A DNA stretch of 64,000 bases. Origin: Armatimonadota bacterium. GTDB taxonomy: Bacteria; Armatimonadota; HRBIN16. The position numbers and the translations under genes are program-made. The stretch spans positions 1 through 64,000 of the forward strand of contig BPGT01000002.1 in the NCBI GenBank assembly GCA_026003175.1. Reading direction: 5' to 3'. The notes beneath the pieces were generated by a model that did no database searches, was not told the origin of the DNA, and saw only the letters and a program-made list of their open reading frames with translations. This document shows, piece by piece, positions 1-64,000 of this stretch. The first letter of the stretch is position 1; each line of letters begins with the position of its first letter.

Positions 1-47
1 CACTCGTAATGCGTAGGTCGGCGGTTCGAATCCGCCCGTCGGCTCCA
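1..47 (+). tRNA. tRNA-Thr(CGT), 3' part only
   Basis: This is the 3' part of a tRNA cut by the window edge. Visible are an anticodon loop CTCGTAA (bases 3-9, anticodon CGT at 5-7), a 5-bp T stem closing TTCGAAT, the 3' acceptor strand CGTCGGC, and an encoded CCA at 45-47. Anticodon CGT reads Thr. The gene lies next to a leftward-pointing integrase, the usual arrangement for a tRNA used as an integration site. The 5' half is outside the window, so it cannot be shown to be intact. Confidence 0.85.
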
Positions 48-124
48 TCATCTTGTACCATCCCTGCCTCAATACCACTACATCTTGTGGTGCTTAATGG
101 GTGATTCGCTGGCTAACACGCAAC

Positions 125-147
125 CTGATGCCAATTTGATGCCAATT
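125..147 (+). repeat. Left 23-bp direct repeat of the integrated element
   Basis: The 23 bp recur exactly at 8222-8244 in the same orientation. Each copy contains GATGCCAATT twice, spaced 11 bp apart, about one helical turn. The copy lies between the tRNA end (47) and the integrase stop codon (149). Tandem short repeats at both ends of an element are typical of arm-type sites bound by the N-terminal domain of a tyrosine integrase. It could instead be the attachment core itself. Confidence 0.75.
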
Positions 148-148
148 T

Positions 149-1291
149 TTAGCCCTCCAGCAACCGCCGAAACAGCGCGTCCATCTTCTGCGCCGCGTCT
201 TGCAAAAGCGTGGGCATCACGTGGGTGTAGAGGTTCGCGGTCAAACCGACCTGCGAATGACCCAGCACTTGCTGCACCGTGCGAAGGTCGCAACCCATCG
301 CCAGCAGGTAACTGGCTGCCGTGTGCCTCAGCGTGTGGAACGGACGCTTCGGCAGTCCTGCCTTCTTCAGCAGGTTATACCAAAGCCGAAGCAGGTTGCG
401 TGCCGGTACGGGCGTGCCCACCGAAGATGCGAACACCAGCCCGTGTTCACGCCATGATTCGCCCTCCTGCGCCTTCTCCAGCAACTGGTTGGCGCGGTGC
501 TGCTGCAGAACGTCCAGCACGAACTGTGGAATCTGCAGCGTGCGCCTGCTGCGGGCGGTCTTCGGCTCCACCAGCACCTGCTTGCCGTCAATGGTTTGCA
601 GCTGCACCGCTACCGTGAGCGTGCCTCGTTCAAAATCTACATCCTGCCACCGCAAACCCAGCAGTTCGCCCTGGCGTAGTCCTGACGCCACCGCCAGCAC
701 GAACAGCGCGTATAACCGGTGACCTCGCGCCGTCTCCAGCAGCCTCTGCACCTCCTCGACCGTGAACGGCTGCACCTCCTCACGCGACACGCGAGGCGCG
801 TCCACCAGCTTCGCCACGTTGCGAGGTACCAGCTGCCACTTCTCGGCTTGACCGAGCGCGCGGCGCAGCACCGCAAGGATGTACATCACCGTCGCAGGGG
901 AGAGACCGCTCGCAATCTTCTCGTTCAGCAGCTTCTGCACCTGCAGGGGCGTGAGTTTGGACAGCGCGATGTGTCCCAACGTCGGCACCAGGTGCAGATG
1001 CACAATTTCGTGGTAGCGTCGGTAAGTGCGAGGGCGCAGGGTGGGTCTGGCAGATTCCTCCAACCAGGAAGCCAGAAACTCCCCCACCGTCTGCCTTCCG
1101 GTCGTGGGCATGATGCCTCGCTGCAGGTCGGCGAGGGCTTGCAGAAGCTTCTCCTGCGCTTCCTTGCGTGTGGCACCGTAGAACGCTTTGCGCCTGCGCT
1201 TGCCCCCTTCGTAATAGGTGATTCGCGCCTGCCAGCGACCGTCGGGCAGCTGCGTGATGCTGCCCTCATTGTTGCCTCGTCGTCTCGCCAT
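149..1291 (-). CDS. Tyrosine recombinase / phage integrase
   Basis: This is a site-specific recombinase that would integrate and excise the element. The first 60 residues form an AP2-like arm-binding domain (GSITQLPDGRW at 10-20), followed by a SAM-like core-binding domain (about 65-165) and the catalytic domain. Catalytic residues are visible as R206 (GLRQGE), K244, H319/R322 (HTLRH), H345 (LGH) and nucleophile Y355 (LYTH). At 380 residues the length is normal and it appears intact. The start at 1291 is chosen because its ATG overlaps the TGA of the upstream 62-residue gene (TGATG), which implies translational coupling. The gene points at tRNA-Thr, as expected for a tRNA-associated island. 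Confidence 0.95.
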   Translation of the reverse strand: MARRRGNNEGSITQLPDGRWQARITYYEGGKRRRKAFYGATRKEAQEKLLQALADLQRGIMPTTGRQTVGEFLASWLEESARPTLRPRTYRRYHEIVHLHLVPTLGHIALSKLTPLQVQKLLNEKIASGLSPATVMYILAVLRRALGQAEKWQLVPRNVAKLVDAPRVSREEVQPFTVEEVQRLLETARGHRLYALFVLAVASGLRQGELLGLRWQDVDFERGTLTVAVQLQTIDGKQVLVEPKTARSRRTLQIPQFVLDVLQQHRANQLLEKAQEGESWREHGLVFASSVGTPVPARNLLRLWYNLLKKAGLPKRPFHTLRHTAASYLLAMGCDLRTVQQVLGHSQVGLTANLYTHVMPTLLQDAAQKMDALFRRLLEG

Positions 1292-1479
1292 CAACGCACC
1301 TCCGCTCGCAGCATCTCCCACGCCTCATCCAGTTCCTGTCGGTTCAGTTGCAATCGCCACTGGTGGGCAGCAAGCAAGTGTTGGTACGCAAAGAAGAGGG
1401 CATCTTCCATCTCTTCCTCAGGGTGGGTGCGCACGTAATCCAGCATGACCTCAACGGCTTCGCGAACACGTTCGTTCAT
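1291..1479 (-). CDS. Small hypothetical protein upstream of integrase
   Basis: This 62-residue acidic, probably helical protein is not recognised. Its stop codon overlaps the integrase start by one base, so the two are co-transcribed and coupled. A purine-rich GGAGGAGGAAC stretch lies directly before its ATG. It follows a strong minus-strand promoter at 1629-1657 with a leader of about 140 nt. It could be a small directionality or regulatory partner of the integrase, but nothing in the sequence proves that. Confidence 0.7.
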   Translation of the reverse strand: MNERVREAVEVMLDYVRTHPEEEMEDALFFAYQHLLAAHQWRLQLNRQELDEAWEMLRAEVR

Positions 1480-1527
1480 CGTTCCTCCTCCTTTGCGGGT
1501 CTCTTGAGGCGTTCACAGCAAGGGGGC

Positions 1528-1557
1528 TTGACGCAGGCTTGCAGAGGATGCTACACT
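1528..1557 (+). promoter_or_regulatory. Candidate plus-strand promoter pointing into the palindrome array
   Basis: TTGACG (1528-1533), an 18-bp spacer and TACACT (1552-1557) form a plausible sigma70-type promoter. No plus-strand gene follows. A transcript would run through the palindrome array and then antisense to the amidase gene. It overlaps the leader of the integrase operon on the other strand. Confidence 0.4.
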
Positions 1558-1628
1558 GTTCCTGCGTTCACAGCTCCCGCCTGTGGACGCCACGACGGCG
1601 GTAGTTCCGGCTACGCGCCGTCATTTTC

Positions 1629-1657
1629 ATCTTAGCATTCTCTACAAAACGTGTCAA
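1629..1657 (-). promoter_or_regulatory. Promoter of the integrase operon
   Basis: On the minus strand, TTGACA (1657-1652), a 17-bp spacer and TAAGAT (1634-1629) give a near-consensus sigma70 promoter. The predicted start is near 1622, leaving about 140 nt of leader before the 62-residue gene. The promoter lies immediately beside the palindrome array, which could therefore act as an operator or origin region. Confidence 0.7.
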
Positions 1658-1668
1658 GCGACCAGTTA

Positions 1669-1935
1669 GATTGCAAAAATTGCGTCAGGTCACAAATTTT
1701 TGTAACCTGATGCAACAATTGCGAGACAGTTCTGATTGGCCTGGATTGCAAAAGTTGCATCAGGTCGGCGAAATCGCCGACCTCATGCCACAATCGCAAG
1801 ACAATTGGATTGCAAAAATTGCATCAGGTCGCAAAAATTTGCGACCTCATGCTACAATTGCAAGACAATTGGATTGCAAAACTTGCATCAGGTCAGCGAT
1901 TTCGCTGACCTGATGCAACAATCGCAAGACAGCAT
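1669..1935. repeat. Array of four covarying 32-bp palindromes
   Basis: Four units start at 1669, 1744, 1808 and 1872 (spacing 75, 64, 64). Each has GATTGCAAAA followed by a 32-bp palindrome (1682-1713, 1757-1788, 1821-1852, 1885-1916) and a CAA(T/C)GCAAGACA-like tail. The outer arms read GCATCAGGTC and GACCTSATGC. The inner five bases differ in every unit (ACAAA, GGCGA, GCAAA, AGCGA), yet each is matched exactly by its complement across a 2-nt centre. This covariation means base pairing or dyad symmetry is under selection. Candidate roles are a replication origin for the excised element, operators, or structured RNA. No CRISPR-like spacers are present and no hairpin has a T-run. Confidence 0.9.
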
Positions 1936-1958
1936 CGGTGCGGATGGCAAGCAGTTTT

Positions 1959-2705
1959 TTATTCCTCAAGGGGTTCCAGTTTCAAGGCGCGAAGGCGGGT
2001 GTCCCACACAACGTGCCGGTGCAGCGATGACAGCACCTGACGCAAGGGTACGCAAACCAACGCCGTGCCGTAAATGATGTGCGTCTCCATCGGCAACTCT
2101 GGGAGGCAGCCAAGCTGCCTGGTTAGATGCGTTCTGGGAACCCACAGGTCGCCTCCGTCCTGCCTCGCCAGCAGCTTCGTGTCGCCCACGAACACATTGA
2201 CGTAGGCGGGCGGTTCTTCGCACTCTGGCAGCGGTGCGCTGCCGATGGCTTGCCTCAAGCGGTCGCCCCACCCCACAAGGTCGTCCGTGTCGGGTTCCAG
2301 TTCGCCGTGCGTCTGCACGTCGCGAACATCCAGCTGGTAGCGCGAACACAACAGCCGACACAGCGACACCAGACTGTTCCATTGCCGTTCGTTAGGGGAC
2401 TTGCCCACCAGCAGCACGCCTGCACTGCCGATGTTGAAAGCGTGCGTGTGCCTCGCGTAGCCCTGTCCTCGTTGCGGTGAGGCGTTGTCTGCTAACGAGA
2501 ACACCCCGCGTGCTACTGCGCCACCCTTCGCGATGAGAAAATGGTAGCACGGCAGCAGGTCGTCAAGGGGTTCGCACACGGGCGCGCTGTGCACCACCAC
2601 ACGGCGAAGGCTGCATACAGGGAACCAGTCTGGTGGTAAAGAGAAAAAATCCCCCCACGATGACGCTCGACCTTCGTCATCGGAGGGGTCAGGCGAACAA
2701 CCCAC
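1959..2705 (-). CDS. N-acetylmuramoyl-L-alanine amidase (endolysin-like)
   Basis: The protein resembles the Amidase_2/PGRP fold, which cleaves the amide bond between MurNAc and L-Ala. Visible are a first strand ending VVVHSAP (likely Zn ligand His), the YHFLI strand, a KGGAVARGV turn, HAFNIGSAGVLLVG, an ERQWNSLVSLCRLL helix, and THGELEPDTD carrying a second His ligand. A C-terminal region of about 90 residues is not recognised. The start is uncertain. The GTG at 2705 is preferred because it follows the stop of the upstream gene at 2716; upstream frame extensions would overlap that gene. Lysis amidases belong to phages, and here the gene lies in an element lacking capsid genes. Confidence 0.7.
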   Translation of the reverse strand: MGCSPDPSDDEGRASSWGDFFSLPPDWFPVCSLRRVVVHSAPVCEPLDDLLPCYHFLIAKGGAVARGVFSLADNASPQRGQGYARHTHAFNIGSAGVLLVGKSPNERQWNSLVSLCRLLCSRYQLDVRDVQTHGELEPDTDDLVGWGDRLRQAIGSAPLPECEEPPAYVNVFVGDTKLLARQDGGDLWVPRTHLTRQLGCLPELPMETHIIYGTALVCVPLRQVLSSLHRHVVWDTRLRALKLEPLEE

Positions 2706-2715
2706 AGTTCGGCAG

Positions 2716-3069
2716 CTAGCTTTGAACACGTTTGATTGCTTCTTCCAGCGCATCCAGCATCTCACGACTGGCGTCGTGTTCCACGCGAACGTTGTCGCGG
2801 TACTTCTCTGGGCGTCGTGCCTTCAGCAGGAACATCAGCAACGTGTCGCTGCCGGCAAGTGCGCGGCGCACGGCTTCGTCCTCCAGCGCGTCTGTGCCCT
2901 GTTCCCAAGCGTCCTCCCACTGCTGGGCGAAGGTATTGCTGCGCTGCCTGCACCGGTAGGCGTGCTGTCTGGAAACGCCTGCCAGCCTGGCTGCCTGGCT
3001 GACGCTGCAACCACGCGCGAGGGCAGCCAGAAACTTCTCACGCCAATCGCGCCCTTTTTTAAGTGTCAC
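2716..3069 (-). CDS. Terminase small subunit-like HTH protein
   Basis: This 117-residue protein has an N-terminal helix-turn-helix (FLAALARGCSVSQAARLAGV, residues about 13-32) followed by YRCRQRSNTFAQQW, EDEAVRRALAG and LLKARRPEKYRD. That order is typical of short phage TerS-like DNA-packaging proteins, which recognise the pac/cos site for the large terminase. No large terminase is present. Phage satellites often carry TerS alone to redirect packaging of a helper phage. A non-packaging DNA-binding role cannot be excluded. Confidence 0.75.
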   Translation of the reverse strand: MTLKKGRDWREKFLAALARGCSVSQAARLAGVSRQHAYRCRQRSNTFAQQWEDAWEQGTDALEDEAVRRALAGSDTLLMFLLKARRPEKYRDNVRVEHDASREMLDALEEAIKRVQS

Positions 3070-3077
3070 CTTTGTCG

Positions 3078-3569
3078 CTAAACCTCCGTGAGGCGTTTCG
3101 CTGGCTCCGCTGGTGGGGGCACCTCGCAGGGTGGGAGTCTTGACAACACCCCCAATGCGTCTTCGGGGCAGCGCACACGGTCAGCAGCCAGCGTGCTCAA
3201 CTGGCGGGCTGTTCGTTCGTAACCACGCAAGGCAGCCAGTCGGTGTTCGCGACCACGCCGTTCGCGCACGAGTTCGTCCACACGCTGCTGCAACTGGCGG
3301 AGTTCCTCAAGCAGAGGCTGCAACTCGCCGTCCAACTCGGCGATGCGCTGTTCTTCATCTTGCGCCAACTGCGCGTACCATTGCGCTGCTGCCTCCGCTG
3401 CCTGCAGGATGGCACAGTGCACCTGGGCGGGCAACGAGTGCTTGTTTGTCAGCACGCGAAGCACGGTTCGTTCGTCGCCACTGGCTAGCAATTGGGCTTC
3501 GCTGGCAAGCAGTTCACGCCACGAAGCAATGAGTGCCGACGCGCGTTCTACCGCTTGCTGGTAGCTCAT
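3078..3569 (-). CDS. Coiled-coil protein of unknown function
   Basis: The protein has 163 residues from the ATG at 3569, which overlaps the upstream TGA as ATGA. A long heptad-rich region (about residues 70-125: EEQRIAELDGELQPLLEELRQ and following) predicts a coiled coil, with a proline-rich tail. No family is recognised. Its position between TerS and the replication block suggests a structural, scaffolding or packaging role, but that is only context. Confidence 0.75.
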   Translation of the reverse strand: MSYQQAVERASALIASWRELLASEAQLLASGDERTVLRVLTNKHSLPAQVHCAILQAAEAAAQWYAQLAQDEEQRIAELDGELQPLLEELRQLQQRVDELVRERRGREHRLAALRGYERTARQLSTLAADRVRCPEDALGVLSRLPPCEVPPPAEPAKRLTEV

Positions 3570-3817
3570 AGCGTCACCCCCTGCACGGGCAAGGGCACCC
3601 GGATGCCCCGCGCAGCCAACGCGGCGAGTGTGTCCGCAAAGCGTCTGCGCAGTTTGCCAGCACGCCACTGAGTGAACGGGTCGCTGCTGCCCTCCATCTC
3701 GCGAAGGGCAAGCTCGATGCGCGAAACCACCATCGCCACGTCGTTGACCACCGCACTGAAGGTGGGCTGTGCGTCGGCGACCATCTGAAGAATCTGGATT
3801 TGCTGTTCAAGCGTCAT
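3566..3817 (-). CDS. Small hypothetical protein
   Basis: This 83-residue, mostly helical protein (EQQIQILQMVADAQ at the N-terminus) is not recognised. Its stop overlaps the start of the coiled-coil gene (ATGA), placing both in one translation-coupled operon of the element. Confidence 0.7.
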   Translation of the reverse strand: MTLEQQIQILQMVADAQPTFSAVVNDVAMVVSRIELALREMEGSSDPFTQWRAGKLRRRFADTLAALAARGIRVPLPVQGVTL

Positions 3818-3877
3818 AGGCGATTGCCTCCAAGTTTACTGTACAAAAAGCACCCTGATTTGTCAATCATAACAGCC

Positions 3878-4180
3878 TTACCGCCTCAAAGTTTCTTCTA
3901 TCTCCTCCCAGTCCGTCGGACGCCACAGGTAGACCTCAACCTGCGGACACGCGCCTAACTGGGCAAGCCAGTGCTGTTGTGCTGGCGTCGGCTTGCGCAC
4001 GCCCGTCTTCAGTTCCGCGAACAACACTCTCGGCGGGCGCACCAGCACTAAGTCCGGGAAGCCTTCGGGCGAACGCTGACTGTTCCACGTATGGTAACAC
4101 AGCCAACCTTGCAACTCTGCCAGCTCTCGCACCGACTGCAGGAACTCCTTCTCGCGTACGGGCAGGGATAGTCTTCCCAT
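3878..4180 (-). CDS. VRR-NUC domain nuclease
   Basis: At 100 residues this is the length of stand-alone VRR-NUC (PD-(D/E)XK superfamily) nucleases of phages, which act on branched DNA. Key elements are an N-terminal helix with KEFLQSVRELAELQGW, the strand GFPDLVLVRPP carrying the catalytic Asp, LFAELKTG carrying the E-x-K pair, and a QQHWLAQL helix. The start at 4180 is chosen over an upstream ATG because AGGAGG lies about 8 nt before it. It fits a role in processing replication or recombination intermediates alongside the adjacent primase-helicase. Confidence 0.85.
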   Translation of the reverse strand: MGRLSLPVREKEFLQSVRELAELQGWLCYHTWNSQRSPEGFPDLVLVRPPRVLFAELKTGVRKPTPAQQHWLAQLGACPQVEVYLWRPTDWEEIEETLRR

Positions 4181-4336
4181 CAAATTCGCCTCCTGGTTCG
4201 GTCTGCCATAGCCGTCAAATTTGCGTTTTAAGGCGTCTACAAGCCTCGTACAGCCACGAAATCGGCAGGGGTAGGCTTCCACACACCGTGCTTAGAGAGG
4301 CAGGCGGTGTGTCAGCACCACCTGCCTCTGTTTCCG

Positions 4337-4747
4337 TTACGCCTCGTAGTAGTCGGCTTCAGAATCTGCTGGCACGGCTACCTTCGCCCGTGCAGGCTTG
4401 CGCAGTGGTAACAGGTCTTCCACGCAATTGAACAGGTTGCCGTCCTCACCACGCCTGACTACCACCACAGCAATCGCCTTGCGTCCCTTGAGGTTTTCGG
4501 TGTCCAGCTCCTCGCCCGGCTCCGGCTCAAAGCCAAAAGCTTTAGCCCACCGTGCCAGTTTGCTGTTGGTGCTGCTGCTGGTGTTCGTCCACGCGGTCAA
4601 CTCCCTGCCTTCGTGTTCGGGGTCAAGCACACGCAGTCTCCACACCAACTGCACGCCATACTTGCCCTCTTGCTCGCTGACGCTTTCCACCTTCACGGGG
4701 TACTCGCCGGTAGGCAGCGGTTCTGTTGTTCTCCAACGGATTCGCAT
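4337..4747 (-). CDS. DUF669/ssDNA-binding-like protein (internal in-frame start)
   Basis: This 136-residue product comes from the ATG at 4747, preceded by GAGGAGG at ideal spacing. It starts PLPTGEYPVKVESV and continues with WRLRVLDPEHEGREL, AWTNTSSSTNSKLARW and LKGRKAIAVVVV, the pattern of small phage ssDNA-binding or annealing-associated proteins, with an acidic C-terminal tail (DSEADYYEA). Acidic tails are typical of SSB-like proteins that recruit partners. It is nested in the longer frame that starts at 5254. Confidence 0.6.
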   Translation of the reverse strand: MRIRWRTTEPLPTGEYPVKVESVSEQEGKYGVQLVWRLRVLDPEHEGRELTAWTNTSSSTNSKLARWAKAFGFEPEPGEELDTENLKGRKAIAVVVVRRGEDGNLFNCVEDLLPLRKPARAKVAVPADSEADYYEA

Positions 4748-5254
4748 GTTTGCCTCCTCATGTTGTGGTTTGTAAACGCTTGTGTGTCGTTCATCCTGCT
4801 GTGCATGATAGGGAAGCCGGCGGTAGGCTGCGACGAGTAGACGTTCATCGTGCGCAGGTGAAGTGCAGAAGGCAGTCCACGCCTCGCGCCCTGCTGGAAT
4901 GCGCACGTGAGGCAGGATGCGCAGTTCAGGAAAGCCATACGCCTCAGCTGCATGCAAGAGCAGTTCCGGCAGTGGAGTAAAACTGTCCAGAGGCTCGCTT
5001 AATACGCGCCTGCAGTCCGTGCAGACGTAACGCTGTAGTTCCACGTCAAAGCGCACGTTGCTGCCCTCGCACCGCCAGCAGACGTATTCCTGCCGAACGA
5101 GTTTGCAGAGGTCTTCACGCAAGCGCGTGACGTGCTGCTGCAGTTCGTTGGTAAGCAAATGTCGCTGCGGTGCGAACATGCGCAGTTTGCCGTCTTCCAC
5201 CCACAGCGCAACGCCCATCGCCCGAAGGATGTCCAGCAGTTCAATCGCAGTCAT
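4337..5254 (-). CDS. TubC-docking/zinc-ribbon protein fused in frame to a DUF669-like domain
   Basis: The open frame has 305 residues from the ATG at 5254, which overlaps the end of the primase gene by 14 nt. Residues 1-50 resemble a TubC-type N-terminal helical domain (MTAIELLDILRAMGVALWVE). Residues about 59-82 hold a four-cysteine zinc ribbon (CWRC and CTDC pairs). The last 136 residues form a beta-rich domain like DUF669/phage ssDNA-binding proteins. A strong AGGAGG lies about 7 nt before an in-frame ATG at 4747, so the C-terminal domain is probably also made separately. Whether the long form is a real fusion or two reading frames that happen to be joined is not settled. Confidence 0.65.
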   Translation of the reverse strand: MTAIELLDILRAMGVALWVEDGKLRMFAPQRHLLTNELQQHVTRLREDLCKLVRQEYVCWRCEGSNVRFDVELQRYVCTDCRRVLSEPLDSFTPLPELLLHAAEAYGFPELRILPHVRIPAGREAWTAFCTSPAHDERLLVAAYRRLPYHAQQDERHTSVYKPQHEEANMRIRWRTTEPLPTGEYPVKVESVSEQEGKYGVQLVWRLRVLDPEHEGRELTAWTNTSSSTNSKLARWAKAFGFEPEPGEELDTENLKGRKAIAVVVVRRGEDGNLFNCVEDLLPLRKPARAKVAVPADSEADYYEA

Positions 5255-7268
5255 TTGCAACATCCCACTCCAGCAGCAAGGGGGCATCTTCTGACGAACT
5301 GACGAACTGACGAGTATTATATATGTCCGTCACTTCGTCAGTTCGCTGACCCCACACCTTAGCGCGTCCGCGCTTGCCCTTCTCCGCAACCAAGCCTGCC
5401 CTGTGCAGGGCGCGGAGGTGGTCGCTGATTGTGGTGCGGGGCAGTCCTGTGAGCTCTTCCAGTTCTTCCACCGTCCGGTCAGCCTCGCGCAAAGCCATGA
5501 GGATTTCGCCTCGAACTCCTAGCGCTTCGGCTTCGTGGGTTGCACTTTGCACCTGCTCAAATCGCACTAACCGCAGGTTGCCTTCCACGTCGTTCGTGAA
5601 GGTCATGACGAGGTGCAGGTCAGGATGCAGTGCACCGAAGGTGCTCTTCTTGTGCCGAATCACGATGCCCACACGCGAAACTGCCGAAGTGACTGTGTCG
5701 TTAGCCTTCGCGCTTGTCACCGATTCGCCAATGCGTTCAATCTGCAAACGCGACCGCGCATAGTGGGCCTTATAAGCCGTGCCATATTCGCTCTTGTTTG
5801 CGTAGGTGTCCTCGGCTTGCAGTTTGCCCTGGTGGTCAATCACCAGCACCGCACAAGGCAGTTGCTCCAGCAGGTTGTATGCCTGTATTGCCTTCTCAGG
5901 GTCACGAGGGTCAGTCCCCAACGCCTTGCCCAGACTGTCTACCACCACCACTGCCGGTGAGTGCTCGTGTGCGAGGCTTTGAATGTAGGGGAAGACAGCA
6001 GTCAGGGGTTTGGTCATGCGCTCATACAGCAATCCTCTCAAGGCATCCTCAAAGCCAGCACCGCGACATACGGCATACCATCTTCGCGCTGTGGTTTCCG
6101 CGTCCAACTCCCAGTCTAAGTAGAGCACTTTGCCTGCCTTCACGCGCTTGCCACAGAAGGGCTCGCCAGTAAGGCAACACAGCGCAAGGTGTAGAATGAG
6201 AAAGCTCTTCCCCTGTCCACTGTCGGCGAACAAATTCGTGATGAAGCGTGCAGGGATCAGGTCTTTCACCAACCACTCTTGAGGTGCAGGCTCAGGAAAC
6301 ATCCCCAGGTCCATAAGTTGAGAGGTGGTTTGGGCAAGTGACGGATGTGGCGGCATATATATAGGCTCCGTCACTTCCGTCACTTGCGTTGCCTCGCGCA
6401 TCATCTGCCGAATCTGCGCTTCGAACCGTTCACGCGCCTTTGTCCAGGATTCAGCGTCCGTGCCTTCCTCACGCAGGATGCGGAGCCAGAGGTCGGAGGG
6501 GTCTTTGACGCCCTGAGGTGGTTCCATCACGCGCAGGCGGTCACCGAACAGCTGTGCTGCGTCCTCCAGCAGTCTGCGTCCACCGCCATCGCGCTCTTGC
6601 CATAGCACCAGCTCCAAGCCTTCCAGCAGGCTGGCATTTTTGGGGGAGAGGCAATCCGCACCAGCAACGCCTACCGCAGGGATGCCTGCCTGCCACAGCG
6701 CGAGGCAGTCACTTTCGCCCTCCACCAGCATCACGTGCGGGATGCCCTTCTCGCGCCACAGCGGTAGCCACCACGTGCCGTAAAGCAATTCTTTTGGCTT
6801 CGCGCCGTTCTGCCAGCGGAAGCGGTCGCCCGTGAGGGCTGTGCGGTAGCGCACCGCTTGCAGATTGCCATCGGCGTCTATGTAGGAGAACGCCACCACC
6901 GGCTTGCCCTGCAAGGTGCTGTCACGCACGTACCACGCCTGTAGCAGGTTAACGTCCAGACCTTTCGCCTGCGCAAACTGCTCAAGGGTCAGCCCGTCAT
7001 CGGAAGATTCAGAGTGTCCGTTGTGCAGGAACAGGTCGGCGGCGCGGATGCCGAGTGCCCTGCAGATGCTGTCCACATTACATCCCGCGAAGCAATGCAG
7101 CAGGATGCGGTCATGGTTCAGCGAAACATGCAGGCTTGGCTCGTGGTCACCGTGTGCGGGGCAGAGGGCGAACCAGCTGCCGTCTCTCTGTTGACGCACA
7201 CCGCGTAGCTTGTGTAGAATGTTTTGCGCTTGCTGTGGTATACTCATGGTGTCTATGTGTTCCTCCAT
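5241..7268 (-). CDS. Primase-helicase (CHC2 zinc finger, TOPRIM, RecA-like ATPase, winged helix)
   Basis: This is the likely replication initiator of the element, about 675 residues. A CHC2-type zinc finger comes first (C36, H39, C59, C63). It is followed by a TOPRIM fold with VEGESD at about 182-187 and a RepA/DnaB-like ATPase with Walker A ADSGQGKS at about 348-355 and Walker B VVVVDS. The C-terminal end is a winged helix (VEELEELTGLPRTTISDHL). Longer upstream extensions would translate through a perfect hairpin, so the start is either the ATG at 7268 or the one at 7247, which has GGAGG 14 nt upstream. Primase-replicase genes of this type are a hallmark of phage satellites and small prophages. 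Confidence 0.9.
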   Translation of the reverse strand: MEEHIDTMSIPQQAQNILHKLRGVRQQRDGSWFALCPAHGDHEPSLHVSLNHDRILLHCFAGCNVDSICRALGIRAADLFLHNGHSESSDDGLTLEQFAQAKGLDVNLLQAWYVRDSTLQGKPVVAFSYIDADGNLQAVRYRTALTGDRFRWQNGAKPKELLYGTWWLPLWREKGIPHVMLVEGESDCLALWQAGIPAVGVAGADCLSPKNASLLEGLELVLWQERDGGGRRLLEDAAQLFGDRLRVMEPPQGVKDPSDLWLRILREEGTDAESWTKARERFEAQIRQMMREATQVTEVTEPIYMPPHPSLAQTTSQLMDLGMFPEPAPQEWLVKDLIPARFITNLFADSGQGKSFLILHLALCCLTGEPFCGKRVKAGKVLYLDWELDAETTARRWYAVCRGAGFEDALRGLLYERMTKPLTAVFPYIQSLAHEHSPAVVVVDSLGKALGTDPRDPEKAIQAYNLLEQLPCAVLVIDHQGKLQAEDTYANKSEYGTAYKAHYARSRLQIERIGESVTSAKANDTVTSAVSRVGIVIRHKKSTFGALHPDLHLVMTFTNDVEGNLRLVRFEQVQSATHEAEALGVRGEILMALREADRTVEELEELTGLPRTTISDHLRALHRAGLVAEKGKRGRAKVWGQRTDEVTDIYNTRQFVSSSEDAPLLLEWDVANDCD

Positions 7269-7272
7269 CGTC

Positions 7273-7309
7273 GACGAAAGCCCGCGTCGTGCTGACGCGG
7301 GCTTTCGTC
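7273..7309. promoter_or_regulatory. Perfect 16-bp hairpin upstream of the primase gene
   Basis: Bases 7273-7288 and 7294-7309 are exact inverted complements around a 5-nt loop. It lies between the excisionase-like gene and the primase start. There is no T-run on the minus strand, so it is not a clean intrinsic terminator. It could be an attenuator, an RNA-processing site or a protein-binding palindrome. Confidence 0.8.
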
Positions 7310-7322
7310 TTTGCAACCACCA

Positions 7323-7520
7323 TCACGCCTCCCCCTCCGATTGAGCGCGGCACAAGTCGTCGACAAACCGCCGGAGCTCGTCCACCGGCACGCGCCGTGC
7401 CCGCCCCAGGCGGACAGTTCTGATGCGACCGTCACTGACCAGCCGGTAGAAATTGGCGCGAGAGACCGACAGCATCTCCGCTGCCTCCGTCATTTTCAGC
7501 AACAGCTTGACGTCGTCCAT
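7323..7520 (-). CDS. Excisionase-family HTH protein (HTH_17/MerR-like)
   Basis: This 65-residue DNA-binding protein contains the helix-turn-helix and wing of excisionase/AlpA-like proteins (MTEAAEMLSVSRANFYRLV, then GRIRTVRLGRARRVPVDEL). The ATG at 7520 has AGGAGG 6 nt upstream, so the long upstream frame is excluded. It heads the replication operon and is divergent from the 193-residue gene. Probable roles are excision directionality factor and/or activator of the element's genes. Confidence 0.88.
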   Translation of the reverse strand: MDDVKLLLKMTEAAEMLSVSRANFYRLVSDGRIRTVRLGRARRVPVDELRRFVDDLCRAQSEGEA

Positions 7521-7537
7521 ACGGACCTCCTGACATC

Positions 7538-7566
7538 TTGACGTTTTTTGAGATTTCAAGTATGAT
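7538..7566 (+). promoter_or_regulatory. Promoter of the rightward accessory gene
   Basis: TTGACG (7538-7543), a 17-bp spacer and TATGAT (7561-7566) form a strong sigma70-like promoter directed right. The predicted start near 7573 leaves a 70-85 nt leader. The site lies within 20 bp of the excisionase-like start on the other strand, so the HTH protein could regulate both directions. Confidence 0.75.
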
Positions 7567-7643
7567 TTTAGCACAGAGCTGGCTGGCGGTGACAGGGAAA
7601 AGAGCCTGCCCAGCGCATCTCTCGGTATTCTGTCACTTCGCGT

Positions 7644-8225
7644 GTGGTGGATCACATCATGTCGCAGGAATATGAAGACTTTGAGGCACGACTGGATGAA
7701 GCCATCGCTGCTGCGCGTGAGTTTCTTGTGGGCGGCGATGACACGGAGGGTTTTCTTGACGCGGCGCGGGTGCATGTGTTGCGTCGCTGGCGCCACAACT
7801 GGACGGACGCGGCTGACCGAAGGGTCTACGAAAGCCTCAGCTGGTTACCATGCGCCATCGCGAAAGCGGCGCAAAGCCCCGACCCCGTGAAGGAGTTCAA
7901 GGCAATCGTTGCCAGCCTGGTAGCCCCCAACACTCGGCAGGAACGCTACTCTCGCAGTTACGTGTGGCTCTTTGAGGCTGCGCGCCACTTCATGGCGTTG
8001 GGCGACCTGGAAGCAACCCTTCGCCAAATGGCTGACCTCCGCGGCGAGACCTACGCGGCAGCCCGCCGTCGGTTTTTCCGGCTCGCTGCAGAGGTTCGGC
8101 AAGCCATCCCCCACACCCAGATGGAGAGGCTCGCGACCGAGCTGGGCCCGGACGACGGCATCATCGCATGCGGTGTCGCCATCACCGGTGCGCTCGCCCG
8201 CATGCTCATCTCCATCTCACGCTGA
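7644..8225 (+). CDS. Hypothetical protein, sole rightward gene of the element
   Basis: This soluble protein has 188-193 residues and starts at GTG 7644 or, more likely, ATG 7659. It is rich in helices (DFEARLDEAIAAAREFLVG; RYSRSYVWLFEAARHFMALG). No family, catalytic motif or membrane segment is recognised. It is the only gene on its strand, has its own promoter, and its stop overlaps the right 23-bp repeat. In phage satellites this end position is commonly used for accessory (including anti-phage) genes. The role here is unknown. Confidence 0.75.
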   Translation: MVDHIMSQEYEDFEARLDEAIAAAREFLVGGDDTEGFLDAARVHVLRRWRHNWTDAADRRVYESLSWLPCAIAKAAQSPDPVKEFKAIVASLVAPNTRQERYSRSYVWLFEAARHFMALGDLEATLRQMADLRGETYAAARRRFFRLAAEVRQAIPHTQMERLATELGPDDGIIACGVAITGALARMLISISR

Positions 8226-8244
8226 TGCCAATTTGATGCCAATT
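8222..8244 (+). repeat. Right 23-bp direct repeat of the integrated element
   Basis: This is an exact copy, in the same orientation, of 125-147, with the internal GATGCCAATT duplication. It overlaps the stop codon of the preceding gene. Together the two copies delimit about 8.1 kb and are best read as integrase arm sites or element ends. Confidence 0.75.
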
Positions 8245-8356
8245 GTGGTAGACGGCGGTAGACGAACGTGGAAAAAGAGAGAAAATACATCACCAGACTG
8301 CCTGAATTTTATACATTCATGGACGTTAACAGACAATAATAGAGGCAGGAGGTCAA

Positions 8357-8402
8357 TCTCTTAATCAGCGGGTCGGAGGTTCGAGTCCTCCACGGTCCAC
8401 CA
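8357..8402 (+). tRNA. tRNA-Lys(CTT) 3' fragment (candidate attR)
   Basis: The fragment begins at the anticodon loop CTCTTAA (8358-8364) and continues with a complete T arm (GGAGG, TTCGAGT, CCTCC), the acceptor strand ACGGTCC, A and CCA (8400-8402). Upstream sequence contains no D arm or 5' acceptor strand, so this is a 3' fragment, as left by integration into a tRNA. It is not a copy of the tRNA-Thr at the left end: about 30 of 45 aligned positions match, as for any two tRNAs. Confidence 0.75.
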
Positions 8403-8652
8403 TTTTGCTTTCGATGGAGAGAGCAGCTGACTAAGATTCAGCGTGTTTTCCAGCAGTGGCTCCACTGCAAAAAGGCATCTCATTGCGGAGGACGCTAGAC
8501 AATCAGCGAGCTTCTCTGCGCTCTCCACATGCTCAGTGGACTCAGTCGTGGTTTTATCTTGGGCAACCACAGGATGTTGCCTCCTGTAGACTGTAGCGCA
8601 CCCCCGATAACTCGGCAGGAAAAAAGCTCCGATTTCGTGTATACTTATAGCC
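8403..8652. other. Intergenic region without a supported gene
   Basis: No convincing coding sequence is seen. A small inverted repeat (GGCAAC/GTTGCC) lies at about 8560-8582. TATACT at 8640-8645 is a -10 box only about 7 nt before the GTG start of the glycosyltransferase, suggesting a leaderless transcript. Confidence 0.5.
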
Positions 8653-9441
8653 GTGAGTATCATGGAAGCGGCAACAGTGCCTGTGCAAGAGAAGATACCG
8701 GCGGTTTCGCTGTTTGGGGTGCGCGTCCATGCGGTCAGCATGGACGAGGCTATACAACACATCCTGCGTTTCGTGCGTGAAGGCACCCCGCGACAGGTGG
8801 TAACCGCCGATTCCAGTATGGTGGTCATGGCACAGCATGATGACCGCCTGCGTCATATCATCAATCAGGCGGACCTGGTGACTCCGGATAGCATCGGTAT
8901 CCTGTGGGCGTGTCGGCGGCGTGGTATCCAGATGCCAGAGCGCGTCAGCGGTGTGGATATCGTGGTTCGACTCGCTCGGGTCAGTGCACAAACGGGTTTG
9001 CGTCTCTACTTACTGGGGGCACAACCGGGTGTGGCTGAAGAGGCAGCGCAACGTCTTCAGGCGCGCTATCCGGGGGTGCGTATCGCAGGGTGTCAGCACG
9101 GGTATTTCCCAGCGGAGGCAGAGCCCGAAATTGTTCGGCGAATTCGTGAAGTTCAACCGGATGTGTTATGTGTGGCGATGGGTATCCCCAGACAGGAGAA
9201 GTGGATTGACTGCTATCGTCATGTCTTGAATGTGCCTGTGAGCATCGGCGTAGGGGGGACGTTCGATGTTCTCTCCGGACGGGTGCGCCGGGCACCGTTA
9301 TGGATGCAGCGAATGGGTATGGAATGGTTGTGGCGGGTAGGACACAACCCGCGTAAAATCTCCAAAGTCATGTTGCTACCACGCTTTGTGTGGATGGTGC
9401 TGACCGATCCAAACGCTATCGAGGTTGTTCGCAATGGGTGA
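8653..9441 (+). CDS. WecG/TagA/CpsF-family glycosyltransferase
   Basis: This family transfers UDP-activated N-acetylmannosamine-type sugars to lipid-linked intermediates for surface polysaccharide. The protein has 259-262 residues, the usual length, with TADSSMVVMA and GVDIV near the N-terminal half, YLLGAQPGVAEEAAQRL, a typical GYFPAEAEPEI segment and GVGGTFDVLSGRVRRAP. The start is GTG 8653 or ATG 8662. The -10 box at 8640-8645 allows almost no leader, so translation is probably leaderless. It overlaps greA by 8 nt, indicating a joint transcript. The exact donor sugar is not predictable. Confidence 0.9.
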   Translation: MSIMEAATVPVQEKIPAVSLFGVRVHAVSMDEAIQHILRFVREGTPRQVVTADSSMVVMAQHDDRLRHIINQADLVTPDSIGILWACRRRGIQMPERVSGVDIVVRLARVSAQTGLRLYLLGAQPGVAEEAAQRLQARYPGVRIAGCQHGYFPAEAEPEIVRRIREVQPDVLCVAMGIPRQEKWIDCYRHVLNVPVSIGVGGTFDVLSGRVRRAPLWMQRMGMEWLWRVGHNPRKISKVMLLPRFVWMVLTDPNAIEVVRNG

Positions 9442-9922
9442 TGAGATTATCCTCACGCGCGAAGGGTACGAGAAACTCAAACAGGAGCTGGAGCATCTGA
9501 AAACCATTGGGCGGGCGCAGAGTGCAGAGCGCATCCGTCGCGCTCGGGCGCAGGGCGACCTGAGCGAGAACTTCGAATACCACGAAGCCAAACGCGCTCA
9601 GGCGATGCTGGAAGGGCGCATCCGCGAACTGCAGCGCATTCTGGAAATCGCGCAGGTGGTAGACCATTTGCCCGGCGAAGATGGGGTAGTCACTGTGGGC
9701 AGTGTGGTTACCGTCGAAGACCTCGAGCACGGTGAGGAGTGGACGTTCCGGGTGGTGGACACTGCCTCCGCCGCGGTGTTCGGAACCGACGAAGAGTACG
9801 AGCATGTCTCCGCCGCCTCGCCCATCGGGCAAGCCATCGTAGGCAAGAAAGTGGGCGACATCGTACAGGTGGAGACGCCCGCAGGCACGGTAGACTACGA
9901 AATACTCTCCGTACACACCTGA
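9434..9922 (+). CDS. greA: Transcription elongation factor GreA/GreB family
   Basis: It rescues backtracked RNA polymerase by stimulating transcript cleavage. The N-terminal antiparallel coiled coil (GYEKLKQELEHLKTI and RAQGDLSENFEYHEAKRAQ) carries the acidic DLSEN tip residues, and the C-terminal FKBP-like domain ends with VGKKVGDIVQVETPAG. At 162 residues it is full length. ATG 9434 with GAGG about 9 nt upstream is preferred to an upstream TTG. It overlaps the 3' end of the glycosyltransferase gene. Confidence 0.95.
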   Translation: MGDEIILTREGYEKLKQELEHLKTIGRAQSAERIRRARAQGDLSENFEYHEAKRAQAMLEGRIRELQRILEIAQVVDHLPGEDGVVTVGSVVTVEDLEHGEEWTFRVVDTASAAVFGTDEEYEHVSAASPIGQAIVGKKVGDIVQVETPAGTVDYEILSVHT

Positions 9923-9969
9923 ACGTACACCGCATAACTGGCATAATCCATATTGAGGTTGTATACGCC

Positions 9970-9989
9970 GCCCTGCCGAGAGGCAGGGC
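9970..9989. terminator. Hairpin between greA and the UDP-sugar dehydrogenase gene
   Basis: GCCCTGCC (9970-9977), a GAGA loop and GGCAGGGC form a perfect 8-bp stem. No T-run follows, so termination would be weak. It might instead be a leader element of the downstream gene. Confidence 0.45.
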
Positions 9990-10016
9990 TTGGCATCATC
10001 GGGGAGGCACGAAAAG

Positions 10017-11348
10017 ATGCAACTGAGTGTCATCGGTACGGGCTATGTGGGGCTTGTTACGGGCGCAGTATTTGCCGATCTGGGCAACGAGGTCATCTGT
10101 GTGGATAAAGACGAGGAGAAAATCACCGCGCTGCGTGCGGGCATCATGCCCATCTACGAGCCGGGACTGGAGGAGATGGTGCGCCACAATGTGGAGGAAG
10201 GACGGCTCTCTTTCACGACCGATACCGAAGAAGCGGTACGTCGCTCCGAAGTGGTGTTCATTGCAGTGGGCACGCCCAGTCTTCCCGATGGTCAACCCGA
10301 CCTGTCGCAGGTGGAGGACGCCTGTCGCCATATCGCACGCGCGTTGAACGCTCCAAAGGTCATCGTGAATAAGAGCACCGTGCCCGTCGGCACGGGCGAT
10401 GTCGTGCGCCGGTGGATCGAGCAATACGCTCCGTCGGGCCACCCTGAGTTTGAAGTGGTCTCTAACCCCGAATTCCTGCGGGAAGGCTCGGCGATTTATG
10501 ATACGCTACATCCTGACCGTATCGTGATTGGTGCGGCGAACCAGAACGCGGCGATGAAGTTAATAGAGCTCTACGCGCCGCTGGAGCGACCGATGATTGT
10601 GACCGACGTCAACTCCGCCGAGCTCATCAAATACGCTTCTAACTGCTTTCTGGCTATGAAGATTTCGTATATCAATGCCATCGCTCGCATCTGCGACCTG
10701 AGCGGGGCGGATGTGACGCTGGTGGCGAAGGGTATGGGCTACGATAAGCGCATCGGGGACCAGTTCCTGCAGGCAGGGTTGGGCTGGGGCGGTAGCTGCT
10801 TCCCCAAGGATGTGAGCGCGATGATTGCTACCGCTGACGCCCTGGGCTATGACTTCCAGCTGCTCAGGGCGGTGAAGCAGATTAACGATGAACAACCCCT
10901 GTATTTCATTGGTAAAATGCGCGACGCGCTGGGCGGATTGGATGGCAAACGGGTCGCCATTCTCGGGTTGTCCTTCAAGCCCAATACCGATGACCTGCGT
11001 GAGGCGAAGTCGCTGCAGATTATCGCCGCTTTGCTGGCGGAGGGGGCAGAGGTGCGTGCGTACGACCCTATCGCCATGCCCAAAGCGCGAGCTATCTTTC
11101 CACAAATCACCTATTGCGAAAATGCGTATGATGCGGCTACCGATTGTGATGCGGTGGCAGTGGTGACCGAGTGGAACGAGTTTCGACAGATCGACCTTGA
11201 GAAGCTGCGTCGGTCTATGCGTCGCCCGCTGTTGTTCGACGGGCGCAACATCTACAACCCGCAGAAGGTAAGGCAAGCAGGTCTGGAGTACTACGGCATT
11301 GGGCGAGCCGCCAATGCTACACCGTTTATCCGCGCGGCGTCGCAGTAA
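10017..11348 (+). CDS. ugd: UDP-glucose 6-dehydrogenase (UDP-glucose/GDP-mannose dehydrogenase family)
   Basis: It oxidises UDP-glucose twice with NAD+ to UDP-glucuronate for polysaccharide synthesis. The N-terminal Rossmann motif (GTGYVGLVTGAVFADLG), the STVPVGTG segment, the catalytic Cys in GWGGSCFPKD (residue about 262) and the C-terminal UDP-binding domain are all visible. The length is 443 residues, normal for the family. ATG 10017 is preceded by GGGGAGG. Specificity for UDP-glucose rather than another nucleotide sugar is the most common case, not proven. Confidence 0.92.
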   Translation: MQLSVIGTGYVGLVTGAVFADLGNEVICVDKDEEKITALRAGIMPIYEPGLEEMVRHNVEEGRLSFTTDTEEAVRRSEVVFIAVGTPSLPDGQPDLSQVEDACRHIARALNAPKVIVNKSTVPVGTGDVVRRWIEQYAPSGHPEFEVVSNPEFLREGSAIYDTLHPDRIVIGAANQNAAMKLIELYAPLERPMIVTDVNSAELIKYASNCFLAMKISYINAIARICDLSGADVTLVAKGMGYDKRIGDQFLQAGLGWGGSCFPKDVSAMIATADALGYDFQLLRAVKQINDEQPLYFIGKMRDALGGLDGKRVAILGLSFKPNTDDLREAKSLQIIAALLAEGAEVRAYDPIAMPKARAIFPQITYCENAYDAATDCDAVAVVTEWNEFRQIDLEKLRRSMRRPLLFDGRNIYNPQKVRQAGLEYYGIGRAANATPFIRAASQ

Positions 11349-11369
11349 AGGCAGGAGAGGAGTGTTCGT

Positions 11370-12272
11370 ATGAGTTTCTTCAATCGCGAACTGGTGCTTG
11401 GACGCAACCCACATTACGATAAGGGGGTGCGCCTGCTGGACCAGGGGCTGTATCAGGAAGCCATCGCTGAGTTCGAGCAGGTCGGGCCCTCCGACCCGGC
11501 AGTGTATCGCCTGGCGCGATTCCACCAGGGACAAGCGTACGCCGAGCTGGGACAGCGCTATCTGCAGGGGGGATTGCTGGAGCGCGCCGAGGCGGCTTTC
11601 CGCCGCGCCATCGAAATACATCCTCGCTTCGCTGACCTCCATTGTAGCCTTGGTATAGTTCTCCGACAGCGGAACCGCTACCCAGAGGCGGAAGAGGCTC
11701 TGCTCAAGGCGCTGGAGATTAATCCTCGTTTTGCCTACGCCAAACTGCAACTGGGTATCTGCTACCTGCAACAGGGCGAGGTGCAGAAGGGATGGCAGAC
11801 GGTGCAGGAGGCGGTCGCGCTGGAACCCCGTTTTCATACTACTGCCTACCAGAAGGCACAGCAGTTGCGCGAGAGCGGCGACCTTCAGGGCGTACTGGAG
11901 GCACTGGAGCAGGTGCGCATTACCGAAGTGGAGGACATCCAGTTCCATACCCGCCTGGGCGACGACCTGTATCGGCGGGGCATGTACGCCAAGGCGGCGG
12001 AAGAGTATCAGAAGGCGCTTCACGTCAACGGAGCCTATCCCGACCTGTATAACCGCTTAGGGGTGGCTCTGATGGCGCAGGGAGACTATTCGGGCGCGGA
12101 GGAGGCGTTCCGCCGTGCTCTGGAGATCAATCCCCGCTACGCGGAGGCGCAGGCAAACCTGGTGCTTGCATTGCGCGGGGCAGGCAAAGAAGCAGAGGCT
12201 CAGCAAGCCCTCAAGCGTCTGGCAGAAATCGCACCGGACAACCCGCTCCTCCAATCTCCTTCGCCAGAATGA
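11370..12272 (+). CDS. Tetratricopeptide repeat protein
   Basis: The protein has 300 residues with at least six TPR-like units (for example ERAEAAFRRAIEIHPRFADL, PEAEEALLKALEINPRFAYA, SGAEEAFRRALEINPRYAEA). It has no signal peptide or membrane segment and is probably a cytoplasmic scaffold. It follows the UDP-sugar dehydrogenase with a GGAGAGGAG ribosome site, and its stop overlaps the tgt start. The role is not predictable beyond protein-protein contact. Confidence 0.88.
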   Translation: MSFFNRELVLGRNPHYDKGVRLLDQGLYQEAIAEFEQVGPSDPAVYRLARFHQGQAYAELGQRYLQGGLLERAEAAFRRAIEIHPRFADLHCSLGIVLRQRNRYPEAEEALLKALEINPRFAYAKLQLGICYLQQGEVQKGWQTVQEAVALEPRFHTTAYQKAQQLRESGDLQGVLEALEQVRITEVEDIQFHTRLGDDLYRRGMYAKAAEEYQKALHVNGAYPDLYNRLGVALMAQGDYSGAEEAFRRALEINPRYAEAQANLVLALRGAGKEAEAQQALKRLAEIAPDNPLLQSPSPE

Positions 12273-13414
12273 GAACGCCTCCAGCCCTGCAGTTCGAGAT
12301 AACGGCGCGTGACCCGCGTTCGCAGGCACGGTATGGGGTTCTGCGGTTGCCGCATGGCGAGGTGGAAACGCCTGTCTTTATGCCAGTTGGCACGCAGGGC
12401 ACAGTCAAAGCCATGACGCAGGAAGAACTCGAGCGGCTCGATTTCCGTATTATTCTATGCAATACCTATCATCTGTACCTGCGTCCGGGGCATGAGCGCG
12501 TCGCTCGGGCAGGGGGGCTGCACCGATTCATCGCGTGGAACCGCAACATCCTCACCGATAGCGGCGGGTTCCAGGTATTCAGCTTGCAAGGGCTGAGGCG
12601 GGTGTACGAGGACGGTGTGGAGTTTCAGTCGCATCTGGATGGCTCCACACATTACTTTACTCCTGAACGAGCGATAGAGGTGCAACACGCGCTGGGTGCG
12701 GACATCATCATGGCGTTCGATGAGTGCCCGCCCAACCCGTGCACCTATGAGCAGGCGAAGGCGGCGATGGAGCGTACCCATCGTTGGGCGGTGCGCTGTC
12801 TGCAGGCGCATGATACCGAACAGGCTCTTTTCGGTATCGTGCAAGGAAGCGTGTACGAGCACCTGCGCGAACAGAGCGCGCGCTTCATCAGCGAACTCGG
12901 CTTTCCGGGCGTTGCGATTGGCGGAGTGGCGGTAGGCGAGGAGAAGGCGGAGATACATCGCATCGTCGCGTTCACCACACCCCTTCTGCCAGATGGCAAA
13001 CCACGCTACTTGATGGGTGTGGGCGAGCCGGATGACATCCTGCAGGCGGTCGCCAGCGGGGTAGATATGTTTGACTGCGTGCTGCCTACGCGCCTGGCGC
13101 GCAACGCGGCGATGATGACCCGAAGCGGACGGGTGAACCTGCGTAACGCCCATTTCGCCGACAATTTCGGGCCGGTGGACCCGGAGTGTGACTGTCCGGT
13201 ATGCCAGCGCTATCCGGCAGCGTATCTCCATCATCTATTCAAGGCGAAGGAGATCCTGGCGGCGCGCCTGGCGACGTATCACAACCTGTACTTCTATCAG
13301 CAGTTCATGGAAGCCATTCGCCGGGCAATCCGAGCAGGAAATCTGGAACAATTCACCAGGGAGTTCCTTCAGAAGTACATGCCGGAAGAGAGCCGGCTAT
13401 CCAGAGAGGAGTGA
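12269..13414 (+). CDS. tgt: tRNA-guanine transglycosylase (queuine tRNA-ribosyltransferase)
   Basis: It exchanges guanine 34 for preQ1 in GUN tRNAs. The TIM-barrel enzyme shows GTQGTVKAM, the catalytic-region LTDSGGFQVFSLQGLR, AFDECPPNP, FGIVQG, GGVAVGE and the second catalytic Asp in FDCVLPTR. The zinc site CDCPVCQ plus a downstream His is present. At 381 residues it is full length. The ATG overlaps the TPR gene's stop (ATGA). Confidence 0.97.
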   Translation: MRTPPALQFEITARDPRSQARYGVLRLPHGEVETPVFMPVGTQGTVKAMTQEELERLDFRIILCNTYHLYLRPGHERVARAGGLHRFIAWNRNILTDSGGFQVFSLQGLRRVYEDGVEFQSHLDGSTHYFTPERAIEVQHALGADIIMAFDECPPNPCTYEQAKAAMERTHRWAVRCLQAHDTEQALFGIVQGSVYEHLREQSARFISELGFPGVAIGGVAVGEEKAEIHRIVAFTTPLLPDGKPRYLMGVGEPDDILQAVASGVDMFDCVLPTRLARNAAMMTRSGRVNLRNAHFADNFGPVDPECDCPVCQRYPAAYLHHLFKAKEILAARLATYHNLYFYQQFMEAIRRAIRAGNLEQFTREFLQKYMPEESRLSREE

Positions 13415-13420
13415 AATAGC

Positions 13421-14095
13421 ATGATAACACTGCAGCAGGTAACCTTGAAAGATGTGCGCAGCTACCCGAAAGTGCGCGTTTACATAGACGCTGCGAACCA
13501 GCAGATGGCAGCGATTGGCTATACCGAACATGGGCACCGCCACGCGGGGGTGGTCTCCTCGGTGACGCGCACTATCTGTGAGTCGCTGGGTTACACGCCC
13601 CGACAAACCGAGCTGGCTGCGATTGCTGCCTATTTGCACGATATCGGCAACATGGTTAACCGCAATAACCACCCCGAAATCGGCGCGATTATCGCCATGA
13701 ACATCCTCGACGAAATGGGCATGGACCCGCGCGAGATCGCGGTTGTGGTGGCCGCTATAGGCAATCACGAGGAGGGCGATGGCATGCCGATAGACTACGC
13801 CTCCGCCGCGGTGATTATTGCCGATAAATCGGACGTGCATTATAGCCGTGTACAGAACCCGCGCCCGGAGACCTACGATATCCACGATAGGGTAAACCAC
13901 GCGGTGCAGCGGTCCAACCTGTATGTAGAACCCGATAAGCGCATTATCCGACTGGATCTGGAGATCGACACCTCCTTCGCCAGCGTGATGGAGTATTTCG
14001 AGATATTCCTGTCGCGTATGGTGATGTGTCGTAAAGCAGCGGAGCAGCTGGAGTGCCGGTTCTGTTTGCGGGTGAACGGGGTGGATTTAGGGTAG
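13421..14095 (+). CDS. HD-domain phosphohydrolase
   Basis: This 224-residue HD-superfamily metal-dependent phosphohydrolase has H in GHRHAGVVS, the HD pair in AYLHDIGNM, and further His residues in NHPEIG and NHEEGD. A C-terminal dimer-like domain ends in two cysteines (ECRFC). The substrate may be a nucleotide or cyclic nucleotide but cannot be named. It is in the tgt-recF direction with very short gaps, so probably co-transcribed. A GAGAGGAG ribosome site precedes the ATG. Confidence 0.85.
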   Translation: MITLQQVTLKDVRSYPKVRVYIDAANQQMAAIGYTEHGHRHAGVVSSVTRTICESLGYTPRQTELAAIAAYLHDIGNMVNRNNHPEIGAIIAMNILDEMGMDPREIAVVVAAIGNHEEGDGMPIDYASAAVIIADKSDVHYSRVQNPRPETYDIHDRVNHAVQRSNLYVEPDKRIIRLDLEIDTSFASVMEYFEIFLSRMVMCRKAAEQLECRFCLRVNGVDLG

Positions 14096-14105
14096 GCTTG
14101 TCGTT

Positions 14106-15236
14106 ATGCGCTTGCTCGAACTGCGCCTCACCAACTTCCGCAACTACGAGAGCCTGCATCTACAGCCCGATGCAGGCTTGAACCTCATCACAGGGGAAAA
14201 CGCGCAGGGCAAGACCAATCTGCTAGAAGCCATCTATTTGCTGGCAACGGGTAGAGCACTTCGCGCGAGCAAGGATGAAGAGCTTATCCGCTGGGGCACG
14301 GAAGAGGCAACAGTATGCGCGCATATCTATCGGGAACAGTCACTGGATGTGCACGTCGAAGTGACCCTTTCGCGCGGTCAGCCCCGGGTGGTAAAGGTGG
14401 ATGGGCAAACCTACCGCGCAGCAACCGCCCTGGGACAGTTCAACGTGGTCATCTTCAGTGCAATGGACCTGGAAGTAGTGCGTGGGCAACCGGCAGACAG
14501 ACGCAGGTATCTGGATGTGGAAATCAGTATGCTCAGTCCGGCGTATGCGCGTGCGCTGGCAGGCTATCGCCGGGCGTTAGAGCAGCGCAATCGTCTGCTA
14601 AAGAGCATCCGCGAGGGTGGCAGTGCGATAACCCCTTCCACCATCGACCTGCTGGAGGCGTGGGACGAGCAGCTGGTACGCTACGGAAGCAGCGTGATAG
14701 TGGCACGAGAGCGTTTTGTATGCGCCCTGCGCCCGCTGGCACGCACTGCACACGCGGAACTCTCCGAAAGGCGCGAGGAACTGGATATCCGTTATGCTCC
14801 CGCTGTGGAGGAGGTGGGGAGCGAGCGCGAGCAGGTGGCTGAACGATTTCGGCTGCAGCTGCAAAAGATGCGAGAAGAAGAACTCCGTCGCGGCACAACC
14901 CTCGTCGGTCCTCAGCGTGATGACTTGTTGCTGTTTGTGGACGGCAAAGAGGCGCGCACGTACGCCTCGCAAGGGCAGCAGAGGACGGTGATGTTGAGCC
15001 TCAAACGCGCGCAGTTCGAACTCACTCTGCAGGAGCGCCAGGAGCCGCCTATCGTGCTGCTGGACGATGTGATGTCCGACCTGGATGACCGACGGCGCAC
15101 ACAGCTCTTGCAAATGACCCTGCGTGGGGCGCAGGCGTTCATCACCGCTACGTCCGCAGAGACATTCCCGCAGGAAATCCTCTCCAGCGCCCGAATGTAC
15201 CGGGTGGAGAACGGTCATCTCGAATGGGTGAGATAG
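14106..15236 (+). CDS. recF: DNA replication and repair protein RecF
   Basis: RecF is an SMC-like ATPase that loads RecA at gaps with RecO/RecR. Walker A GENAQGKTN is at about residues 31-39, the ABC signature region is ASQGQQRTVMLSLKRAQ, and Walker B/D-loop is VLLDDVMSDLDD. At 376 residues it is intact. The one-base gap to the DUF721/DciA gene mirrors the common dnaN-recF-DUF721-gyrB order, although dnaA/dnaN are not adjacent here. Confidence 0.97.
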   Translation: MRLLELRLTNFRNYESLHLQPDAGLNLITGENAQGKTNLLEAIYLLATGRALRASKDEELIRWGTEEATVCAHIYREQSLDVHVEVTLSRGQPRVVKVDGQTYRAATALGQFNVVIFSAMDLEVVRGQPADRRRYLDVEISMLSPAYARALAGYRRALEQRNRLLKSIREGGSAITPSTIDLLEAWDEQLVRYGSSVIVARERFVCALRPLARTAHAELSERREELDIRYAPAVEEVGSEREQVAERFRLQLQKMREEELRRGTTLVGPQRDDLLLFVDGKEARTYASQGQQRTVMLSLKRAQFELTLQERQEPPIVLLDDVMSDLDDRRRTQLLQMTLRGAQAFITATSAETFPQEILSSARMYRVENGHLEWVR

Positions 15237-15237
15237 C

Positions 15238-15801
15238 ATGTCACGTCCCGACCTGTTGCGCGATATTCTGGACGAGACGGTAGATGCGCTCGGTCTGCGC
15301 GAACGGTTGAGGGCGTTTCGCGCTTTACTCAACTGGGAAGAGATTGTGGGCAAGACCGTTGCCGCTGCTGCGCAGCCAGAAGCGTTGAAGGAAGGCAAGG
15401 TTTTTGTCGCCGTGAAGAGCAACGCCTGGATACAGGAGCTGCGCTTCCAGCAGCACATCATCCTGCAGAGGCTCAATGAATACGCAGGCGCGCCCATCTT
15501 CACCGAACTCATCTTCCGAGTGAAGCCACGCTCGCGAAAAGCTCCTGTCAGCGGCACACGGCCCGATGTCTCCCCTGTGGTAGAGCCGGAGATAGATGCC
15601 GCTACCATCGCGCGTCTGCACGCATTGACCGAGCCTATTACTGATGTGGAACTGCGGGCGAAGGTTACCGAATATCTGGTTGCTCACCATCGGCTGACGC
15701 AGATACGCAAGCAACAGGGATGGCTGGAGTGTTCGCGCTGTGGCTGCTACCATCCGGGGAAGAGCTCAGAGTGTCCCTTCTGCCGAGGAGACCTCGCGTG
15801 A
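15238..15801 (+). CDS. DUF721/DciA-like replicative helicase-associated protein with zinc ribbon
   Basis: Residues about 10-100 match the DciA/DUF721 KH-like domain (LNWEEIVGKTVAAAAQ; VFVAVKSNAWIQELRFQQ), which loads or stimulates DnaB in bacteria lacking DnaC. After a linker, the C-terminus carries a four-cysteine ribbon (CSRCGCY and CPFC pairs) that most DciA proteins lack. The gene follows recF with one base between. Its last 36 nt overlap the convergent lpxK gene. Confidence 0.82.
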   Translation: MSRPDLLRDILDETVDALGLRERLRAFRALLNWEEIVGKTVAAAAQPEALKEGKVFVAVKSNAWIQELRFQQHIILQRLNEYAGAPIFTELIFRVKPRSRKAPVSGTRPDVSPVVEPEIDAATIARLHALTEPITDVELRAKVTEYLVAHHRLTQIRKQQGWLECSRCGCYHPGKSSECPFCRGDLA

Positions 15802-16878
15802 ACCGATGTGCCGAGCAGCGCGCACCTGCGCGTCCAGCCATCGCCAGAACCCTTCCGAAAAACGCGCCTCGATATCCAGTACCCATATCGGCGTTTGCAG
15901 TGACATGGCTGGCATCTCTTCCAGTTTCACAGCGTCTTTCTCTGTCACCAGTATCGTTTCAGCGTTGCAGTCGCGGGCACGCCTCTGCACCTCCAAAATA
16001 TCGTCGGGGGTGTAGCGGTGGTGGTCGGGCAACCCCCAGGTCCCCACAATCTGTGCACCCAGCTGCGTCAGTGTGTTCGTGAACGATTCAAATCTGGCAA
16101 TAGCAGCGAGCGCAAAGACACGCTTACCGCACAATGCGTTCACCTCAAAACGGACTTCTTCCCTGTGAAGTTGCCGAATGCCCGAAGGAGATTTGCGCCA
16201 GTTAAAGCAGGGGATGAAGGGAAACATCTGCGTCAGATTTGAACAGGGTATATGCTCGCCCTGTACCAGCAGAGCGTGGGCGCGTTGCAGGTGCTCCACA
16301 GGTTCGCGCAGGATGCCTGCGGGCAGTGTCCAGCCGTTGCCGAACGGATACTCTCCGTCCAGCAGCACCAGGTCTACGTCACGCCGCAATTGCCAGTACT
16401 GGAAGCCGTCATCCAGCACGAGTACATCACAGCCGAACTGTTCAACCGCTTTGCGTGCGGTTTTCCGTCGGTCTTTGCCCACCAGTACCGCCACGCCGGG
16501 CAGTTTGTGGGCAATCAACAACGGCTCGTCGCCAGCCTGAGCAACGTTGGCGAGTATCCGTTCGCCGTCGGATACCACACCGCCTGCGTGGCTCATGGTT
16601 CCGCCGTATCCCCGGCTCAACACGGCTACCCGAAACCCTCTTCGCTGGAAGTGGCGGCATATCGCGATGACTGTCGGTGTTTTTCCTGTCCCTCCGAGCG
16701 ACAGGTTGCCTACCGAAACCACCGTTGCGTTCGCCTTGAACTGTCTTGGCAGACGCCACCAGAGGTATGCTTGTAGCGTTGCGCTGTATAACAACGAAAA
16801 GGGCACCAGCAGAGTCTGCCACCACCGAAGGCGGTTTCTGCCTGTAGTTGAAATCTCCGCTTCTCTCATCCCGTCCAC
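15766..16878 (-). CDS. lpxK: Tetraacyldisaccharide 4'-kinase
   Basis: LpxK phosphorylates the lipid A precursor at the inner membrane, so its presence implies a diderm envelope with lipid A. A hydrophobic N-terminal anchor (WWQTLLVPFSLLYSATLQAYL) precedes the P-loop VSVGNLSLGGTGKTP. Further motifs are RGYGG, DVLVLDDGFQ and LPAGILREP. The length of about 370 residues is normal. Starts at 16878 and 16869 are both possible. It converges with the DciA gene and is divergent from the HisKA-like gene. Confidence 0.95.
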   Translation of the reverse strand: MDGMREAEISTTGRNRLRWWQTLLVPFSLLYSATLQAYLWWRLPRQFKANATVVSVGNLSLGGTGKTPTVIAICRHFQRRGFRVAVLSRGYGGTMSHAGGVVSDGERILANVAQAGDEPLLIAHKLPGVAVLVGKDRRKTARKAVEQFGCDVLVLDDGFQYWQLRRDVDLVLLDGEYPFGNGWTLPAGILREPVEHLQRAHALLVQGEHIPCSNLTQMFPFIPCFNWRKSPSGIRQLHREEVRFEVNALCGKRVFALAAIARFESFTNTLTQLGAQIVGTWGLPDHHRYTPDDILEVQRRARDCNAETILVTEKDAVKLEEMPAMSLQTPIWVLDIEARFSEGFWRWLDAQVRAARHIGSREVSSAEGTL

Positions 16879-16942
16879 TGGTTAAGTGCTTTGCCTCGTG
16901 TTATACTATTTAAGAAGCCACATTGCTACGGGAGGTTCCATT

Positions 16943-17203
16943 GTGCCGGAAGACTATCAGGAAACACTCGCTCGCAAGCTCGCGCGCTGGCGCGAAGCCC
17001 GCAGCATTATTCTCTCTCGCTTCAACCATGACGTGCGCGCACCTCTGACCGCCATCGTGGGATTTGCCGAGTTGTTGGGCGATGAGCAACTCACCCCGGA
17101 ACAACAGGTGTACGTACAGCGCATCCTTGAAGCGACCGACAAAATAGTCGCTATCCTTGATGAGGTGCAAAAGGTTCTCAACGAGGTCGAGCAGGAAGCG
17201 TGA
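16943..17203 (+). CDS. Stand-alone HisKA (DHp) domain protein
   Basis: This 86-residue protein consists almost only of a histidine kinase dimerisation/phosphoacceptor domain: the H-box FNHDVRAPLTAIVGFAELL, then QQVYVQRILEATDKIVAILDEV. No HATPase_c domain follows, and the next gene is on the other strand. GTG 16943 is preferred because GGGAGG lies about 8 nt upstream. TATACT at about 16909 could be its -10 box. It may be a phosphotransfer partner or a regulator that dimerises with other kinases. A truncated kinase is also possible, but the frame ends cleanly. Confidence 0.72.
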   Translation: MPEDYQETLARKLARWREARSIILSRFNHDVRAPLTAIVGFAELLGDEQLTPEQQVYVQRILEATDKIVAILDEVQKVLNEVEQEA

Positions 17204-17207
17204 GGCA

Positions 17208-17660
17208 TTAGCCTCCTTCCGCTCGCGAGCGGATGCCCTCCAAAACCATTTGCACATTCTCTTCCAGCTTTTTGTGGATGAGGTTTTTCACCAGTGCGCC
17301 CAGCAATGGCACGTTGTACTCGTACTCTAGGCGCGAGTGGAAACGTGTGCCCCCTTGCTCTTCGACGAAACGCCACTCACCTTCCATGCGTTGCAGGTCG
17401 CCTTTAATCAGGCGAAACCTGCAGGTGTGTGCTGTGTCATCCCAGATGTCTTCCTCTGTCCACTTCACGCGCATGTTGTTGAACTCACGCACCAGCCCTG
17501 TCCACTCTGTGACCGTGCGCGAACCATCTTCGCTCCGCTCCAGAACCTTTACCGATTCTAGGTCGGGCATCACTTCCGGGAACCGCTCGACCTCTCTGGC
17601 GACGGCGTAAACCTTCTCTACCGGTGCCTTGATCCAGATACTATGTTCGATAACAGGCAT
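17208..17660 (-). CDS. SRPBCC/polyketide cyclase-like protein
   Basis: This 150-residue START/Bet v1-like lipid- or ligand-binding protein begins EHSIWIKAPVEKVYAVAREV, followed by RFPEVMPDLESVKVLE, as in coenzyme Q-binding COQ10/cyclase proteins. No membrane segment is seen. ATG 17660 is chosen because homologous N-termini begin just before the first strand; GAGGAGG lies 13 nt upstream. The ligand is unknown. Confidence 0.82.
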   Translation of the reverse strand: MPVIEHSIWIKAPVEKVYAVAREVERFPEVMPDLESVKVLERSEDGSRTVTEWTGLVREFNNMRVKWTEEDIWDDTAHTCRFRLIKGDLQRMEGEWRFVEEQGGTRFHSRLEYEYNVPLLGALVKNLIHKKLEENVQMVLEGIRSRAEGG

Positions 17661-17742
17661 GGCGACAATGAACCTCCTCTTCTTGTACCCATTGTAACAC
17701 GAGAGCGAACAAGTCTGCAATCGAGGAAAGGTATTCAGCCTA

Positions 17743-17771
17743 TTGACGAGAATGTACAGAGGTTTTATGAT
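17743..17771 (+). promoter_or_regulatory. Promoter of the MFS gene at 17822
   Basis: TTGACG (17743-17748), a 17-bp spacer and TATGAT (17766-17771) form a strong sigma70-like promoter. The leader would be about 45 nt and ends with AAAGGAGG before the TTG start codon. Confidence 0.75.
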
Positions 17772-17821
17772 AATGCACAAGAAACCATCCCAAAAACATT
17801 CCTGTCAAAGGAGGTAGGGAG

Positions 17822-19213
17822 TTGAGCGCACACGGTTCGTCTGAGATGTACCATCGCGAGAAGTTGTTTGTCGCCAGCTGCATTGCGCTGGTGACCACTG
17901 CGATGGCTTTCTCCATCCGTGCGGACATCTTGAAGGAGCTGGGTGTTACATTCAACATTACCCACGAGCAACAGGGCTTCGTGAATCTGATGGGCATTTG
18001 GGGGTTTCCCATCGCCATCCTGATTGTGGGACCCCTGTGTAACGTCATCGGGATGGGCAGATTGCTTCGGCTTGCCTGCATCGGGCACATCCTGGGGATT
18101 ATCTTCACCATCCTGTCGCCGCAGTTCGGTTTCCCCGTGCTGCTGGCGTCCACCTTGCTGGTGGGCTTAGCGAACGGTACGGTAGAGGCGGTGATCAATC
18201 CGCTTGCCGCCACGATGTATCCCGAAGACAAGACACACAAGCTGAACGTGCTTCATGCATGGTGGCCGGGAGGGCTGGTCATCGGGGGGTTGCTCACGAC
18301 GGCACTGGCGGAGATGTTGCATGCCAGCTGGCAGGTTCGGGTCGGTACCATTATCATCCCCGCCCTTATCTACGGGGCGATGATATGGACGGAAAAGTTC
18401 CCGCAAACCGAGCGTGCTGCCTCTGGTGTGTCTACAGCCGAGATGTTTAGGGAGATTCTGCGTCCGGGTGTGTTGTTGCTGATGCTGTGCATGTGTATGA
18501 CCGCTATCACCGAGCTGGGGCCTGACCAGTGGGTTGGCTCGGTGCTGACCGACACAGTGGGCATTCGCGGCATCCTGTTCCTGGTGTACACGGCAGGCTT
18601 GATGTTCGTGCTGCGACTGTTCGCTGGCCCGCTGACAAAAGCTTTCACACCGGTGGGGCTGTTGGCGATTTGCGCTGCGCTGGCGGCGGTCGGTTTGTAC
18701 TGGCTAAGCCACGCTTTTGCCCCGGGTGTTGCCTTTGCTGCGGCGACGGTGTTCGGCATCGGCAAGACCTACTTCTGGCCCACCATGCTGGGCATCACTT
18801 CCGAGCGGTATCCGCGCGGTGGTGAGTTCCTGCTGGCGGTGATGGGCGCAACCGGTATGATTGCTGCGGGCGTTGCGGGTCCTGTGATGGGGCGAATCTA
18901 TGACCACCATACCATCCAGCACCTTACCCCTGAAATCCGGCAGATAGTAGTGGTGGATAGCAAGTTCAGCCCAGAGAGAGCGAAGGAGATAGAGGACAAA
19001 GCACAGCAAGGCGATCCAACCGCCGTGGAGCAGGCGAAGGTGATTAAGGAAGCCTTGCGCCAGGGCGCGGCGATGGCTATCCGCTACGTGGCTATCCTGC
19101 CGGTGATTCTGGTGGTGCTGTTCGGCTTGCAGTTCCTGTACTACAGATCGAAAGGTGGCTACCGCGCCATCCGGCTGGAAGGCAGCGGCGAAGGTGGAGG
19201 CGGTAGCGGGTAA
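17822..19213 (+). CDS. Major facilitator superfamily transporter
   Basis: This 463-residue polytopic inner-membrane protein has about 12 hydrophobic segments, an MFS-like GPLCNVIGMGRLLRLACIGH loop and a large cytoplasmic insertion near residue 360-420 before the last helix. The TTG start at 17822 has AGGAGG upstream. A glycine-rich tail ends the protein. It resembles sugar/metabolite permeases of the FucP/NagP group, but the substrate cannot be assigned. Confidence 0.85.
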   Translation: MSAHGSSEMYHREKLFVASCIALVTTAMAFSIRADILKELGVTFNITHEQQGFVNLMGIWGFPIAILIVGPLCNVIGMGRLLRLACIGHILGIIFTILSPQFGFPVLLASTLLVGLANGTVEAVINPLAATMYPEDKTHKLNVLHAWWPGGLVIGGLLTTALAEMLHASWQVRVGTIIIPALIYGAMIWTEKFPQTERAASGVSTAEMFREILRPGVLLLMLCMCMTAITELGPDQWVGSVLTDTVGIRGILFLVYTAGLMFVLRLFAGPLTKAFTPVGLLAICAALAAVGLYWLSHAFAPGVAFAAATVFGIGKTYFWPTMLGITSERYPRGGEFLLAVMGATGMIAAGVAGPVMGRIYDHHTIQHLTPEIRQIVVVDSKFSPERAKEIEDKAQQGDPTAVEQAKVIKEALRQGAAMAIRYVAILPVILVVLFGLQFLYYRSKGGYRAIRLEGSGEGGGGSG

Positions 19214-19217
19214 GATA

Positions 19218-19250
19218 ATGCAGGGCGAGGCGACACGCCTCGCCCTGCAT
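19218..19250. terminator. Hairpin terminator after the MFS gene
   Basis: Fifteen perfectly paired bases (19218-19232 with 19236-19250) surround a 3-nt loop. No T-run follows, so it may act as an mRNA-stabilising end or a weak terminator. Confidence 0.6.
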
Positions 19251-19296
19251 CAGTATGAGGTGGAGGGTGTGCGCATTGTGCGGTACAAGACGATGA

Positions 19297-20418
<1,122 letters not shown>

Positions 20419-20436
20419 TTGCGAGCGTGCAGCTCT

Positions 20437-21273
20437 ATGCGCAATCTCTGGCGCGACAATCGGTTTCGGGTGATAGTACTGCTCGCTTTTGTCGCTCTGC
20501 TTATCGGTATACAGCACAACCGTGCGGTGCAACGCGGGGCGACCAACCCGTTTGCAGAGGCGGTAATGGCTCTCGTCGCACCGGTGCAGTCTGCCTTGCG
20601 CTCCACCGGCGATTTCCTCTCGGACTTCGGCTACGGCGTGCTTCACGGACGGCGTCTGCGCGAAGAGAACAAGCAGCTCCGCCAGCAGATAGATGCCTTA
20701 CGCGCAGCAGAAGTGGAACAGGAGGAACTGCGTCAGGAAAACGAACGACTGCGCCGCCTGCTTCAGTTCGCACAGGCAAAAAAGATACACCCCCTGTCGG
20801 CGCGTGTGCTGGCGATCCAGCCGTCCGCTTACTTCCATACGCTTATTGTGGGTTGTGGACAGGCGGAAGGGGTGCGTCCGCGCATGGTAGCGGTAACCGA
20901 TAGGGGGCTGGTGGGGCTGGTGTATATGGTCACGCGCCACACCGCTCACGTTCTGTTGATTACCGACCCCAACGCCAGCGTGGGCGCACGGGTACAGCGT
21001 GCGGAGTCGCGGGCGGTAGGTGTTTGTCAAGGGCGAGGGGAAGACTATCTGGTGCTGGCTTTTCTATCCAAAGACGCCGATGTGCGCCCGGGCGATGTGG
21101 TGGTCACCTCTGGGCTGGGAGGGGTGTATCCTGCAGGTATCCCTATCGGCGTCGTCGAACGGGTGATGGAGCAGCGGCAGGCAGGAATGCGTGAAGCGCA
21201 GGTAAGACCGTTTGTGGACGTGACGCGAGTAGAAGAGGTTCTGCTCACTCGCGCGGAGGCGACGCTCCGATGA
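20437..21273 (+). CDS. mreC: Rod shape-determining protein MreC
   Basis: The protein has one N-terminal membrane segment (VIVLLAFVALLIG), a coiled coil (LREENKQLRQQIDALRAAEV, continuing about 35 residues) and a periplasmic beta-rich domain (ARVLAIQPSAYFHTLIVGCG). This is the MreC layout, linking MreB to PBP2/RodA. The start is taken at ATG 20437 (MRNLWRDN). It overlaps mreD by four bases. Confidence 0.94.
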   Translation: MRNLWRDNRFRVIVLLAFVALLIGIQHNRAVQRGATNPFAEAVMALVAPVQSALRSTGDFLSDFGYGVLHGRRLREENKQLRQQIDALRAAEVEQEELRQENERLRRLLQFAQAKKIHPLSARVLAIQPSAYFHTLIVGCGQAEGVRPRMVAVTDRGLVGLVYMVTRHTAHVLLITDPNASVGARVQRAESRAVGVCQGRGEDYLVLAFLSKDADVRPGDVVVTSGLGGVYPAGIPIGVVERVMEQRQAGMREAQVRPFVDVTRVEEVLLTRAEATLR

Positions 21274-21764
21274 GATTACCGGCTTGGCTGAAACTGGTGT
21301 TGCTGATACTGTTCGCTACCACCGTACAGGCTGTTTTTGCGCACCACCTGCGCTTTCATGGGGTACAACCCGATTTCAATAAGGTGGTGCTTATCTGTAT
21401 CGCGGTGAATACATCGGTGCATGTCGCGACGGCTTACGGTTTTCTGGCGGGCTGGCTGATGGGCAGTGTGGTGGGGATGTCGGTGGGCAGTTACCTGATT
21501 AGCCGGATGATGCTGGGGGCGTTGCTGGGACTGTTGGAACTGCGCGTTTTTCGCCATAATCCTGTTGTATTGATTTTCTCTGCGCTGACAGGCAGTATGC
21601 TGTGCGAGGCGGTGTTCTTTCTGTTCTCACCACAGCAGAACGTAGGGCGGTGGGTATCTCTAGCGTTGGGTGAGAGCCTCTATAATCTGGTGTTTGTTGT
21701 ACCGGTTTACGCGTGGGTCAGGCGCATCCTGCCGCCAAGCACAGGGCTGAGCTATGCGTCTTAG
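21270..21764 (+). CDS. mreD: Rod shape-determining protein MreD
   Basis: This 164-residue protein has about five predicted membrane helices (LVLLILFATTVQAVFAHH; AYGFLAGWLMGSVVGMSVGS). It has the length and position of MreD in mreBCD and overlaps mreC as ATGA. Sequence conservation in MreD is low, so the assignment rests largely on topology and context. Confidence 0.9.
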   Translation: MRLPAWLKLVLLILFATTVQAVFAHHLRFHGVQPDFNKVVLICIAVNTSVHVATAYGFLAGWLMGSVVGMSVGSYLISRMMLGALLGLLELRVFRHNPVVLIFSALTGSMLCEAVFFLFSPQQNVGRWVSLALGESLYNLVFVVPVYAWVRRILPPSTGLSYAS

Positions 21765-21792
21765 ACAAAATCCGTGCGATGGAGGAGATACG

Positions 21793-23067
21793 ATGTCCAC
21801 AACGCGAAACAAGGGACGCAACGAGGCGAACCCCTACAAGATGGCACTGCAGCAGTTGGCGATTGTGGCAGAGCTGCTAAACCTGGACCCCAAGATACAC
21901 GAATTCCTCAAGTACCCCGAACGCGAGTTGACAGTAAATTTCCCCGTGCAGATGGAAGATGGCTCGGTGCGCATCTTCACGGGCTATCGCGTCCAGCACA
22001 ATCGTGCGCGCGGTCCCTCCAAAGGAGGCATTCGCTATCATCCCGAAGCGGACTTGGACGAGGTACGCGCGCTGGCGATGTGGATGACCTGGAAATGCGC
22101 CGTGGTGAACATCCCGTTTGGCGGGGCAAAAGGCGGGGTAATGTGTGACCCGAAGCAGCTGTCTCTGAAGGAACTGGAACGCCTGACCCGTCGATACACG
22201 ACCGAAATCAGCGTCATCATCGGACCCGAAAGTGACATCCCCGCTCCTGACGTAGGAACCGATCCGCAGGTGATGGCGTGGATTATGGATACTTACAGTA
22301 TGCATAAGGGGTATACTGTTCCCGCGGTAGTTACCGGCAAGCCGATAGCGGTAGGCGGCTCCGAAGGTCGTATGGAAGCCACGGGGAGAGGGCTGGTGAT
22401 GATAGCCAGCCGATGCTCGCAGATGCTAAATATTCCCTTGCAGGGCGCGCGCGTAGTGATACAGGGGTTCGGGAACGTGGGAAGCACGGCGGCGAAGTTC
22501 TTCCACGAGGCGGGCGCGAAGGTCATCGCGGTAAGCGACGCCCTGAACGCGGTGTATAATCCCAGGGGGCTGGACGTTCCCGTGCTGCTGAAGCATTGCG
22601 TCCGCCGCGAGGGCACATTGCCTCAGTATGCAGAGGGCGAGGTGATTACGAACGCAGAGATGCTGGAGCTGCCCTGCGAGTTCCTGGTGCCAGCCGCGCT
22701 GGGCAACCAGATTACCAGTCAGAACGCAGAGCGCATCAAGGCTCGGGTAATCATCGAGGGAGCGAACGGACCTACCACCCCCGAAGCCGACCGTATCCTG
22801 AACGAAGCGGGCGTGTTCCTTGTGCCCGACATTCTGGCGAACGCAGGCGGCGTCATCGTCTCGTACTTCGAGTGGGTGCAGGACCTGCAGAGCTTCTTCT
22901 GGAGTGAGGACGAGGTCAACCAGAAGCTGGAGCGCGTGCTTATCAGTGCGTTCGATGAAGTGGCGCGGACGGCGAAGACGCGCAAGGTGGATATGCGCAC
23001 GGCTGCCTACATTATCGGCGTGGGTAGGGTCGCCGACGCCATCATTACACGCGGAATCTATCCGTAA
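21793..23067 (+). CDS. Glu/Leu/Phe/Val dehydrogenase (glutamate dehydrogenase type)
   Basis: The enzyme reversibly deaminates glutamate (or a related amino acid) to the 2-oxo acid with NAD(P). Residues near the N-terminus show the GPSKGGIRYHP substrate loop, the catalytic-lysine motif PFGGAKGGV, and PAPDVGTD. The Rossmann motif VVIQGFGNVGSTAAKF is in the second half. It has 424 residues from ATG 21793, with GGAGGAGAT upstream. The size and motifs favour GluDH of the hexameric small type. It overlaps nothing but follows mreD closely. Confidence 0.92.
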   Translation: MSTTRNKGRNEANPYKMALQQLAIVAELLNLDPKIHEFLKYPERELTVNFPVQMEDGSVRIFTGYRVQHNRARGPSKGGIRYHPEADLDEVRALAMWMTWKCAVVNIPFGGAKGGVMCDPKQLSLKELERLTRRYTTEISVIIGPESDIPAPDVGTDPQVMAWIMDTYSMHKGYTVPAVVTGKPIAVGGSEGRMEATGRGLVMIASRCSQMLNIPLQGARVVIQGFGNVGSTAAKFFHEAGAKVIAVSDALNAVYNPRGLDVPVLLKHCVRREGTLPQYAEGEVITNAEMLELPCEFLVPAALGNQITSQNAERIKARVIIEGANGPTTPEADRILNEAGVFLVPDILANAGGVIVSYFEWVQDLQSFFWSEDEVNQKLERVLISAFDEVARTAKTRKVDMRTAAYIIGVGRVADAIITRGIYP

Positions 23068-23095
23068 GTATCTGCGTATCTAATGAGAGGGAAGT

Positions 23096-23170
23096 ATGAG
23101 GCAAACCCTGCTTGAAAGGATAAGCGTAGACCCTGAGGCGTGTCACGGACAGCTGCGCCGTGCGCCTTGA
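23096..23170 (+). pseudogene. DUF433 antitoxin-like gene remnant
   Basis: A 24-codon frame from ATG 23096, with a good GAGGG ribosome site, reads [15 protein letters not shown]. That closely matches the N-terminus of DUF433 proteins, which usually continue with a CIRGTR-type segment. Here the frame leaves the family after HGQ and stops. The rest of the gene is missing, so it is a deletion relic lying in the leader of trxB. Confidence 0.6.
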
Positions 23171-23216
23171 ACACTACAGCGTTGAAGAACTTACTCATCA
23201 CAGGAGGTGTTATACA

Positions 23217-24149
23217 TTGGCACACAAGCTGGTTATCATCGGTTCGGGACCGGCGGGTTACACCGCTGCTATCTACGCCGCGCGGGCAAACCTGGAACCT
23301 CTGCTGTTTGCTGGTCTGCAACCGGGAGGTCAACTCACCATCACCTCGGAGGTGGAGAACTACCCGGGTTTCCCACAAGGTATACTGGGACCCGAACTGA
23401 TGGAGCTGTTTCGCCAGCAGGCGGAGCGCTTTGGCACGCAGGTGATATATGATGCTATCGCACGGGTGGACTTCTCCACGCGCCCTTTCAAGCTATGGGA
23501 TAGCGCAGAGAACCTGTACGAAGCGCACGCAGTCATCATCGCTACGGGAGCCAGCGCGAAGTGGCTGGGCTTGGAAGCGGAGCAGAAGCTGCAGGGCAGG
23601 GGGGTATCTGCCTGTGCTACCTGCGATGGCTTCTTTTTCCGGGGGAAAGAGGTGATTGTGGTTGGCGGTGGAGATACCGCGATGGAAGAGGCACTGTTCC
23701 TCACCAAGTTCGCCACTAAGGTGTACGTCGTACATCGGCGCGACCAGCTACGCGCCAGCAAAATTATGCAACAGCGTGCCTTTGACAACCCGAAGATTGA
23801 GTTCATCTGGAACACGGTGGTGGAAGACATATACGATGTAAACGCGGGTAAGGTGACGGGCGTGCGCCTGCGTAACGTGAAAACCGGTGAGGTGTGGGAC
23901 AAGCCGATTGACGGCGTGTTCATGGCGATTGGTCATAAGCCCAACACAGAGATATTTGCTGGACAGGTGGAGATGGATGAGCAGGGATACATCCTTCTGC
24001 GACAGGGCACTTATACCAGCGTGGAGGGCGTGTTCGCCGCGGGCGATGTGGCGGACCGAGTATACCGACAGGCGGTGACTGCCGCAGGCTCTGGCTGTAT
24101 GGCGGCGATAGACGCCGAGCGATGGCTGGCGGCGCAGGGTATTGAGTAG
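23217..24149 (+). CDS. trxB: Thioredoxin reductase
   Basis: This is a low-molecular-weight NADPH-thioredoxin reductase of 310 residues. The FAD motif [18 protein letters not shown], the redox pair CATC (C133/C136) and the NADPH motif [12 protein letters not shown] are present, with a C-terminal FAD-binding [10 protein letters not shown]. The TTG start at 23217 is set by ACAGGAGGT upstream and by the alignment of AHKLVIIG with family N-termini. Confidence 0.96.
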
Positions 24150-24168
24150 AGCGGTTGTATGGAAAGAA

Positions 24169-24325
24169 CTAACCCGCATCCGCGAACGGATTGACAATCG
24201 CTACGCCGTCCAGGATGCCTGGCTTTCGGTTGCTTAGCAATCGCACGCTTCTGTGGTTCGCTGACATCGTGCGCATAGACGAAGACGTTGCTATCTACCA
24301 TCACGGGATTCGAGGCGTTCGCCAT
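24169..24325 (-). pseudogene. PIN-domain toxin gene with internal deletion
   Basis: From ATG 24325 the frame encodes VMVDSNVFVYAHDVSEPQKR, the N-terminus of a VapC-like PIN RNase with its first catalytic Asp. It then jumps without the remaining acidic residues. In another frame, ending at the TAG at 24169-24171, GVAIVNPFADAG matches the C-terminal end of PIN proteins. About two thirds of the middle is deleted, so the toxin is inactive. GGAGGG lies before the start, and it directly follows the antitoxin remnant. Confidence 0.75.
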
Positions 24326-24338
24326 ACAACTCCCTCCT

Positions 24339-24531
24339 CTATGTATATCCCTTGCCACCAGGCGGATAGCCCTGTTCCATTCGCTGGAAGAATCGCTGGC
24401 GTAGTTGCTCACGCTGTGCGGAGCTGCTCTCACTTGGGGTCAGAAAAGTGACTACAACCTCCGCTTCCTGAATCGATTCGGGTTGCTCTTCCAACTCGAT
24501 CTGCCCGTTCCGGTACTGCGGTCAGTGCCAT
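24339..24531 (-). pseudogene. VapB/AbrB-type antitoxin gene with frameshift
   Basis: The reading frame YRNGQIELEEQPESIQEAEV followed by VVTFLTPSE is the family of short antitoxins paired with PIN toxins, ending in GGKGYT just before the toxin. The ATG at 24531, with GGAGGT upstream, starts MALTAV in a different frame. Restoring MALTAVYRNGQ would need two extra bases near 24513, so a 2-nt deletion is inferred. Both members of the module are therefore broken. Confidence 0.7.
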
Positions 24532-24654
24532 TTGGCAACCTCCAAAAGGAATTAATCTCGTTCGGTTTACGGTTGTCTCGCGCTACTGTTATTATACCTT
24601 TGTGCTGCTGGCTGTAAGCCCATTGCATCATAGTGGTCACAGAGAAACATCATG

Positions 24655-24683
24655 TTGCATCTTTGGTGAAAACAAGGTATAAT
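24655..24683 (+). promoter_or_regulatory. Promoter upstream of the IscA/ErpA-type gene
   Basis: TTGCAT (24655-24660), a 17-bp spacer and TATAAT (24678-24683) form a good sigma70-type promoter. The predicted leader is about 85 nt. A second TATACT lies at about 24730, without a clear -35. Confidence 0.7.
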
Positions 24684-24776
24684 TTATCAGGCTAAATATC
24701 CCGATATGGACGACCAGCGAGCAAGCGAGGTATACTATACCAGTCCGACCATCAGACAAGGAGTGGGTAAAGCGCG

Positions 24777-25145
24777 ATGATTACGTTAACCGAACGAGCA
24801 GCAACCGAGATCCGCAATATCATGGAAGCGCAAGGCAAGAGCGATGCGATGCTGCGTGTGTTCGTGGCGGGAGGCGGTTGCTCCGGCTTACAGTACGGCA
24901 TGGCGATTGATGACATCGTGGATGAGGGCGACCAGATTTTCGATTCGCACGGCGTGAAGATTGTCATCGACCCATTGAGCCTGGGCTACATGAGCGGTTC
25001 GGAAGTGGATTTCGTAGAAGATAGTCTGGGCGGCGGCTTCAAGATCGACAATCCGAACGCCATTCGTTCCTGCGGCTGTGGGCAGTCCTTTGCTACCGAT
25101 GAGGAGCAGGCTGCAGGCGGCTGCAGTAGCTGCGGGCATTACTAA
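24777..25145 (+). CDS. HesB/IscA/ErpA-family iron-sulfur cluster protein
   Basis: This A-type carrier, which delivers Fe-S clusters to apoproteins, has 122 residues. The three conserved ligands are C35 (GGGCSGLQY) and the C99-x-C101 pair (RSCGCGQSF). An unusual extra CSSC pair lies in the C-terminal tail (residues about 117-120). ATG 24777 follows AAGGAGTGGG. Whether it is IscA, ErpA or SufA cannot be decided, since no isc/suf genes are nearby. Confidence 0.92.
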   Translation: MITLTERAATEIRNIMEAQGKSDAMLRVFVAGGGCSGLQYGMAIDDIVDEGDQIFDSHGVKIVIDPLSLGYMSGSEVDFVEDSLGGGFKIDNPNAIRSCGCGQSFATDEEQAAGGCSSCGHY

Positions 25146-25210
25146 TCGTGGACTATTCCCCGCCTGCTCATCGAATCGATACAAACTGGTTTGATAGAGG
25201 AATAGTTAAG

Positions 25211-25258
25211 GCGCCGGTTCTCTTTTTCTTGCTCGCGATGGCAAGATGTAACCGGCGC
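25211..25258. terminator. Terminator between converging genes
   Basis: GCGCCGGTT (25211-25219) pairs with AACCGGCGC (25250-25258), and CTTTTGTTCTTT follows on the plus strand. It ends the Fe-S gene transcript. The opposite strand is purine-poor beyond the stem, so bidirectionality is less clear. Confidence 0.7.
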
Positions 25259-25276
25259 TCTTTTGTTCTTTGACCC

Positions 25277-26212
25277 TCAGGAAACCGCTGGTTCAAGCAG
25301 AGTGAGGGTACCCGCAGTGGCATCCAGTCGTGCCCGTACACCCAATGGTATCGTCAGCGGATTCGTCACGTGCCCGAAGGGAAAACCAGCGATAGCGGGC
25401 TTGCCCAGCGGCACGATGATGTCCTCCCAGATTTGGTCGATGGTCAGGGTCTCCGAGCGGTCGCTGGTGTATTGCTCCCAATTCGTGATTTCACCGATGA
25501 CGAAACCTGCTGCTTCTTCCAGCACGCCGCATCGCTTGAGCTGTGTCAGCATCCGGTCTACCGCGTAAGGCGCTTCGTCCACGTCCTCGATACACAGGAT
25601 TTTGCCCTTTGCGTCTACTTGCTCCGGTGTACCACAGGTGGCAGCAACGAGGCACAGACAACCGCCGGTCAGTTCGCCTTCTGCTACGCCGGGCACCAGT
25701 GTTTGCACCTTCCCCTCGCGCGTGTCGTATGCGCCCAGCGGCTCCGGCTTCTCCAGCAGTTCGAAGAGATTGTTGATAGTCAGATCGGAAACGTCGCGGG
25801 CGAGGGTGATTATCATCGGTGCGTAGAAGACCACCATGTCGGTACGGCGCAGGAAAGCAAGATGCAGGGTAGTAATGTCGCTATAGCCGATGAGCGGTTT
25901 GGGATTTGCACGGATAGTATCCCAGTCCAGGTAATCCAGAATGCGCGACGCCCCATAGCCGCCGCGCGTGCAGAGGATAGCTTTCACGTCCTTGCGGGTG
26001 AACATGGTGTTGAGGTCGGCGGCGCGGTCGCGGTCTTCTCCTGCCAGATAGCCGCGACGGTCGAAGGCGTGCTCTCCAAAAACCAGTTTATAGCCCCGTT
26101 GCTGAATCTTCTCGATACCGGGCTGCAGGGCTTCTCTGCACTTATAGCTGCTGGGCGATATCACACCGATAGTATCGCCCGGGCGCAGGGCTGGTGGTTT
26201 GATGCGTGGCAT
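25277..26212 (-). CDS. LD-carboxypeptidase (peptidase family S66)
   Basis: This enzyme releases the terminal D-Ala from murein tetrapeptides during recycling. It has 311 residues. The nucleophile Ser is in LIGYSDITTL, the Glu in LCIEDVDEAPY and the His in FGHVTNPLTIPLG, as in LdcA. CTRGGYGASRILD marks the N-terminal fold. No signal peptide is seen, so a cytoplasmic location is likely. Confidence 0.93.
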   Translation of the reverse strand: MPRIKPPALRPGDTIGVISPSSYKCREALQPGIEKIQQRGYKLVFGEHAFDRRGYLAGEDRDRAADLNTMFTRKDVKAILCTRGGYGASRILDYLDWDTIRANPKPLIGYSDITTLHLAFLRRTDMVVFYAPMIITLARDVSDLTINNLFELLEKPEPLGAYDTREGKVQTLVPGVAEGELTGGCLCLVAATCGTPEQVDAKGKILCIEDVDEAPYAVDRMLTQLKRCGVLEEAAGFVIGEITNWEQYTSDRSETLTIDQIWEDIIVPLGKPAIAGFPFGHVTNPLTIPLGVRARLDATAGTLTLLEPAVS

Positions 26213-26292
26213 ACAGACTGATTATCCCTCCTCCTGTGGTGCAGTTTTCACCATTGACGCTTCTTCTTCCTCTTCGTTGTACTGGATACGCT

Positions 26293-26478
26293 GAGGGTGT
26301 TCGAAATTGCTGGTTGAATGGATAGATAACCTAACCCCCTTGCCCCCTTCCCTGCAAGGGAAGGGGAAACGCCCCTCTCCTCGTAGGAGAGGGGACGGGG
26401 GTGAGGTAAGGCAGGGATAGCAAGAACGCCTCTCTCCTTGCGCTACAACCAACTTCTCAACAATTCTCGAACACCCTC
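26293..26478. mobile_element. MITE-like element with 12-bp inverted ends and 9-bp target duplication
   Basis: The element begins GAGGGTGTTCGA and ends with its exact complement TCGAACACCCTC, with imperfect pairing further inward. It is flanked on both sides by GGATACGCT (26284-26292 and 26479-26487), a 9-bp target-site duplication. It contains no gene. Inside are two GC-rich hairpins (26345-26369 and 26372-26397 approximately) of the same family as the repeats at 36519-36958. It inserted just upstream of the TTGACA of the next gene's promoter. Confidence 0.85.
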
Positions 26479-26487
26479 GGATACGCT

Positions 26488-26517
26488 TGACATGAGTAAG
26501 GCTCTTCTGGTTTAATG
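26488..26517 (+). promoter_or_regulatory. Promoter of the TPR gene, abutting the MITE
   Basis: TTGACA (26488-26493), an 18-bp spacer and TTTAAT (26512-26517) form a plausible promoter. Its -35 box starts immediately after the MITE's target duplication, so upstream regulatory sequence has been displaced by about 195 bp. Confidence 0.6.
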
Positions 26518-26594
26518 CATTGGTGCGCGTTCAGCACAGGCTTGTGCCAGAGCGCGAAAGTGCCATTATCACTATTGGGACAGTCGCGACGGTA

Positions 26595-27539
26595 ATGCGG
26601 GACATGGAGATGGAGTACCCATACGAGCTAGATAAGGACCCGAATCTGTGGCTGGACGAGATAGACCTGCTGGAGATCGAGTCGCTCACGCCGGAGGAAG
26701 CGGCGCGTCTGGAGGCAATGGTGGAAAACGATCTCCAGAGCGTCGACGAGGCGGTCGATGTCGCCCCCGAAGAGGCGGAAGAAGCTGCCAGAGAAGGCGA
26801 TGAGCACCTTGCGCAAGGGCTGGTGGAGGAGGCTATCAATGCCTACCGGCGCATGATACAGGTAGACCCCGATTCGCTGGATGCCCACCTGCGCATCGCC
26901 GATGCTTACCTACTGGCGGACATGTCTTTCAAAGCGGTACGTCACTATCGCAAAGCAGCACGCAGTCATCCTAGACGGGCAGAACCGCATTTCCGATTGG
27001 GCGAAGTCTATCGGCGATACGGGTTACTGAAGGTCGCGATAGCAGAGTATCGAAAAGCGGTGGATCTCAGCCCGCAAAACCCATTTTATCGCTATCGGCT
27101 CGCCAAGACATTGTTTGAGCACGGCGAGATACGCGAAGCCATTGAGCAGATGGTGCTCTGTGTGCAGACAGCCAGCTCCGATGCGTTTTACCATTATGCA
27201 TTAGGAGATATGTTCGCCCGCCTGAGGCGTTACGAAGAGGCAGCTTACGAAATGCGTTTAGCCACCGTGTTTGCCCCGTACGACGATTACTACAGCGCGT
27301 GTCTGGGCATCATGTACCTGCATACTCGCTCCCTGTCCAAAGCGGCGTCCGCGTTCCGTCAGGCCATTCGCCTGAACCCCGACAACCCGAGCTACCACTA
27401 CCTGCTGGCGGATACCTACCGGCGGATGGGGATGGTGAAACACGCTGCGGCGCATTATCGCAAGGCGGGAAGGCTGGGGGCGTACGACTCCGCCTTTGTG
27501 CGCCGTGTGCGAGACGAGGTCAATCGGTCACACGAGTAG
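26595..27539 (+). CDS. Tetratricopeptide repeat protein with acidic N-terminus
   Basis: The protein has an acidic N-terminal region (about 60 residues, PEEAARLEAMVENDLQSVDE) followed by about six TPR units such as AINAYRRMIQVDPDSLDAHL, VAIAEYRKAVDLSPQNPFY and AASAFRQAIRLNPDNPSYHY. No signal peptide is seen. The start is uncertain: TTG 26520 is open in frame, but ATG 26595 or 26604 lies at a more usual distance from the promoter. Its 3' end overlaps the convergent VanZ gene by 20 nt. Confidence 0.8.
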   Translation: MRDMEMEYPYELDKDPNLWLDEIDLLEIESLTPEEAARLEAMVENDLQSVDEAVDVAPEEAEEAAREGDEHLAQGLVEEAINAYRRMIQVDPDSLDAHLRIADAYLLADMSFKAVRHYRKAARSHPRRAEPHFRLGEVYRRYGLLKVAIAEYRKAVDLSPQNPFYRYRLAKTLFEHGEIREAIEQMVLCVQTASSDAFYHYALGDMFARLRRYEEAAYEMRLATVFAPYDDYYSACLGIMYLHTRSLSKAASAFRQAIRLNPDNPSYHYLLADTYRRMGMVKHAAAHYRKAGRLGAYDSAFVRRVRDEVNRSHE

Positions 27540-28026
27540 CCGTTCGCACCGAACCTGTTTGCATCGCCTCGCGCACGCTCTGCCATGCGTAGAGCGTCGC
27601 CAGCAACACGAAGCCCGTCATCGCCCCCAGTGCATCGATGCCTACGTCTCGCAAAGAGGGTCCGCGCGAAGAGACGAACACCTGATGAAACTCGTCGGTG
27701 AAGGCGTACAGGATGCTGAAACTACCCGAAAAGCCCAGCGCACGCCAATGCCTCCACGCCTCGCCATAGCGGAAAGCGCGGTAAGCCAGCAGCGCAAGGA
27801 TAAAATACTCGGTGAAATGCGCTCCCTTGCGTATCCAGTAATGTAGTTCGAACAGCTCCTCCGGCGTTGCCTGTGCCAGCCAGTCGGGGAACAGGCGTTG
27901 CAGTAACTTATAGAGCAACCCCGCCGTATGAGTTGCCGAACCCAACTCGGTGGACATGGCGAAAATTACTGCCATCCACGCTATCATCGGTCCCACGTAC
28001 CACAGGAAACGTGTTGTCTTACTCAC
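27520..28026 (-). CDS. VanZ-family membrane protein
   Basis: This 168-residue protein has about four membrane helices and the signature YAFTDEFHQVFVSSRGPSLRDVGIDALGA, which defines the VanZ family. Family members influence glycopeptide susceptibility and other envelope functions. No van cluster is present. It lies 21 nt downstream of the M61 peptidase gene on the same strand and is probably co-transcribed. Confidence 0.88.
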   Translation of the reverse strand: MSKTTRFLWYVGPMIAWMAVIFAMSTELGSATHTAGLLYKLLQRLFPDWLAQATPEELFELHYWIRKGAHFTEYFILALLAYRAFRYGEAWRHWRALGFSGSFSILYAFTDEFHQVFVSSRGPSLRDVGIDALGAMTGFVLLATLYAWQSVREAMQTGSVRTATRVTD

Positions 28027-28047
28027 CGGCTGTTCGCACCCCTTTTG

Positions 28048-29871
28048 CTATCGCGCCTGAGCGGAAACGCGCGTTGTGCCTCGCAGTAGTCCCTCTCGCA
28101 CCCGTAGCACCGACTCATCGGCGGTCTCCAGAGGCACCAGTCGAATAGAGTAACGCCTTTCGCCGCCGATTTTGCCTTCCATCACCACTACACGTCCGCT
28201 TCGCCATACCGTTATCTTTATCGGGTCGCCGAGTTTCTTGCGAGAGACCACGTCCTCGATGCGCACCTCGGCAGGCTGTTCATCGATCTCCGTGACGATG
28301 TCGCCAGCCCGAAGACCCATCAGGAACGCTGGGCTTTGCGAATCTACCGCCTGCACTATTACGCGCCCCGCAGCATCTATCGTGCTCGTCACGCCAAAAT
28401 ACGTTGTGGCGGTGCTCTGACGTTCCAGGCGAAAACCGATATACTTCAGAACCTCGTCGTACGGTAGTGGGTCGGTACTGGCGACCATCCGCCGGTACAA
28501 CACGCTCATATCCTGCGCCACAACCCGATTGATGGCTTGCAGGATGCCGTCCTCTTCGAAGCCGGGTTTGGGATAAGCATAGCGCTCCATCAGAAAGCGC
28601 ATCACGTCGTCCAGACTTTTGCGGTTGTCGGTCAGACCGCGAATGGCGATATCCAGCAAGAAACCTACTACCTTACCCTTGTTGTAATAACTTAAACCAC
28701 CGTAGCCCATGCCATTGCCTTCCCACACATTCCAGCTGGCTTCCTCCAGCGTGACGCGCTCGCGCGCGGGATTGTTTTCCAGCGTGTGGATTTCCCGCTC
28801 CATATCCTGCCAGAAATCGCGGTCGCCAATAAGGCCCGCGCGCAGCAGCAGCACGGTGGCATAGTAATCCGTCACCCCTTCGCACCACCAGAGCGCGCGG
28901 GTGCGCACCGGCTGCGTATAGTCAAAGGGTCCCAGCACTTTGGGGCGGATACGTTTGACATTCCATGCATGGAAATACTCATGCGCTGCCAGACCGTTGA
29001 TATGCAAATCCCGTCTGTCGGGCACGTTTAGCACTGTCGAGTTCAGATGCTCTAGCCCACCGCCGAACCCTCTGCCGCTCAAGTGGACAATAAACAGGTA
29101 ACGTTTGAAAGGTGCGCTGCCAAACAGGTCGATGCCCGCGTTGGCGATACGCTGGAAGTTGGTCGCTACTCTGTCCATATCGCAAAGGATAGTCCCTGTC
29201 TCCGAGGCAAACACCACTCGCATTGGCACGCCACGTGCGCGGAACTCCCGCACCTCAAACTGCCCCATCTGAATGGGGTTGTCTATCAGCTCGTCGTAGT
29301 TCGGCGCGGTGAAAGTATCCCGTACATCCCCGAACGGTCTTAGCTCGCTCTGCGCGGTGAAGTCCATTGCGGTCGCCACCTGCCAGCCCACAGGCAATCG
29401 GAAGCGTACCTCGTGGGGCACTTTCTTGGAATCCATCTCGTATACAAACGCCGCCGCGCCGTTAATATAGGCATGATGCGGTCCCATGGCCGCTCCGAAG
29501 AAGCCCATTCCCTCGTCGCGTGCCAGCACGTGATAGCGCAGGCGCACTGTTTGCGCACCGCCAGTATCTATCTGCCAGCTATAGTGGTCTACGGGTTCTA
29601 TCGGTAAAGGCTCACCCCTTTCGTTTTCTGCCTGCATGTCGCGGATACCCTCGTTGTACGGCATCGTTTGGTACCAGCCGGGAGTCCATGTCGGTATGGC
29701 TACGGTCAGCTTGCGGGAGTCGACACCTTGAAGGGTGTATTCCATCGTGAAGGCTTGCTGAGAGGGGTCTTCCAGCTGTACCAGGATGCTCACCTTTGAA
29801 ACCGATGCCCAAGCAGTACCGATAACAAGCCACAGCACCACCCCGCTTGCTACTGCAAACCATCGTCGCAT
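28048..29871 (-). CDS. M61-family glycyl aminopeptidase-like protein with PDZ domain
   Basis: This exported peptidase has 607 residues with an N-terminal signal peptide (VASGVVLWLVIGTAWA). The zinc motif HEYFHAWNVKRIRP gives HExxH, and the downstream Glu is probably in WWCEGVTDYY. A PDZ domain follows at about residues 490-580 (VDSQSPAFLMGLRAGDIVTEI). It resembles the P1-type aminopeptidases with an N-terminal beta domain. The substrate is unknown. Confidence 0.9.
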   Translation of the reverse strand: MRRWFAVASGVVLWLVIGTAWASVSKVSILVQLEDPSQQAFTMEYTLQGVDSRKLTVAIPTWTPGWYQTMPYNEGIRDMQAENERGEPLPIEPVDHYSWQIDTGGAQTVRLRYHVLARDEGMGFFGAAMGPHHAYINGAAAFVYEMDSKKVPHEVRFRLPVGWQVATAMDFTAQSELRPFGDVRDTFTAPNYDELIDNPIQMGQFEVREFRARGVPMRVVFASETGTILCDMDRVATNFQRIANAGIDLFGSAPFKRYLFIVHLSGRGFGGGLEHLNSTVLNVPDRRDLHINGLAAHEYFHAWNVKRIRPKVLGPFDYTQPVRTRALWWCEGVTDYYATVLLLRAGLIGDRDFWQDMEREIHTLENNPARERVTLEEASWNVWEGNGMGYGGLSYYNKGKVVGFLLDIAIRGLTDNRKSLDDVMRFLMERYAYPKPGFEEDGILQAINRVVAQDMSVLYRRMVASTDPLPYDEVLKYIGFRLERQSTATTYFGVTSTIDAAGRVIVQAVDSQSPAFLMGLRAGDIVTEIDEQPAEVRIEDVVSRKKLGDPIKITVWRSGRVVVMEGKIGGERRYSIRLVPLETADESVLRVREGLLRGTTRVSAQAR

Positions 29872-29947
29872 GGGTAAAAGCTCCTCCGTTTTCGCTGCAG
29901 GATATTGCTTACATTTTGCGGGATTGCGGACAGGAAGTCAAGGGGGG

Positions 29948-29973
29948 AGGGCGAGCCGTTCTCGGCTCGCCCT
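29948..29973. terminator. Hairpin between the lipoprotein and M61 genes
   Basis: An 11-bp perfect stem (29948-29958 with 29963-29973) surrounds a TTCT loop. It lies downstream of the lipoprotein gene and the oxidase relic on the minus strand. No strong T-run is present. Confidence 0.55.
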
Positions 29974-29979
29974 ATGGTG

Positions 29980-30078
29980 CTATTGCTGGATCTTCAGCGG
30001 GCGCATCATCTCGTTTCCAGGATGTGGCAGTGCCATACGTAGCCCGGACCCACCGCAGGGTCAAACGGGTAGAGGTTT
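29980..30078 (-). pseudogene. C-terminal remnant of a multicopper oxidase
   Basis: Reading leftward from about 30077, the frame gives LNLYPFDPAVGPGYVWHCHI then LE, the type-1/type-3 copper motif of multicopper oxidases. After two bases, a second frame gives EMMRPLKIQQ and a TAG at 29982-29980. Intact family members have HED plus one residue between these parts, so a 10-nt deletion is inferred. The upstream body of the gene is absent. It begins right after the lipoprotein stop codon. Confidence 0.7.
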
Positions 30079-30090
30079 AGGTGTGCAAAC

Positions 30091-30513
30091 TCAAAACGGC
30101 GACTCAGGCGGCGGTAACGGCGTGCTAAGCGATTTTTCGGCTACTGCTGTGTTGTTGGCGGCATCCGTAACCATCACCTGTATCCGCAACGCCGCGCCCG
30201 TTGCCCGGCTCATATCCCACTGCGCAACGAACCGCACGTGGTACTCGGAGCCGCTGCCTGCCTGCATCGCATATTGCTTTTCTGTGCCGTCGGGGTAGGT
30301 TGCTACCACTTCAGCGTTCTGGACGCCGCGGTCGTCGGTGACTGTGACTTGCACCAGGATCTCTGTGCCCGATACGATGAGCTCTTCTGGCAACACCAGC
30401 AGAGAGTGTATGGTGGGGGGAGTGGTATCCCGCACAAACCCGATACCTCCTCCGCCACCACAACCCGTTAGCGCAAGCCCGGCTACAAGCAGAGCACACC
30501 AGAGGTGCCTCAT
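30091..30513 (-). CDS. Predicted lipoprotein with Ig-like fold
   Basis: This 140-residue protein starts with a lipoprotein signal (LLVAGLALTGC) and a poly-Gly stretch. The mature part reads TPPTIHSLLVLPEELIVSGT and VTVTDDRGVQNAEVVATYPDG, resembling a single Ig/cadherin-like beta domain. No enzyme motif is present. It lies 14 nt downstream of the large propeller protein on the same strand, which suggests an envelope partner. Confidence 0.78.
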   Translation of the reverse strand: MRHLWCALLVAGLALTGCGGGGGIGFVRDTTPPTIHSLLVLPEELIVSGTEILVQVTVTDDRGVQNAEVVATYPDGTEKQYAMQAGSGSEYHVRFVAQWDMSRATGAALRIQVMVTDAANNTAVAEKSLSTPLPPPESPF

Positions 30514-30527
30514 TGTCCTTCTCCTCC

Positions 30528-33500
30528 CTACCGCGCCAGCACCAGCGGAGTCACCGCCTGCGTATGCCGTCCCTCTTCATCCTGCGCCCGTACGCGCACG
30601 AGGTATACTCCAGCGGGCAACGCGCGTCCTTGCCCATCGACTCCACGCCACACCAGGGTATGCGTGCCAGCCTGCCGTGTGCCACCTGCATCCAGTAGCG
30701 CAACACGCGTCCCGGATGCGCTCAGCACCTCCACCTGTACCATCGCCATACGGCTCAGGGTGAAGTGCACAGCAATGCTGCCCCCTCGCGTTGGCGTTGC
30801 CTGCAGAGCCGCAATGCGCAGGGGCAAGCCGATATCACGCTCCGCCACCAGGGTGAACCTGCGCTCAGTCTCTCCCTCCGCAGGCATGAAGCGATAGGCA
30901 GGGGTGGTGCGCAGGTATCGTCGTGCGCCGGTAGTGCGGTCAATCAGCGTCAGGCTCACCTCGCGCGGCAGACGGTTGGCACCGTCCCAGTGTAGACCGA
31001 TCTCCTCACGTGCCTTGCCGAAGCGCACCACCAGGTCCCATTCCTGACGCCCGCCGAGTCCGCTGCGGATATCCACCGCCAGTGGCGAACCCGCACGCTC
31101 TACAAATACCTCCACAGGCTGACCCTCCGCAGTAGCGGGCGGTGCAGGAGGCGGTGCGACGCCCACCCCACGCCCGTTCGCTGAAACACCGATGATCGCC
31201 TCCGCCTCTGAGTCGCCCCGACGCGCCAGCACCGGCAACGACCAGCCTTTACCCGTGATGGGCGAACGACCAGTGGAGCGCGTTCCATCGGATGCTCCGG
31301 GCAGAAGAAGGTCACATTCCTTGTGGGCGTATACCCAGTAGCCCTTCCATGGTTCCAGATAGCCCTGCACGCCGGGCACCACATTGGAATCGTAGATGAA
31401 CACATAGTGCCCCGTATACGGGTTCTGAGCGTTCTGCCTCCAGCCCCAGGCGTAGCTTTCCATCCAGCCGGACTGCTGCGCCTGTTCCAGAGTGACGGTA
31501 AGAGCACCCAGACGCACCCTGATCAGGTCCAGGCTCCACTGCACGGTAGATGGGTACGGGCAGGATATCAGATTCCAGCCCCGCTGCAGATGGATGACCG
31601 CTGCCTCCGCAGACGTCTCCGCAGGGACACGCACCGCCATGCTCCGAGGGGTTCTTACCCAGTACGCTTTACCCATCTGCAAAGGCTGTGCCTCACTCAC
31701 ATCCAGATAGCCTGCGCCGGGCTCCCAGCGTTTCATCGCCATCCCCGACAGCCCGATACTCGCCGGGGCAAGTTGCTCGGTGGAAGTGCTTACGCCGAAC
31801 GTGTTCACACCCGCTGGTAGCCACACCTGCGCGCCGAGAACGACTCTAAGCGCAACCTTGTTTTGGTCGTTGCTCCTGTCAGACTGGTCGAGCACGCCAT
31901 TGGCGTCTACGATAACCCATACGGTGTAATCGCCCGGCTGCATATCGGCTGGAATGATGACCTCGCTCTCATGGGTGATGGACTGGTTGACTCCCAGTGT
32001 CGGGGTGAGAAACTCGGTGAGCGCGCGGTCGGACGTAGATGGAGCATTCGCAGAGCGACTGATCTGCACCCGTGTTCTGGAAGCAGAGGACGGAGCATCG
32101 CCGCGGTTGGTTATCCGGACACTGATCGTCACCTTCCCACCTGCCATCGCCTTGGGCGAGGAGACGTTTACCTCAACGGGCGACAGGTCGCATTTGTCGA
32201 TGCGTACGGTGAACTCCCGCGCCTCGCTCCATCCGCTTTCCACGCCCTGCTCGTCTATTGCCTTCGCCCGCCAGCTCCACGGACCCTGCGACAACGGCTG
32301 GGCAGAGGGAACTGTGTAGGTAGCGTCCGCACCGCTGCTGACAAACTCTGTGACGAATGACCGTGCTTCCGTACCTCTGCTCAGGCGTATGACGAACTTC
32401 ACCCGTTCGCCGTTCGGGTCATCGGTTCTGAGCCGGAAGGTCGGCGTCGGGGTGATTACCGCGTTTGGGGCAGGTGCAATTAGGGTAGGCACTGCAGGCG
32501 CGCGATTTGTCGCTACGGTAAAACTCCACGCCTCACTCCATGCACTTTCTGCGCCACGCTCGTCTATTGCCTTCGCCTTCCAGTTCCATTGCCTCTCGGA
32601 GAGCGGCTGGTCGGCAGGGACAGTGTACACCACCTCTGCGCCGCTATCCACGTAGTCTGTGGTAAAAGTGCGAACGTCTGTGCCGTCAGTGACCTGTATC
32701 TCCAGCTTCACCCGCTCGCCGTCGGGGTCGCTGGCTTTGAGGGTCAGGCTTGGCGTGGCGGAGACAATCGTGCCGCTGGCAGGAGCGATCAGCGTGGGCA
32801 CAGAGGGTGGCGTGTTCACGTTCATCGTGAAGGCTTGCGTTGCGCTCCAGTTGCTGACGGCGCCCCTCTCATCGACGGCGCGCGCTCTCCAGCTCCACGT
32901 CCCCGCTGTCAACGCCTGTTCCACAGGAACGGTGACCGTTGCCTCCTCCCCACTGGCAACAAAACCGGTGGAGAAGCTTCTGGTATCGTCGCCTCTGGTG
33001 AGCTGTATCTCGAACTTCACCCGGTCGCCGTCGATGTCCTCAGTGATGAGTCGGAAGGTAGGAGTAGTAGTATCGGAGATGTTCTGGTTGTGTTCCGGTG
33101 CCAGCAGAGTGGGCGTGCGAGGCGGATGGTTGGATACACTGCCCGTGTAGCGGAAGACAAGCACGCCTGAATCGAGGTTTGCGAGATAAGCATAGTTGCC
33201 GTCCACCGCCACACGAAGTGCAAGGCGCGGTGTATCATGATAACCGACGAGTATCGGATTAAAGGGGTCGGTGACATCTATTACCGCCAGGCCACCGTCC
33301 TCCTCTGCAACAAAAGCAAGAGTTCCTGCTACCGCCACACTCCACACGTCGCCGGTGGTGGAGTAGGAACCAACTTCTCGGGGGTGAGCAGGGTCAGAAA
33401 CGTCTACAATCCTCAGCCCACCTTGCCCACCAGCAACGTAGGCGTAAGAGCCGGATACGTAAACGCCTTTGGCGTGGTGATTGTAAGCACCGATCTCTCT

Positions 33501-35138
33501 GGGGGCTCTTGGGTCGGAAACGTCGATAATGCGCAGACCGCCATTGACATCGGCAACATAGGCGGTCGTGTCCGAAACGAACACGTCGAACGCCTGGTCC
33601 GGTGTATCCACAGAACCCAATCGTACCGGTGCGGTGGGGTTGCCGATATCGAAGAGGTGCAATCCCTCATAGCCGTCCGCTACGTATGCACGATGGCCAG
33701 CCACGGCGATACCCACAGCGGATTTGGGGGTATCGTTGGAGCCGACCACCCTGGGGTTCAGTGGGTCCGAAACATCTACCACTTGTAACCCGTGTTCCCA
33801 GCTTGCCGCGTAGACGTAAGGCGCGGACGTGGCGATATTCCACACCCAGTCCACCAGCTTCCGCCTGCCGACCTCGCGGGGAAGCGCTGGGTTGGCGACA
33901 TCCACCACCTGTACGCCTGCAACCAGCCCTCCAACATAGACGTACGAGCCGGAGACAGCAACTCCCATTGCGGAACCCGGCATGAAGTAGCGTCCGGCGA
34001 TTCGCGGGACAGCTGGCGAGGAAACATCCAGTATGAGCAAGCCCAGATAGCCGTTCGCCACGTATGCATGGTTGCCTACCGGGTACACACTCCACGCATC
34101 ATTTTGCTCTTCAGCAAACGACGCCGTCTCCCGGATGTTGTTCAGGTCGGAAGCGTCGATGATGCGCACCCCTTTCGCGCCATTTGCCACGTAGACTCGA
34201 CCAGCAGCAATGCTTAACTGCTTGCCAGTGCCCGGCACAGCGGCGGCGGCTATCTGACGTGGCTGCTGCGGGTCAGAAACATCAAGCACCACCACCCCGT
34301 TCGCGCCCGCGAGGTACGCCCTCGTGCCAGAGACGCTCACCGCTTTCGCATTGAAGTCCGTCATTTTAGGGATATATGCCCCTGCCTTTTGCGGTGCCAG
34401 AGGGTTGGAAATATCGACGACCTGTAATCCCTCCCCCCATACTGCTACGTAAGCCAGAGAACCGGCGATAAAGACATCATAGACATAGCTGGAAAAAGAG
34501 AGCGAAGAGACCAGACGTGGGTTGCGCCTGTCCGAAATATCCAGTACCTGCAGCCTACGTGACAGGCAGGCAAGATAGGCGTAGGAACCCGAAAGAGCGA
34601 TTTTCTGTATTCCACGGTCGCGATTGCCGGTATCGCAATAGCCTACCACTCTCGGCTGTTGGGGGGTGGAAACATCGATCACGTAAAAACCACCGGAGAT
34701 ATCCCCAAGATAAACATACGGAGGCGCAGCAGCAACGCGCCATCCGCCCTCCAGTAGCATGAGCCCGCCAGCCCATCGTGGAGACCCGGGCACAGAAACA
34801 TCCAGCACCACAAGCCCCACTCCGTTAGCGCAGTAGGCATAGCTCCCCTGTACCGCCACATCGTACACCCCCCCACCTGTCATGCCCACCAGCTCCACGT
34901 TCCAGCTGTTCAAACCGGGAGGGGGTTGCCTGGACAGCGGTATACGAGGATGTGTTTCGCGGTAGTGAAGCACGTTCTCCGGGGAAAGCTGTTCTTTCAA
35001 TCTTGTCAAAAAGTCACCGGACGGTCGCGGCAGGCTCTGCGCTGTAGTGAGCAGAGGCGTCAACAACACGAGGGCAACCCATGTTGCTATTTGCACCAGC
35101 CTGCCATACCGCTTTGCCACTGATGCAATACGGGTCAT
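30528..35138 (-). CDS. Giant secreted LVIVD-repeat beta-propeller protein with Ig-like and FlgD-like domains
   Basis: The protein has 1536 residues. It starts with a signal peptide (about 1-33), then about 13 LVIVD repeats (units such as VSVSGTRAYLAGANGVVVLD, DVSDPRAPREIG; residues about 80-690). Three Ig/fibronectin-like domains follow (each with PTLIAP, RVKLEIQ, WSWRAKAIDERG; about 690-990), then a CARDB-like adhesion domain (about 1000-1110). The C-terminal module (about 1450-1536: VQVEVLSASGTRVALLD, GRALPAGVYLVRVRA) is a FlgD Ig-like domain used as a sorting tail in some secretion systems. It is probably a surface adhesin or scaffold, and no catalytic site is recognised. Confidence 0.85.
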   Translation of the reverse strand: MTRIASVAKRYGRLVQIATWVALVLLTPLLTTAQSLPRPSGDFLTRLKEQLSPENVLHYRETHPRIPLSRQPPPGLNSWNVELVGMTGGGVYDVAVQGSYAYCANGVGLVVLDVSVPGSPRWAGGLMLLEGGWRVAAAPPYVYLGDISGGFYVIDVSTPQQPRVVGYCDTGNRDRGIQKIALSGSYAYLACLSRRLQVLDISDRRNPRLVSSLSFSSYVYDVFIAGSLAYVAVWGEGLQVVDISNPLAPQKAGAYIPKMTDFNAKAVSVSGTRAYLAGANGVVVLDVSDPQQPRQIAAAAVPGTGKQLSIAAGRVYVANGAKGVRIIDASDLNNIRETASFAEEQNDAWSVYPVGNHAYVANGYLGLLILDVSSPAVPRIAGRYFMPGSAMGVAVSGSYVYVGGLVAGVQVVDVANPALPREVGRRKLVDWVWNIATSAPYVYAASWEHGLQVVDVSDPLNPRVVGSNDTPKSAVGIAVAGHRAYVADGYEGLHLFDIGNPTAPVRLGSVDTPDQAFDVFVSDTTAYVADVNGGLRIIDVSDPRAPREIGAYNHHAKGVYVSGSYAYVAGGQGGLRIVDVSDPAHPREVGSYSTTGDVWSVAVAGTLAFVAEEDGGLAVIDVTDPFNPILVGYHDTPRLALRVAVDGNYAYLANLDSGVLVFRYTGSVSNHPPRTPTLLAPEHNQNISDTTTPTFRLITEDIDGDRVKFEIQLTRGDDTRSFSTGFVASGEEATVTVPVEQALTAGTWSWRARAVDERGAVSNWSATQAFTMNVNTPPSVPTLIAPASGTIVSATPSLTLKASDPDGERVKLEIQVTDGTDVRTFTTDYVDSGAEVVYTVPADQPLSERQWNWKAKAIDERGAESAWSEAWSFTVATNRAPAVPTLIAPAPNAVITPTPTFRLRTDDPNGERVKFVIRLSRGTEARSFVTEFVSSGADATYTVPSAQPLSQGPWSWRAKAIDEQGVESGWSEAREFTVRIDKCDLSPVEVNVSSPKAMAGGKVTISVRITNRGDAPSSASRTRVQISRSANAPSTSDRALTEFLTPTLGVNQSITHESEVIIPADMQPGDYTVWVIVDANGVLDQSDRSNDQNKVALRVVLGAQVWLPAGVNTFGVSTSTEQLAPASIGLSGMAMKRWEPGAGYLDVSEAQPLQMGKAYWVRTPRSMAVRVPAETSAEAAVIHLQRGWNLISCPYPSTVQWSLDLIRVRLGALTVTLEQAQQSGWMESYAWGWRQNAQNPYTGHYVFIYDSNVVPGVQGYLEPWKGYWVYAHKECDLLLPGASDGTRSTGRSPITGKGWSLPVLARRGDSEAEAIIGVSANGRGVGVAPPPAPPATAEGQPVEVFVERAGSPLAVDIRSGLGGRQEWDLVVRFGKAREEIGLHWDGANRLPREVSLTLIDRTTGARRYLRTTPAYRFMPAEGETERRFTLVAERDIGLPLRIAALQATPTRGGSIAVHFTLSRMAMVQVEVLSASGTRVALLDAGGTRQAGTHTLVWRGVDGQGRALPAGVYLVRVRAQDEEGRHTQAVTPLVLAR

Positions 35139-35245
35139 GGCTCTTTCCTCCCTTTCTCTTGATGTGGGGAAAGTTGGTCGTCCTACATACCTACCACGAC
35201 GTTAGACGTAGCATGATTTCGAAATGTTCCCGCAAAGCGCACCAG

Positions 35246-35275
35246 TTGCATCACCGTTCTTTCATTCGGTATACT
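35246..35275 (+). promoter_or_regulatory. Promoter of nadA
   Basis: TTGCAT (35246-35251), an 18-bp spacer and TATACT (35270-35275) give a sigma70-like promoter. The leader of about 85 nt contains a short hairpin (CCCGT and ACGGG-like arms around 35327-35345). No known NadR/NrtR operator was recognised. Confidence 0.6.
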
Positions 35276-35367
35276 ATGAACACAGAACACCACAACGCTT
35301 GTTGTGTGCCAACATCCCCGTCCCGTACAACCGGGACTGGCACACAGCATAGAAAGGATAGCGGAAA

Positions 35368-36504
35368 ATGGTTCAGGCTCCATTGCCACCGGAGTATTCC
35401 CAGCTGTCCGACGAGGAGACGCATGAGCGTATTCGCCGGGCGAAACAGTCGCTGGGCGAGCGCGTGGTGATTTTGGGTCACCATTACCAGCGCGACGAGA
35501 TTATCCAGCACGCCGACTACCGCGGCGACAGCTACAAGCTCGCCCGCGATGCCACCCGCCATCCCGAGGCGGAGTTCATCGTGTTCTGCGGCGTGCACTT
35601 CATGGCGGAAACCGCCGACATCCTCACCCCAGACTACCAGAAGGTCATCCTGCCTAACATGTCAGCAGGCTGCTCGATGGCAGATATGGCGAATATCTAT
35701 CAGGTACGCGCCTGCTGGCGCGAACTGACCAGCCTGTTTCCACCAGAGAGCATCGTGCCCGTGACCTACATGAACTCCGCTGCGAACCTCAAAGCCTTCT
35801 GTGGAGAACGCGGAGGCATCGTGTGCACCTCTTCCAACGCCAGAGCCATCCTTACCTGGGCGTTCGAGCGGGGTGAGCGCGTGCTCTTCTTCCCCGACCA
35901 GCATTTGGGGCGCAACACAGGTATTAAAATGGGCATAGACCCCGACACCGAGATGGTAGTGTGGAACCCCGACCTGCCGCTTGGCGGTAATACGGAAGAG
36001 GCTTTGCGTCGCGCGAAGCTCATCCTGTGGAAAGGGCACTGTTCGGTGCATATGCGCTTCACCGTAGCGCAGATCGAAGCCGCACGCAAGATGTATCCGG
36101 GTATCAAGGTGGTGGTGCATCCCGAGTGTCGGCGTGAGGTGGTAGAGGCGGCGGATTGCGATGGCTCTACCGAATACATCGTGAAGGTGATACGCGAGTC
36201 GCCACCGGGCAGCAAGTGGGCGGTGGGCACAGAGATTAACCTGGTGCACCGCCTCGCCGCGGAGCATCCCGATAAGTTCGTGATGTGCCTGGACCCCATC
36301 GTGTGCCCATGCTCCACGATGTATCGCATCCATCCCTCTTACCTGTGCTGGGCGCTGGAGAACCTGGCGCGGGGCAATGTGGTCAACCAGGTGAAAGTGC
36401 CTGAAAACATCGCGCACTGGGCGCGCGTCGCGTTAGACCGCATGATTGAGGTCACCGAAGCGGCGAAGCGTGCTGAGGAGGCAGTCGCCGCAGCTGCCCG
36501 ATGA
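35368..36504 (+). CDS. nadA: Quinolinate synthase A
   Basis: NadA condenses iminoaspartate with dihydroxyacetone phosphate to quinolinate in de novo NAD synthesis, using a [4Fe-4S] cluster. It has 378 residues. Motifs include VVILGHHYQRDEI, SAGCSMADMA (Cys about 102), FFPDQHLGRN, VHPECRREV and CPCSTMYRI near the C-terminus, which supply the cluster cysteines. nadB and nadC are not adjacent. Its TGA overlaps an ATG that opens the following repeat-containing frame. Confidence 0.96.
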   Translation: MVQAPLPPEYSQLSDEETHERIRRAKQSLGERVVILGHHYQRDEIIQHADYRGDSYKLARDATRHPEAEFIVFCGVHFMAETADILTPDYQKVILPNMSAGCSMADMANIYQVRACWRELTSLFPPESIVPVTYMNSAANLKAFCGERGGIVCTSSNARAILTWAFERGERVLFFPDQHLGRNTGIKMGIDPDTEMVVWNPDLPLGGNTEEALRRAKLILWKGHCSVHMRFTVAQIEAARKMYPGIKVVVHPECRREVVEAADCDGSTEYIVKVIRESPPGSKWAVGTEINLVHRLAAEHPDKFVMCLDPIVCPCSTMYRIHPSYLCWALENLARGNVVNQVKVPENIAHWARVALDRMIEVTEAAKRAEEAVAAAAR

Positions 36505-36518
36505 GAGATACTTCGTTC

Positions 36519-36958
36519 AAAACCTCACCCCCAACCCCTCTCCTGAGAAGAGAGGGGAGTTGTGCCCCCTTCCTTCATAGGGAAGGGGGGCAGGGGGTTA
36601 GGTTCCATTCCCTTATCAGAGGTCATCCGAGCAAAACCTCACCCCCAACCCCTCTCCTGAGAAGAGAGGGGAGTTGTGCCCCCTTCCTTCATAGGGAAGG
36701 GGGGCAGGGGGTTAGGTTCCATTTCCTTATCAGAGGTCATCCGAGCAAAACCTCACCCCCAACCCCTCTCCTGAGAAGAGAAGGGAGTTGTGCCCCCTTC
36801 CCTCATAGGGAAGGGGGGCAGGGGGTTAGGTTCCATTCCCTTATCAGAGGTCATCCGAGCAAAACCTCACCCCCAACCCCTCTCCTGAGAAGAGAGGGGA
36901 GTTGTGCCCCCTTCCTTCATAGGGAAGGGGGGCAGGGGGTTAGGTTCCATTTCCTTCG
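36519..36958. repeat. Four tandem copies of a 114-bp GC-rich hairpin repeat
   Basis: Repeat starts are spaced exactly 114 bp apart (AACCTC at 36521, 36635, 36749 and 36863); the last copy is partial. Each copy contains two inverted repeats (CCCCTCTCCTGAGAAGAGAGGGG-type and CCCCTTCC...GGAAGGGG-type). The same core occurs inside the MITE at 26293-26478. Because 114 is 38 codons, the copies read as a repeated peptide in frame with both the nadA-overlapping ATG and the downstream gene. This is most likely a non-coding repeat expansion. Confidence 0.9.
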
Positions 36959-36974
36959 CAATCGTTCTCTCTTT

Positions 36975-37781
36975 GTGCGGGTTTTGGTCTGCGTGCTGTT
37001 GCTCAGCATGGTGTTACCCTCACTCGCGCAAGTGGAGGCGTTTCGGGTGCGTATCGTTTTGCTGCCGGCAGGCACGGTGAGCCTGAGTACGGATAGTGGA
37101 GCGCACTTCACCGTGATCGGACGAGTAGTGACCCTTCCTCAACGGCTCTTGCCCTCCCAGATGCCCACAGCCTCGGCGACCATAGAGAACAAGGGCTTAT
37201 GGCTGCTACAACACAACGAGAAGGAGGGTGTAGGCTTGGCGGCAGCGGGTGTCCGTTCGCCTCACGCGCTGGTCACCGACGTTCCGTCCGACTCGGTGCT
37301 GTTTCGCGACTTCGGCACAAAGAGTTCCGCCCGGCTGATGCTGCAGGAAGGACAGGTCGCCTATTCGATACCTCCGGGCTACCGCTACAAACCGGGTGAT
37401 GTGTGGGTGTTGCAGGTGTTGGCGGAAGACGATGCGAGCGCCCTACCGATACGCGAGGCGGTCACCGCTGCCCTGCCGAAGGAGTCGCGAGAGGCGGTGC
37501 AGCGCAGTATACAGCGCGGTGAAAAGGCAAACCTGCCTGTAGTAAACGGCACGCTGAATCTGGAAGTGACCGCCCGCTACGCCGAAACGGTGAAGTTTGT
37601 CTTCTTCACTGTAGATGGCTACCTCGTTGGAACATCGAACGTGTTACCAACCATCTTCCGCTGGGACAGCACACAGGTTGCTGATGGCGAGTACGTGCTG
37701 GAAGCGCGGGCGGTAGATAAGGATGGGCATGAGGTGGCTCTGGTGCGCAGGCGGATATTGGTGCGGAATGGGGCGCGCTAA
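36975..37781 (+). CDS. Secreted Ig-like domain protein (start uncertain)
   Basis: The protein has about 268 residues from GTG 36975, beginning with a signal peptide (VLVCVLLLSMVLPSLAQ). The C-terminal part (about 70 residues: AETVKFVFFTVDGYLVGTSN, WDSTQVADGEYVLEARAVDK) is a bacterial Ig-like domain. The middle is not recognised. The frame is open upstream to ATG 36501, overlapping nadA, through four copies of a repeat. The position of the signal peptide argues that translation starts after the repeats, but no good ribosome site is seen there. Confidence 0.7.
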   Translation: MRVLVCVLLLSMVLPSLAQVEAFRVRIVLLPAGTVSLSTDSGAHFTVIGRVVTLPQRLLPSQMPTASATIENKGLWLLQHNEKEGVGLAAAGVRSPHALVTDVPSDSVLFRDFGTKSSARLMLQEGQVAYSIPPGYRYKPGDVWVLQVLAEDDASALPIREAVTAALPKESREAVQRSIQRGEKANLPVVNGTLNLEVTARYAETVKFVFFTVDGYLVGTSNVLPTIFRWDSTQVADGEYVLEARAVDKDGHEVALVRRRILVRNGAR

Positions 37782-37849
37782 AACGGAGGACAGCAACCCG
37801 CAGCAGGTGTCACCGGACACATGGCGAAAGTGTAGAAACGGTGAGAACG

Positions 37850-38143
37850 ATGAAGACTCTTGAAGAGATACGTGCTATTATCCGCCAGCATCAGCCAGAG
37901 TTGCGCGAGCGATACGGTGTTACGGTAGCCGGTTTATTCGGCTCGTATGTACGCGGGGATCAGCGCCCCGATAGTGACCTGGACGTGCTGGTAGACATCG
38001 TGCGTCCGATCAGTCTGTTCGAACTCGTTGGCGCCGAGATTTATCTAGAAGAACTTCTGCAGATCGACGTCGACATTGTTCCCCAGCGCACCTTGAGAGA
38101 GGAACTGCGCGATTCTATCCTTGCGGAGGCACTGCCCGTATGA
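37850..38143 (+). CDS. Minimal nucleotidyltransferase (MNT), MntA-type antitoxin
   Basis: This 97-residue protein has the nucleotidyltransferase signature LFGSYVRGDQRPDSDLDVLV (G-S-x13-D-x-D) and a third Asp in IDVDIV. Such proteins pair with HEPN RNases and can inactivate them by AMPylation. ATG 37850 has GGTGAG close upstream. It overlaps the HEPN gene, as is usual for MNT-HEPN (MntA-HepT) modules. Confidence 0.88.
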   Translation: MKTLEEIRAIIRQHQPELRERYGVTVAGLFGSYVRGDQRPDSDLDVLVDIVRPISLFELVGAEIYLEELLQIDVDIVPQRTLREELRDSILAEALPV

Positions 38144-38492
38144 GGCGCAAGGTTTCCTTTACCTCAGGGACATCTTGCAGAATATGCAAGAAGCACAGGA
38201 GTTCGTCGCCGGAATGACCTACGAACAGTTTGCCGTCGATAAGAAGACGCTTAATGCTGTACTGCGCTCTATCGAGGTCATTGGTGAAGCCGTGAAACAC
38301 GTCCCTGAGGAGATTCGCCAGAGATACCCCGATATTCCATGGAAAGAGATGGCAGGCATGCGAGACAAGGTCATCCACTTCTACTTTGGCGTGGACACCA
38401 AGATAGTATGGAATTCTATCACGGAACGTATCCCTGCGATACAAACCCGTTTGCAAACCATCCTTGAAGAAGTGGAAAAGGCTGAGGCGTAG
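38121..38492 (+). CDS. HEPN-domain protein, HepT-type toxin (start or frame in doubt)
   Basis: The HEPN body (FLYLRDILQNMQEAQEFVAG, SIEVIGEAVKHVPEEIRQRY) carries the RNase motif R-x4-H in GMRDKVIHFYF. It has up to 123 residues if translation starts at TTG 38121, which lacks a ribosome site. The expected ATG (38140), overlapping the MNT stop and preceded by GGAGG, is in another frame. One inserted base near 38150 would join it to the body. The gene may be frameshifted and silent, or use the weak TTG. Confidence 0.75.
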   Translation: MRRHCPYEAQGFLYLRDILQNMQEAQEFVAGMTYEQFAVDKKTLNAVLRSIEVIGEAVKHVPEEIRQRYPDIPWKEMAGMRDKVIHFYFGVDTKIVWNSITERIPAIQTRLQTILEEVEKAEA

Positions 38493-38493
38493 C

Positions 38494-41400
38494 ATGTTCT
38501 CTTCACTACTGATACCACTGATAGGAGCGTTGTGTGTGATGACGAATGGACAGGAACCCGTCGTGGAGTACCTTGCCGACCTGCAGCCCCGCTTCGTATA
38601 CCTGCAACAGGGATGGGGCGAGATGGGAATCAACACCTGCGCGCACGCGCCTGGGCAAACACCACTACCCTTGCGCATCCGCGATAAAGAATACAGCAAA
38701 GGGGTGGGGCATCACGCTCCGGGCGAAATCGTGATAGACCTCAACGGGGAGTACGAGACCTTTGAAGCGGAAGTGGGCGTGCAATGGCAGGACGGCAACG
38801 TGGGCAGTGTGACTTTTCAGGTGTATGTGGACGGCAAGAAGCGTTTTGATAGCGGTGTGATGCATGAGTCCGACGCCCCCAAACCCGTGCGCGTATCTGT
38901 CAAAGGGGCGAACGAGCTGCGTCTGGTGGTCACCGATGCCGGGGATGGCATCACCTGCGATTGCGCCAATTGGGCGGATGCACGTCTGGTACGTGCCCGG
39001 CAACCTGCCAGAGCACGTCGAGAGAGCCTGCGCGTGGACATCGCCCCGTTTGCCTGGGTGATTACCTCCGACCCGAACCGGATAAAGGGCTGCCGTGCCG
39101 GACGCATCGAGGAGTATTTTGCAGAGGATATCTTCTTAGAAGAGCCTCTGGTTCCGAGCCACGATGGTACGGTCACCATACAACCTCAAGCAGGCGAGCG
39201 AGGAAGCGTCGGTTTACACTGGCTGGAAAGGAGGCGACTGGTAGAACTGCGCCTGCAATTCGCTTCCACACCGCCTCCGCCCGATTCGGTGCAGCTGCAG
39301 GCATGGGTGGGCGAGTCGCACTGGCAGGGCGAGTGGGTTCCCTTGCGCGCCTCGGTGGAATGTGCTCAGGACGAGTGGACGTTCCGCCCGGATTGGCGTG
39401 GCGTTTCAAGAGCCACCTACGGCGTGCGCAAGGTGCGCTGGGTCTTTCACTCCATGACCCAGCCGGTACAGATTCGAGCCATCCGCGCTTTTACCAGTTC
39501 CCGCTGGGATGAAGCGGAACTGACACTCCGCCTGCAATCTGCAGATGAAGTCTCCATCCGCATCTACAACGGGCAAATCGTGCAGGATGGGAATGCGACC
39601 CACCAGCTACAATGGGACGGTCACACACCCATTCGCCTGCGCGTTCGATATAGCCGTCCTTCCGTGCTCAAGTCGGACCGGTCGGTGTTGCGGTTTCGTC
39701 TTTCTGACAGTGCCTTTGGTATAGCTGTTGATGACGTGTTGACATACGGCGCGGTGTATGTGCCTCACGCAGGTCTGCTGGCTTCCCGCGACCCCCATCT
39801 CACCATCGAGCAGTACCGGCGCAAAATCGCCCGGCGCAGGACAGTTCTGGAGCGCGTGCGCAGGCTTCCTGAACAGACCTTCGCGCAGGCGATGGAGAAG
39901 ACGCATCACAAGGTGCAGAACAACGGTCCCATGATGCTCTCGCTGGCGTGCGATAACCGCAAGTTTATCGTGGAGCGCGATGGCACGCTGCGTAGAGAAG
40001 AGATTCAGATACAACCTCTGTACGCGGGCGGTAAAGCGCGGTGGCTGGAACGACACCTATACGGCGGTTGGCTACCTGTGCCGGTCATCACCTGGCGGGA
40101 CGGCAACGTGACGTATCGCCAGACCAGTTTCGTGGCACCGCTGGACGAGCACCCACTCCCCGAATCCAACGGTTGGCTGTACAAACGTGCCGCCTGCTTT
40201 GTGCTCATCGAAGCGGAGAACACGACATCACAGTCTGCCACCGCACAAGTCGTCTTGTCGGTCAAACCCGCACCGCAAATCCGCACCTTGCCGCAGGGCT
40301 ACCAGATTGCTCATGGGCAGACGGTTTCGGCAGTAGTACAAACCGCAGAGGACGGCTGGACGGGAGAAGCACAGCAGAGCGAATTGCGTTTCAGTACCTC
40401 CGTGCCTGCACATGAGAAGCGAAGCCTCGTGTTGGTGCTTCCCGCGTGGGAGCTGTCGCCTGGCGAAACTCTCGCCGCCGTTTCAGCACAGGATGCCCTT
40501 GCCGCAACGGAGCATTACTGGCAACGGGTCATGAGCGAAGCTACGCGCATCGAGATTCCCGATGCCAACCTGCTGAACGTCATTCGCGCTTCGCAGGTGC
40601 ACTGCTTGCTCGCCGCCCGCAACGAGGAGGACGGCAAGCGAGTGGCAGCTTGGATTGCGTCGATGGCATATGGACCTCTGGAGAGCGAGGCACATTCGGT
40701 TATCCGCGGGATGCTCCTGCTGGGACATCGCGAGTTTGCCCGCCGCGCGCTGGACTACTTCGTGCACCGATACAACCCCGCAGGTTACCTGACCACCGGT
40801 TACACCCTGATGGGCACCGGCTGGCACCTGTGGACGCTAGGCGAATATGTTGCACTGACCTGCGATACGGCATGGATGCGCCAGGTTGCTCCGGCTGTGG
40901 AAAACGTCTGCCGATGGATTGTGCGCCAGAGGCAGAAAACGATGAAACGCTTGCCTAACGACGAACCTGTGCCCGAATATGGACTGATGCCTCCGGGTGT
41001 GATAGCAGACTGGAACGCCTACGCTTACTATTTCACGCTCAACGGCTACTATTACGCGGGGCTGTACCATGCAGCACGTGCTCTTGCCAACATCGGTGCA
41101 GCAGGTGCGGATGAGCTGCTTCAAGAAGCACAGCGATTCCGCAGGGACATCCTGCGAGCGTATCGGAACACGCAGGCGCAGATGCCCGTCGTGCCCCTGC
41201 AAAACGGTACCTGGGTGCCCGGCTCGCCTTCGCAGGTGCACTGCCCCGCTCCTACTGCGCACCTCTTTCCGGGCGAGGACGCCAACCGCAGCTGGGCATA
41301 CGACGTGGAATCAGGTGCACAACAGCTGGTTCCGCAGGGCATCATCCTGCCCGATTCCCGCGAGGCGGAATGGATAGTGGACTACCTGGAGGATGTTGCC

Positions 41401-42012
41401 TTCCTCGAAAGCGGCTGGTTTGACTATCCCGCCGAGCAAAACCGTAAGGACTGGTTCAATCTGGGGGGCTTCTCGAAGGTACAGCCCTATTACACGCGCA
41501 ATCCCGAAATCTACGCCCTGCGCAACGACCGCAAACCCTTCATCCGCTCGTACTTCAACATGCTCGCTTCCCTGCTCAATGAAGAGACGCTCTGGCTCTG
41601 GGAGCATTTTAACAACACCGCTGCGTGGAACAAAACGCATGAAACGGGATACTTCCTGGCGTACACGCGCTTGATGCTGGCGATGGAACATGGCGACGAG
41701 CTGTGGCTGGCGCCGCTGGTGCCCAGCTACTGGCTCAAAGACGGACAGGCTATTCATGTGGAAAACCTACTCACCCGATACGGCGTGGTGAGCTATCATA
41801 TCCGCTCGCAGGTGGCAAAGGGCGTTATCGAGGCGGATGTGTCGCTGCCGGATGTTCCAGAGCCGGTTACGGTGTGTTTGCGCCTCCCGCATCCCGATGG
41901 CAGGTGCATCCGTCGTGTGGAGGTGAATGGACAACCTCACAACGATTTTACAAACGAGTGCGTAAGGCTTTCCGCGACAACAGGGACAACCAGGGTTCGC
42001 GCCTCTTTCTGA
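38494..42012 (+). CDS. Secreted NPCBM-domain glycoside hydrolase-like protein
   Basis: The protein has 1172 residues from ATG 38494 with a signal peptide (FSSLLIPLIGALCVMTNG). Residues about 25-165 form an NPCBM carbohydrate-binding domain (YLQQGWGEMGINTCAHAP, GVGHHAPGEIVIDLNGEY, VTFQVYVDGKKRFDSG). The C-terminal half has hydrophobic helical segments with Trp/Tyr motifs (YNPAGYLTTGYTLMGTGWHL, YYFTLNGYYYAGLYHAARAL) typical of six-hairpin (alpha/alpha)6 glycosidases. The family number and substrate cannot be fixed. It begins 2 nt after the HEPN stop. Confidence 0.78.
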   Translation: MFSSLLIPLIGALCVMTNGQEPVVEYLADLQPRFVYLQQGWGEMGINTCAHAPGQTPLPLRIRDKEYSKGVGHHAPGEIVIDLNGEYETFEAEVGVQWQDGNVGSVTFQVYVDGKKRFDSGVMHESDAPKPVRVSVKGANELRLVVTDAGDGITCDCANWADARLVRARQPARARRESLRVDIAPFAWVITSDPNRIKGCRAGRIEEYFAEDIFLEEPLVPSHDGTVTIQPQAGERGSVGLHWLERRRLVELRLQFASTPPPPDSVQLQAWVGESHWQGEWVPLRASVECAQDEWTFRPDWRGVSRATYGVRKVRWVFHSMTQPVQIRAIRAFTSSRWDEAELTLRLQSADEVSIRIYNGQIVQDGNATHQLQWDGHTPIRLRVRYSRPSVLKSDRSVLRFRLSDSAFGIAVDDVLTYGAVYVPHAGLLASRDPHLTIEQYRRKIARRRTVLERVRRLPEQTFAQAMEKTHHKVQNNGPMMLSLACDNRKFIVERDGTLRREEIQIQPLYAGGKARWLERHLYGGWLPVPVITWRDGNVTYRQTSFVAPLDEHPLPESNGWLYKRAACFVLIEAENTTSQSATAQVVLSVKPAPQIRTLPQGYQIAHGQTVSAVVQTAEDGWTGEAQQSELRFSTSVPAHEKRSLVLVLPAWELSPGETLAAVSAQDALAATEHYWQRVMSEATRIEIPDANLLNVIRASQVHCLLAARNEEDGKRVAAWIASMAYGPLESEAHSVIRGMLLLGHREFARRALDYFVHRYNPAGYLTTGYTLMGTGWHLWTLGEYVALTCDTAWMRQVAPAVENVCRWIVRQRQKTMKRLPNDEPVPEYGLMPPGVIADWNAYAYYFTLNGYYYAGLYHAARALANIGAAGADELLQEAQRFRRDILRAYRNTQAQMPVVPLQNGTWVPGSPSQVHCPAPTAHLFPGEDANRSWAYDVESGAQQLVPQGIILPDSREAEWIVDYLEDVAFLESGWFDYPAEQNRKDWFNLGGFSKVQPYYTRNPEIYALRNDRKPFIRSYFNMLASLLNEETLWLWEHFNNTAAWNKTHETGYFLAYTRLMLAMEHGDELWLAPLVPSYWLKDGQAIHVENLLTRYGVVSYHIRSQVAKGVIEADVSLPDVPEPVTVCLRLPHPDGRCIRRVEVNGQPHNDFTNECVRLSATTGTTRVRASF

Positions 42013-42115
42013 AGTGAGGGGAGGCATCGCTCCGCCATAGATACCATCTCAGTACCCGACGGAGCGCATCCTTCCTGTGCTTTGTGTAGCGTAGCGCAGC
42101 CGATGGATTCATGTA

Positions 42116-43018
42116 CTACACTGCCTGTTTGTCGGCAATCAGCTTCAAATATCCCTCGTATAATCTCTTCTGCGCCTCGCCGCGATATGGGCTCATATAG
42201 TGATAGAAGTCAAAGGTAACCACCCGCTCCACGTATGGCGCAACCGCTTTCAGCTGCTGGGTGATGCGCTGCGCCGACGCGGGGGCAAACGCCGGACGCG
42301 AGGGATTGTTGTTGGTCAACCGAAAGCATTCGAGGTCGCACCATAGCCTGACCCCACGCTGTTTGCATGCTCTCTGCATCGCCGCGAAGTACGGTACGAC
42401 GCGCTCTTCGATCTGGTCATCCCAGCCGCGCGCGCCCACGCCGTCCTGCAGAGCAACCACATCTACGGGTCGCTCCCGCAAAAGCTTGAGCCACAATTGC
42501 TCGAATTGCTCTGGAGAGAGCAGTCCTGCGAAGAACGGCGCGAGCAACACCGGTTTGCCCGGCGCAATCTGCCGACACGCTCCCCCAATAGCGCGCAGTA
42601 ATTCGCGCAGATTCTCCACCTGCGTCTCAGTCCATGAAGCATCCCACAGCTCGTAAGGGATGTAGAAGCCTGCAAACGCAGGATGCTTGCCATAGCGACG
42701 GTACACCTCTCGTGCGAGAGCCCCACTTTCCCGGGCTTCCTCCTTCAGGTATTCGGCGTTGCCCCACTCGTGCCACCAACGACCGTCGTGCCTCAATCCG
42801 AAAACGAACTTCATGCGCCGCTGGTGCGCCAGTTCCAGTATCGCCGGAAACGGGTCTGGGGGTTCGAACAGGTTTTTGCCGTCTGTCTGCGTCCACTGCA
42901 GGATAATCGTGTGTATCTTCACCGCGCGCATGGCGTCCAGCTCCTGCGCCCACTGCGCAGGGCTGACCTCACGCATGCCTATCTGGAACTGCAAGAAGGT
43001 TCCCTCGATGAGTTTCAC
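42116..43018 (-). CDS. DUF4434-type TIM-barrel protein
   Basis: This 300-residue (beta/alpha)8-like protein starts GTFLQFQIGMREVSPAQWAQ and continues with IHTIILQWTQTDGKNLF, FAGFYIPYELWDASW, DVVALQDGVGARGWDD and a final ERVVTFDFYHYMSP. This is the pattern of DUF4434 proteins, which resemble glycoside hydrolases. Acidic residues in YIPYELWD could be catalytic, but that is unproven. No signal peptide is seen from this start. It converges with the NPCBM gene. Confidence 0.75.
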   Translation of the reverse strand: MKLIEGTFLQFQIGMREVSPAQWAQELDAMRAVKIHTIILQWTQTDGKNLFEPPDPFPAILELAHQRRMKFVFGLRHDGRWWHEWGNAEYLKEEARESGALAREVYRRYGKHPAFAGFYIPYELWDASWTETQVENLRELLRAIGGACRQIAPGKPVLLAPFFAGLLSPEQFEQLWLKLLRERPVDVVALQDGVGARGWDDQIEERVVPYFAAMQRACKQRGVRLWCDLECFRLTNNNPSRPAFAPASAQRITQQLKAVAPYVERVVTFDFYHYMSPYRGEAQKRLYEGYLKLIADKQAV

Positions 43019-43192
43019 GTTACTGCTCCTGTGACGTGTTGTCCCGCGCTGGGAAGTCGTACTTCCTCACAACCGTTGCCATTTGTTCTCCTTTATGCTG
43101 CCCTGTTATTGGAACAGAATTACCTGCTGCCGTTGCCGAGTCCTGCGGCATGGTGGATAGTATACCACGCAGGCGTATGGTACAATGAAATC

Positions 43193-43591
43193 ATGAACAC
43201 CCGTCCGCTTCCGCCCAGATTGCAGAGGGACCGCGCCCTGCGCCTGTTTGTCGAGAAGGTGCAGCAGTTGCCTCGTCCGCCGGAGATGGTGGTGCTGTAC
43301 GGCTCGCGGGCGCGCGGTGACCACCGTCCGGACTCGGACTACGACCTGCTGGTGGTGCTTTCGGAAAAGAACACCGAAACGGTAGACCAGCTGTACCGAG
43401 CAGTGCAGGAGGTGGAGCTGGAGACCATCCGCGCCATCTCATTGCTGATACGGACAAGGGAACAATACGAAATCGCTCGCAGTCGCGGCGAGCGGGTGTT
43501 GCAGGATGCAGAGGAGGAGGGCTACTTGTTGTGGAGTCTGTCGTTCGGCAGCGCGTTCGAACCTTCTGGGATAAAGGGGAAGAGCGGTTAA
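43193..43591 (+). CDS. Nucleotidyltransferase-domain protein (MNT)
   Basis: This 132-residue protein carries VVLYGSRARGDHRPDSDYDLLVV, the G-S-x-D-x-D polymerase-beta-like signature, with a later ETIRAISLLI strand. It overlaps the HEPN gene by 61 nt. TATACC and TACAAT boxes occur just upstream. It is the second MNT/HEPN pair in the window and differs clearly in sequence from the first. Confidence 0.88.
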   Translation: MNTRPLPPRLQRDRALRLFVEKVQQLPRPPEMVVLYGSRARGDHRPDSDYDLLVVLSEKNTETVDQLYRAVQEVELETIRAISLLIRTREQYEIARSRGERVLQDAEEEGYLLWSLSFGSAFEPSGIKGKSG

Positions 43592-43956
43592 AGGCGGCGC
43601 GTCTGCTTTACCAGCAGGGATTCTACGAAGAAGCCGTGTCGGTAGCGTACTACGCCACGCTTTGGGCAGCGCGTGCGCTGCTGCTTACCGAGGGAGCGGA
43701 GCCCCGTACCCATGAAGGCGTGCGTACCATGCTGGGGCTTTACTTTATCCGAACAGGGAGGCTCCCGCAAGAGGTAGGTCGGCTGTTTACCCGCAGGCTG
43801 GACGACCGCATGAGTGCAGACTACTCGGACGCTGGCTTTTTGGGCAGTGAAGACGCCGAAGAAGCGATTGCGCAAGCCGAGCGGTTTCTGGAGGCTCTTC
43901 GTCCTCTGGTAGAAAACTACTTGCAGGAGGGCGATTCAGGAACAATCTCACCATAA
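43531..43956 (+). CDS. HEPN-domain protein
   Basis: This 141-residue helical protein reads [20 protein letters not shown] and [17 protein letters not shown], the standard HEPN pattern for partners of MNT proteins. The RNase-type R-x4-6-H motif is not obvious, so it may be a non-nucleolytic HEPN. GTG 43531 is chosen because GAGGAGG lies about 10 nt before it. Confidence 0.85.
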
Positions 43957-44057
43957 CGGCACCTGGAGATGCCTCGCCGACACTGAAGATTCATCACCCC
44001 TCCCTTGCCCCCTGTTCTCTCCCTCAGGTATACTGCCTATTAGGGAGGCGAGGCAGC

Positions 44058-46055
44058 GTGGACACCTTTAAACTAAACCCAAACTACACACCCAGAGGCG
44101 ACCAGCCGCAAGCGATAGAGAAGCTGGTGGAAGGCGTGCTAAAAGGTTATCGCTACCAGACCCTGCTGGGCGTGACGGGCAGCGGCAAGACCTTCACGAT
44201 GGCTTCGGTCATTGCGCGGTTGAATCGCCCCACCCTGGTCATCGCGCACAATAAGACCCTCGCCGCGCAGCTGACGCAGGAGTTTCGCGAGTTCTTTCCC
44301 GAGAATGCAGTGGAATACTTCGTCTCCTATTACGACTACTACCAGCCCGAAGCGTACATCCCGCAGACCGACACCTACATTGAAAAAGACGCCTCCATCA
44401 ACGACGAGATAGACCGCCTGCGCCACGCCGCCACGCAAGCGGTGCTGGAACGGCGCGACGTGATTGTGGTCGCCAGTGTGTCGTGCATCTACGGATTGGG
44501 TTCGCCGGAAGAATACAGACAGCAGGTGCTGGTGTTGCATCGGGGCAGGGCGTATGACCTGGAGGAGATCCGCCGACAGCTGGTGCGGATGCAGTTCAAC
44601 TTCAACGATTTCCTCACCGAGCGGGGCAGTTTTCGCGTGCGCGGCGATGTGCTGGAAATCCTGCCTGCAGATGAAGATATCCTCACCCGCGTGGAGTTCT
44701 TCGGCGATGAGGTGGAGAAGATTACGCTGGTAGACCCGCTGACGGGCGAGGTGCTGCAATCGCGCAACAGCGTCAGCATCTTCCCTGCGACGCACTACGT
44801 CACCCCATGGGAGCGACTGGACAGCATTATCGAGCAGATTCGGCAGGAGATGGAAGAGCAATGCGCACGCTTCGAGGCGGCAGGTAAACTGTTGGAGGCG
44901 CAACGCCTGCGTCAGCGCACCGAGTTTGACCTCGAGATGATGCGCGAACTGGGCTACTGCTCTGGCATCGAGAACTACTCGCGCTACTTCGACGGACGCC
45001 AGCCCGGCGAACGCCCGCATACCCTGCTGGACTATTTCCCCGAAGACTACATCGTCTTCATTGACGAATCGCACCAGACCATTCCCCAGCTGCACGGCAT
45101 GTACAACGGCGACCGCCAGCGCAAGCAGACACTGGTGGAGTACGGTTTCCGCCTGCCCTCCGCGCTCGATAACCGCCCGCTGAAGTTCGAGGAGCTGGAA
45201 AAGCTCTGGAAGCAGGTCATCTTCGTCTCCGCCACGCCGGGACCTTACGAGCGCGAACACAGCGCACAGATTGTGGAGCAGCTGATTCGCCCCACCGGGC
45301 TGGTTGACCCTGAAGTGATAGTCAAACCGACAAAGGGGCAAATCGATGATTTGGTGGAACAGATACGCCAGCGCGTGGAACGTGGTGAACGCACGCTGGT
45401 CACCACCCTCACGAAGAAGATGGCAGAGGACCTGACCGCCTACCTGGAGGAGCTGGGCATCCGTGTGCAGTACCTGCACTCCGATGTGCAGACCATCGAG
45501 CGGGCGGAGATTTTGCGCGACCTGCGGCTGGGCGTGTTCGATGTGGTGGTGGGCATCAACCTGCTGCGCGAGGGGCTGGATCTGCCGGAAGTGTCGCTGG
45601 TGGCTATACTGGATGCGGACAAGGAGGGCTTCCTGCGCTCGGAGACCTCGCTCATTCAAACCATCGGACGCGCCGCACGCAACGTGAACGGGCAGGTCAT
45701 CCTGTACGCCGACAATATCACCCGCTCCATGCAACGCGCCATCGATGAGACCAACCGCCGCCGCAAGGTGCAGATGGAGTACAACGAGCGGCACGGTATC
45801 ACTCCGCAGAGCATCGTGAAGGCGGTGCGTGAGGTGGTACGTGCAGAGAAGGTAGCAGAGAGGCGCGCGGAGTATACGGTTCGTCCCTCCCTGCCCGAAA
45901 ACGCTACGCCCGAAGACATCCACACAGTGATTGCGGAGCTGGAGAAGGAGATGAAAGCGGCGGCAAAGGCGTTGGAGTTCGAACGTGCTGCCGAGATACG
46001 CGATGAAATCTTCCGCTTGAAGCAGTTACTGCCCCCCGTTCCCCACAAACGATAA
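44058..46055 (+). CDS. uvrB: UvrABC system protein B
   Basis: UvrB is the damage-verifying helicase-like subunit of nucleotide excision repair. It has 665 residues. Walker A GVTGSGKT is at about 38-45, the beta-hairpin [20 protein letters not shown] follows, then the DEAD-like IDESHQ, helicase motif VI (TIGRAARN) and a C-terminal UVR domain ([14 protein letters not shown]) that contacts UvrC. The GTG start has GGGAGGCGAGG upstream. It appears intact. Confidence 0.97.
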
Positions 46056-46059
46056 AAAA

Positions 46060-46098
46060 ACCGGTGGACCTCTGAAAAGGAGCCTGAAGTCCACCGGT
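46060..46098 (-). terminator. Intrinsic terminator of the pseudopilin operon
   Basis: A perfect 10-bp stem (46060-46069 with 46089-46098) is followed on the minus strand by TTTTTTT. It therefore ends leftward transcription from the pseudopilin and small membrane protein genes. It also lies just after uvrB. Confidence 0.85.
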
Positions 46099-46146
46099 CT
46101 CTCGCCGTAGCTTTACCCTGATCGCAAAGCCATGAGAAAAGACCGT

Positions 46147-46371
46147 TTATCGGGGAGCCATCGGTGCTTGTTGACGTGCTTGAGGCATGACATCGGGTGT
46201 CATACCCGGACCACCTGCACCGTCTCGCCCTCCGCCCGGCGCGTCTGCACCGAACACGCTAGCTTCCTGTGGAGGCGGCGTAGCGGTTTTACTGTAGTAG
46301 AAGTACGCCACTATCGCCAGCACAATCACTACAACGGCGATCACCAATGCCGGACTCACTTCCTTCTTCAC
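46147..46371 (-). CDS. Small single-pass membrane protein
   Basis: This 74-residue protein has one N-terminal membrane segment (ALVIAVVVIVLAIVAYFYY) and a low-complexity Gly/Pro/Ala tail. GTG 46371 is chosen because GGGAGG lies 13 nt upstream; longer frames run into the pseudopilin gene spacing. It follows the pseudopilin in the same operon. Similar short TM proteins with proline-rich tails accompany H-X9-DG pseudopilins, but no function is established. Confidence 0.7.
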   Translation of the reverse strand: MKKEVSPALVIAVVVIVLAIVAYFYYSKTATPPPQEASVFGADAPGGGRDGAGGPGMTPDVMPQARQQAPMAPR

Positions 46372-46436
46372 TGTGGATACACCTCCCTGTATTTGGAAAA
46401 TACCGGAGGCACCAACCGGTGCCCCCGGAGTACCTT

Positions 46437-47216
46437 TTAGCGCATTACCCAGGTGTAGGTATTGCCCGGGCGCGCGTTCCACATCTCGAAGGTGGTCTCG
46501 CGCAGCGACTTCACGTGCCCGTCCATGAAGAGCACGTTGAACATGTCGTTATGGGCGAGGCGCACAGAAGCCTTGCACCGTCCCCATGCGGAGCTCTGTC
46601 GCTCACCACCGGCGAGATAGTCGAAACCATGCCAGGTGTCCGCCCCCAGGAACGGCGAAGGATACGCCGCTGCCCAGATCTGCATGGTGCATCCATCCAT
46701 CACCGTCAGCAATTTGGCAGGTTCAGCGAAAGCGGCTTCCTGCGCGTACGGAATGTAGCGTCCCAATGGGTCGCCGGTGAAGTTCTGTGCTTCGGGGCGG
46801 TCGCTGGGGATACCACAACAGTTCCACGTGTTGTTGAAGGCGTACGACCAGTATAGTCGTCGCTTATTGGGTCCCTCACCCTCAGGCAAGAACCCCCGAT
46901 TCCACTCGGTGTAGTTCGATCGGCTAGGACACTTCCAGATACCCGCGTTCTTCACGTACGGGTCCAGCAGGTCGATGTACCACAGGATCTGGGTGAGGGC
47001 ATCGTCCAGGTAGCGGTAGCCCGGCACAACCGTCTGGTCGTAGTCGTCCATGTACATGCGCATGGCGAGACCAATCTGCTTCAGGTTGCTGGTACAGCTT
47101 GCCTGGCGCGCTTTCTCCCGCGCCTGTGCGAAGACGGGGAACAGGATGGCTGCCAGTATCGCGATAATCGCGATAACCACAAGCAGCTCAATCAGGGTGA
47201 AAGCGTGTCGTTTCAT
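46437..47216 (-). CDS. Type II secretion/pilus pseudopilin, H-X9-DG (DUF1559-like) family
   Basis: This 259-residue protein has a class III leader ([20 protein letters not shown]) cleaved before Phe by prepilin peptidase with N-methylation. The segment [20 protein letters not shown] follows, and the C-terminal signature FMDGHVKSL is typical of Armatimonadota and Planctomycetes pseudopilins. The globular domain is unassigned. The start overlaps the end of the regulator gene (ATGA), so the two are coupled. Confidence 0.93.
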
Positions 47217-48397
47217 GGTTTTTCCCTCCTCGAATGGAATAGATATTCCGCCTCACGACGCGCGTGGCGTGTGGAAGCATGGATGCTTATGGGTGCCTCC
47301 AGCAGAATGTGCTGATAGGCTCCCTTATTGCCTTGCTCGATTCGCTGCAGTAGGAGACGTGCTGCCCACTCTCCGATGCGCTCGAAAGGTTGATTGGCGG
47401 TGGTCAGGAACGGCGAGCCGGGCAACCACCGCTCCAATCCGTCAAATCCGGCGACGGCAATGTCCTCCGGCACGCGCACCCCTTTGGCTCGGAGCGCATC
47501 GACCAACCGCAGTGCTAGCACGTCGTGCACGCAGAAAACGGCTGTGGGTGGACCAGGCAGCTCCAGCAGGCGTACCGCCAGTGTTTCATAAACGTCGTGA
47601 TAATCTGCCTCCGGCTCGCCGGTGTCGGTCAACACCAGTTCCGGGTGGAATGGGATACCTGCTTCCAGAAGCGCGTCCCGATAACCCTGTAACCGCTCGT
47701 ACACCGTGGACGCATTGTCCACGTTGGTAATGTGGGCAATATGCCGATGCCCCTTGCTAATCAAGTGTTGCACCAGCTGCATGGCAGCATGTCGGTTATC
47801 CACACCCACGTAGTCTGCAGGGAAACCCTCCGGCGGACGACGGTCCAAAAATACCAGAGGGATACCCGCAGAGCGCACGTTCTGCAGTGCTGGTAGGTTC
47901 GCTTCGCCGCCAAGGTACCAGAGGATAACGCCTGCCACGTCTTTGTCGCGCGTAATACGCTCTAGAAACTGCGCCTCGCTCTGCACTACCGCTCGCCAAT
48001 CGGTATCCACCGGGCTTTCCACGATAAGCCGGTAGTGATTGGCGTCGAGGGTTTTGTAGATTCCTCGCAGAATAGCAGAAGCGCCCGGAAAGGTCGCGTT
48101 AGGCCACAGCCAGAGACCAAAGGTCACCCGTCGCGCCTCGGTGGATGGGGAACCAGCAGCATTGCGCCTGACTACGGGGCGACAGCGGGGAGAGCGCACC
48201 ACCAGCCCCTGGCGTTCCAGCTCTTCGATCGCCCGCCGCACAATGGTACGGCTCACACCGAACTCTTGTGCCAGATGGCGCTCGGTAGGGAGCCAGCCAT
48301 TATCCTTGTACTCGCCTGCCAGCACGCGCTCGCGCAACGTATTGGCAATCACCACAACAGAGGGCGAGACCAATTTGTGGCTTGCACGTCTGCTCAT
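47213..48397 (-). CDS. GntR-type HTH fused to LacI-type sensor domain, transcriptional regulator
   Basis: The protein has 394 residues. An N-terminal GntR winged helix ([44 protein letters not shown]) is followed by a periplasmic-binding-protein-like ligand domain of LacI/GalR type ([39 protein letters not shown]). Such regulators usually sense sugars. It heads a coupled operon with a pseudopilin and a small membrane protein, with its own strong promoter at 48418-48446, suggesting autoregulated sugar-responsive control of surface machinery. Confidence 0.92.
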
Positions 48398-48417
48398 GCC
48401 CTATCTCCTTGTACCCA

Positions 48418-48446
48418 AATATACCAAAAGTGCCTATAGTTGTCAA
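48418..48446 (-). promoter_or_regulatory. Promoter of the GntR/LacI regulator operon
   Basis: On the minus strand, TTGACA (48446-48441), a 17-bp spacer and TATATT (48423-48418) form a near-consensus sigma70 promoter. An imperfect dyad GGTATATTTGGGTACA overlaps the -10 region and could be an operator for autoregulation. Confidence 0.8.
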
Positions 48447-48489
48447 GTGGTTTGAGGTGGTTTTTCTGGAATTTTTTTCAAAATGTATG

Positions 48490-51075
48490 CTATTCCTCTT
48501 CCTCCTCCACTAATACCAGCCCTCGCGCGGATAGACCTTTACCGTGCGCGCCAGCGAACTCCGCCGGATAGGGGGCCTCTATCCCCTTCACCGCGTGCCA
48601 GATGATGCGATTGAGAATGTCTTCGTCCGCCCGGTCGGGTTTGTCCAGCGGTAGACGCAGGCTGGCTTCCGCCCAGTGACGTTGCTGTGGATTCAGGGTA
48701 TTGAGCGGTGGGTTCAACTCATCCAGAGGGATACGGTTCGGCAGGGCAGTATAAGGGGTGAAATCGGGGTTCTCCGTAAAGCAGGCGGTCATCACGGGCG
48801 ACATCGCCACCATCTGGTTCATCGGCGGAATGCCCAGAATACGGCAGATGGTATGCAGTACCGAGCTCTGGTTGTAAAACTCGCTGACCACTGCTCCGCG
48901 TTTGGTATAGGGGCTGATGACCAGGCACACCGAGCGATGCCCGTCCACGTGATCAAAACCATCCTGCGGGTCGTCCTCGATGACGAAGATGCAGGTCCTC
49001 TGCCAGAACCGGCTCTTACTGATCCCCTCCACAATGCGTCCCAGCGCGAGGTCGTTATCCGCAACGTGGGCGCGTGGCGTGGGCATCCCGGGCTGTGTGC
49101 CGGAGGTGTGATCTTGAGGCAGATAGATAATCACCAGATTGGGGAAGTAGCCTTTGCGTTCAAACTCCCTCAGCTCTTTCAAGAAAACCTCCGCACGGAG
49201 CACATCGGGAATGCGCATGTTCCAGCCCGGGTAGTTCCGACAGCTGTAGCGACGCAGGTTCTCTATACCGATGTTCTGTGTGAAGCGGATGCTACGTTTA
49301 CCCCCCACAAAATCCCTGTAGATGTCCATGAAGGAAGCATTGGCGGGCACAGGCTCCGTGTAGTCCATCTCGCCGTAATTGCGGAAAGAGAGACCGGCTG
49401 CCAGCACATGGTCCCATAGGAATCCGGTGGAGGAGTACGATAGCGGGTCGTCGCCAAAGGGGTAGCTGCGTGTCCATCCGCCGAAAGAACGCTCCAGATA
49501 GGCAGTAGCGTTGCCCTCGGTAGACCATGCATGTCCGTCCGCCGAGTTGACGCCGTTGCAGTAATAGTTATCCAGCAGCACAAACTGCTCGGCAAGCGCG
49601 TGGTGATTGGGTGTCACCTCTCTGCCAAAGACACATAGCGATGGTTCGCTATCCCCCTTGCCGATGGCGCCGAATACCTGGTCATAGGTGCGGTTCTCCT
49701 TGATGATATACACTACATGCTCGAAAACGGATGGCTCCCCCAACCTCTCCGGCACCGGCACGGGCTTTTTACCCGTTTGCGCTCGCTCCCACGCTCGCAG
49801 TATCTGCGGCACACGGGCATCGCGTTTCACCTGCGCAGTATAGCGGGCGAGCTGCGGACGAGATGGGATATCCACTCGCTGCACGGTGCCCAAAAAGTTG
49901 TACACGCTCCATCCCCTCTGCTCCGGCTGGCGGTTGCGGGAACCCAACCCCTTGATGTTCGCCACAAACAGCCTTTTGCCGTCGGTCAGCACCGCGCCCG
50001 GATACCAGCCCGCTGGGATGAACCCCTCCAACCTGCTGCGCTTGCGCTGGTGGTCGATGCGAATCACCGCCACCGCGTTGTTGCCTCCGTTGGCGACGAA
50101 TAGCCTGTTTCCATCCGGCGTCAGCGCAAGCGCATTGGGCATACTGCCGAAGGGCAACGAGGCATCAGGGCGCACGGAAATCGTCTCCACGACCTGCAAG
50201 GAGGCAGTATCTATCACGCTCACCGTGTCGGAGTTGGCATTGGCAACATAAAGACGGTTGTGTACCCCATCGAGAGCCAGTCCACTCGGTTGCAATCCAA
50301 CCTCTATCTCCGCAATCACCGTCCTCGTCTGCAAGTCCACCACCGACACGGTTCCGCTTGACGCTACGCCGCGTGTGTCTATCAGGGCAAGCGTCCCTGA
50401 GCTTGGGGCGGTTTTCTCTCCTGTTCGGGGATGGCGACCGCCCCAGTTGGACACGTACGCCCGACGCCCATCCGCCGACACCTTGACCGCAAACGGCGCA
50501 ACGCCCACCGGAATCTGTGTAACCACTTTGTCCTCTTGCAGATCTACTACCGCAAGGCTGTTGTTGCGTGAGAGAGCCACATACGCCGTATTGCCATCCG
50601 CGCTCAAAGCGATACCGCATGGGTAGCTTTCACCCCCTACCGCTGGCTGAGACATGTCCATGCGCCTGCTCCACTGCAGACTGCCGTTCGTCTGCACTGT
50701 CGCTTCGAGTAGCTGACTGGCAGCGTTGCTGAGGTATACCCGCTTGCCATCGGGAGAGACCGCAATCCCCTGCATGGAGCTGCCTCCCCGCCCCACAGGA
50801 AGCTCCTGTCGTACCTTCCATGTCTCCACATCTAATACCACGATGCCGCGGTTGTCCTTGACATAAAGTGTGCGCCCGTCCGGAGATAATGCCATATCCA
50901 CCGGTCTGCCACCGAACTGCAGGCTATCTCCAGCAGGGCGAACGAGCTGCGCCGTCGCGACAAGGTGGGAGCTATCTCGCTGGGTACCAACCTGCATGGG
51001 CGATTGAGGGGCTGATAAAGCAAACGTACACAAGGCTGCCATCGCAGCGGTGGCTATCAGTCCAGCAATTCGCAT
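48490..51075 (-). CDS. YncE-like beta-propeller fused to AcpA-type phosphoesterase
   Basis: The protein has 861 residues with a signal peptide (LIATAAMAALCTFALSA). Residues about 40-430 form a seven-bladed propeller with repeated blades such as MALSPDGRTLYVKDN, GIALSADGNTAYVALSRNN and LALDGVHNRLYVANANSD. The C-terminal part is a phosphoesterase (PF04185-like): YIIKENRTYDQVFGAIG with the metal/nucleophile region, then VIEDDPQDGFDHVDGHRS. The start at 51075 follows AAGGAGTG. It resembles secreted bifunctional YncE/phosphatase proteins. The substrate is unknown. Confidence 0.88.
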   Translation of the reverse strand: MRIAGLIATAAMAALCTFALSAPQSPMQVGTQRDSSHLVATAQLVRPAGDSLQFGGRPVDMALSPDGRTLYVKDNRGIVVLDVETWKVRQELPVGRGGSSMQGIAVSPDGKRVYLSNAASQLLEATVQTNGSLQWSRRMDMSQPAVGGESYPCGIALSADGNTAYVALSRNNSLAVVDLQEDKVVTQIPVGVAPFAVKVSADGRRAYVSNWGGRHPRTGEKTAPSSGTLALIDTRGVASSGTVSVVDLQTRTVIAEIEVGLQPSGLALDGVHNRLYVANANSDTVSVIDTASLQVVETISVRPDASLPFGSMPNALALTPDGNRLFVANGGNNAVAVIRIDHQRKRSRLEGFIPAGWYPGAVLTDGKRLFVANIKGLGSRNRQPEQRGWSVYNFLGTVQRVDIPSRPQLARYTAQVKRDARVPQILRAWERAQTGKKPVPVPERLGEPSVFEHVVYIIKENRTYDQVFGAIGKGDSEPSLCVFGREVTPNHHALAEQFVLLDNYYCNGVNSADGHAWSTEGNATAYLERSFGGWTRSYPFGDDPLSYSSTGFLWDHVLAAGLSFRNYGEMDYTEPVPANASFMDIYRDFVGGKRSIRFTQNIGIENLRRYSCRNYPGWNMRIPDVLRAEVFLKELREFERKGYFPNLVIIYLPQDHTSGTQPGMPTPRAHVADNDLALGRIVEGISKSRFWQRTCIFVIEDDPQDGFDHVDGHRSVCLVISPYTKRGAVVSEFYNQSSVLHTICRILGIPPMNQMVAMSPVMTACFTENPDFTPYTALPNRIPLDELNPPLNTLNPQQRHWAEASLRLPLDKPDRADEDILNRIIWHAVKGIEAPYPAEFAGAHGKGLSARGLVLVEEEEE

Positions 51076-51103
51076 CAGGTCACTCCTTGCAATAACGATG
51101 AGA

Positions 51104-51128
51104 GAGGGCAGGTGGGACACCTGCCCTC
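51104..51128 (-). terminator. Hairpin between pseudopilin and propeller-phosphatase genes
   Basis: An 11-bp perfect stem (51104-51114 with 51118-51128) surrounds a GGA loop, downstream of the pseudopilin on the minus strand. No clear T-run follows. Confidence 0.55.
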
Positions 51129-51170
51129 CTGTTCTGTAGATGCTCCTGTTTCTCCTGCCCGTCCGCCTAG

Positions 51171-52016
51171 TTACTGAGCGCACGAGTTCCGGATGAGCCC
51201 CACCGGGTAACCGAGCGTGTCGTTGGGGTAGTTGGGTACCATCCAGATACCCCGCTCCGGCCAGATGTAGCAGGTATGGCTCGGCGCGTTGTTGCAACGC
51301 GGATAGCCCTTGCCAGCCGAATCGAGCTCTCGCGATACGAAGAACTTAGCGTGTCCATCCGCGAAAGCGATATTACTGCCATCCTTGTACAGGGCGCGGT
51401 AGCGTATCTTGTTGATGAAATCCGATCCTTCGAGCGTGACGTAGTTGCATCCCCAGCTGGCACCTCGTGGAGGCACGCTGTTCGAAAGCAGGATCGCCAC
51501 CGTGTTTGCTGGTTGGGCAATCTCGGCGAGCCGAGCGGGGGTGGTGAGTTCGAACCCCGATGGCGTGCGTGCATAATCTCCGAAAGGATACGTCCCATCA
51601 CGCGAGAGCAGATAGTTCATCGAGTAGGTGTTTGTCATCTGCGTCCCGCTGGCAGGGGCACATTCGTCCACAAAGTTGCCCACGCGCTCGAGCATGGGCG
51701 AGCGGAACATCTCACCGTTCTTCACATACGGCATCAGTAACAATCCCCAACCACGATGGGGCGTGCCGTCGCAACGGAGAGGCGAAATTTGCGGGGTACA
51801 GCGCGGGTCCCACTCCGAGCCGGTCGGCACCCAGGTCTCATCGTAATCTTGAGCATACATGGCTGCTGCCAACCCCAGCTGCTTGATGTTAGAGAGATCT
51901 TGCGTGTTGCGCGCAGAGAGACGCGCTTGCGAGAAAACAGGGAACAGTATCGCCGCAAGGATAGCGATGATCGCTATCACGACGAGCAGTTCGATGAGTG
52001 TAAATGCCTTGCGCAT
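51171..52016 (-). CDS. Pseudopilin, H-X9-DG (DUF1559-like) family
   Basis: This 281-residue protein has a prepilin leader ([19 protein letters not shown]), then [20 protein letters not shown] and a C-terminal-half [13 protein letters not shown] signature. ATG 52016 has GGGAGGAG upstream; a start 18 nt further upstream is less likely. It is divergent from the pseudopilin at 52153 across a 136-bp gap. It is probably secreted or assembled by type II/IV pilus-like machinery encoded elsewhere. Confidence 0.92.
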
Positions 52017-52140
52017 TGTTCTCCTCCCGATCACTGGATTGGTGCCCTTATCGTACCATCGGCATATGAAGGCAGGGTTAACAAGAGATCAAGAGAAGAT
52101 TATGATTCGTTGCTGAGGCGACGAAATGTGCAAATGGGGG

Positions 52141-52146
52141 TATAAT
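52141..52146 (+). promoter_or_regulatory. TATAAT -10 box of a leaderless pseudopilin transcript
   Basis: A consensus TATAAT lies 6 nt before the GTG start at 52153, so the transcript probably begins at or next to the start codon. No ribosome-binding sequence is present. The -35 region is not clear. Confidence 0.6.
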
Positions 52147-52152
52147 GATGCC

Positions 52153-52908
52153 GTGCGACACGATGGCTTTACACTCATAGAGCTGCTGGTGGTCATCACG
52201 GTTATCGCTATATTGGCAGCGATACTCCTGCCGGTTTTCAGTCAGGCACGCGAACGGGCACGTATGACCGGTTGCCTATCCAATGCGCGACAACTTGCGA
52301 TGGCGGTATACACCTATACGCAGGACTACGATGAGGCGCTTCCGCCATCCACCAACTACGCGGTTCCGACCTCTGTCCCCGAACGCATCTGGACGCGGTT
52401 GATACAACCCTACGTGCGAGACACGAACATCTTCGTCTGCCCCAGCGCCAGTGGCAGTGGCTTCCCTGCTGACTGGTCACAACGAGGCATCGGCTCGATG
52501 GGCTATACCGCAGCCACCGCCTACGACCCCGCAGAGAGAGAAGGTTTCGCCACACCTGCGGTGCTGGTACAGATGGAAGAGCCTGCGCGCACGCCGCTCT
52601 TCGGAGATACCGCCAGTGGTCCCACCGCGCAGAAGTATCGTGGCTACGTGTTTGACCCCTACGTAGGCAAGCCGAATCTCACAGACCCGCGTCTGGGCAC
52701 ACCTCTGGTGGCAGACCGCGATCTGGTGCAGGAATTGAACCACCTCCCACCCGCCCAGTTGAAACCGCTCTACGCCCGCCACTTTGCCACAGGAGACAAT
52801 CGCGGGCTGGCGACGCTCATCTTTGCCGATGGTCATGCTAAAACCTACTCCGCCGCTTCCATTCTGGCTCAGGAGAAGGGCGCGAACCTGCTGTGGCGCT
52901 TCCGCTAA
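52153..52908 (+). CDS. Pseudopilin, H-X9-DG family
   Basis: This 251-residue protein starts [20 protein letters not shown], a class III prepilin leader, then LLPVFSQARERARMTGC. The C-terminal IFADGHAKTYSAASILAQE is the H-X9-DG-type signature. GTG 52153 is preferred because the leader peptide then has normal length and the TATAAT at 52141 precludes an upstream start. It is divergent from the pseudopilin at 51171-52016. Confidence 0.9.
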   Translation: MRHDGFTLIELLVVITVIAILAAILLPVFSQARERARMTGCLSNARQLAMAVYTYTQDYDEALPPSTNYAVPTSVPERIWTRLIQPYVRDTNIFVCPSASGSGFPADWSQRGIGSMGYTAATAYDPAEREGFATPAVLVQMEEPARTPLFGDTASGPTAQKYRGYVFDPYVGKPNLTDPRLGTPLVADRDLVQELNHLPPAQLKPLYARHFATGDNRGLATLIFADGHAKTYSAASILAQEKGANLLWRFR

Positions 52909-53312
52909 GGCTGGCAGTTTGCACCATGCGTAGTTTGATGGGATAACAATGGCAGTGGCGCAGTGTGGAGTGGCAGCCAGCTCGCCGAGCTTATAACCCA
53001 GAGGGCGAGGGGCAAATCCCTACCGCACGCCCAATTCCGCTGCGTGTTGTGTAACAGCCCATTATCACCTGTGCCTCCACCAAACGCGAAGACCAGGGCA
53101 AAAACATGCAGACCGTACCCGTTTCCAACCCCATCAGCAAGGCGGAGTCAGTTGGCGGTATTGCTGTGTAGCGTGTGGGGCGTGTCCTTTTGGGGGTGGC
53201 AGGGACGTGGGGCAAGGCCTGGGGGCACGGCGAGCAAGCGGTATAGTTGGCTTCTTGGTCTCCTATCATCACGCACCGCACAGTGTCTGCTAGCAATACC
53301 TGCTGACCGCAG
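52909..53312. other. 404-bp intergenic region without a supported gene
   Basis: No coding sequence is supported on either strand. A stretch at about 52950-53025 resembles a tRNA (GGCGCAGTGTGG, CTTATAACCCAGAGG, GGCAAATCCC), but anticodon and T stems do not pair properly. It may be a degenerate relic. Nothing else is recognised. Confidence 0.4.
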
Positions 53313-54572
53313 CTAATCCTCGCCGTATGCCTCCTCAATCGCCTTCAGCGGATCGAACATCTCCTCGATATCGCCCAGCTGGCTTTCCAGTATGCAAGGG
53401 GGCTCGTAGGTATCCAAATCCTCGCCACTGGCGAAACCGCGTATCATCTCCACCATGTACAGGAAATTACGCAGGGGTACGTCGGGAGGCACGCCGTGGT
53501 CCACGGTGGGGATGTAGCGCCCGTACTCTCTGGCGGTACGGTATCGCTTAACCAACTCGCGACGCACCTCTGCCTTCGTGTGCATCAGCTCGCGCTTGTC
53601 GATACCGCCCATCAGGAAGAGATGTGGGTACTGGCATAGATAACGCTCCGGCTCATTGTTCGCCGCGATTTCCACCGGCGCGGTACCGTCTATCCCTTCG
53701 GGGTGAAACACCTCCAGTATCTGTCCGATGTATCCGTCCGAGTCCATCATCACACATTCCACACCGCGCTCCTTAAAGAACCGATACAGCCTGCGGTATC
53801 TTGGCAACATAAACTCGCGCATCATCGCCGGCGAAATCATCGCGTGTGTCTTGAAAGCCATGTCCTCGTTTAACATCACCATGTCCACTTTAATCGCCTG
53901 CAGCGGCTCATCGAACAGCTCGGTAATAAACCATGTCCAGTACTCCATCATCTCGTGCACTAGATTCGGTTGCTCCACGCACATCATGCACAATCCCTCA
54001 AAGCCCGCCCAGTCGCGGGCCGTCCACCATAAACCGGGGATAGTTACCGAGACGGGATGTTCGCTGCGGTTGCACTCCTCTACACGGTCACGCCAGCAGA
54101 CGGTCGCCTGATATACGCGGTAGCCATCAGGGTTGAGGGTGGGGCGCTCGTTCTCTCCCGGAAGGGGAATAGTGCGTTCGGGCGTGTGCGGGTCAAAGCG
54201 TTTCTTCATCTCTTCGAAGTCTTCAGGCGTCTTGACGGGGAACTCGAGATAGCGTCGGGTAGCGAAGCCGGCGGTGGGCTGGTGGATGGCATCCAGGCGT
54301 TTCACACCCCAGTGATCTATCCAGATGCGAACATTGCCATGTTCTTCCAGCACCCGCTCCTCGAAGCGCGGGATGGGACCACAGTCAAACTTGCCGATGC
54401 CCACAAAACCCTCTGCGCCGATAAACTCATCCCAGCGCCGCTCCTGCTCTTCCGAAAGCCCCTGTTTGCGCCAGGCAGCAAAGGTAGATGCACGAGGACC
54501 GCCGAACATGTATGGCATTCTATCGGGTTTCTCGCCGCGCACGATGGCGCGGAACCGCTCGCGCGGTGTCAT
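53313..54572 (-). CDS. Uroporphyrinogen decarboxylase-family (MtaA/CmuA-like) protein
   Basis: This 419-residue protein has the URO-D fold and begins [20 protein letters not shown], the typical start of the family. Further motifs are [40 protein letters not shown] and a C-terminal [20 protein letters not shown] that in methyltransferase members supplies a His near the metal. Such members are methylcobalamin:CoM-like or other corrinoid methyltransferases rather than heme enzymes. No corrinoid protein gene is adjacent. The role is unknown. Confidence 0.85.
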
Positions 54573-54584
54573 CAACACACCTCT

Positions 54585-55058
54585 TTATTCGGGAATGCGC
54601 GGACCCTGCTCTGCAATTCGCCGTAGCGTCTGCTTTACCTCTTCGGGGAAGCCTACTATCTCGGCAAATGCGGAGAGTGGATCGGGCATTTCGGTGGCAG
54701 TGAGCCACTCGGTCTTCAGCCAGAAACCGGGCAACACCCGCGAGCGGAAGATGCCACCATCGATCAGCGCAGGCTCGAACCTGCCCGCTTCGTTGCGAAA
54801 ATAGAACTCAGGTGGCACATCCGGTTGTGAGTCCACCAGCCAGTACTCGCGAACGCCCGCTGACTGGTACTCGATGAACTTCTGCACGCGGTCGCGTCGC
54901 ACGCTTTCCTCAGAAACCACTTCCACTATCAGGTCAGCGGGTCCGTCCAGTCTCTCGGCGGTAAGGCGATGCAGGTTGACCTGGGAGACGAACAGAATAT
55001 CCGGTATCCTCCATGCACTTGCCTGCCCGATTAGTGTATACTCTATAAGAGAGTTCAG
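54585..55058 (-). pseudogene. Uma2-family (DUF820) nuclease gene lacking its 5' end
   Basis: Reading leftward, the open frame gives WRIPDILFVSQVNLHRLTAE, RLDGPADLIVEVVSEESVRR, then YQSAGVREYWLVDSQ, matching the catalytic PD-(D/E)XK core of Uma2 proteins. The N-terminal 60 or so residues expected in the family are absent. No ATG, GTG or TTG start with a ribosome site is seen in frame before the core, and the frame runs into the trpF promoter. A 113-codon in-frame start within the core (54926) would lack the first catalytic strand. Confidence 0.65.
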
Positions 55059-55063
55059 GGAAG

Positions 55064-55690
55064 ATGGTTCGTGTCAAAATCTGTGGTATCACCAACATTG
55101 ACGATTTGCAGGCTGCCGTGCGCTGGGGGGCGCATGCGGTCGGTTTTGTGTTCGAGCCATCCAGCCCGAGATACGCTGGCGGGTGTGGAGATTTACTCGA
55201 AATGCTGCGCAGTGTGCCCCCGTTCGTGGCGCGGGTAGCTGTATATGCGCACCTGCCCGAAGATGATGAGCACATCTGGGAAGAGGTCGACGCAGTGCAG
55301 TATGTGCAAGTGCACAGCAGAGTATCTCTTCCCCCGCACGTGCAGCGCGTGCAGGCGGTGCGTCTGCGTACAGAACAGGATGTAGAGTTAGCCCTTTCGT
55401 TGCAGTCTGAGGTGGATGCGCTACTGGTGGATACATACCATCCCCACAAAATGGGCGGCACGGGCGAACAGTCAGACTGGAGGCTGGCACGCCTGCTGCG
55501 CGAGGAGGCGAAAGTCCCTGTCATCCTGGCGGGCGGGTTGACCCCCGATAATGTACAGGACGCTATTCGACAGGTGATGCCTTACGCAGTAGATGTGAGC
55601 AGTGGCGTGGAGAGCGCGCCCGGCAAAAAAGACCATCAGAAAATAAAGGAGTTCATTGCAAATGTCCGGCGGTTTGCAAACGGTTCCTGA
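55064..55690 (+). CDS. trpF: Phosphoribosylanthranilate isomerase
   Basis: TrpF catalyses the Amadori rearrangement of PRA to CdRP in tryptophan synthesis. The (beta/alpha)8 protein has 208 residues. The general base Cys is in VKICGITN (C7), the general acid Asp in LLVDTYHP, and the phosphate loop in GGTGEQSDW and AGGLTPDNV. It heads a four-gene operon trpF-trpB-trpA-HAD. A TATACT box at 55037-55042 gives a short leader. trpC, trpD and trpE are not in the window. Confidence 0.97.
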
Positions 55691-56864
55691 TGCGCGCGGT
55701 CATTTCGGCATTTTTGGGGGCAGATTCGTGCCCGAAACGTTGATACCCGCGCTGGATGAGCTGGAACAGGAGTATCGCAAAGCGCAGCAAGACCCCGATT
55801 TCCAGCAGGAGTTCCGATATTATCTGCGCCATTATGTGGGCAGACCGACGCCGGTTACCTTTGCCGAACGACTCAGCGAGTATCTGGGAGGAGCGCGAAT
55901 CTACCTCAAACGGGAAGACCTGTGCCATACAGGTGCGCATAAAATCAATAACACCCTTGGTCAAATCCTGCTGGCGAAGCGAATGAACAAACGGCGCATC
56001 ATTGCCGAGACGGGAGCAGGGCAGCACGGCGTAGCCACCGCCACGGTGTGCGCTCGCTTCGGCTTCGAGTGCGAGGTGTACATGGGCGAGGAGGATGTAC
56101 ACCGGCAAGCGCTGAACGTCTTCCGCATGAGGCTATTGGGGGCACGGGTTATTCCCGTCACCTCCGGCACACGCACCCTCAAAGACGCTACCAGCGAAGC
56201 CATTCGTGACTGGGTGACCAACGTACGCACCACTCACTACATTATCGGTTCGGTGGTGGGACCGCATCCGTATCCCATGATAGTGCGCGATTTTCAGTCG
56301 ATTATTGGGCAAGAGAGCCGTCAGCAGATGCTGGAGATGACCGGTAAACTGCCCAACGTGGTGTTGGCGTGCGTGGGCGGGGGTAGCAACGCGATGGGTA
56401 TCTTCTACCCGTTTCTGGATGACCCTGTACGGCTTATCGGCGTCGAGGCAGCCGGGCGTGGGCTGCACACCGGGGAGCATGCTGCCACCCTCGCTACCGG
56501 GCGTCCGGGCGTGCTACACGGCGCGGCAAGCTATCTGTTGCAAGATGAGCACGGTCAGGTGAAGCCGACGCACTCTATCTCGGCTGGGCTGGACTACCCG
56601 GGCGTGGGACCGGAGCACAGCTACCTCAAGGAGACGGGGCGCGCCGAATACGTCACCGCTACCGATGAGGAGGCTCTGCAGGCGCTGCAGATGCTGGCGC
56701 GAATGGAGGGTATCATCGCCGCGCTGGAAACGGCACACGCGGTGGCGCACGCCATCAAGATCGCCCCCACAATGCCGAGGGACAACACCATCCTGATTAA
56801 CCTCTCCGGCAGAGGCGATAAGGACGTGGATATCGTGTCCCGTGCACTGGGAGGGCAGTTATGA
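55662..56864 (+). CDS. trpB: Tryptophan synthase beta chain
   Basis: TrpB joins indole and serine using PLP. It has 400 residues. The PLP lysine lies in [13 protein letters not shown], the Glu of the indole site in [13 protein letters not shown], and the phosphate-binding GGGSNAMG in the C-terminal domain. ATG 55662 is inside the trpF 3' end, so the genes overlap by 29 nt. It is the TrpB1 type, which pairs with the adjacent TrpA. Confidence 0.97.
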
Positions 56865-57667
56865 GCCGAATCGCCGAGCGTTTCACGGCTCTGCACCAGA
56901 CGGGCGAAGGCGCGTTGGTGGTATTCGTCACTGCGGGCGATCCGAATCCCGAATGGAGCGAAAAGCTGGTGCTGACCATTGCCGAAGCCGGGGCGGATAT
57001 TATCGAAATCGGTGTTCCCTTCAGTGACCCGCTGGCGGACGGTCCCACTATCCAGTCCTCCACCTTCCGCGCCCTGCAGCAAGGCGTCACTCCCGTATCC
57101 GTACTGGAGATGATAGCCCGCGTGCGCTCGCGAAGCGATGTGCCTCTGGTGGTGATGACCTACTTCAACCCCGTGTGGCAGATGGGGGTAGAGCGATTTG
57201 CCCGAGAGGCAAGCGAGGCAGGTGTGGACGGTGTCATCATGACTGATATGCCCCCCGATGAGGCAGGAGATTGGCATCCCGTCGCGCGTCGATACGGGCT
57301 GGATACCATCTTTCTGATTGCACCGACCAGTACTCCAGAGCGCATGAGGCTGGTGGCGCAAATGAGCAGTGGATTCGTGTACTGTGTCTCGCGCACGGGC
57401 GTCACAGGCGCACGCGAGCACCTGCCGGAAGAGGTGCCGCAGATGTTACAGGCGATGCGCCAGCTCACCAGACTGCCTCTATGCGTGGGCTTCGGCATCT
57501 CGCGTCCTGAGCATGTGCAAGCGGTATGCCGCATCGCTGAGGGAGCAGTGGTGGGTAGCGCGGTGGTGTCGCTGATTGCACAAGAGGTGGAGAAAGGCGA
57601 GCAAGCAGTGCTGTTGGCGGTGCGTCGCTTTGTGAGAGACCTGAAAGAGGCAGCGAGAGCAAAATGA
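56861..57667 (+). CDS. trpA: Tryptophan synthase alpha chain
   Basis: TrpA cleaves indole-3-glycerol phosphate and channels indole to TrpB. It has 268 residues. The catalytic Glu is in [17 protein letters not shown], and the same motif contains the catalytic Asp. The phosphate loop is [10 protein letters not shown]. The ATG overlaps the trpB stop as ATGA. Confidence 0.97.
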
Positions 57668-58443
57668 GCTTGCGTCTTTTTATCTTTGACTTAGACGGTG
57701 TCATCTATCGTGGTGAGGAGCCGATGCCCTGCGCAGTGGAGACGGTGCAGCGCCTGCGCGAAGAGGGCAAGCTGGTGCGCTTTCTCACCAACAACTCCGC
57801 GCTGACGCGGGAGGCATATGTGCGTCGCCTGAGCGGAATGGGTATCCCCTGCGAGGAGGAGGATTTTATGACCTCCGCCTATGCCACAGCGATTTATCTG
57901 CAGTCTCAAGGAGCAGAGGACAAGCGGGTATTCATCGTGGGTGAGGAAGGCATCCACGAGGAGCTGCGACGCATCGGCATGAGAGTGGTCACCGACCCCG
58001 AGGAGGAGGGGGCGGACTATGTGGTAGCAGGTATCGACCGCGACTTCACCTACGACAAGCTGCGCAGGGCGCACTATGCTATCCAGCACGGTGCACGCTT
58101 CATCGCCACGAACCGTGACGCCACCTACCCGGCTTCGGGTGGAAGGATTGTACCCGGCGGGGGGGCGATTGTGGCAGCTATCGCCACCTGCACGGGGGTA
58201 GAGCCTCTGGTCATCGGCAAGCCCAATACCTATATCATGGAGCTGCTATTGCAAAGATGTGACGTTTCTCCGCATGAGGCGGTGCTAATAGGTGACCGGC
58301 TGGATACCGATGTGCTGGTAGGCAAGCGCGCGGGCTTGCATACGGTGCTGGTGCTGACAGGAGTGACGGATGCCGATTCGTTACGCTCTGTGCCTGAAGA
58401 GATGTTGCCGGAAAGGGTAATACGCACTCTGGCAGAGCTGTAA
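57664..58443 (+). CDS. HAD-superfamily IIA phosphatase (NagD/phosphoglycolate phosphatase-like)
   Basis: This 259-residue protein starts FIFDLDGVIYRGEEPMP (motif I, nucleophile Asp), followed by RFLTNNSA (motif II), an IIA-type cap, GKPNTYIMELLL and the metal site VLIGDRLDTDV. The substrate is probably a small phosphorylated metabolite. It overlaps trpA as ATGA and ends the trp operon. A plausible but unproven role is removal of a toxic phosphorylated intermediate. Confidence 0.9.
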   Translation: MSLRLFIFDLDGVIYRGEEPMPCAVETVQRLREEGKLVRFLTNNSALTREAYVRRLSGMGIPCEEEDFMTSAYATAIYLQSQGAEDKRVFIVGEEGIHEELRRIGMRVVTDPEEEGADYVVAGIDRDFTYDKLRRAHYAIQHGARFIATNRDATYPASGGRIVPGGGAIVAAIATCTGVEPLVIGKPNTYIMELLLQRCDVSPHEAVLIGDRLDTDVLVGKRAGLHTVLVLTGVTDADSLRSVPEEMLPERVIRTLAEL

Positions 58444-58546
58444 GAAAAACGCCCCTCTGTCCGGGGGTGGAAACAGAGGGGCAGAGCTTCCTGTCGTTTG
58501 CTGGAGGGCGCTCGCAGGAAGCACCATGTTGTTGCTCCAGGTTGGT
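58444..58546 (-). ncRNA. Candidate stand-alone small RNA with H-type pseudoknot and terminator
   Basis: On the minus strand, a promoter (TTGATT 58581-58576, 17-bp spacer, TATGAT 58558-58553) predicts a start near 58546. About 100 nt later there is a 10-bp stem (58482-58473 with 58460-58451) followed by GTTTTTC. Between them two helices interleave: CTGGAG (58540-58535) with CTCCAG (58506-58501), and GCTTCCTG (58522-58515) with CAGGAAGC (58493-58486). The order a-b-a'-b' is an H-type pseudoknot. No short ORF fits inside, since the frame from the only ATG runs through the terminator. No known RNA family was recognised, and it has no downstream gene. Confidence 0.7.
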
Positions 58547-58581
58547 GGTTTCATCATACCACAATATGCATCAAAAATCAA

Positions 58582-58858
58582 TACTTTTTTGTATACACTT
58601 TTTGAAAAGCAGGAGAAAAACGCGGCTTGCGTTAATACTATCGCAGGCGCAGGCTGCTTGCCATTATGAGCGGAACGAAGAATGACAAGCGAGCCAACCT
58701 TCCTGCCAATATCGAGGTAACCCTTGTAGCCGCGGGCTTTCGCCTGCGCCACAGGCATACAGAAGAACGCACAAGCGGAACCGCTCTGCTTACGTCCAAA
58801 TAATCGCGTGTGGCAGAGTAAGACACTACCTGACATCACAACATAAGAGGGGAAGAAG
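58582..58858. other. Intergenic region with degenerate intergenic repeats
   Basis: No gene is supported. The stretch at about 58640-58760 resembles fragments of common dispersed repeats (GCCGCGGGCTTTCGCCTGCG; a GAACGAAGAATGACAAGCG core). GAGGGGAAG just before 58859 is the ribosome site of the next gene. Confidence 0.45.
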
Positions 58859-59917
58859 ATGAGCAGAAAGGTAAAAACACCGATAGGGATTGGCATTATC
58901 GGCAGTGGAGGCATCGCGCAAGCCGCACACATGCCGGGCTACGCGGCTTACCCTGACCTGTGCCGCATTGTGGCGGTGGCGGATATTAACCCTGAGGTCG
59001 CCAAAGCCGCTGCCGAGAAGTTCAACGTACCGCATGTTTTCACCGACTACCGAGACCTGTTGAAGCTGAAAGAGGTAGATGCGGTGAGCGTCTGCACGCC
59101 CAACTATCTGCACAAACAGCCCACCATCGACGCGTTGGAAGCGGGCAAGCATGTGCTGGTGGAGAAGCCGATGGCGATGAACGCGCAGGAAGGGCGCGAG
59201 ATGTTAGCGGCGGCAAAGCGCACGGGTAAAAAGCTGCAGGTCGCGCTGAACATGCGATTCAGCACGGGTGTGCGTACTATCAAGCGGTTCATCGACGCAG
59301 GCAAGCTGGGCGAGATTTACTATGCCCGGGCGCAAGCGCTGCGCCGAAGGGGCATCCCCGGCTGGGGGGTGTTCACCCAGAAGGATAAGCAGGGTGGAGG
59401 ACCGCTCATCGATATCGGCGTGCACATTCTGGATGCGACATTGTTTTTCATGGGGCATCCGAAGCCGGTGTCGGTCAGCGGGATGACCTACACCAAGTTT
59501 GGCACGCGCGAGGGCGTTGTGGGCTTGATGGGGCAGTGGGACCCCAAGACCTACACCGTAGAAGACTTCGCGGTGGGGCTGGTGCGCTTCGAGAACGACG
59601 CCACACTGGTGATCGAGTCCAGCTTCTGCGCCAATATCGAGCATGACATTTTCAACACCACCATCCTGGGCACGGAAGGCGGGGCGCAGCTCAACCCGCT
59701 CAAGCTCTTCCGCGAGGAAGAGCAGACGCTTCTGGACATTACGCCCTTTGGGCTGCGTGAAGTGAACAGCCACCAGCAGGAGGTGTACGCCTTCCTGCAG
59801 GCGATAGTCAACGACACCGAGCCAGAGGTCACTGCCGAGCAGGGTCTGATGGCGACCGAGATTATCGACGCCATCTATGCTTCGGCGGAGACCGGCAAAG
59901 AGGTTGTGCTGAGGTAA
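58859..59917 (+). CDS. Gfo/Idh/MocA-family NAD(P)-dependent oxidoreductase
   Basis: This 352-residue protein has an N-terminal Rossmann domain (IGIGIIGSGGIAQAAHMPGY) and the family's EKPMAMNAQEGREML motif with the conserved Lys. The active-site region GGGPLIDIGVHILDATLFFM has the conserved Asp and His. The substrate is probably a sugar, inositol or their derivative. It is followed after 14 nt by an MFS transporter, suggesting uptake and oxidation of one compound. Confidence 0.92.
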   Translation: MSRKVKTPIGIGIIGSGGIAQAAHMPGYAAYPDLCRIVAVADINPEVAKAAAEKFNVPHVFTDYRDLLKLKEVDAVSVCTPNYLHKQPTIDALEAGKHVLVEKPMAMNAQEGREMLAAAKRTGKKLQVALNMRFSTGVRTIKRFIDAGKLGEIYYARAQALRRRGIPGWGVFTQKDKQGGGPLIDIGVHILDATLFFMGHPKPVSVSGMTYTKFGTREGVVGLMGQWDPKTYTVEDFAVGLVRFENDATLVIESSFCANIEHDIFNTTILGTEGGAQLNPLKLFREEEQTLLDITPFGLREVNSHQQEVYAFLQAIVNDTEPEVTAEQGLMATEIIDAIYASAETGKEVVLR

Positions 59918-59931
59918 GTGACCTTAGGTTC

Positions 59932-61200
59932 ATGATGGGCGCCGACCGGCAGAAACCACAGATGGAACTGCTCCGCTACTCTTCTCGCAGGAGTGCTCTA
60001 CTTGCGCTGGTAGCACTGGCGGGGGTGGCGGAGCTGGCTTACGCGGTGGTGAACTTCTCCGCCATGCCTCCATACTTACGCTTCGAACTGGGTTTGGGAG
60101 CATGGGTAGGGGCTGTTGGCGCGGCTTTCCTGCTGGCGGAGACCGCTCTCAAATCGCCTCTGGGATTGCTGAGCGACCGATTCGGGCGCAAGAGGCTATT
60201 GCTGGTCGGTCCCATCATCTCAGCGTTTACCGCGCCGCTAACCGTGCTGGTGCATCATCCGCTGGGGTTGCTATTATTGCGTGCGCTGGACGGTGTGGGA
60301 GCAGCGGCGCTATGGCCCACCATCTTCGCCGCCGTTGCCGATGTGGTGGAGGAAAAAGACCGCTCCACCGCCATGAGCCTGCTGAACGTCACCTACCTGA
60401 TAGGGGTGGCGATGGGACCTTTGCTCGGTGGGGTAGCGAACGACCTGACCGGAAGCCGAACCGCTTCCTTCTATCTGGCGAGCGTGCTGTTTGTGCTGGC
60501 AGCAACGGTTTGTCTGCTGGGAGTGCCTGCACGCTTCCCACACCATGCTGAACCTCATGCCGATCCACACCCTCCCCATATCTCTCTACGCGAGATGTGG
60601 GAGAGCGCGAAGATGGTGCCCGATACCCTGTTACTGGGGTTCATCTCCTTCTTCGGCATTGGAATGGTGATGTTGCTGGTAAAGCTGTACGCGATGGAAG
60701 TGCTTCACCTGAGCGAGAGCGGCTACGGCCTGCTGCTGTTGCCACCTGCGGTGGTATTCGCGCTTGCCAGCGTGCCCGCGGGCAGAATCGGCGACCTGTG
60801 GGGCAAGGAGCGTGCGATGCGGTTGGGCGTCGGGCTGGCGATGGCGGGTATGTGGTTTATCCCGTTTGTGCACAGCTATTGGGTATTGCTGGTATGCGGA
60901 AGCATCGTCGGGCTGGGCTACATTCTGGCAATCCCGGCGTGGATGGCGATGGTATCGGAAATAGGGGGCAACCGACGTGGGGCGGTGATGGGTGCGGTGT
61001 TTACCGCACAGGGCGTCGGCGCGATGTTGGGTGCACCCTTGGGAGCGTACCTGTATGATAAAGTGTCCATCCGAATCGGACAGTGGGTCATCCCGAGCCA
61101 CATCACGCCTTTTCTTGGCACAGCGGTTGCGCTCACCATCTCCTTTATCTTAACGGTGTGGTTTTTTCGCGACGGCAGGCGCGCTCGCGAAGCCGGCTAA
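59932..61200 (+). CDS. Major facilitator superfamily transporter
   Basis: This 422-residue protein has about 12 membrane helices. The MFS signature GLLSDRFGRKRLLLVG is in the first half and GRIGDLWGKERAMRLGVG in the second, with a His-rich central loop (HHAEPHADPHPPH) between them. This layout is typical of drug/H+ antiporters and sugar symporters. Its position after the Gfo/Idh gene favours a metabolite substrate, but none can be named. Confidence 0.9.
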   Translation: MMGADRQKPQMELLRYSSRRSALLALVALAGVAELAYAVVNFSAMPPYLRFELGLGAWVGAVGAAFLLAETALKSPLGLLSDRFGRKRLLLVGPIISAFTAPLTVLVHHPLGLLLLRALDGVGAAALWPTIFAAVADVVEEKDRSTAMSLLNVTYLIGVAMGPLLGGVANDLTGSRTASFYLASVLFVLAATVCLLGVPARFPHHAEPHADPHPPHISLREMWESAKMVPDTLLLGFISFFGIGMVMLLVKLYAMEVLHLSESGYGLLLLPPAVVFALASVPAGRIGDLWGKERAMRLGVGLAMAGMWFIPFVHSYWVLLVCGSIVGLGYILAIPAWMAMVSEIGGNRRGAVMGAVFTAQGVGAMLGAPLGAYLYDKVSIRIGQWVIPSHITPFLGTAVALTISFILTVWFFRDGRRAREAG

Positions 61201-61202
61201 AT

Positions 61203-61330
61203 CTCGCCTTGTTGGAAGGCGAAGCTCCTGCCGAGCCTTATCGTTGCGAGGGAGGTAGTGACGGAAGCAATGTCCCGCGTGTGTGCAGGAGATTGCTTCG
61301 CGATTCCGTCGTGCACAATGACATATGGAA
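61203..61330. repeat. Dispersed intergenic repeats
   Basis: Two short repeat types seen widely between bacterial genes lie here: GGCGAAGCTCCTGCCGAGCC (about 61219-61238) and a GAGATTGCTTCG...CAATGACA stretch (about 61304-61330). They are non-coding despite an open plus-strand frame. The adjacent exchanger gene is better started at 61371. Confidence 0.55.
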
Positions 61331-61370
61331 CACGACCTTACGCAGATACCATCATCACAGGAACAGGGCG

Positions 61371-62603
61371 ATGCAACGCATCAATAAGTTACATCTCGCA
61401 CTACTCGCTGGCACGGTACTGCTGACAGTGCCCTGGCTGAGTGTAGCGTTCAGGGCGCACCCTTCGGCGATAATGACCGTATTGCTGTCCGGTCTGGCGA
61501 TACTGGGTGCGGCGTTTCTCATCTCGTGGTCGGCGGAGCTGGCGCAGTTCGACGTGTCGCGCTCGTTGGCAATGGCGTTGCTGGCGCTGATTGCGGTGCT
61601 GCCCGAGTATGCGGTGGATATCTACCTGGCATGGAAGGCGGCTCACCATCCTGAATATATCCCGCTGGTGGCAGCAAACATGACGGGCGCGAACCGCCTG
61701 CTGGTGGGCATCGGCTGGTCGGGAGTGGTGTTTCTGGGGTGGCTGGCGTTGCGCAAGCAAGGTAAGCTGCCATCAAACGGTCAGATACCCATTGAGCCGG
61801 TGCTGGCTATAGAGGTGACTGTGCTCATTGTTGCTACACTGTACTCTCTGCTGCTGCCGCTCAAAGCCACCATTACTGTATGGGATGCAGTGATATTCGT
61901 GCTGATGTTTGCTGGCTATGTGTGGCTGGCGGGGCGCGCCCCCCATATCGAGCCTGAACCAGCGGGACCGGTAGCCACGCTTGCTGAACTCCCCAAAGTG
62001 TGGAGGCGTGCGGCATACGTGCTGATGTTCCTGTACTCCGGCTTTATCATCCTGATAGCCACCGAACCGTTCACCGAGGGGCTGATCCATCTGGGCAAGA
62101 GCTTCGGCATCAGCGAGTTCGTGCTGATTCAGTGGCTTGCCCCGCTGGCTTCCGAGTCGCCGGAGATGATTATCCTGTGCTACTTCGCGCTGCGCGGGCA
62201 TGTGGCATCCGCCATGTCGGCGATTATCTCGTCCAAAATCAACCAGTGGACTCTGCTCATCGGTTCCCTGCCTGTCATCTACTCGATATCCGCAGGGCAT
62301 ATTTCCTTCCTGCCTATGGAACCGCGCCCACGCGAGGAGGTGTTACTCACGGCGGCACAGTCGCTGTTTGCCTGCGCGGTGATTGCCAACCGCTTCTTCA
62401 GCCGTCTAGAGGCGCTGCTTTTGTTTGTGCTGTTTAGTGCACAGCTGCTGATACCCAGTGTGACAGTGCGCTACGGCTTCACCGTGCTCTACTTCGTGCT
62501 GGCCATAGGATGGCTGTTCGCCTATCGTCGCGAAGTGGGCGTGAATCTGAGCATCTTCCTGCGTCTAGCGAGGCGGTTGCCCGTGCCCGAGGAGGTCACC
62601 TGA
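61371..62603 (+). CDS. Sodium/calcium exchanger-family protein
   Basis: This 410-residue membrane protein has about 11 helices and two inverted alpha-repeats. The first reads SAELAQFDVSRSLAMALLAL, AVLPEYAVDIYLAWKA and ANMTGANRLLVGIGW; the second reads LASESPEMIILCYFALRG and SSKINQWTLLIGSLPVIYS. The PEY/SPE acidic residues correspond to ion-binding sites of the CaCA superfamily. ATG 61371 is chosen because longer frames translate intergenic repeats. Its stop overlaps the ABC permease start (TGATG). Confidence 0.85.
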   Translation: MQRINKLHLALLAGTVLLTVPWLSVAFRAHPSAIMTVLLSGLAILGAAFLISWSAELAQFDVSRSLAMALLALIAVLPEYAVDIYLAWKAAHHPEYIPLVAANMTGANRLLVGIGWSGVVFLGWLALRKQGKLPSNGQIPIEPVLAIEVTVLIVATLYSLLLPLKATITVWDAVIFVLMFAGYVWLAGRAPHIEPEPAGPVATLAELPKVWRRAAYVLMFLYSGFIILIATEPFTEGLIHLGKSFGISEFVLIQWLAPLASESPEMIILCYFALRGHVASAMSAIISSKINQWTLLIGSLPVIYSISAGHISFLPMEPRPREEVLLTAAQSLFACAVIANRFFSRLEALLLFVLFSAQLLIPSVTVRYGFTVLYFVLAIGWLFAYRREVGVNLSIFLRLARRLPVPEEVT

Positions 62604-63577
62604 TGCACCGCCTGCTGCGGGCACGCGAATTCGGTATCCTGATAGTGCTGGCGGCGGAAATCGCCGCCTTTAGCATCTTGACGCACCGCCCTGACCGTCC
62701 GAACCCCATGCTCGGCGCCGATAACCTGCTGGCTACCGTGCGCGACATGACCGTCCTCGCTATAGCTGCGCTCGGCTCCTGCGTCATTATTATCTCCGGC
62801 GGGATTGACCTGTCGGTCGGTTCCTGTATCGCGTTGACCTCGGTAGTTACCGCGCACGCGATTGTATCGGGTTACTCACCTCTGGCGGCGTCTGTGCTGG
62901 GGGTGCTGACGGCGATAGTGATAGGTCTTCTGTCCGCGACCTTCGTCACCCGCGCCAAGCTGCCTCCCTTCATCGCCACGTTGGGCATGATGAGCATTGC
63001 GCGTGGGCTGGCATACCTGATTACCAGAGGTGCCACCATTCCCATTCCCGACTCAGCGTTCACGCGCGGGCTGGGCAGCGGGATGATACCGCTTCCGGGG
63101 CTGTCGGTTCCTGTGCCGGTATTATTGTTGTTGGCGTGCGCACTGCTGTTCCACCTGCTGATGACGCGCACGCGCTGGGGGCGCGAGATCTATGCGCTGG
63201 GCGGCAACGAGGAAGCCGCGCGTTTGTCGGGTGTGCCGATAAGGCGTCTGAAGTACATGGTGTACGCGCTGGGCGGGCTGATGGCTGGGCTGGCGGGGGT
63301 GATATTCACCGCCTATTACGGCACGGGGCAATCTACCGCCGCCATGGGCTGGGAGCTGGACGCCATCGCCTCGGTGGTCATCGGCGGAGGCAGCCTGTCG
63401 GGTGGACGTGGCTCGATATGGGGCACCTGCATCGGTGCGCTCATCTTTCAGGTGTTGCGCAGTGGTCTGGCGATGGTGGGCGCGTCCGACTACAACCAGC
63501 TCATCATCGGCGCGGTGGTGATTGCGGTTGTAGCGTTTGACCAGATGACGAGCAGGCGTCGCATGGGAATGGGTTGA
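62603..63577 (+). CDS. ABC transporter permease, ribose/sugar type
   Basis: This 324-residue protein of the BPD_transp_2 type (RbsC/AraH-like) has about ten membrane segments and the conserved segments ISGGIDLSVGSCIALTSVV, GTGQSTAAMGWELDAIASVV and GGGSLSGGRGSIWGTCIGAL. No ATP-binding or binding-protein gene is adjacent: upstream is the exchanger and downstream a DNA methylase. It probably partners with components elsewhere. Its ATG shares one base with the exchanger's stop. Confidence 0.92.
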   Translation: MHRLLRAREFGILIVLAAEIAAFSILTHRPDRPNPMLGADNLLATVRDMTVLAIAALGSCVIIISGGIDLSVGSCIALTSVVTAHAIVSGYSPLAASVLGVLTAIVIGLLSATFVTRAKLPPFIATLGMMSIARGLAYLITRGATIPIPDSAFTRGLGSGMIPLPGLSVPVPVLLLLACALLFHLLMTRTRWGREIYALGGNEEAARLSGVPIRRLKYMVYALGGLMAGLAGVIFTAYYGTGQSTAAMGWELDAIASVVIGGGSLSGGRGSIWGTCIGALIFQVLRSGLAMVGASDYNQLIIGAVVIAVVAFDQMTSRRRMGMG

Positions 63578-63663
63578 CCTTACAACCCTCAGAGAAGGCA
63601 AGTCTTGGTAAAAACAGCAGATGTGATCACCTGTGAGCAGATAGATGGAGATGCCCTACGAAG

Positions 63664-63669
63664 TATAAT
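63664..63669 (+). promoter_or_regulatory. TATAAT -10 box before the methylase gene
   Basis: A consensus TATAAT lies about 30 nt before the GTG start, with GGAGG at 63683-63687 in between. A -35 box is not clear. Confidence 0.45.
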
Positions 63670-63697
63670 GAAAATGCCAAACGGAGGTGCATGAACC

Positions 63698-64000
63698 GTG
63701 ACTTCTAACCGCTTCCTGATCGAATCCACCCCGCCCTTGCGGGAACTCTCCGCCGAGGCCCGGCGGGAGAAAGCCATCCGCCACGGGCATATCTCCACGC
63801 TCCACGTGTGGTGGTCTCGAAAGCCGCTGGTGACCGCCCGCGCCGCCGCGCTGGGCGCGCTGCTGACCGATGACGAGGACGTCTCGCCGGACTTCATCAA
63901 AAACCTCTGCCGGTGGGAGGTGCACGACGGCGACCCCGGCGGGCGTTACCTGCTGGAGCAGGCCCGCGCCCTCATCCGCCGACGCTACGGCACGACGCCC
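63698..64000 (+). CDS. DUF1156-domain DNA methylase, N-terminal part (cut by the window end)
   Basis: From GTG 63698, with GGAGG about 10 nt upstream, 101 codons are visible. They read FLIESTPPLRELSAEARREK then RHGHISTLHVWWSRKPLVTA, followed by ARAAALGALLTDDED. This matches the start of DUF1156 proteins, large putative adenine-specific DNA methylases that often sit in defence or mobile regions with DUF499/helicase partners. The catalytic motif would lie beyond the window. Base composition is visibly more GC-rich than in neighbours, consistent with recent transfer. Confidence 0.8.
   Translation, partial: MTSNRFLIESTPPLRELSAEARREKAIRHGHISTLHVWWSRKPLVTARAAALGALLTDDEDVSPDFIKNLCRWEVHDGDPGGRYLLEQARALIRRRYGTTP

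Follow-up and report, generated by a model that had tools for sequence, protein, structure and literature searches.

A predicted genus-wide small RNA of Armatimonadota with conserved complementarity to the unlinked mRNA of a 38-aa peptide

The window analysed here is a 64,000-nucleotide (64-kb) stretch of genome G000, from an Armatimonadota bacterium of HRBIN16, a class name in use for this phylum (PMC11788075). The window opens on the 3′ part of a tRNA gene (positions 1-44, plus strand; Rfam tRNA, 29.4 bits), which is cut by the window start. Further along, trpF, trpB and trpA, identified by reading, are followed by a HAD-IIA phosphatase gene (57664-58443). Tail-to-tail with the latter lies a minus-strand unit whose end coincides with the HAD stop codon in every genome. 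The first-pass annotation had given the trp operon as the tail-to-tail neighbour; the orientation was correct, and the neighbour is the phosphatase gene that comes after the trp genes rather than a trp gene itself. The same annotation had stated that no gene follows and that the unit is not a cis-riboswitch; both statements hold, the first for the minus strand within the unit. The features of the unit are as follows.

58582..58625, minus strand: upstream element TCTCCTGC.......GTATACAAAAA, beyond the −35 box, both parts kept in 9 of 9 genomes
58553..58581, minus strand: sigma-70 type promoter TTGATT-17-TATGAT with TG before the −10 box, from the sequence and 9 of 9 genomes
58445..58546, minus strand: small RNA (sRNA) of about 102 nt with predicted ends, present in 10 of 10 genus genomes; this strand folds better than its shuffles (z −4.1)
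58523..58542, minus strand: pairing block 1, ACCUGGAGCAACAACAUGGU, antisense to codons ~5-12 of the target ORF
58503..58514, minus strand: pairing block 2, CGAGCGCCCUCC, antisense to GGAGGUCGCUCG of the target mRNA
58486..58522, minus strand: helix 2 hairpin of the minimum free energy (MFE) fold, with arms GCUUCCUG (58522-58515) and CAGGAAGC (58493-58486)
58444..58482, minus strand: intrinsic terminator, a GC-rich hairpin GCCCCUCUG/CAGAGGGGC with U-run, its stem paired in 97.5% of cells across nine species

The promoter match alone was at chance level (1 found against 1.3 expected in 3 kb), and relatives were therefore compared. When 101 genomes were searched with the DNA sequence, each of the nine other genus genomes proved to carry the unit, which is thus present in 10 of 10, beside the same HAD gene and with E-values from 2.6e-59 to 1.5e-8; the copy in G007 ends early at a contig end. 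Outside the genus, this search gave no credible match (best E-value 0.016). The alignment showed conservation of the −35 and −10 boxes, the upstream element, two internal blocks and the terminator. The −35 TTGAYT and the −10 TATNAT were kept in all nine genomes that hold the promoter part, and the promoter of G004 reads TTGACT-17-TATAAT. The promoter (58581-58553) and the GC-rich terminator with T-run (58482-58444) read in the first pass therefore both exist and are conserved in relatives. Judged by this comparison, the locus is a real minus-strand unit, genus-wide, for a predicted small RNA of about 100 bases starting near 58546. The upstream element (58582-58625) may be a regulator site, serving either the sRNA or the divergent GFO_IDH_MocA gene at 58859. 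Its part GTATACAAAAA has only two occurrences genome-wide, and a regulon search with it returned one other site and was uninformative.

A phylum-wide family was rejected, the RNA being strongly conserved within one genus only. The spread of the sRNA was judged by DNA search, and the conserved feature is the pairing blocks rather than the fold. Two further matches in G000 were set aside: the one at G000:C3:357091 was attributed to chance, as a sense identity inside an apparent coding sequence that is absent in relatives, and the one at G000:C6:13760 lies outside the RNA, involving query bases 6-27 upstream of it. Neither the sRNA nor the peptide introduced below matched a described RNA or protein family (Rfam; Pfam, NCBIfam and PADLOC). 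At both gathering and permissive thresholds, Rfam assigned the sRNA to no family, in agreement with its initial description as new, and a search of the target locus returned nothing. Sub-threshold matches of 16-20 bits were obtained to sX13 (RF02232), anti-hemB (RF02837) and Rhizobiales-2 (RF01723). Their likeness comes mostly from the layout of hairpin plus terminator, and the sRNA falls far below their gathering scores of 40-50 bits.

The unit is almost certainly not the gene of a small protein starting at an AUG at 58527 with GGAG upstream. The arrangement GGAG-N7-AUG does recur in eight of the nine genomes read, with GUG in G006. However, the frame lacks a stop before the terminator in eight of nine species, meets a stop at codon 9 in G004 and is shifted in G001, and residues after codon 6 are poorly conserved. 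The sRNA body was accordingly rejected as coding sequence on frame and residue conservation. A plus-strand reading at the same place (MLLLQVGG... after GGAGG) was also rejected, its frame being unconserved with early stops in G004 and G002.

A second site in the same genome, G000:C6:19840, carries GGAGCAACAACATGG and CGAGCGACCTCC in the sense of the sRNA. Its opposite strand reads GGAGGTCGCTCGTA-GTG-AAATACTGGCTTACCATGTTGTTGCTCCTGGT, that is, a Shine-Dalgarno sequence, a GTG start and early codons, and belongs to the following gene.

G000:C6:19757-19870, minus strand: 38-aa ORF MKYWLTMLLLLVVWATTYGAKLEIYPPPKPPPPPSASY, with a GTG or TTG start

The ORF was found in nine of ten genus genomes and was not found in G008 (80% complete); it occurred in none of the 281 other genomes of the phylum searched. 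Across codons 2-32, 23 codons vary synonymously and one varies in its amino acid, and because of this pattern the ORF is a genuine protein gene under strong selection. The near-invariant, membrane-type peptide has one hydrophobic stretch (~L5-Y18, by inspection) and a proline-rich tail. Its gene appears to form an operon with HD-domain genes and lies between an upstream gene for a 227-aa protein of no known family and a gene whose HD-domain (HD-GYP-like) product has a MASE9 region. As neither a promoter nor a terminator of its own could be assigned, the gene may be transcribed together with the upstream gene. A 5′-3′ stem, GAGCCUGUUG/CAACAGGCUC, encloses the whole ORF. In the consensus of the target mRNA, a double change was seen in 5 of 69 pairs, and the overall covariation term was near zero.

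The complementarity between sRNA and target is conserved and lies at the translation initiation region of an mRNA encoded elsewhere. Block 1 faces codons ~5-12 and block 2 faces GGAGG plus the next seven bases, so that the two are collinear and antiparallel in the order needed for one bipartite duplex. In a joint alignment of the eight sRNA/mRNA pairs from genomes holding both parts, all of one genus, standard pairs filled 93.3% of 255 cells (95.0% in block 1 over the eight genomes, 90.5% in block 2), against 33-55% when the partners were slid by 1-3 columns. Most species show one mismatched position per block (U:U and C:U), and G006 has lost several block 2 pairs. Two compensatory double changes were observed, which are few. 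In block 1 of G005, the sRNA changes A to G and the mRNA U to C, turning A-U into G-C, and the mRNA change is synonymous in the peptide (leucine UUG to CUG). In block 2 of G001, the sRNA changes C to U and the mRNA G to A, turning C-G into U-A. Two such pairs were reached by 8 of 500 shuffles, a control that leaves relatedness in. A further sRNA change in G005 (U to A) closes the U:U mismatch common elsewhere. Furthermore, at least 20 of the 21 codons past the pairing block vary synonymously, whereas codons 6, 8 and 11 inside the block do not, these being small numbers.

These observations bear on whether the unit is a cis-antisense RNA directed at the 3′ end of the mRNA from the trp-HAD operon. 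Its position at the HAD stop codon in every genome would suit such a role, as would the plus strand, which lacks a T-run after the shared hairpin, so that a read-through mRNA would be antisense to the sRNA. Nevertheless, any RNA at that place would be antisense to read-through, and the joint conservation and changes of the two blocks with an unlinked mRNA would be left unexplained. Cis-antisense action is thus quite unlikely, and the trp operon, whose 3′ end had been suggested as a possible target, is not supported as the likely one. The suggestion of a trans-acting RNA, made at the same time, fits the conserved complementarity to an unlinked mRNA. The remark that there is no target gene stands in cis and fails in trans, where an unlinked peptide mRNA is complementary to both conserved blocks.

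An exact search of G000 for the 14-mer GGAGCARCAACATG gave just two places, the sRNA and, on the antisense strand, the target. When the perfect 16-mer complement was sought with up to two mismatches in the genus genomes covered, the sRNA locus and this ORF were again the only places to recur, and a one-base variant in G005 is shared by both. When the sRNAs of G001 and G005 were each tried against eight targets, the cognate one came out best. The predicted duplex energy in G000 was −75 kcal/mol, compared with −40 (sd 7) for 3652 window tiles, and no tile outside the sRNA's own locus reached −75 kcal/mol; this background is the 64-kb window rather than the full transcriptome. Against shuffled sRNAs, the cognate duplex scored z of about −7 to −8, and in each of three genomes not one of 1000 shuffles equalled it. 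After opening costs were paid, the two-block duplex was still favourable at −13 to −25 kcal/mol in eight of eight genomes. A nested full-length co-fold, however, predicted no duplex for five of the eight pairs because the mRNA folds on itself; pairing within the closed 5′-3′ stem is beyond what that algorithm can represent. This result is a caution, as the sRNA may have less access to the mRNA in its closed form.

The very stable duplex would also suit a sponge role, in which the structured 270-nt transcript that contains the peptide gene titrates the sRNA off other targets; the 5′ part of this transcript is strongly folded and almost invariant. But no other conserved site complementary to block 1 with up to two mismatches recurs across the genus, the ORF is under protein-level selection and the pairing covers the Shine-Dalgarno region, which makes a sponge very unlikely.

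The complementarity to the mRNA also accounts for much of the H-type pseudoknot that had been drawn from 6-bp and 8-bp helices. Both helices are drawable in G000, and helix 2 is the better kept, with 86% of cells paired in nine species. Helix 1 (CUGGAG/CUCCAG) shows zero compensatory changes in nine sequences; its outer pair is broken in four of the nine species and its second pair in two, and it is lost in G006. The MFE fold of the sRNA forms helix 2, with block 2 in its loop, and the terminator, and leaves helix 1 absent; since nested folding cannot show a pseudoknot, the proper test is the comparison between species. In the predicted duplex, the GGAG of block 1 lies opposite CUCC in the target ORF, and the CCUCC of block 2 opposite the GGAGG Shine-Dalgarno of the target mRNA. 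The helix 1 arms match one another as a consequence of the GGAG...CUCC in the mRNA, and this complementarity needs no selection of its own. The pseudoknot is therefore not supported by the sequence comparison and appears to be mostly a by-product. With helix 1 also uncovarying and no Rfam match near any gathering score, it is highly improbable that the unit is a structured pseudoknot RNA, that is, a ligand-binding RNA or protein-binding decoy, defined by helices 1 and 2. The conservation proposed as a check on the helices was strong for the RNA in one genus; it did not extend across the phylum or to covariation in helix 1.

The most probable explanation is that the unit encodes a trans-encoded base-pairing sRNA acting on the unlinked 38-aa peptide mRNA and blocking its translation. 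The basis for a base-pairing sRNA is conservation, complementarity, compensatory changes and location. The RNA would be transcribed from the minus-strand promoter to the terminator, and its blocks would pair in cells with the early codons and Shine-Dalgarno of the peptide mRNA. The resulting bipartite duplex would occlude the Shine-Dalgarno and stop 30S binding, and peptide translation would be repressed. Hfq, whose gene is present in the genome (E = 1.3e-28), and RNase III would perhaps assist.

An independent unit with its own promoter and intrinsic terminator, as is characteristic of trans-encoded sRNAs, is indicated here by sequence and conservation. The sRNA is like those of the RyhB, MicA and IsrR type in this respect, in its length of ~100 nt, in complementing an unlinked mRNA at its ribosome-binding site and early codons, and in having two seed regions and Hfq in the genome. 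It differs from them in its unusually long pairing (32 positions in two blocks, mostly paired), in having what is apparently a single conserved target, and in belonging to an uncultured Armatimonadota lineage.

There is also a likeness to hok/Sok and aapA/IsoA, in which an RNA pairs at the start region of a short hydrophobic-peptide mRNA with a strong 5′-3′ fold (PMC6733600). As a special case of the trans-acting explanation, the two genes could be an unlinked type I toxin-antitoxin-like pair, with a growth-inhibiting peptide and the sRNA as its antitoxin. The peptide is small, near-invariant and, with its one hydrophobic stretch, of the short hydrophobic kind; both genes are confined to the same genus; and the compact, highly structured mRNA has a terminal stem and some covarying pairs, as in the hok and aapA mRNAs (PMC6733600). 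Type I pairs, however, overlap or adjoin, which is a defining feature, whereas in each genome that has the two genes, the sRNA and the peptide are encoded on separate contigs. The G004 sRNA is ~516 kb from the nearest end of its contig and the target is on another contig, which puts the two at least about that far apart. The peptide gene also differs from those of hok/Sok and aapA/IsoA in lying within an apparent operon of HD-domain genes and encoding a proline-rich tail, and the peptide has no PADLOC, NCBIfam or Pfam match. That tail is not a known feature of such toxins. Such a pair is unlikely, and there is only a modest chance of a split type I toxin-antitoxin-like system, in which an antitoxin-like sRNA hundreds of kilobases from the structured mRNA of a small membrane peptide co-evolves with it through two blocks, the peptide being tied to an HD-domain signalling operon.

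We know of no earlier report from Armatimonadota of a regulatory sRNA whose target is identified, and none was found in a full-text literature search. The target of the proposed trans-acting sRNA was predicted here from co-variation between unlinked genes, with unusual clarity for an uncultured lineage, and is therefore directly testable in a laboratory host with a two-plasmid reporter though the organism is uncultured. The prediction also brings to light a 38-aa peptide, near-invariant and of no known family, whose gene lies beside HD-domain signalling genes.

Two observations concern the surroundings of the peptide gene (locus L050). At G000:C6 ~19,710-19,980 (minus strand), a near-invariant 5′ UTR hairpin, GUGUCUGUUCGCUUAGCGGCGCGAACGGAACAC, accompanies the 5′-3′ closing stem, and the peptide-ORF mRNA could by itself act as a structured regulatory element. 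The conserved 227-aa protein (L050:5997-6680, minus strand; no Pfam or NCBIfam family) resembles by eye, in its C-terminal part, the end of a GGDEF-like protein at L050:42-1157 (VRNDLNRAVVNAVLDALNR / VRENVQRAAVNALLHALNR).
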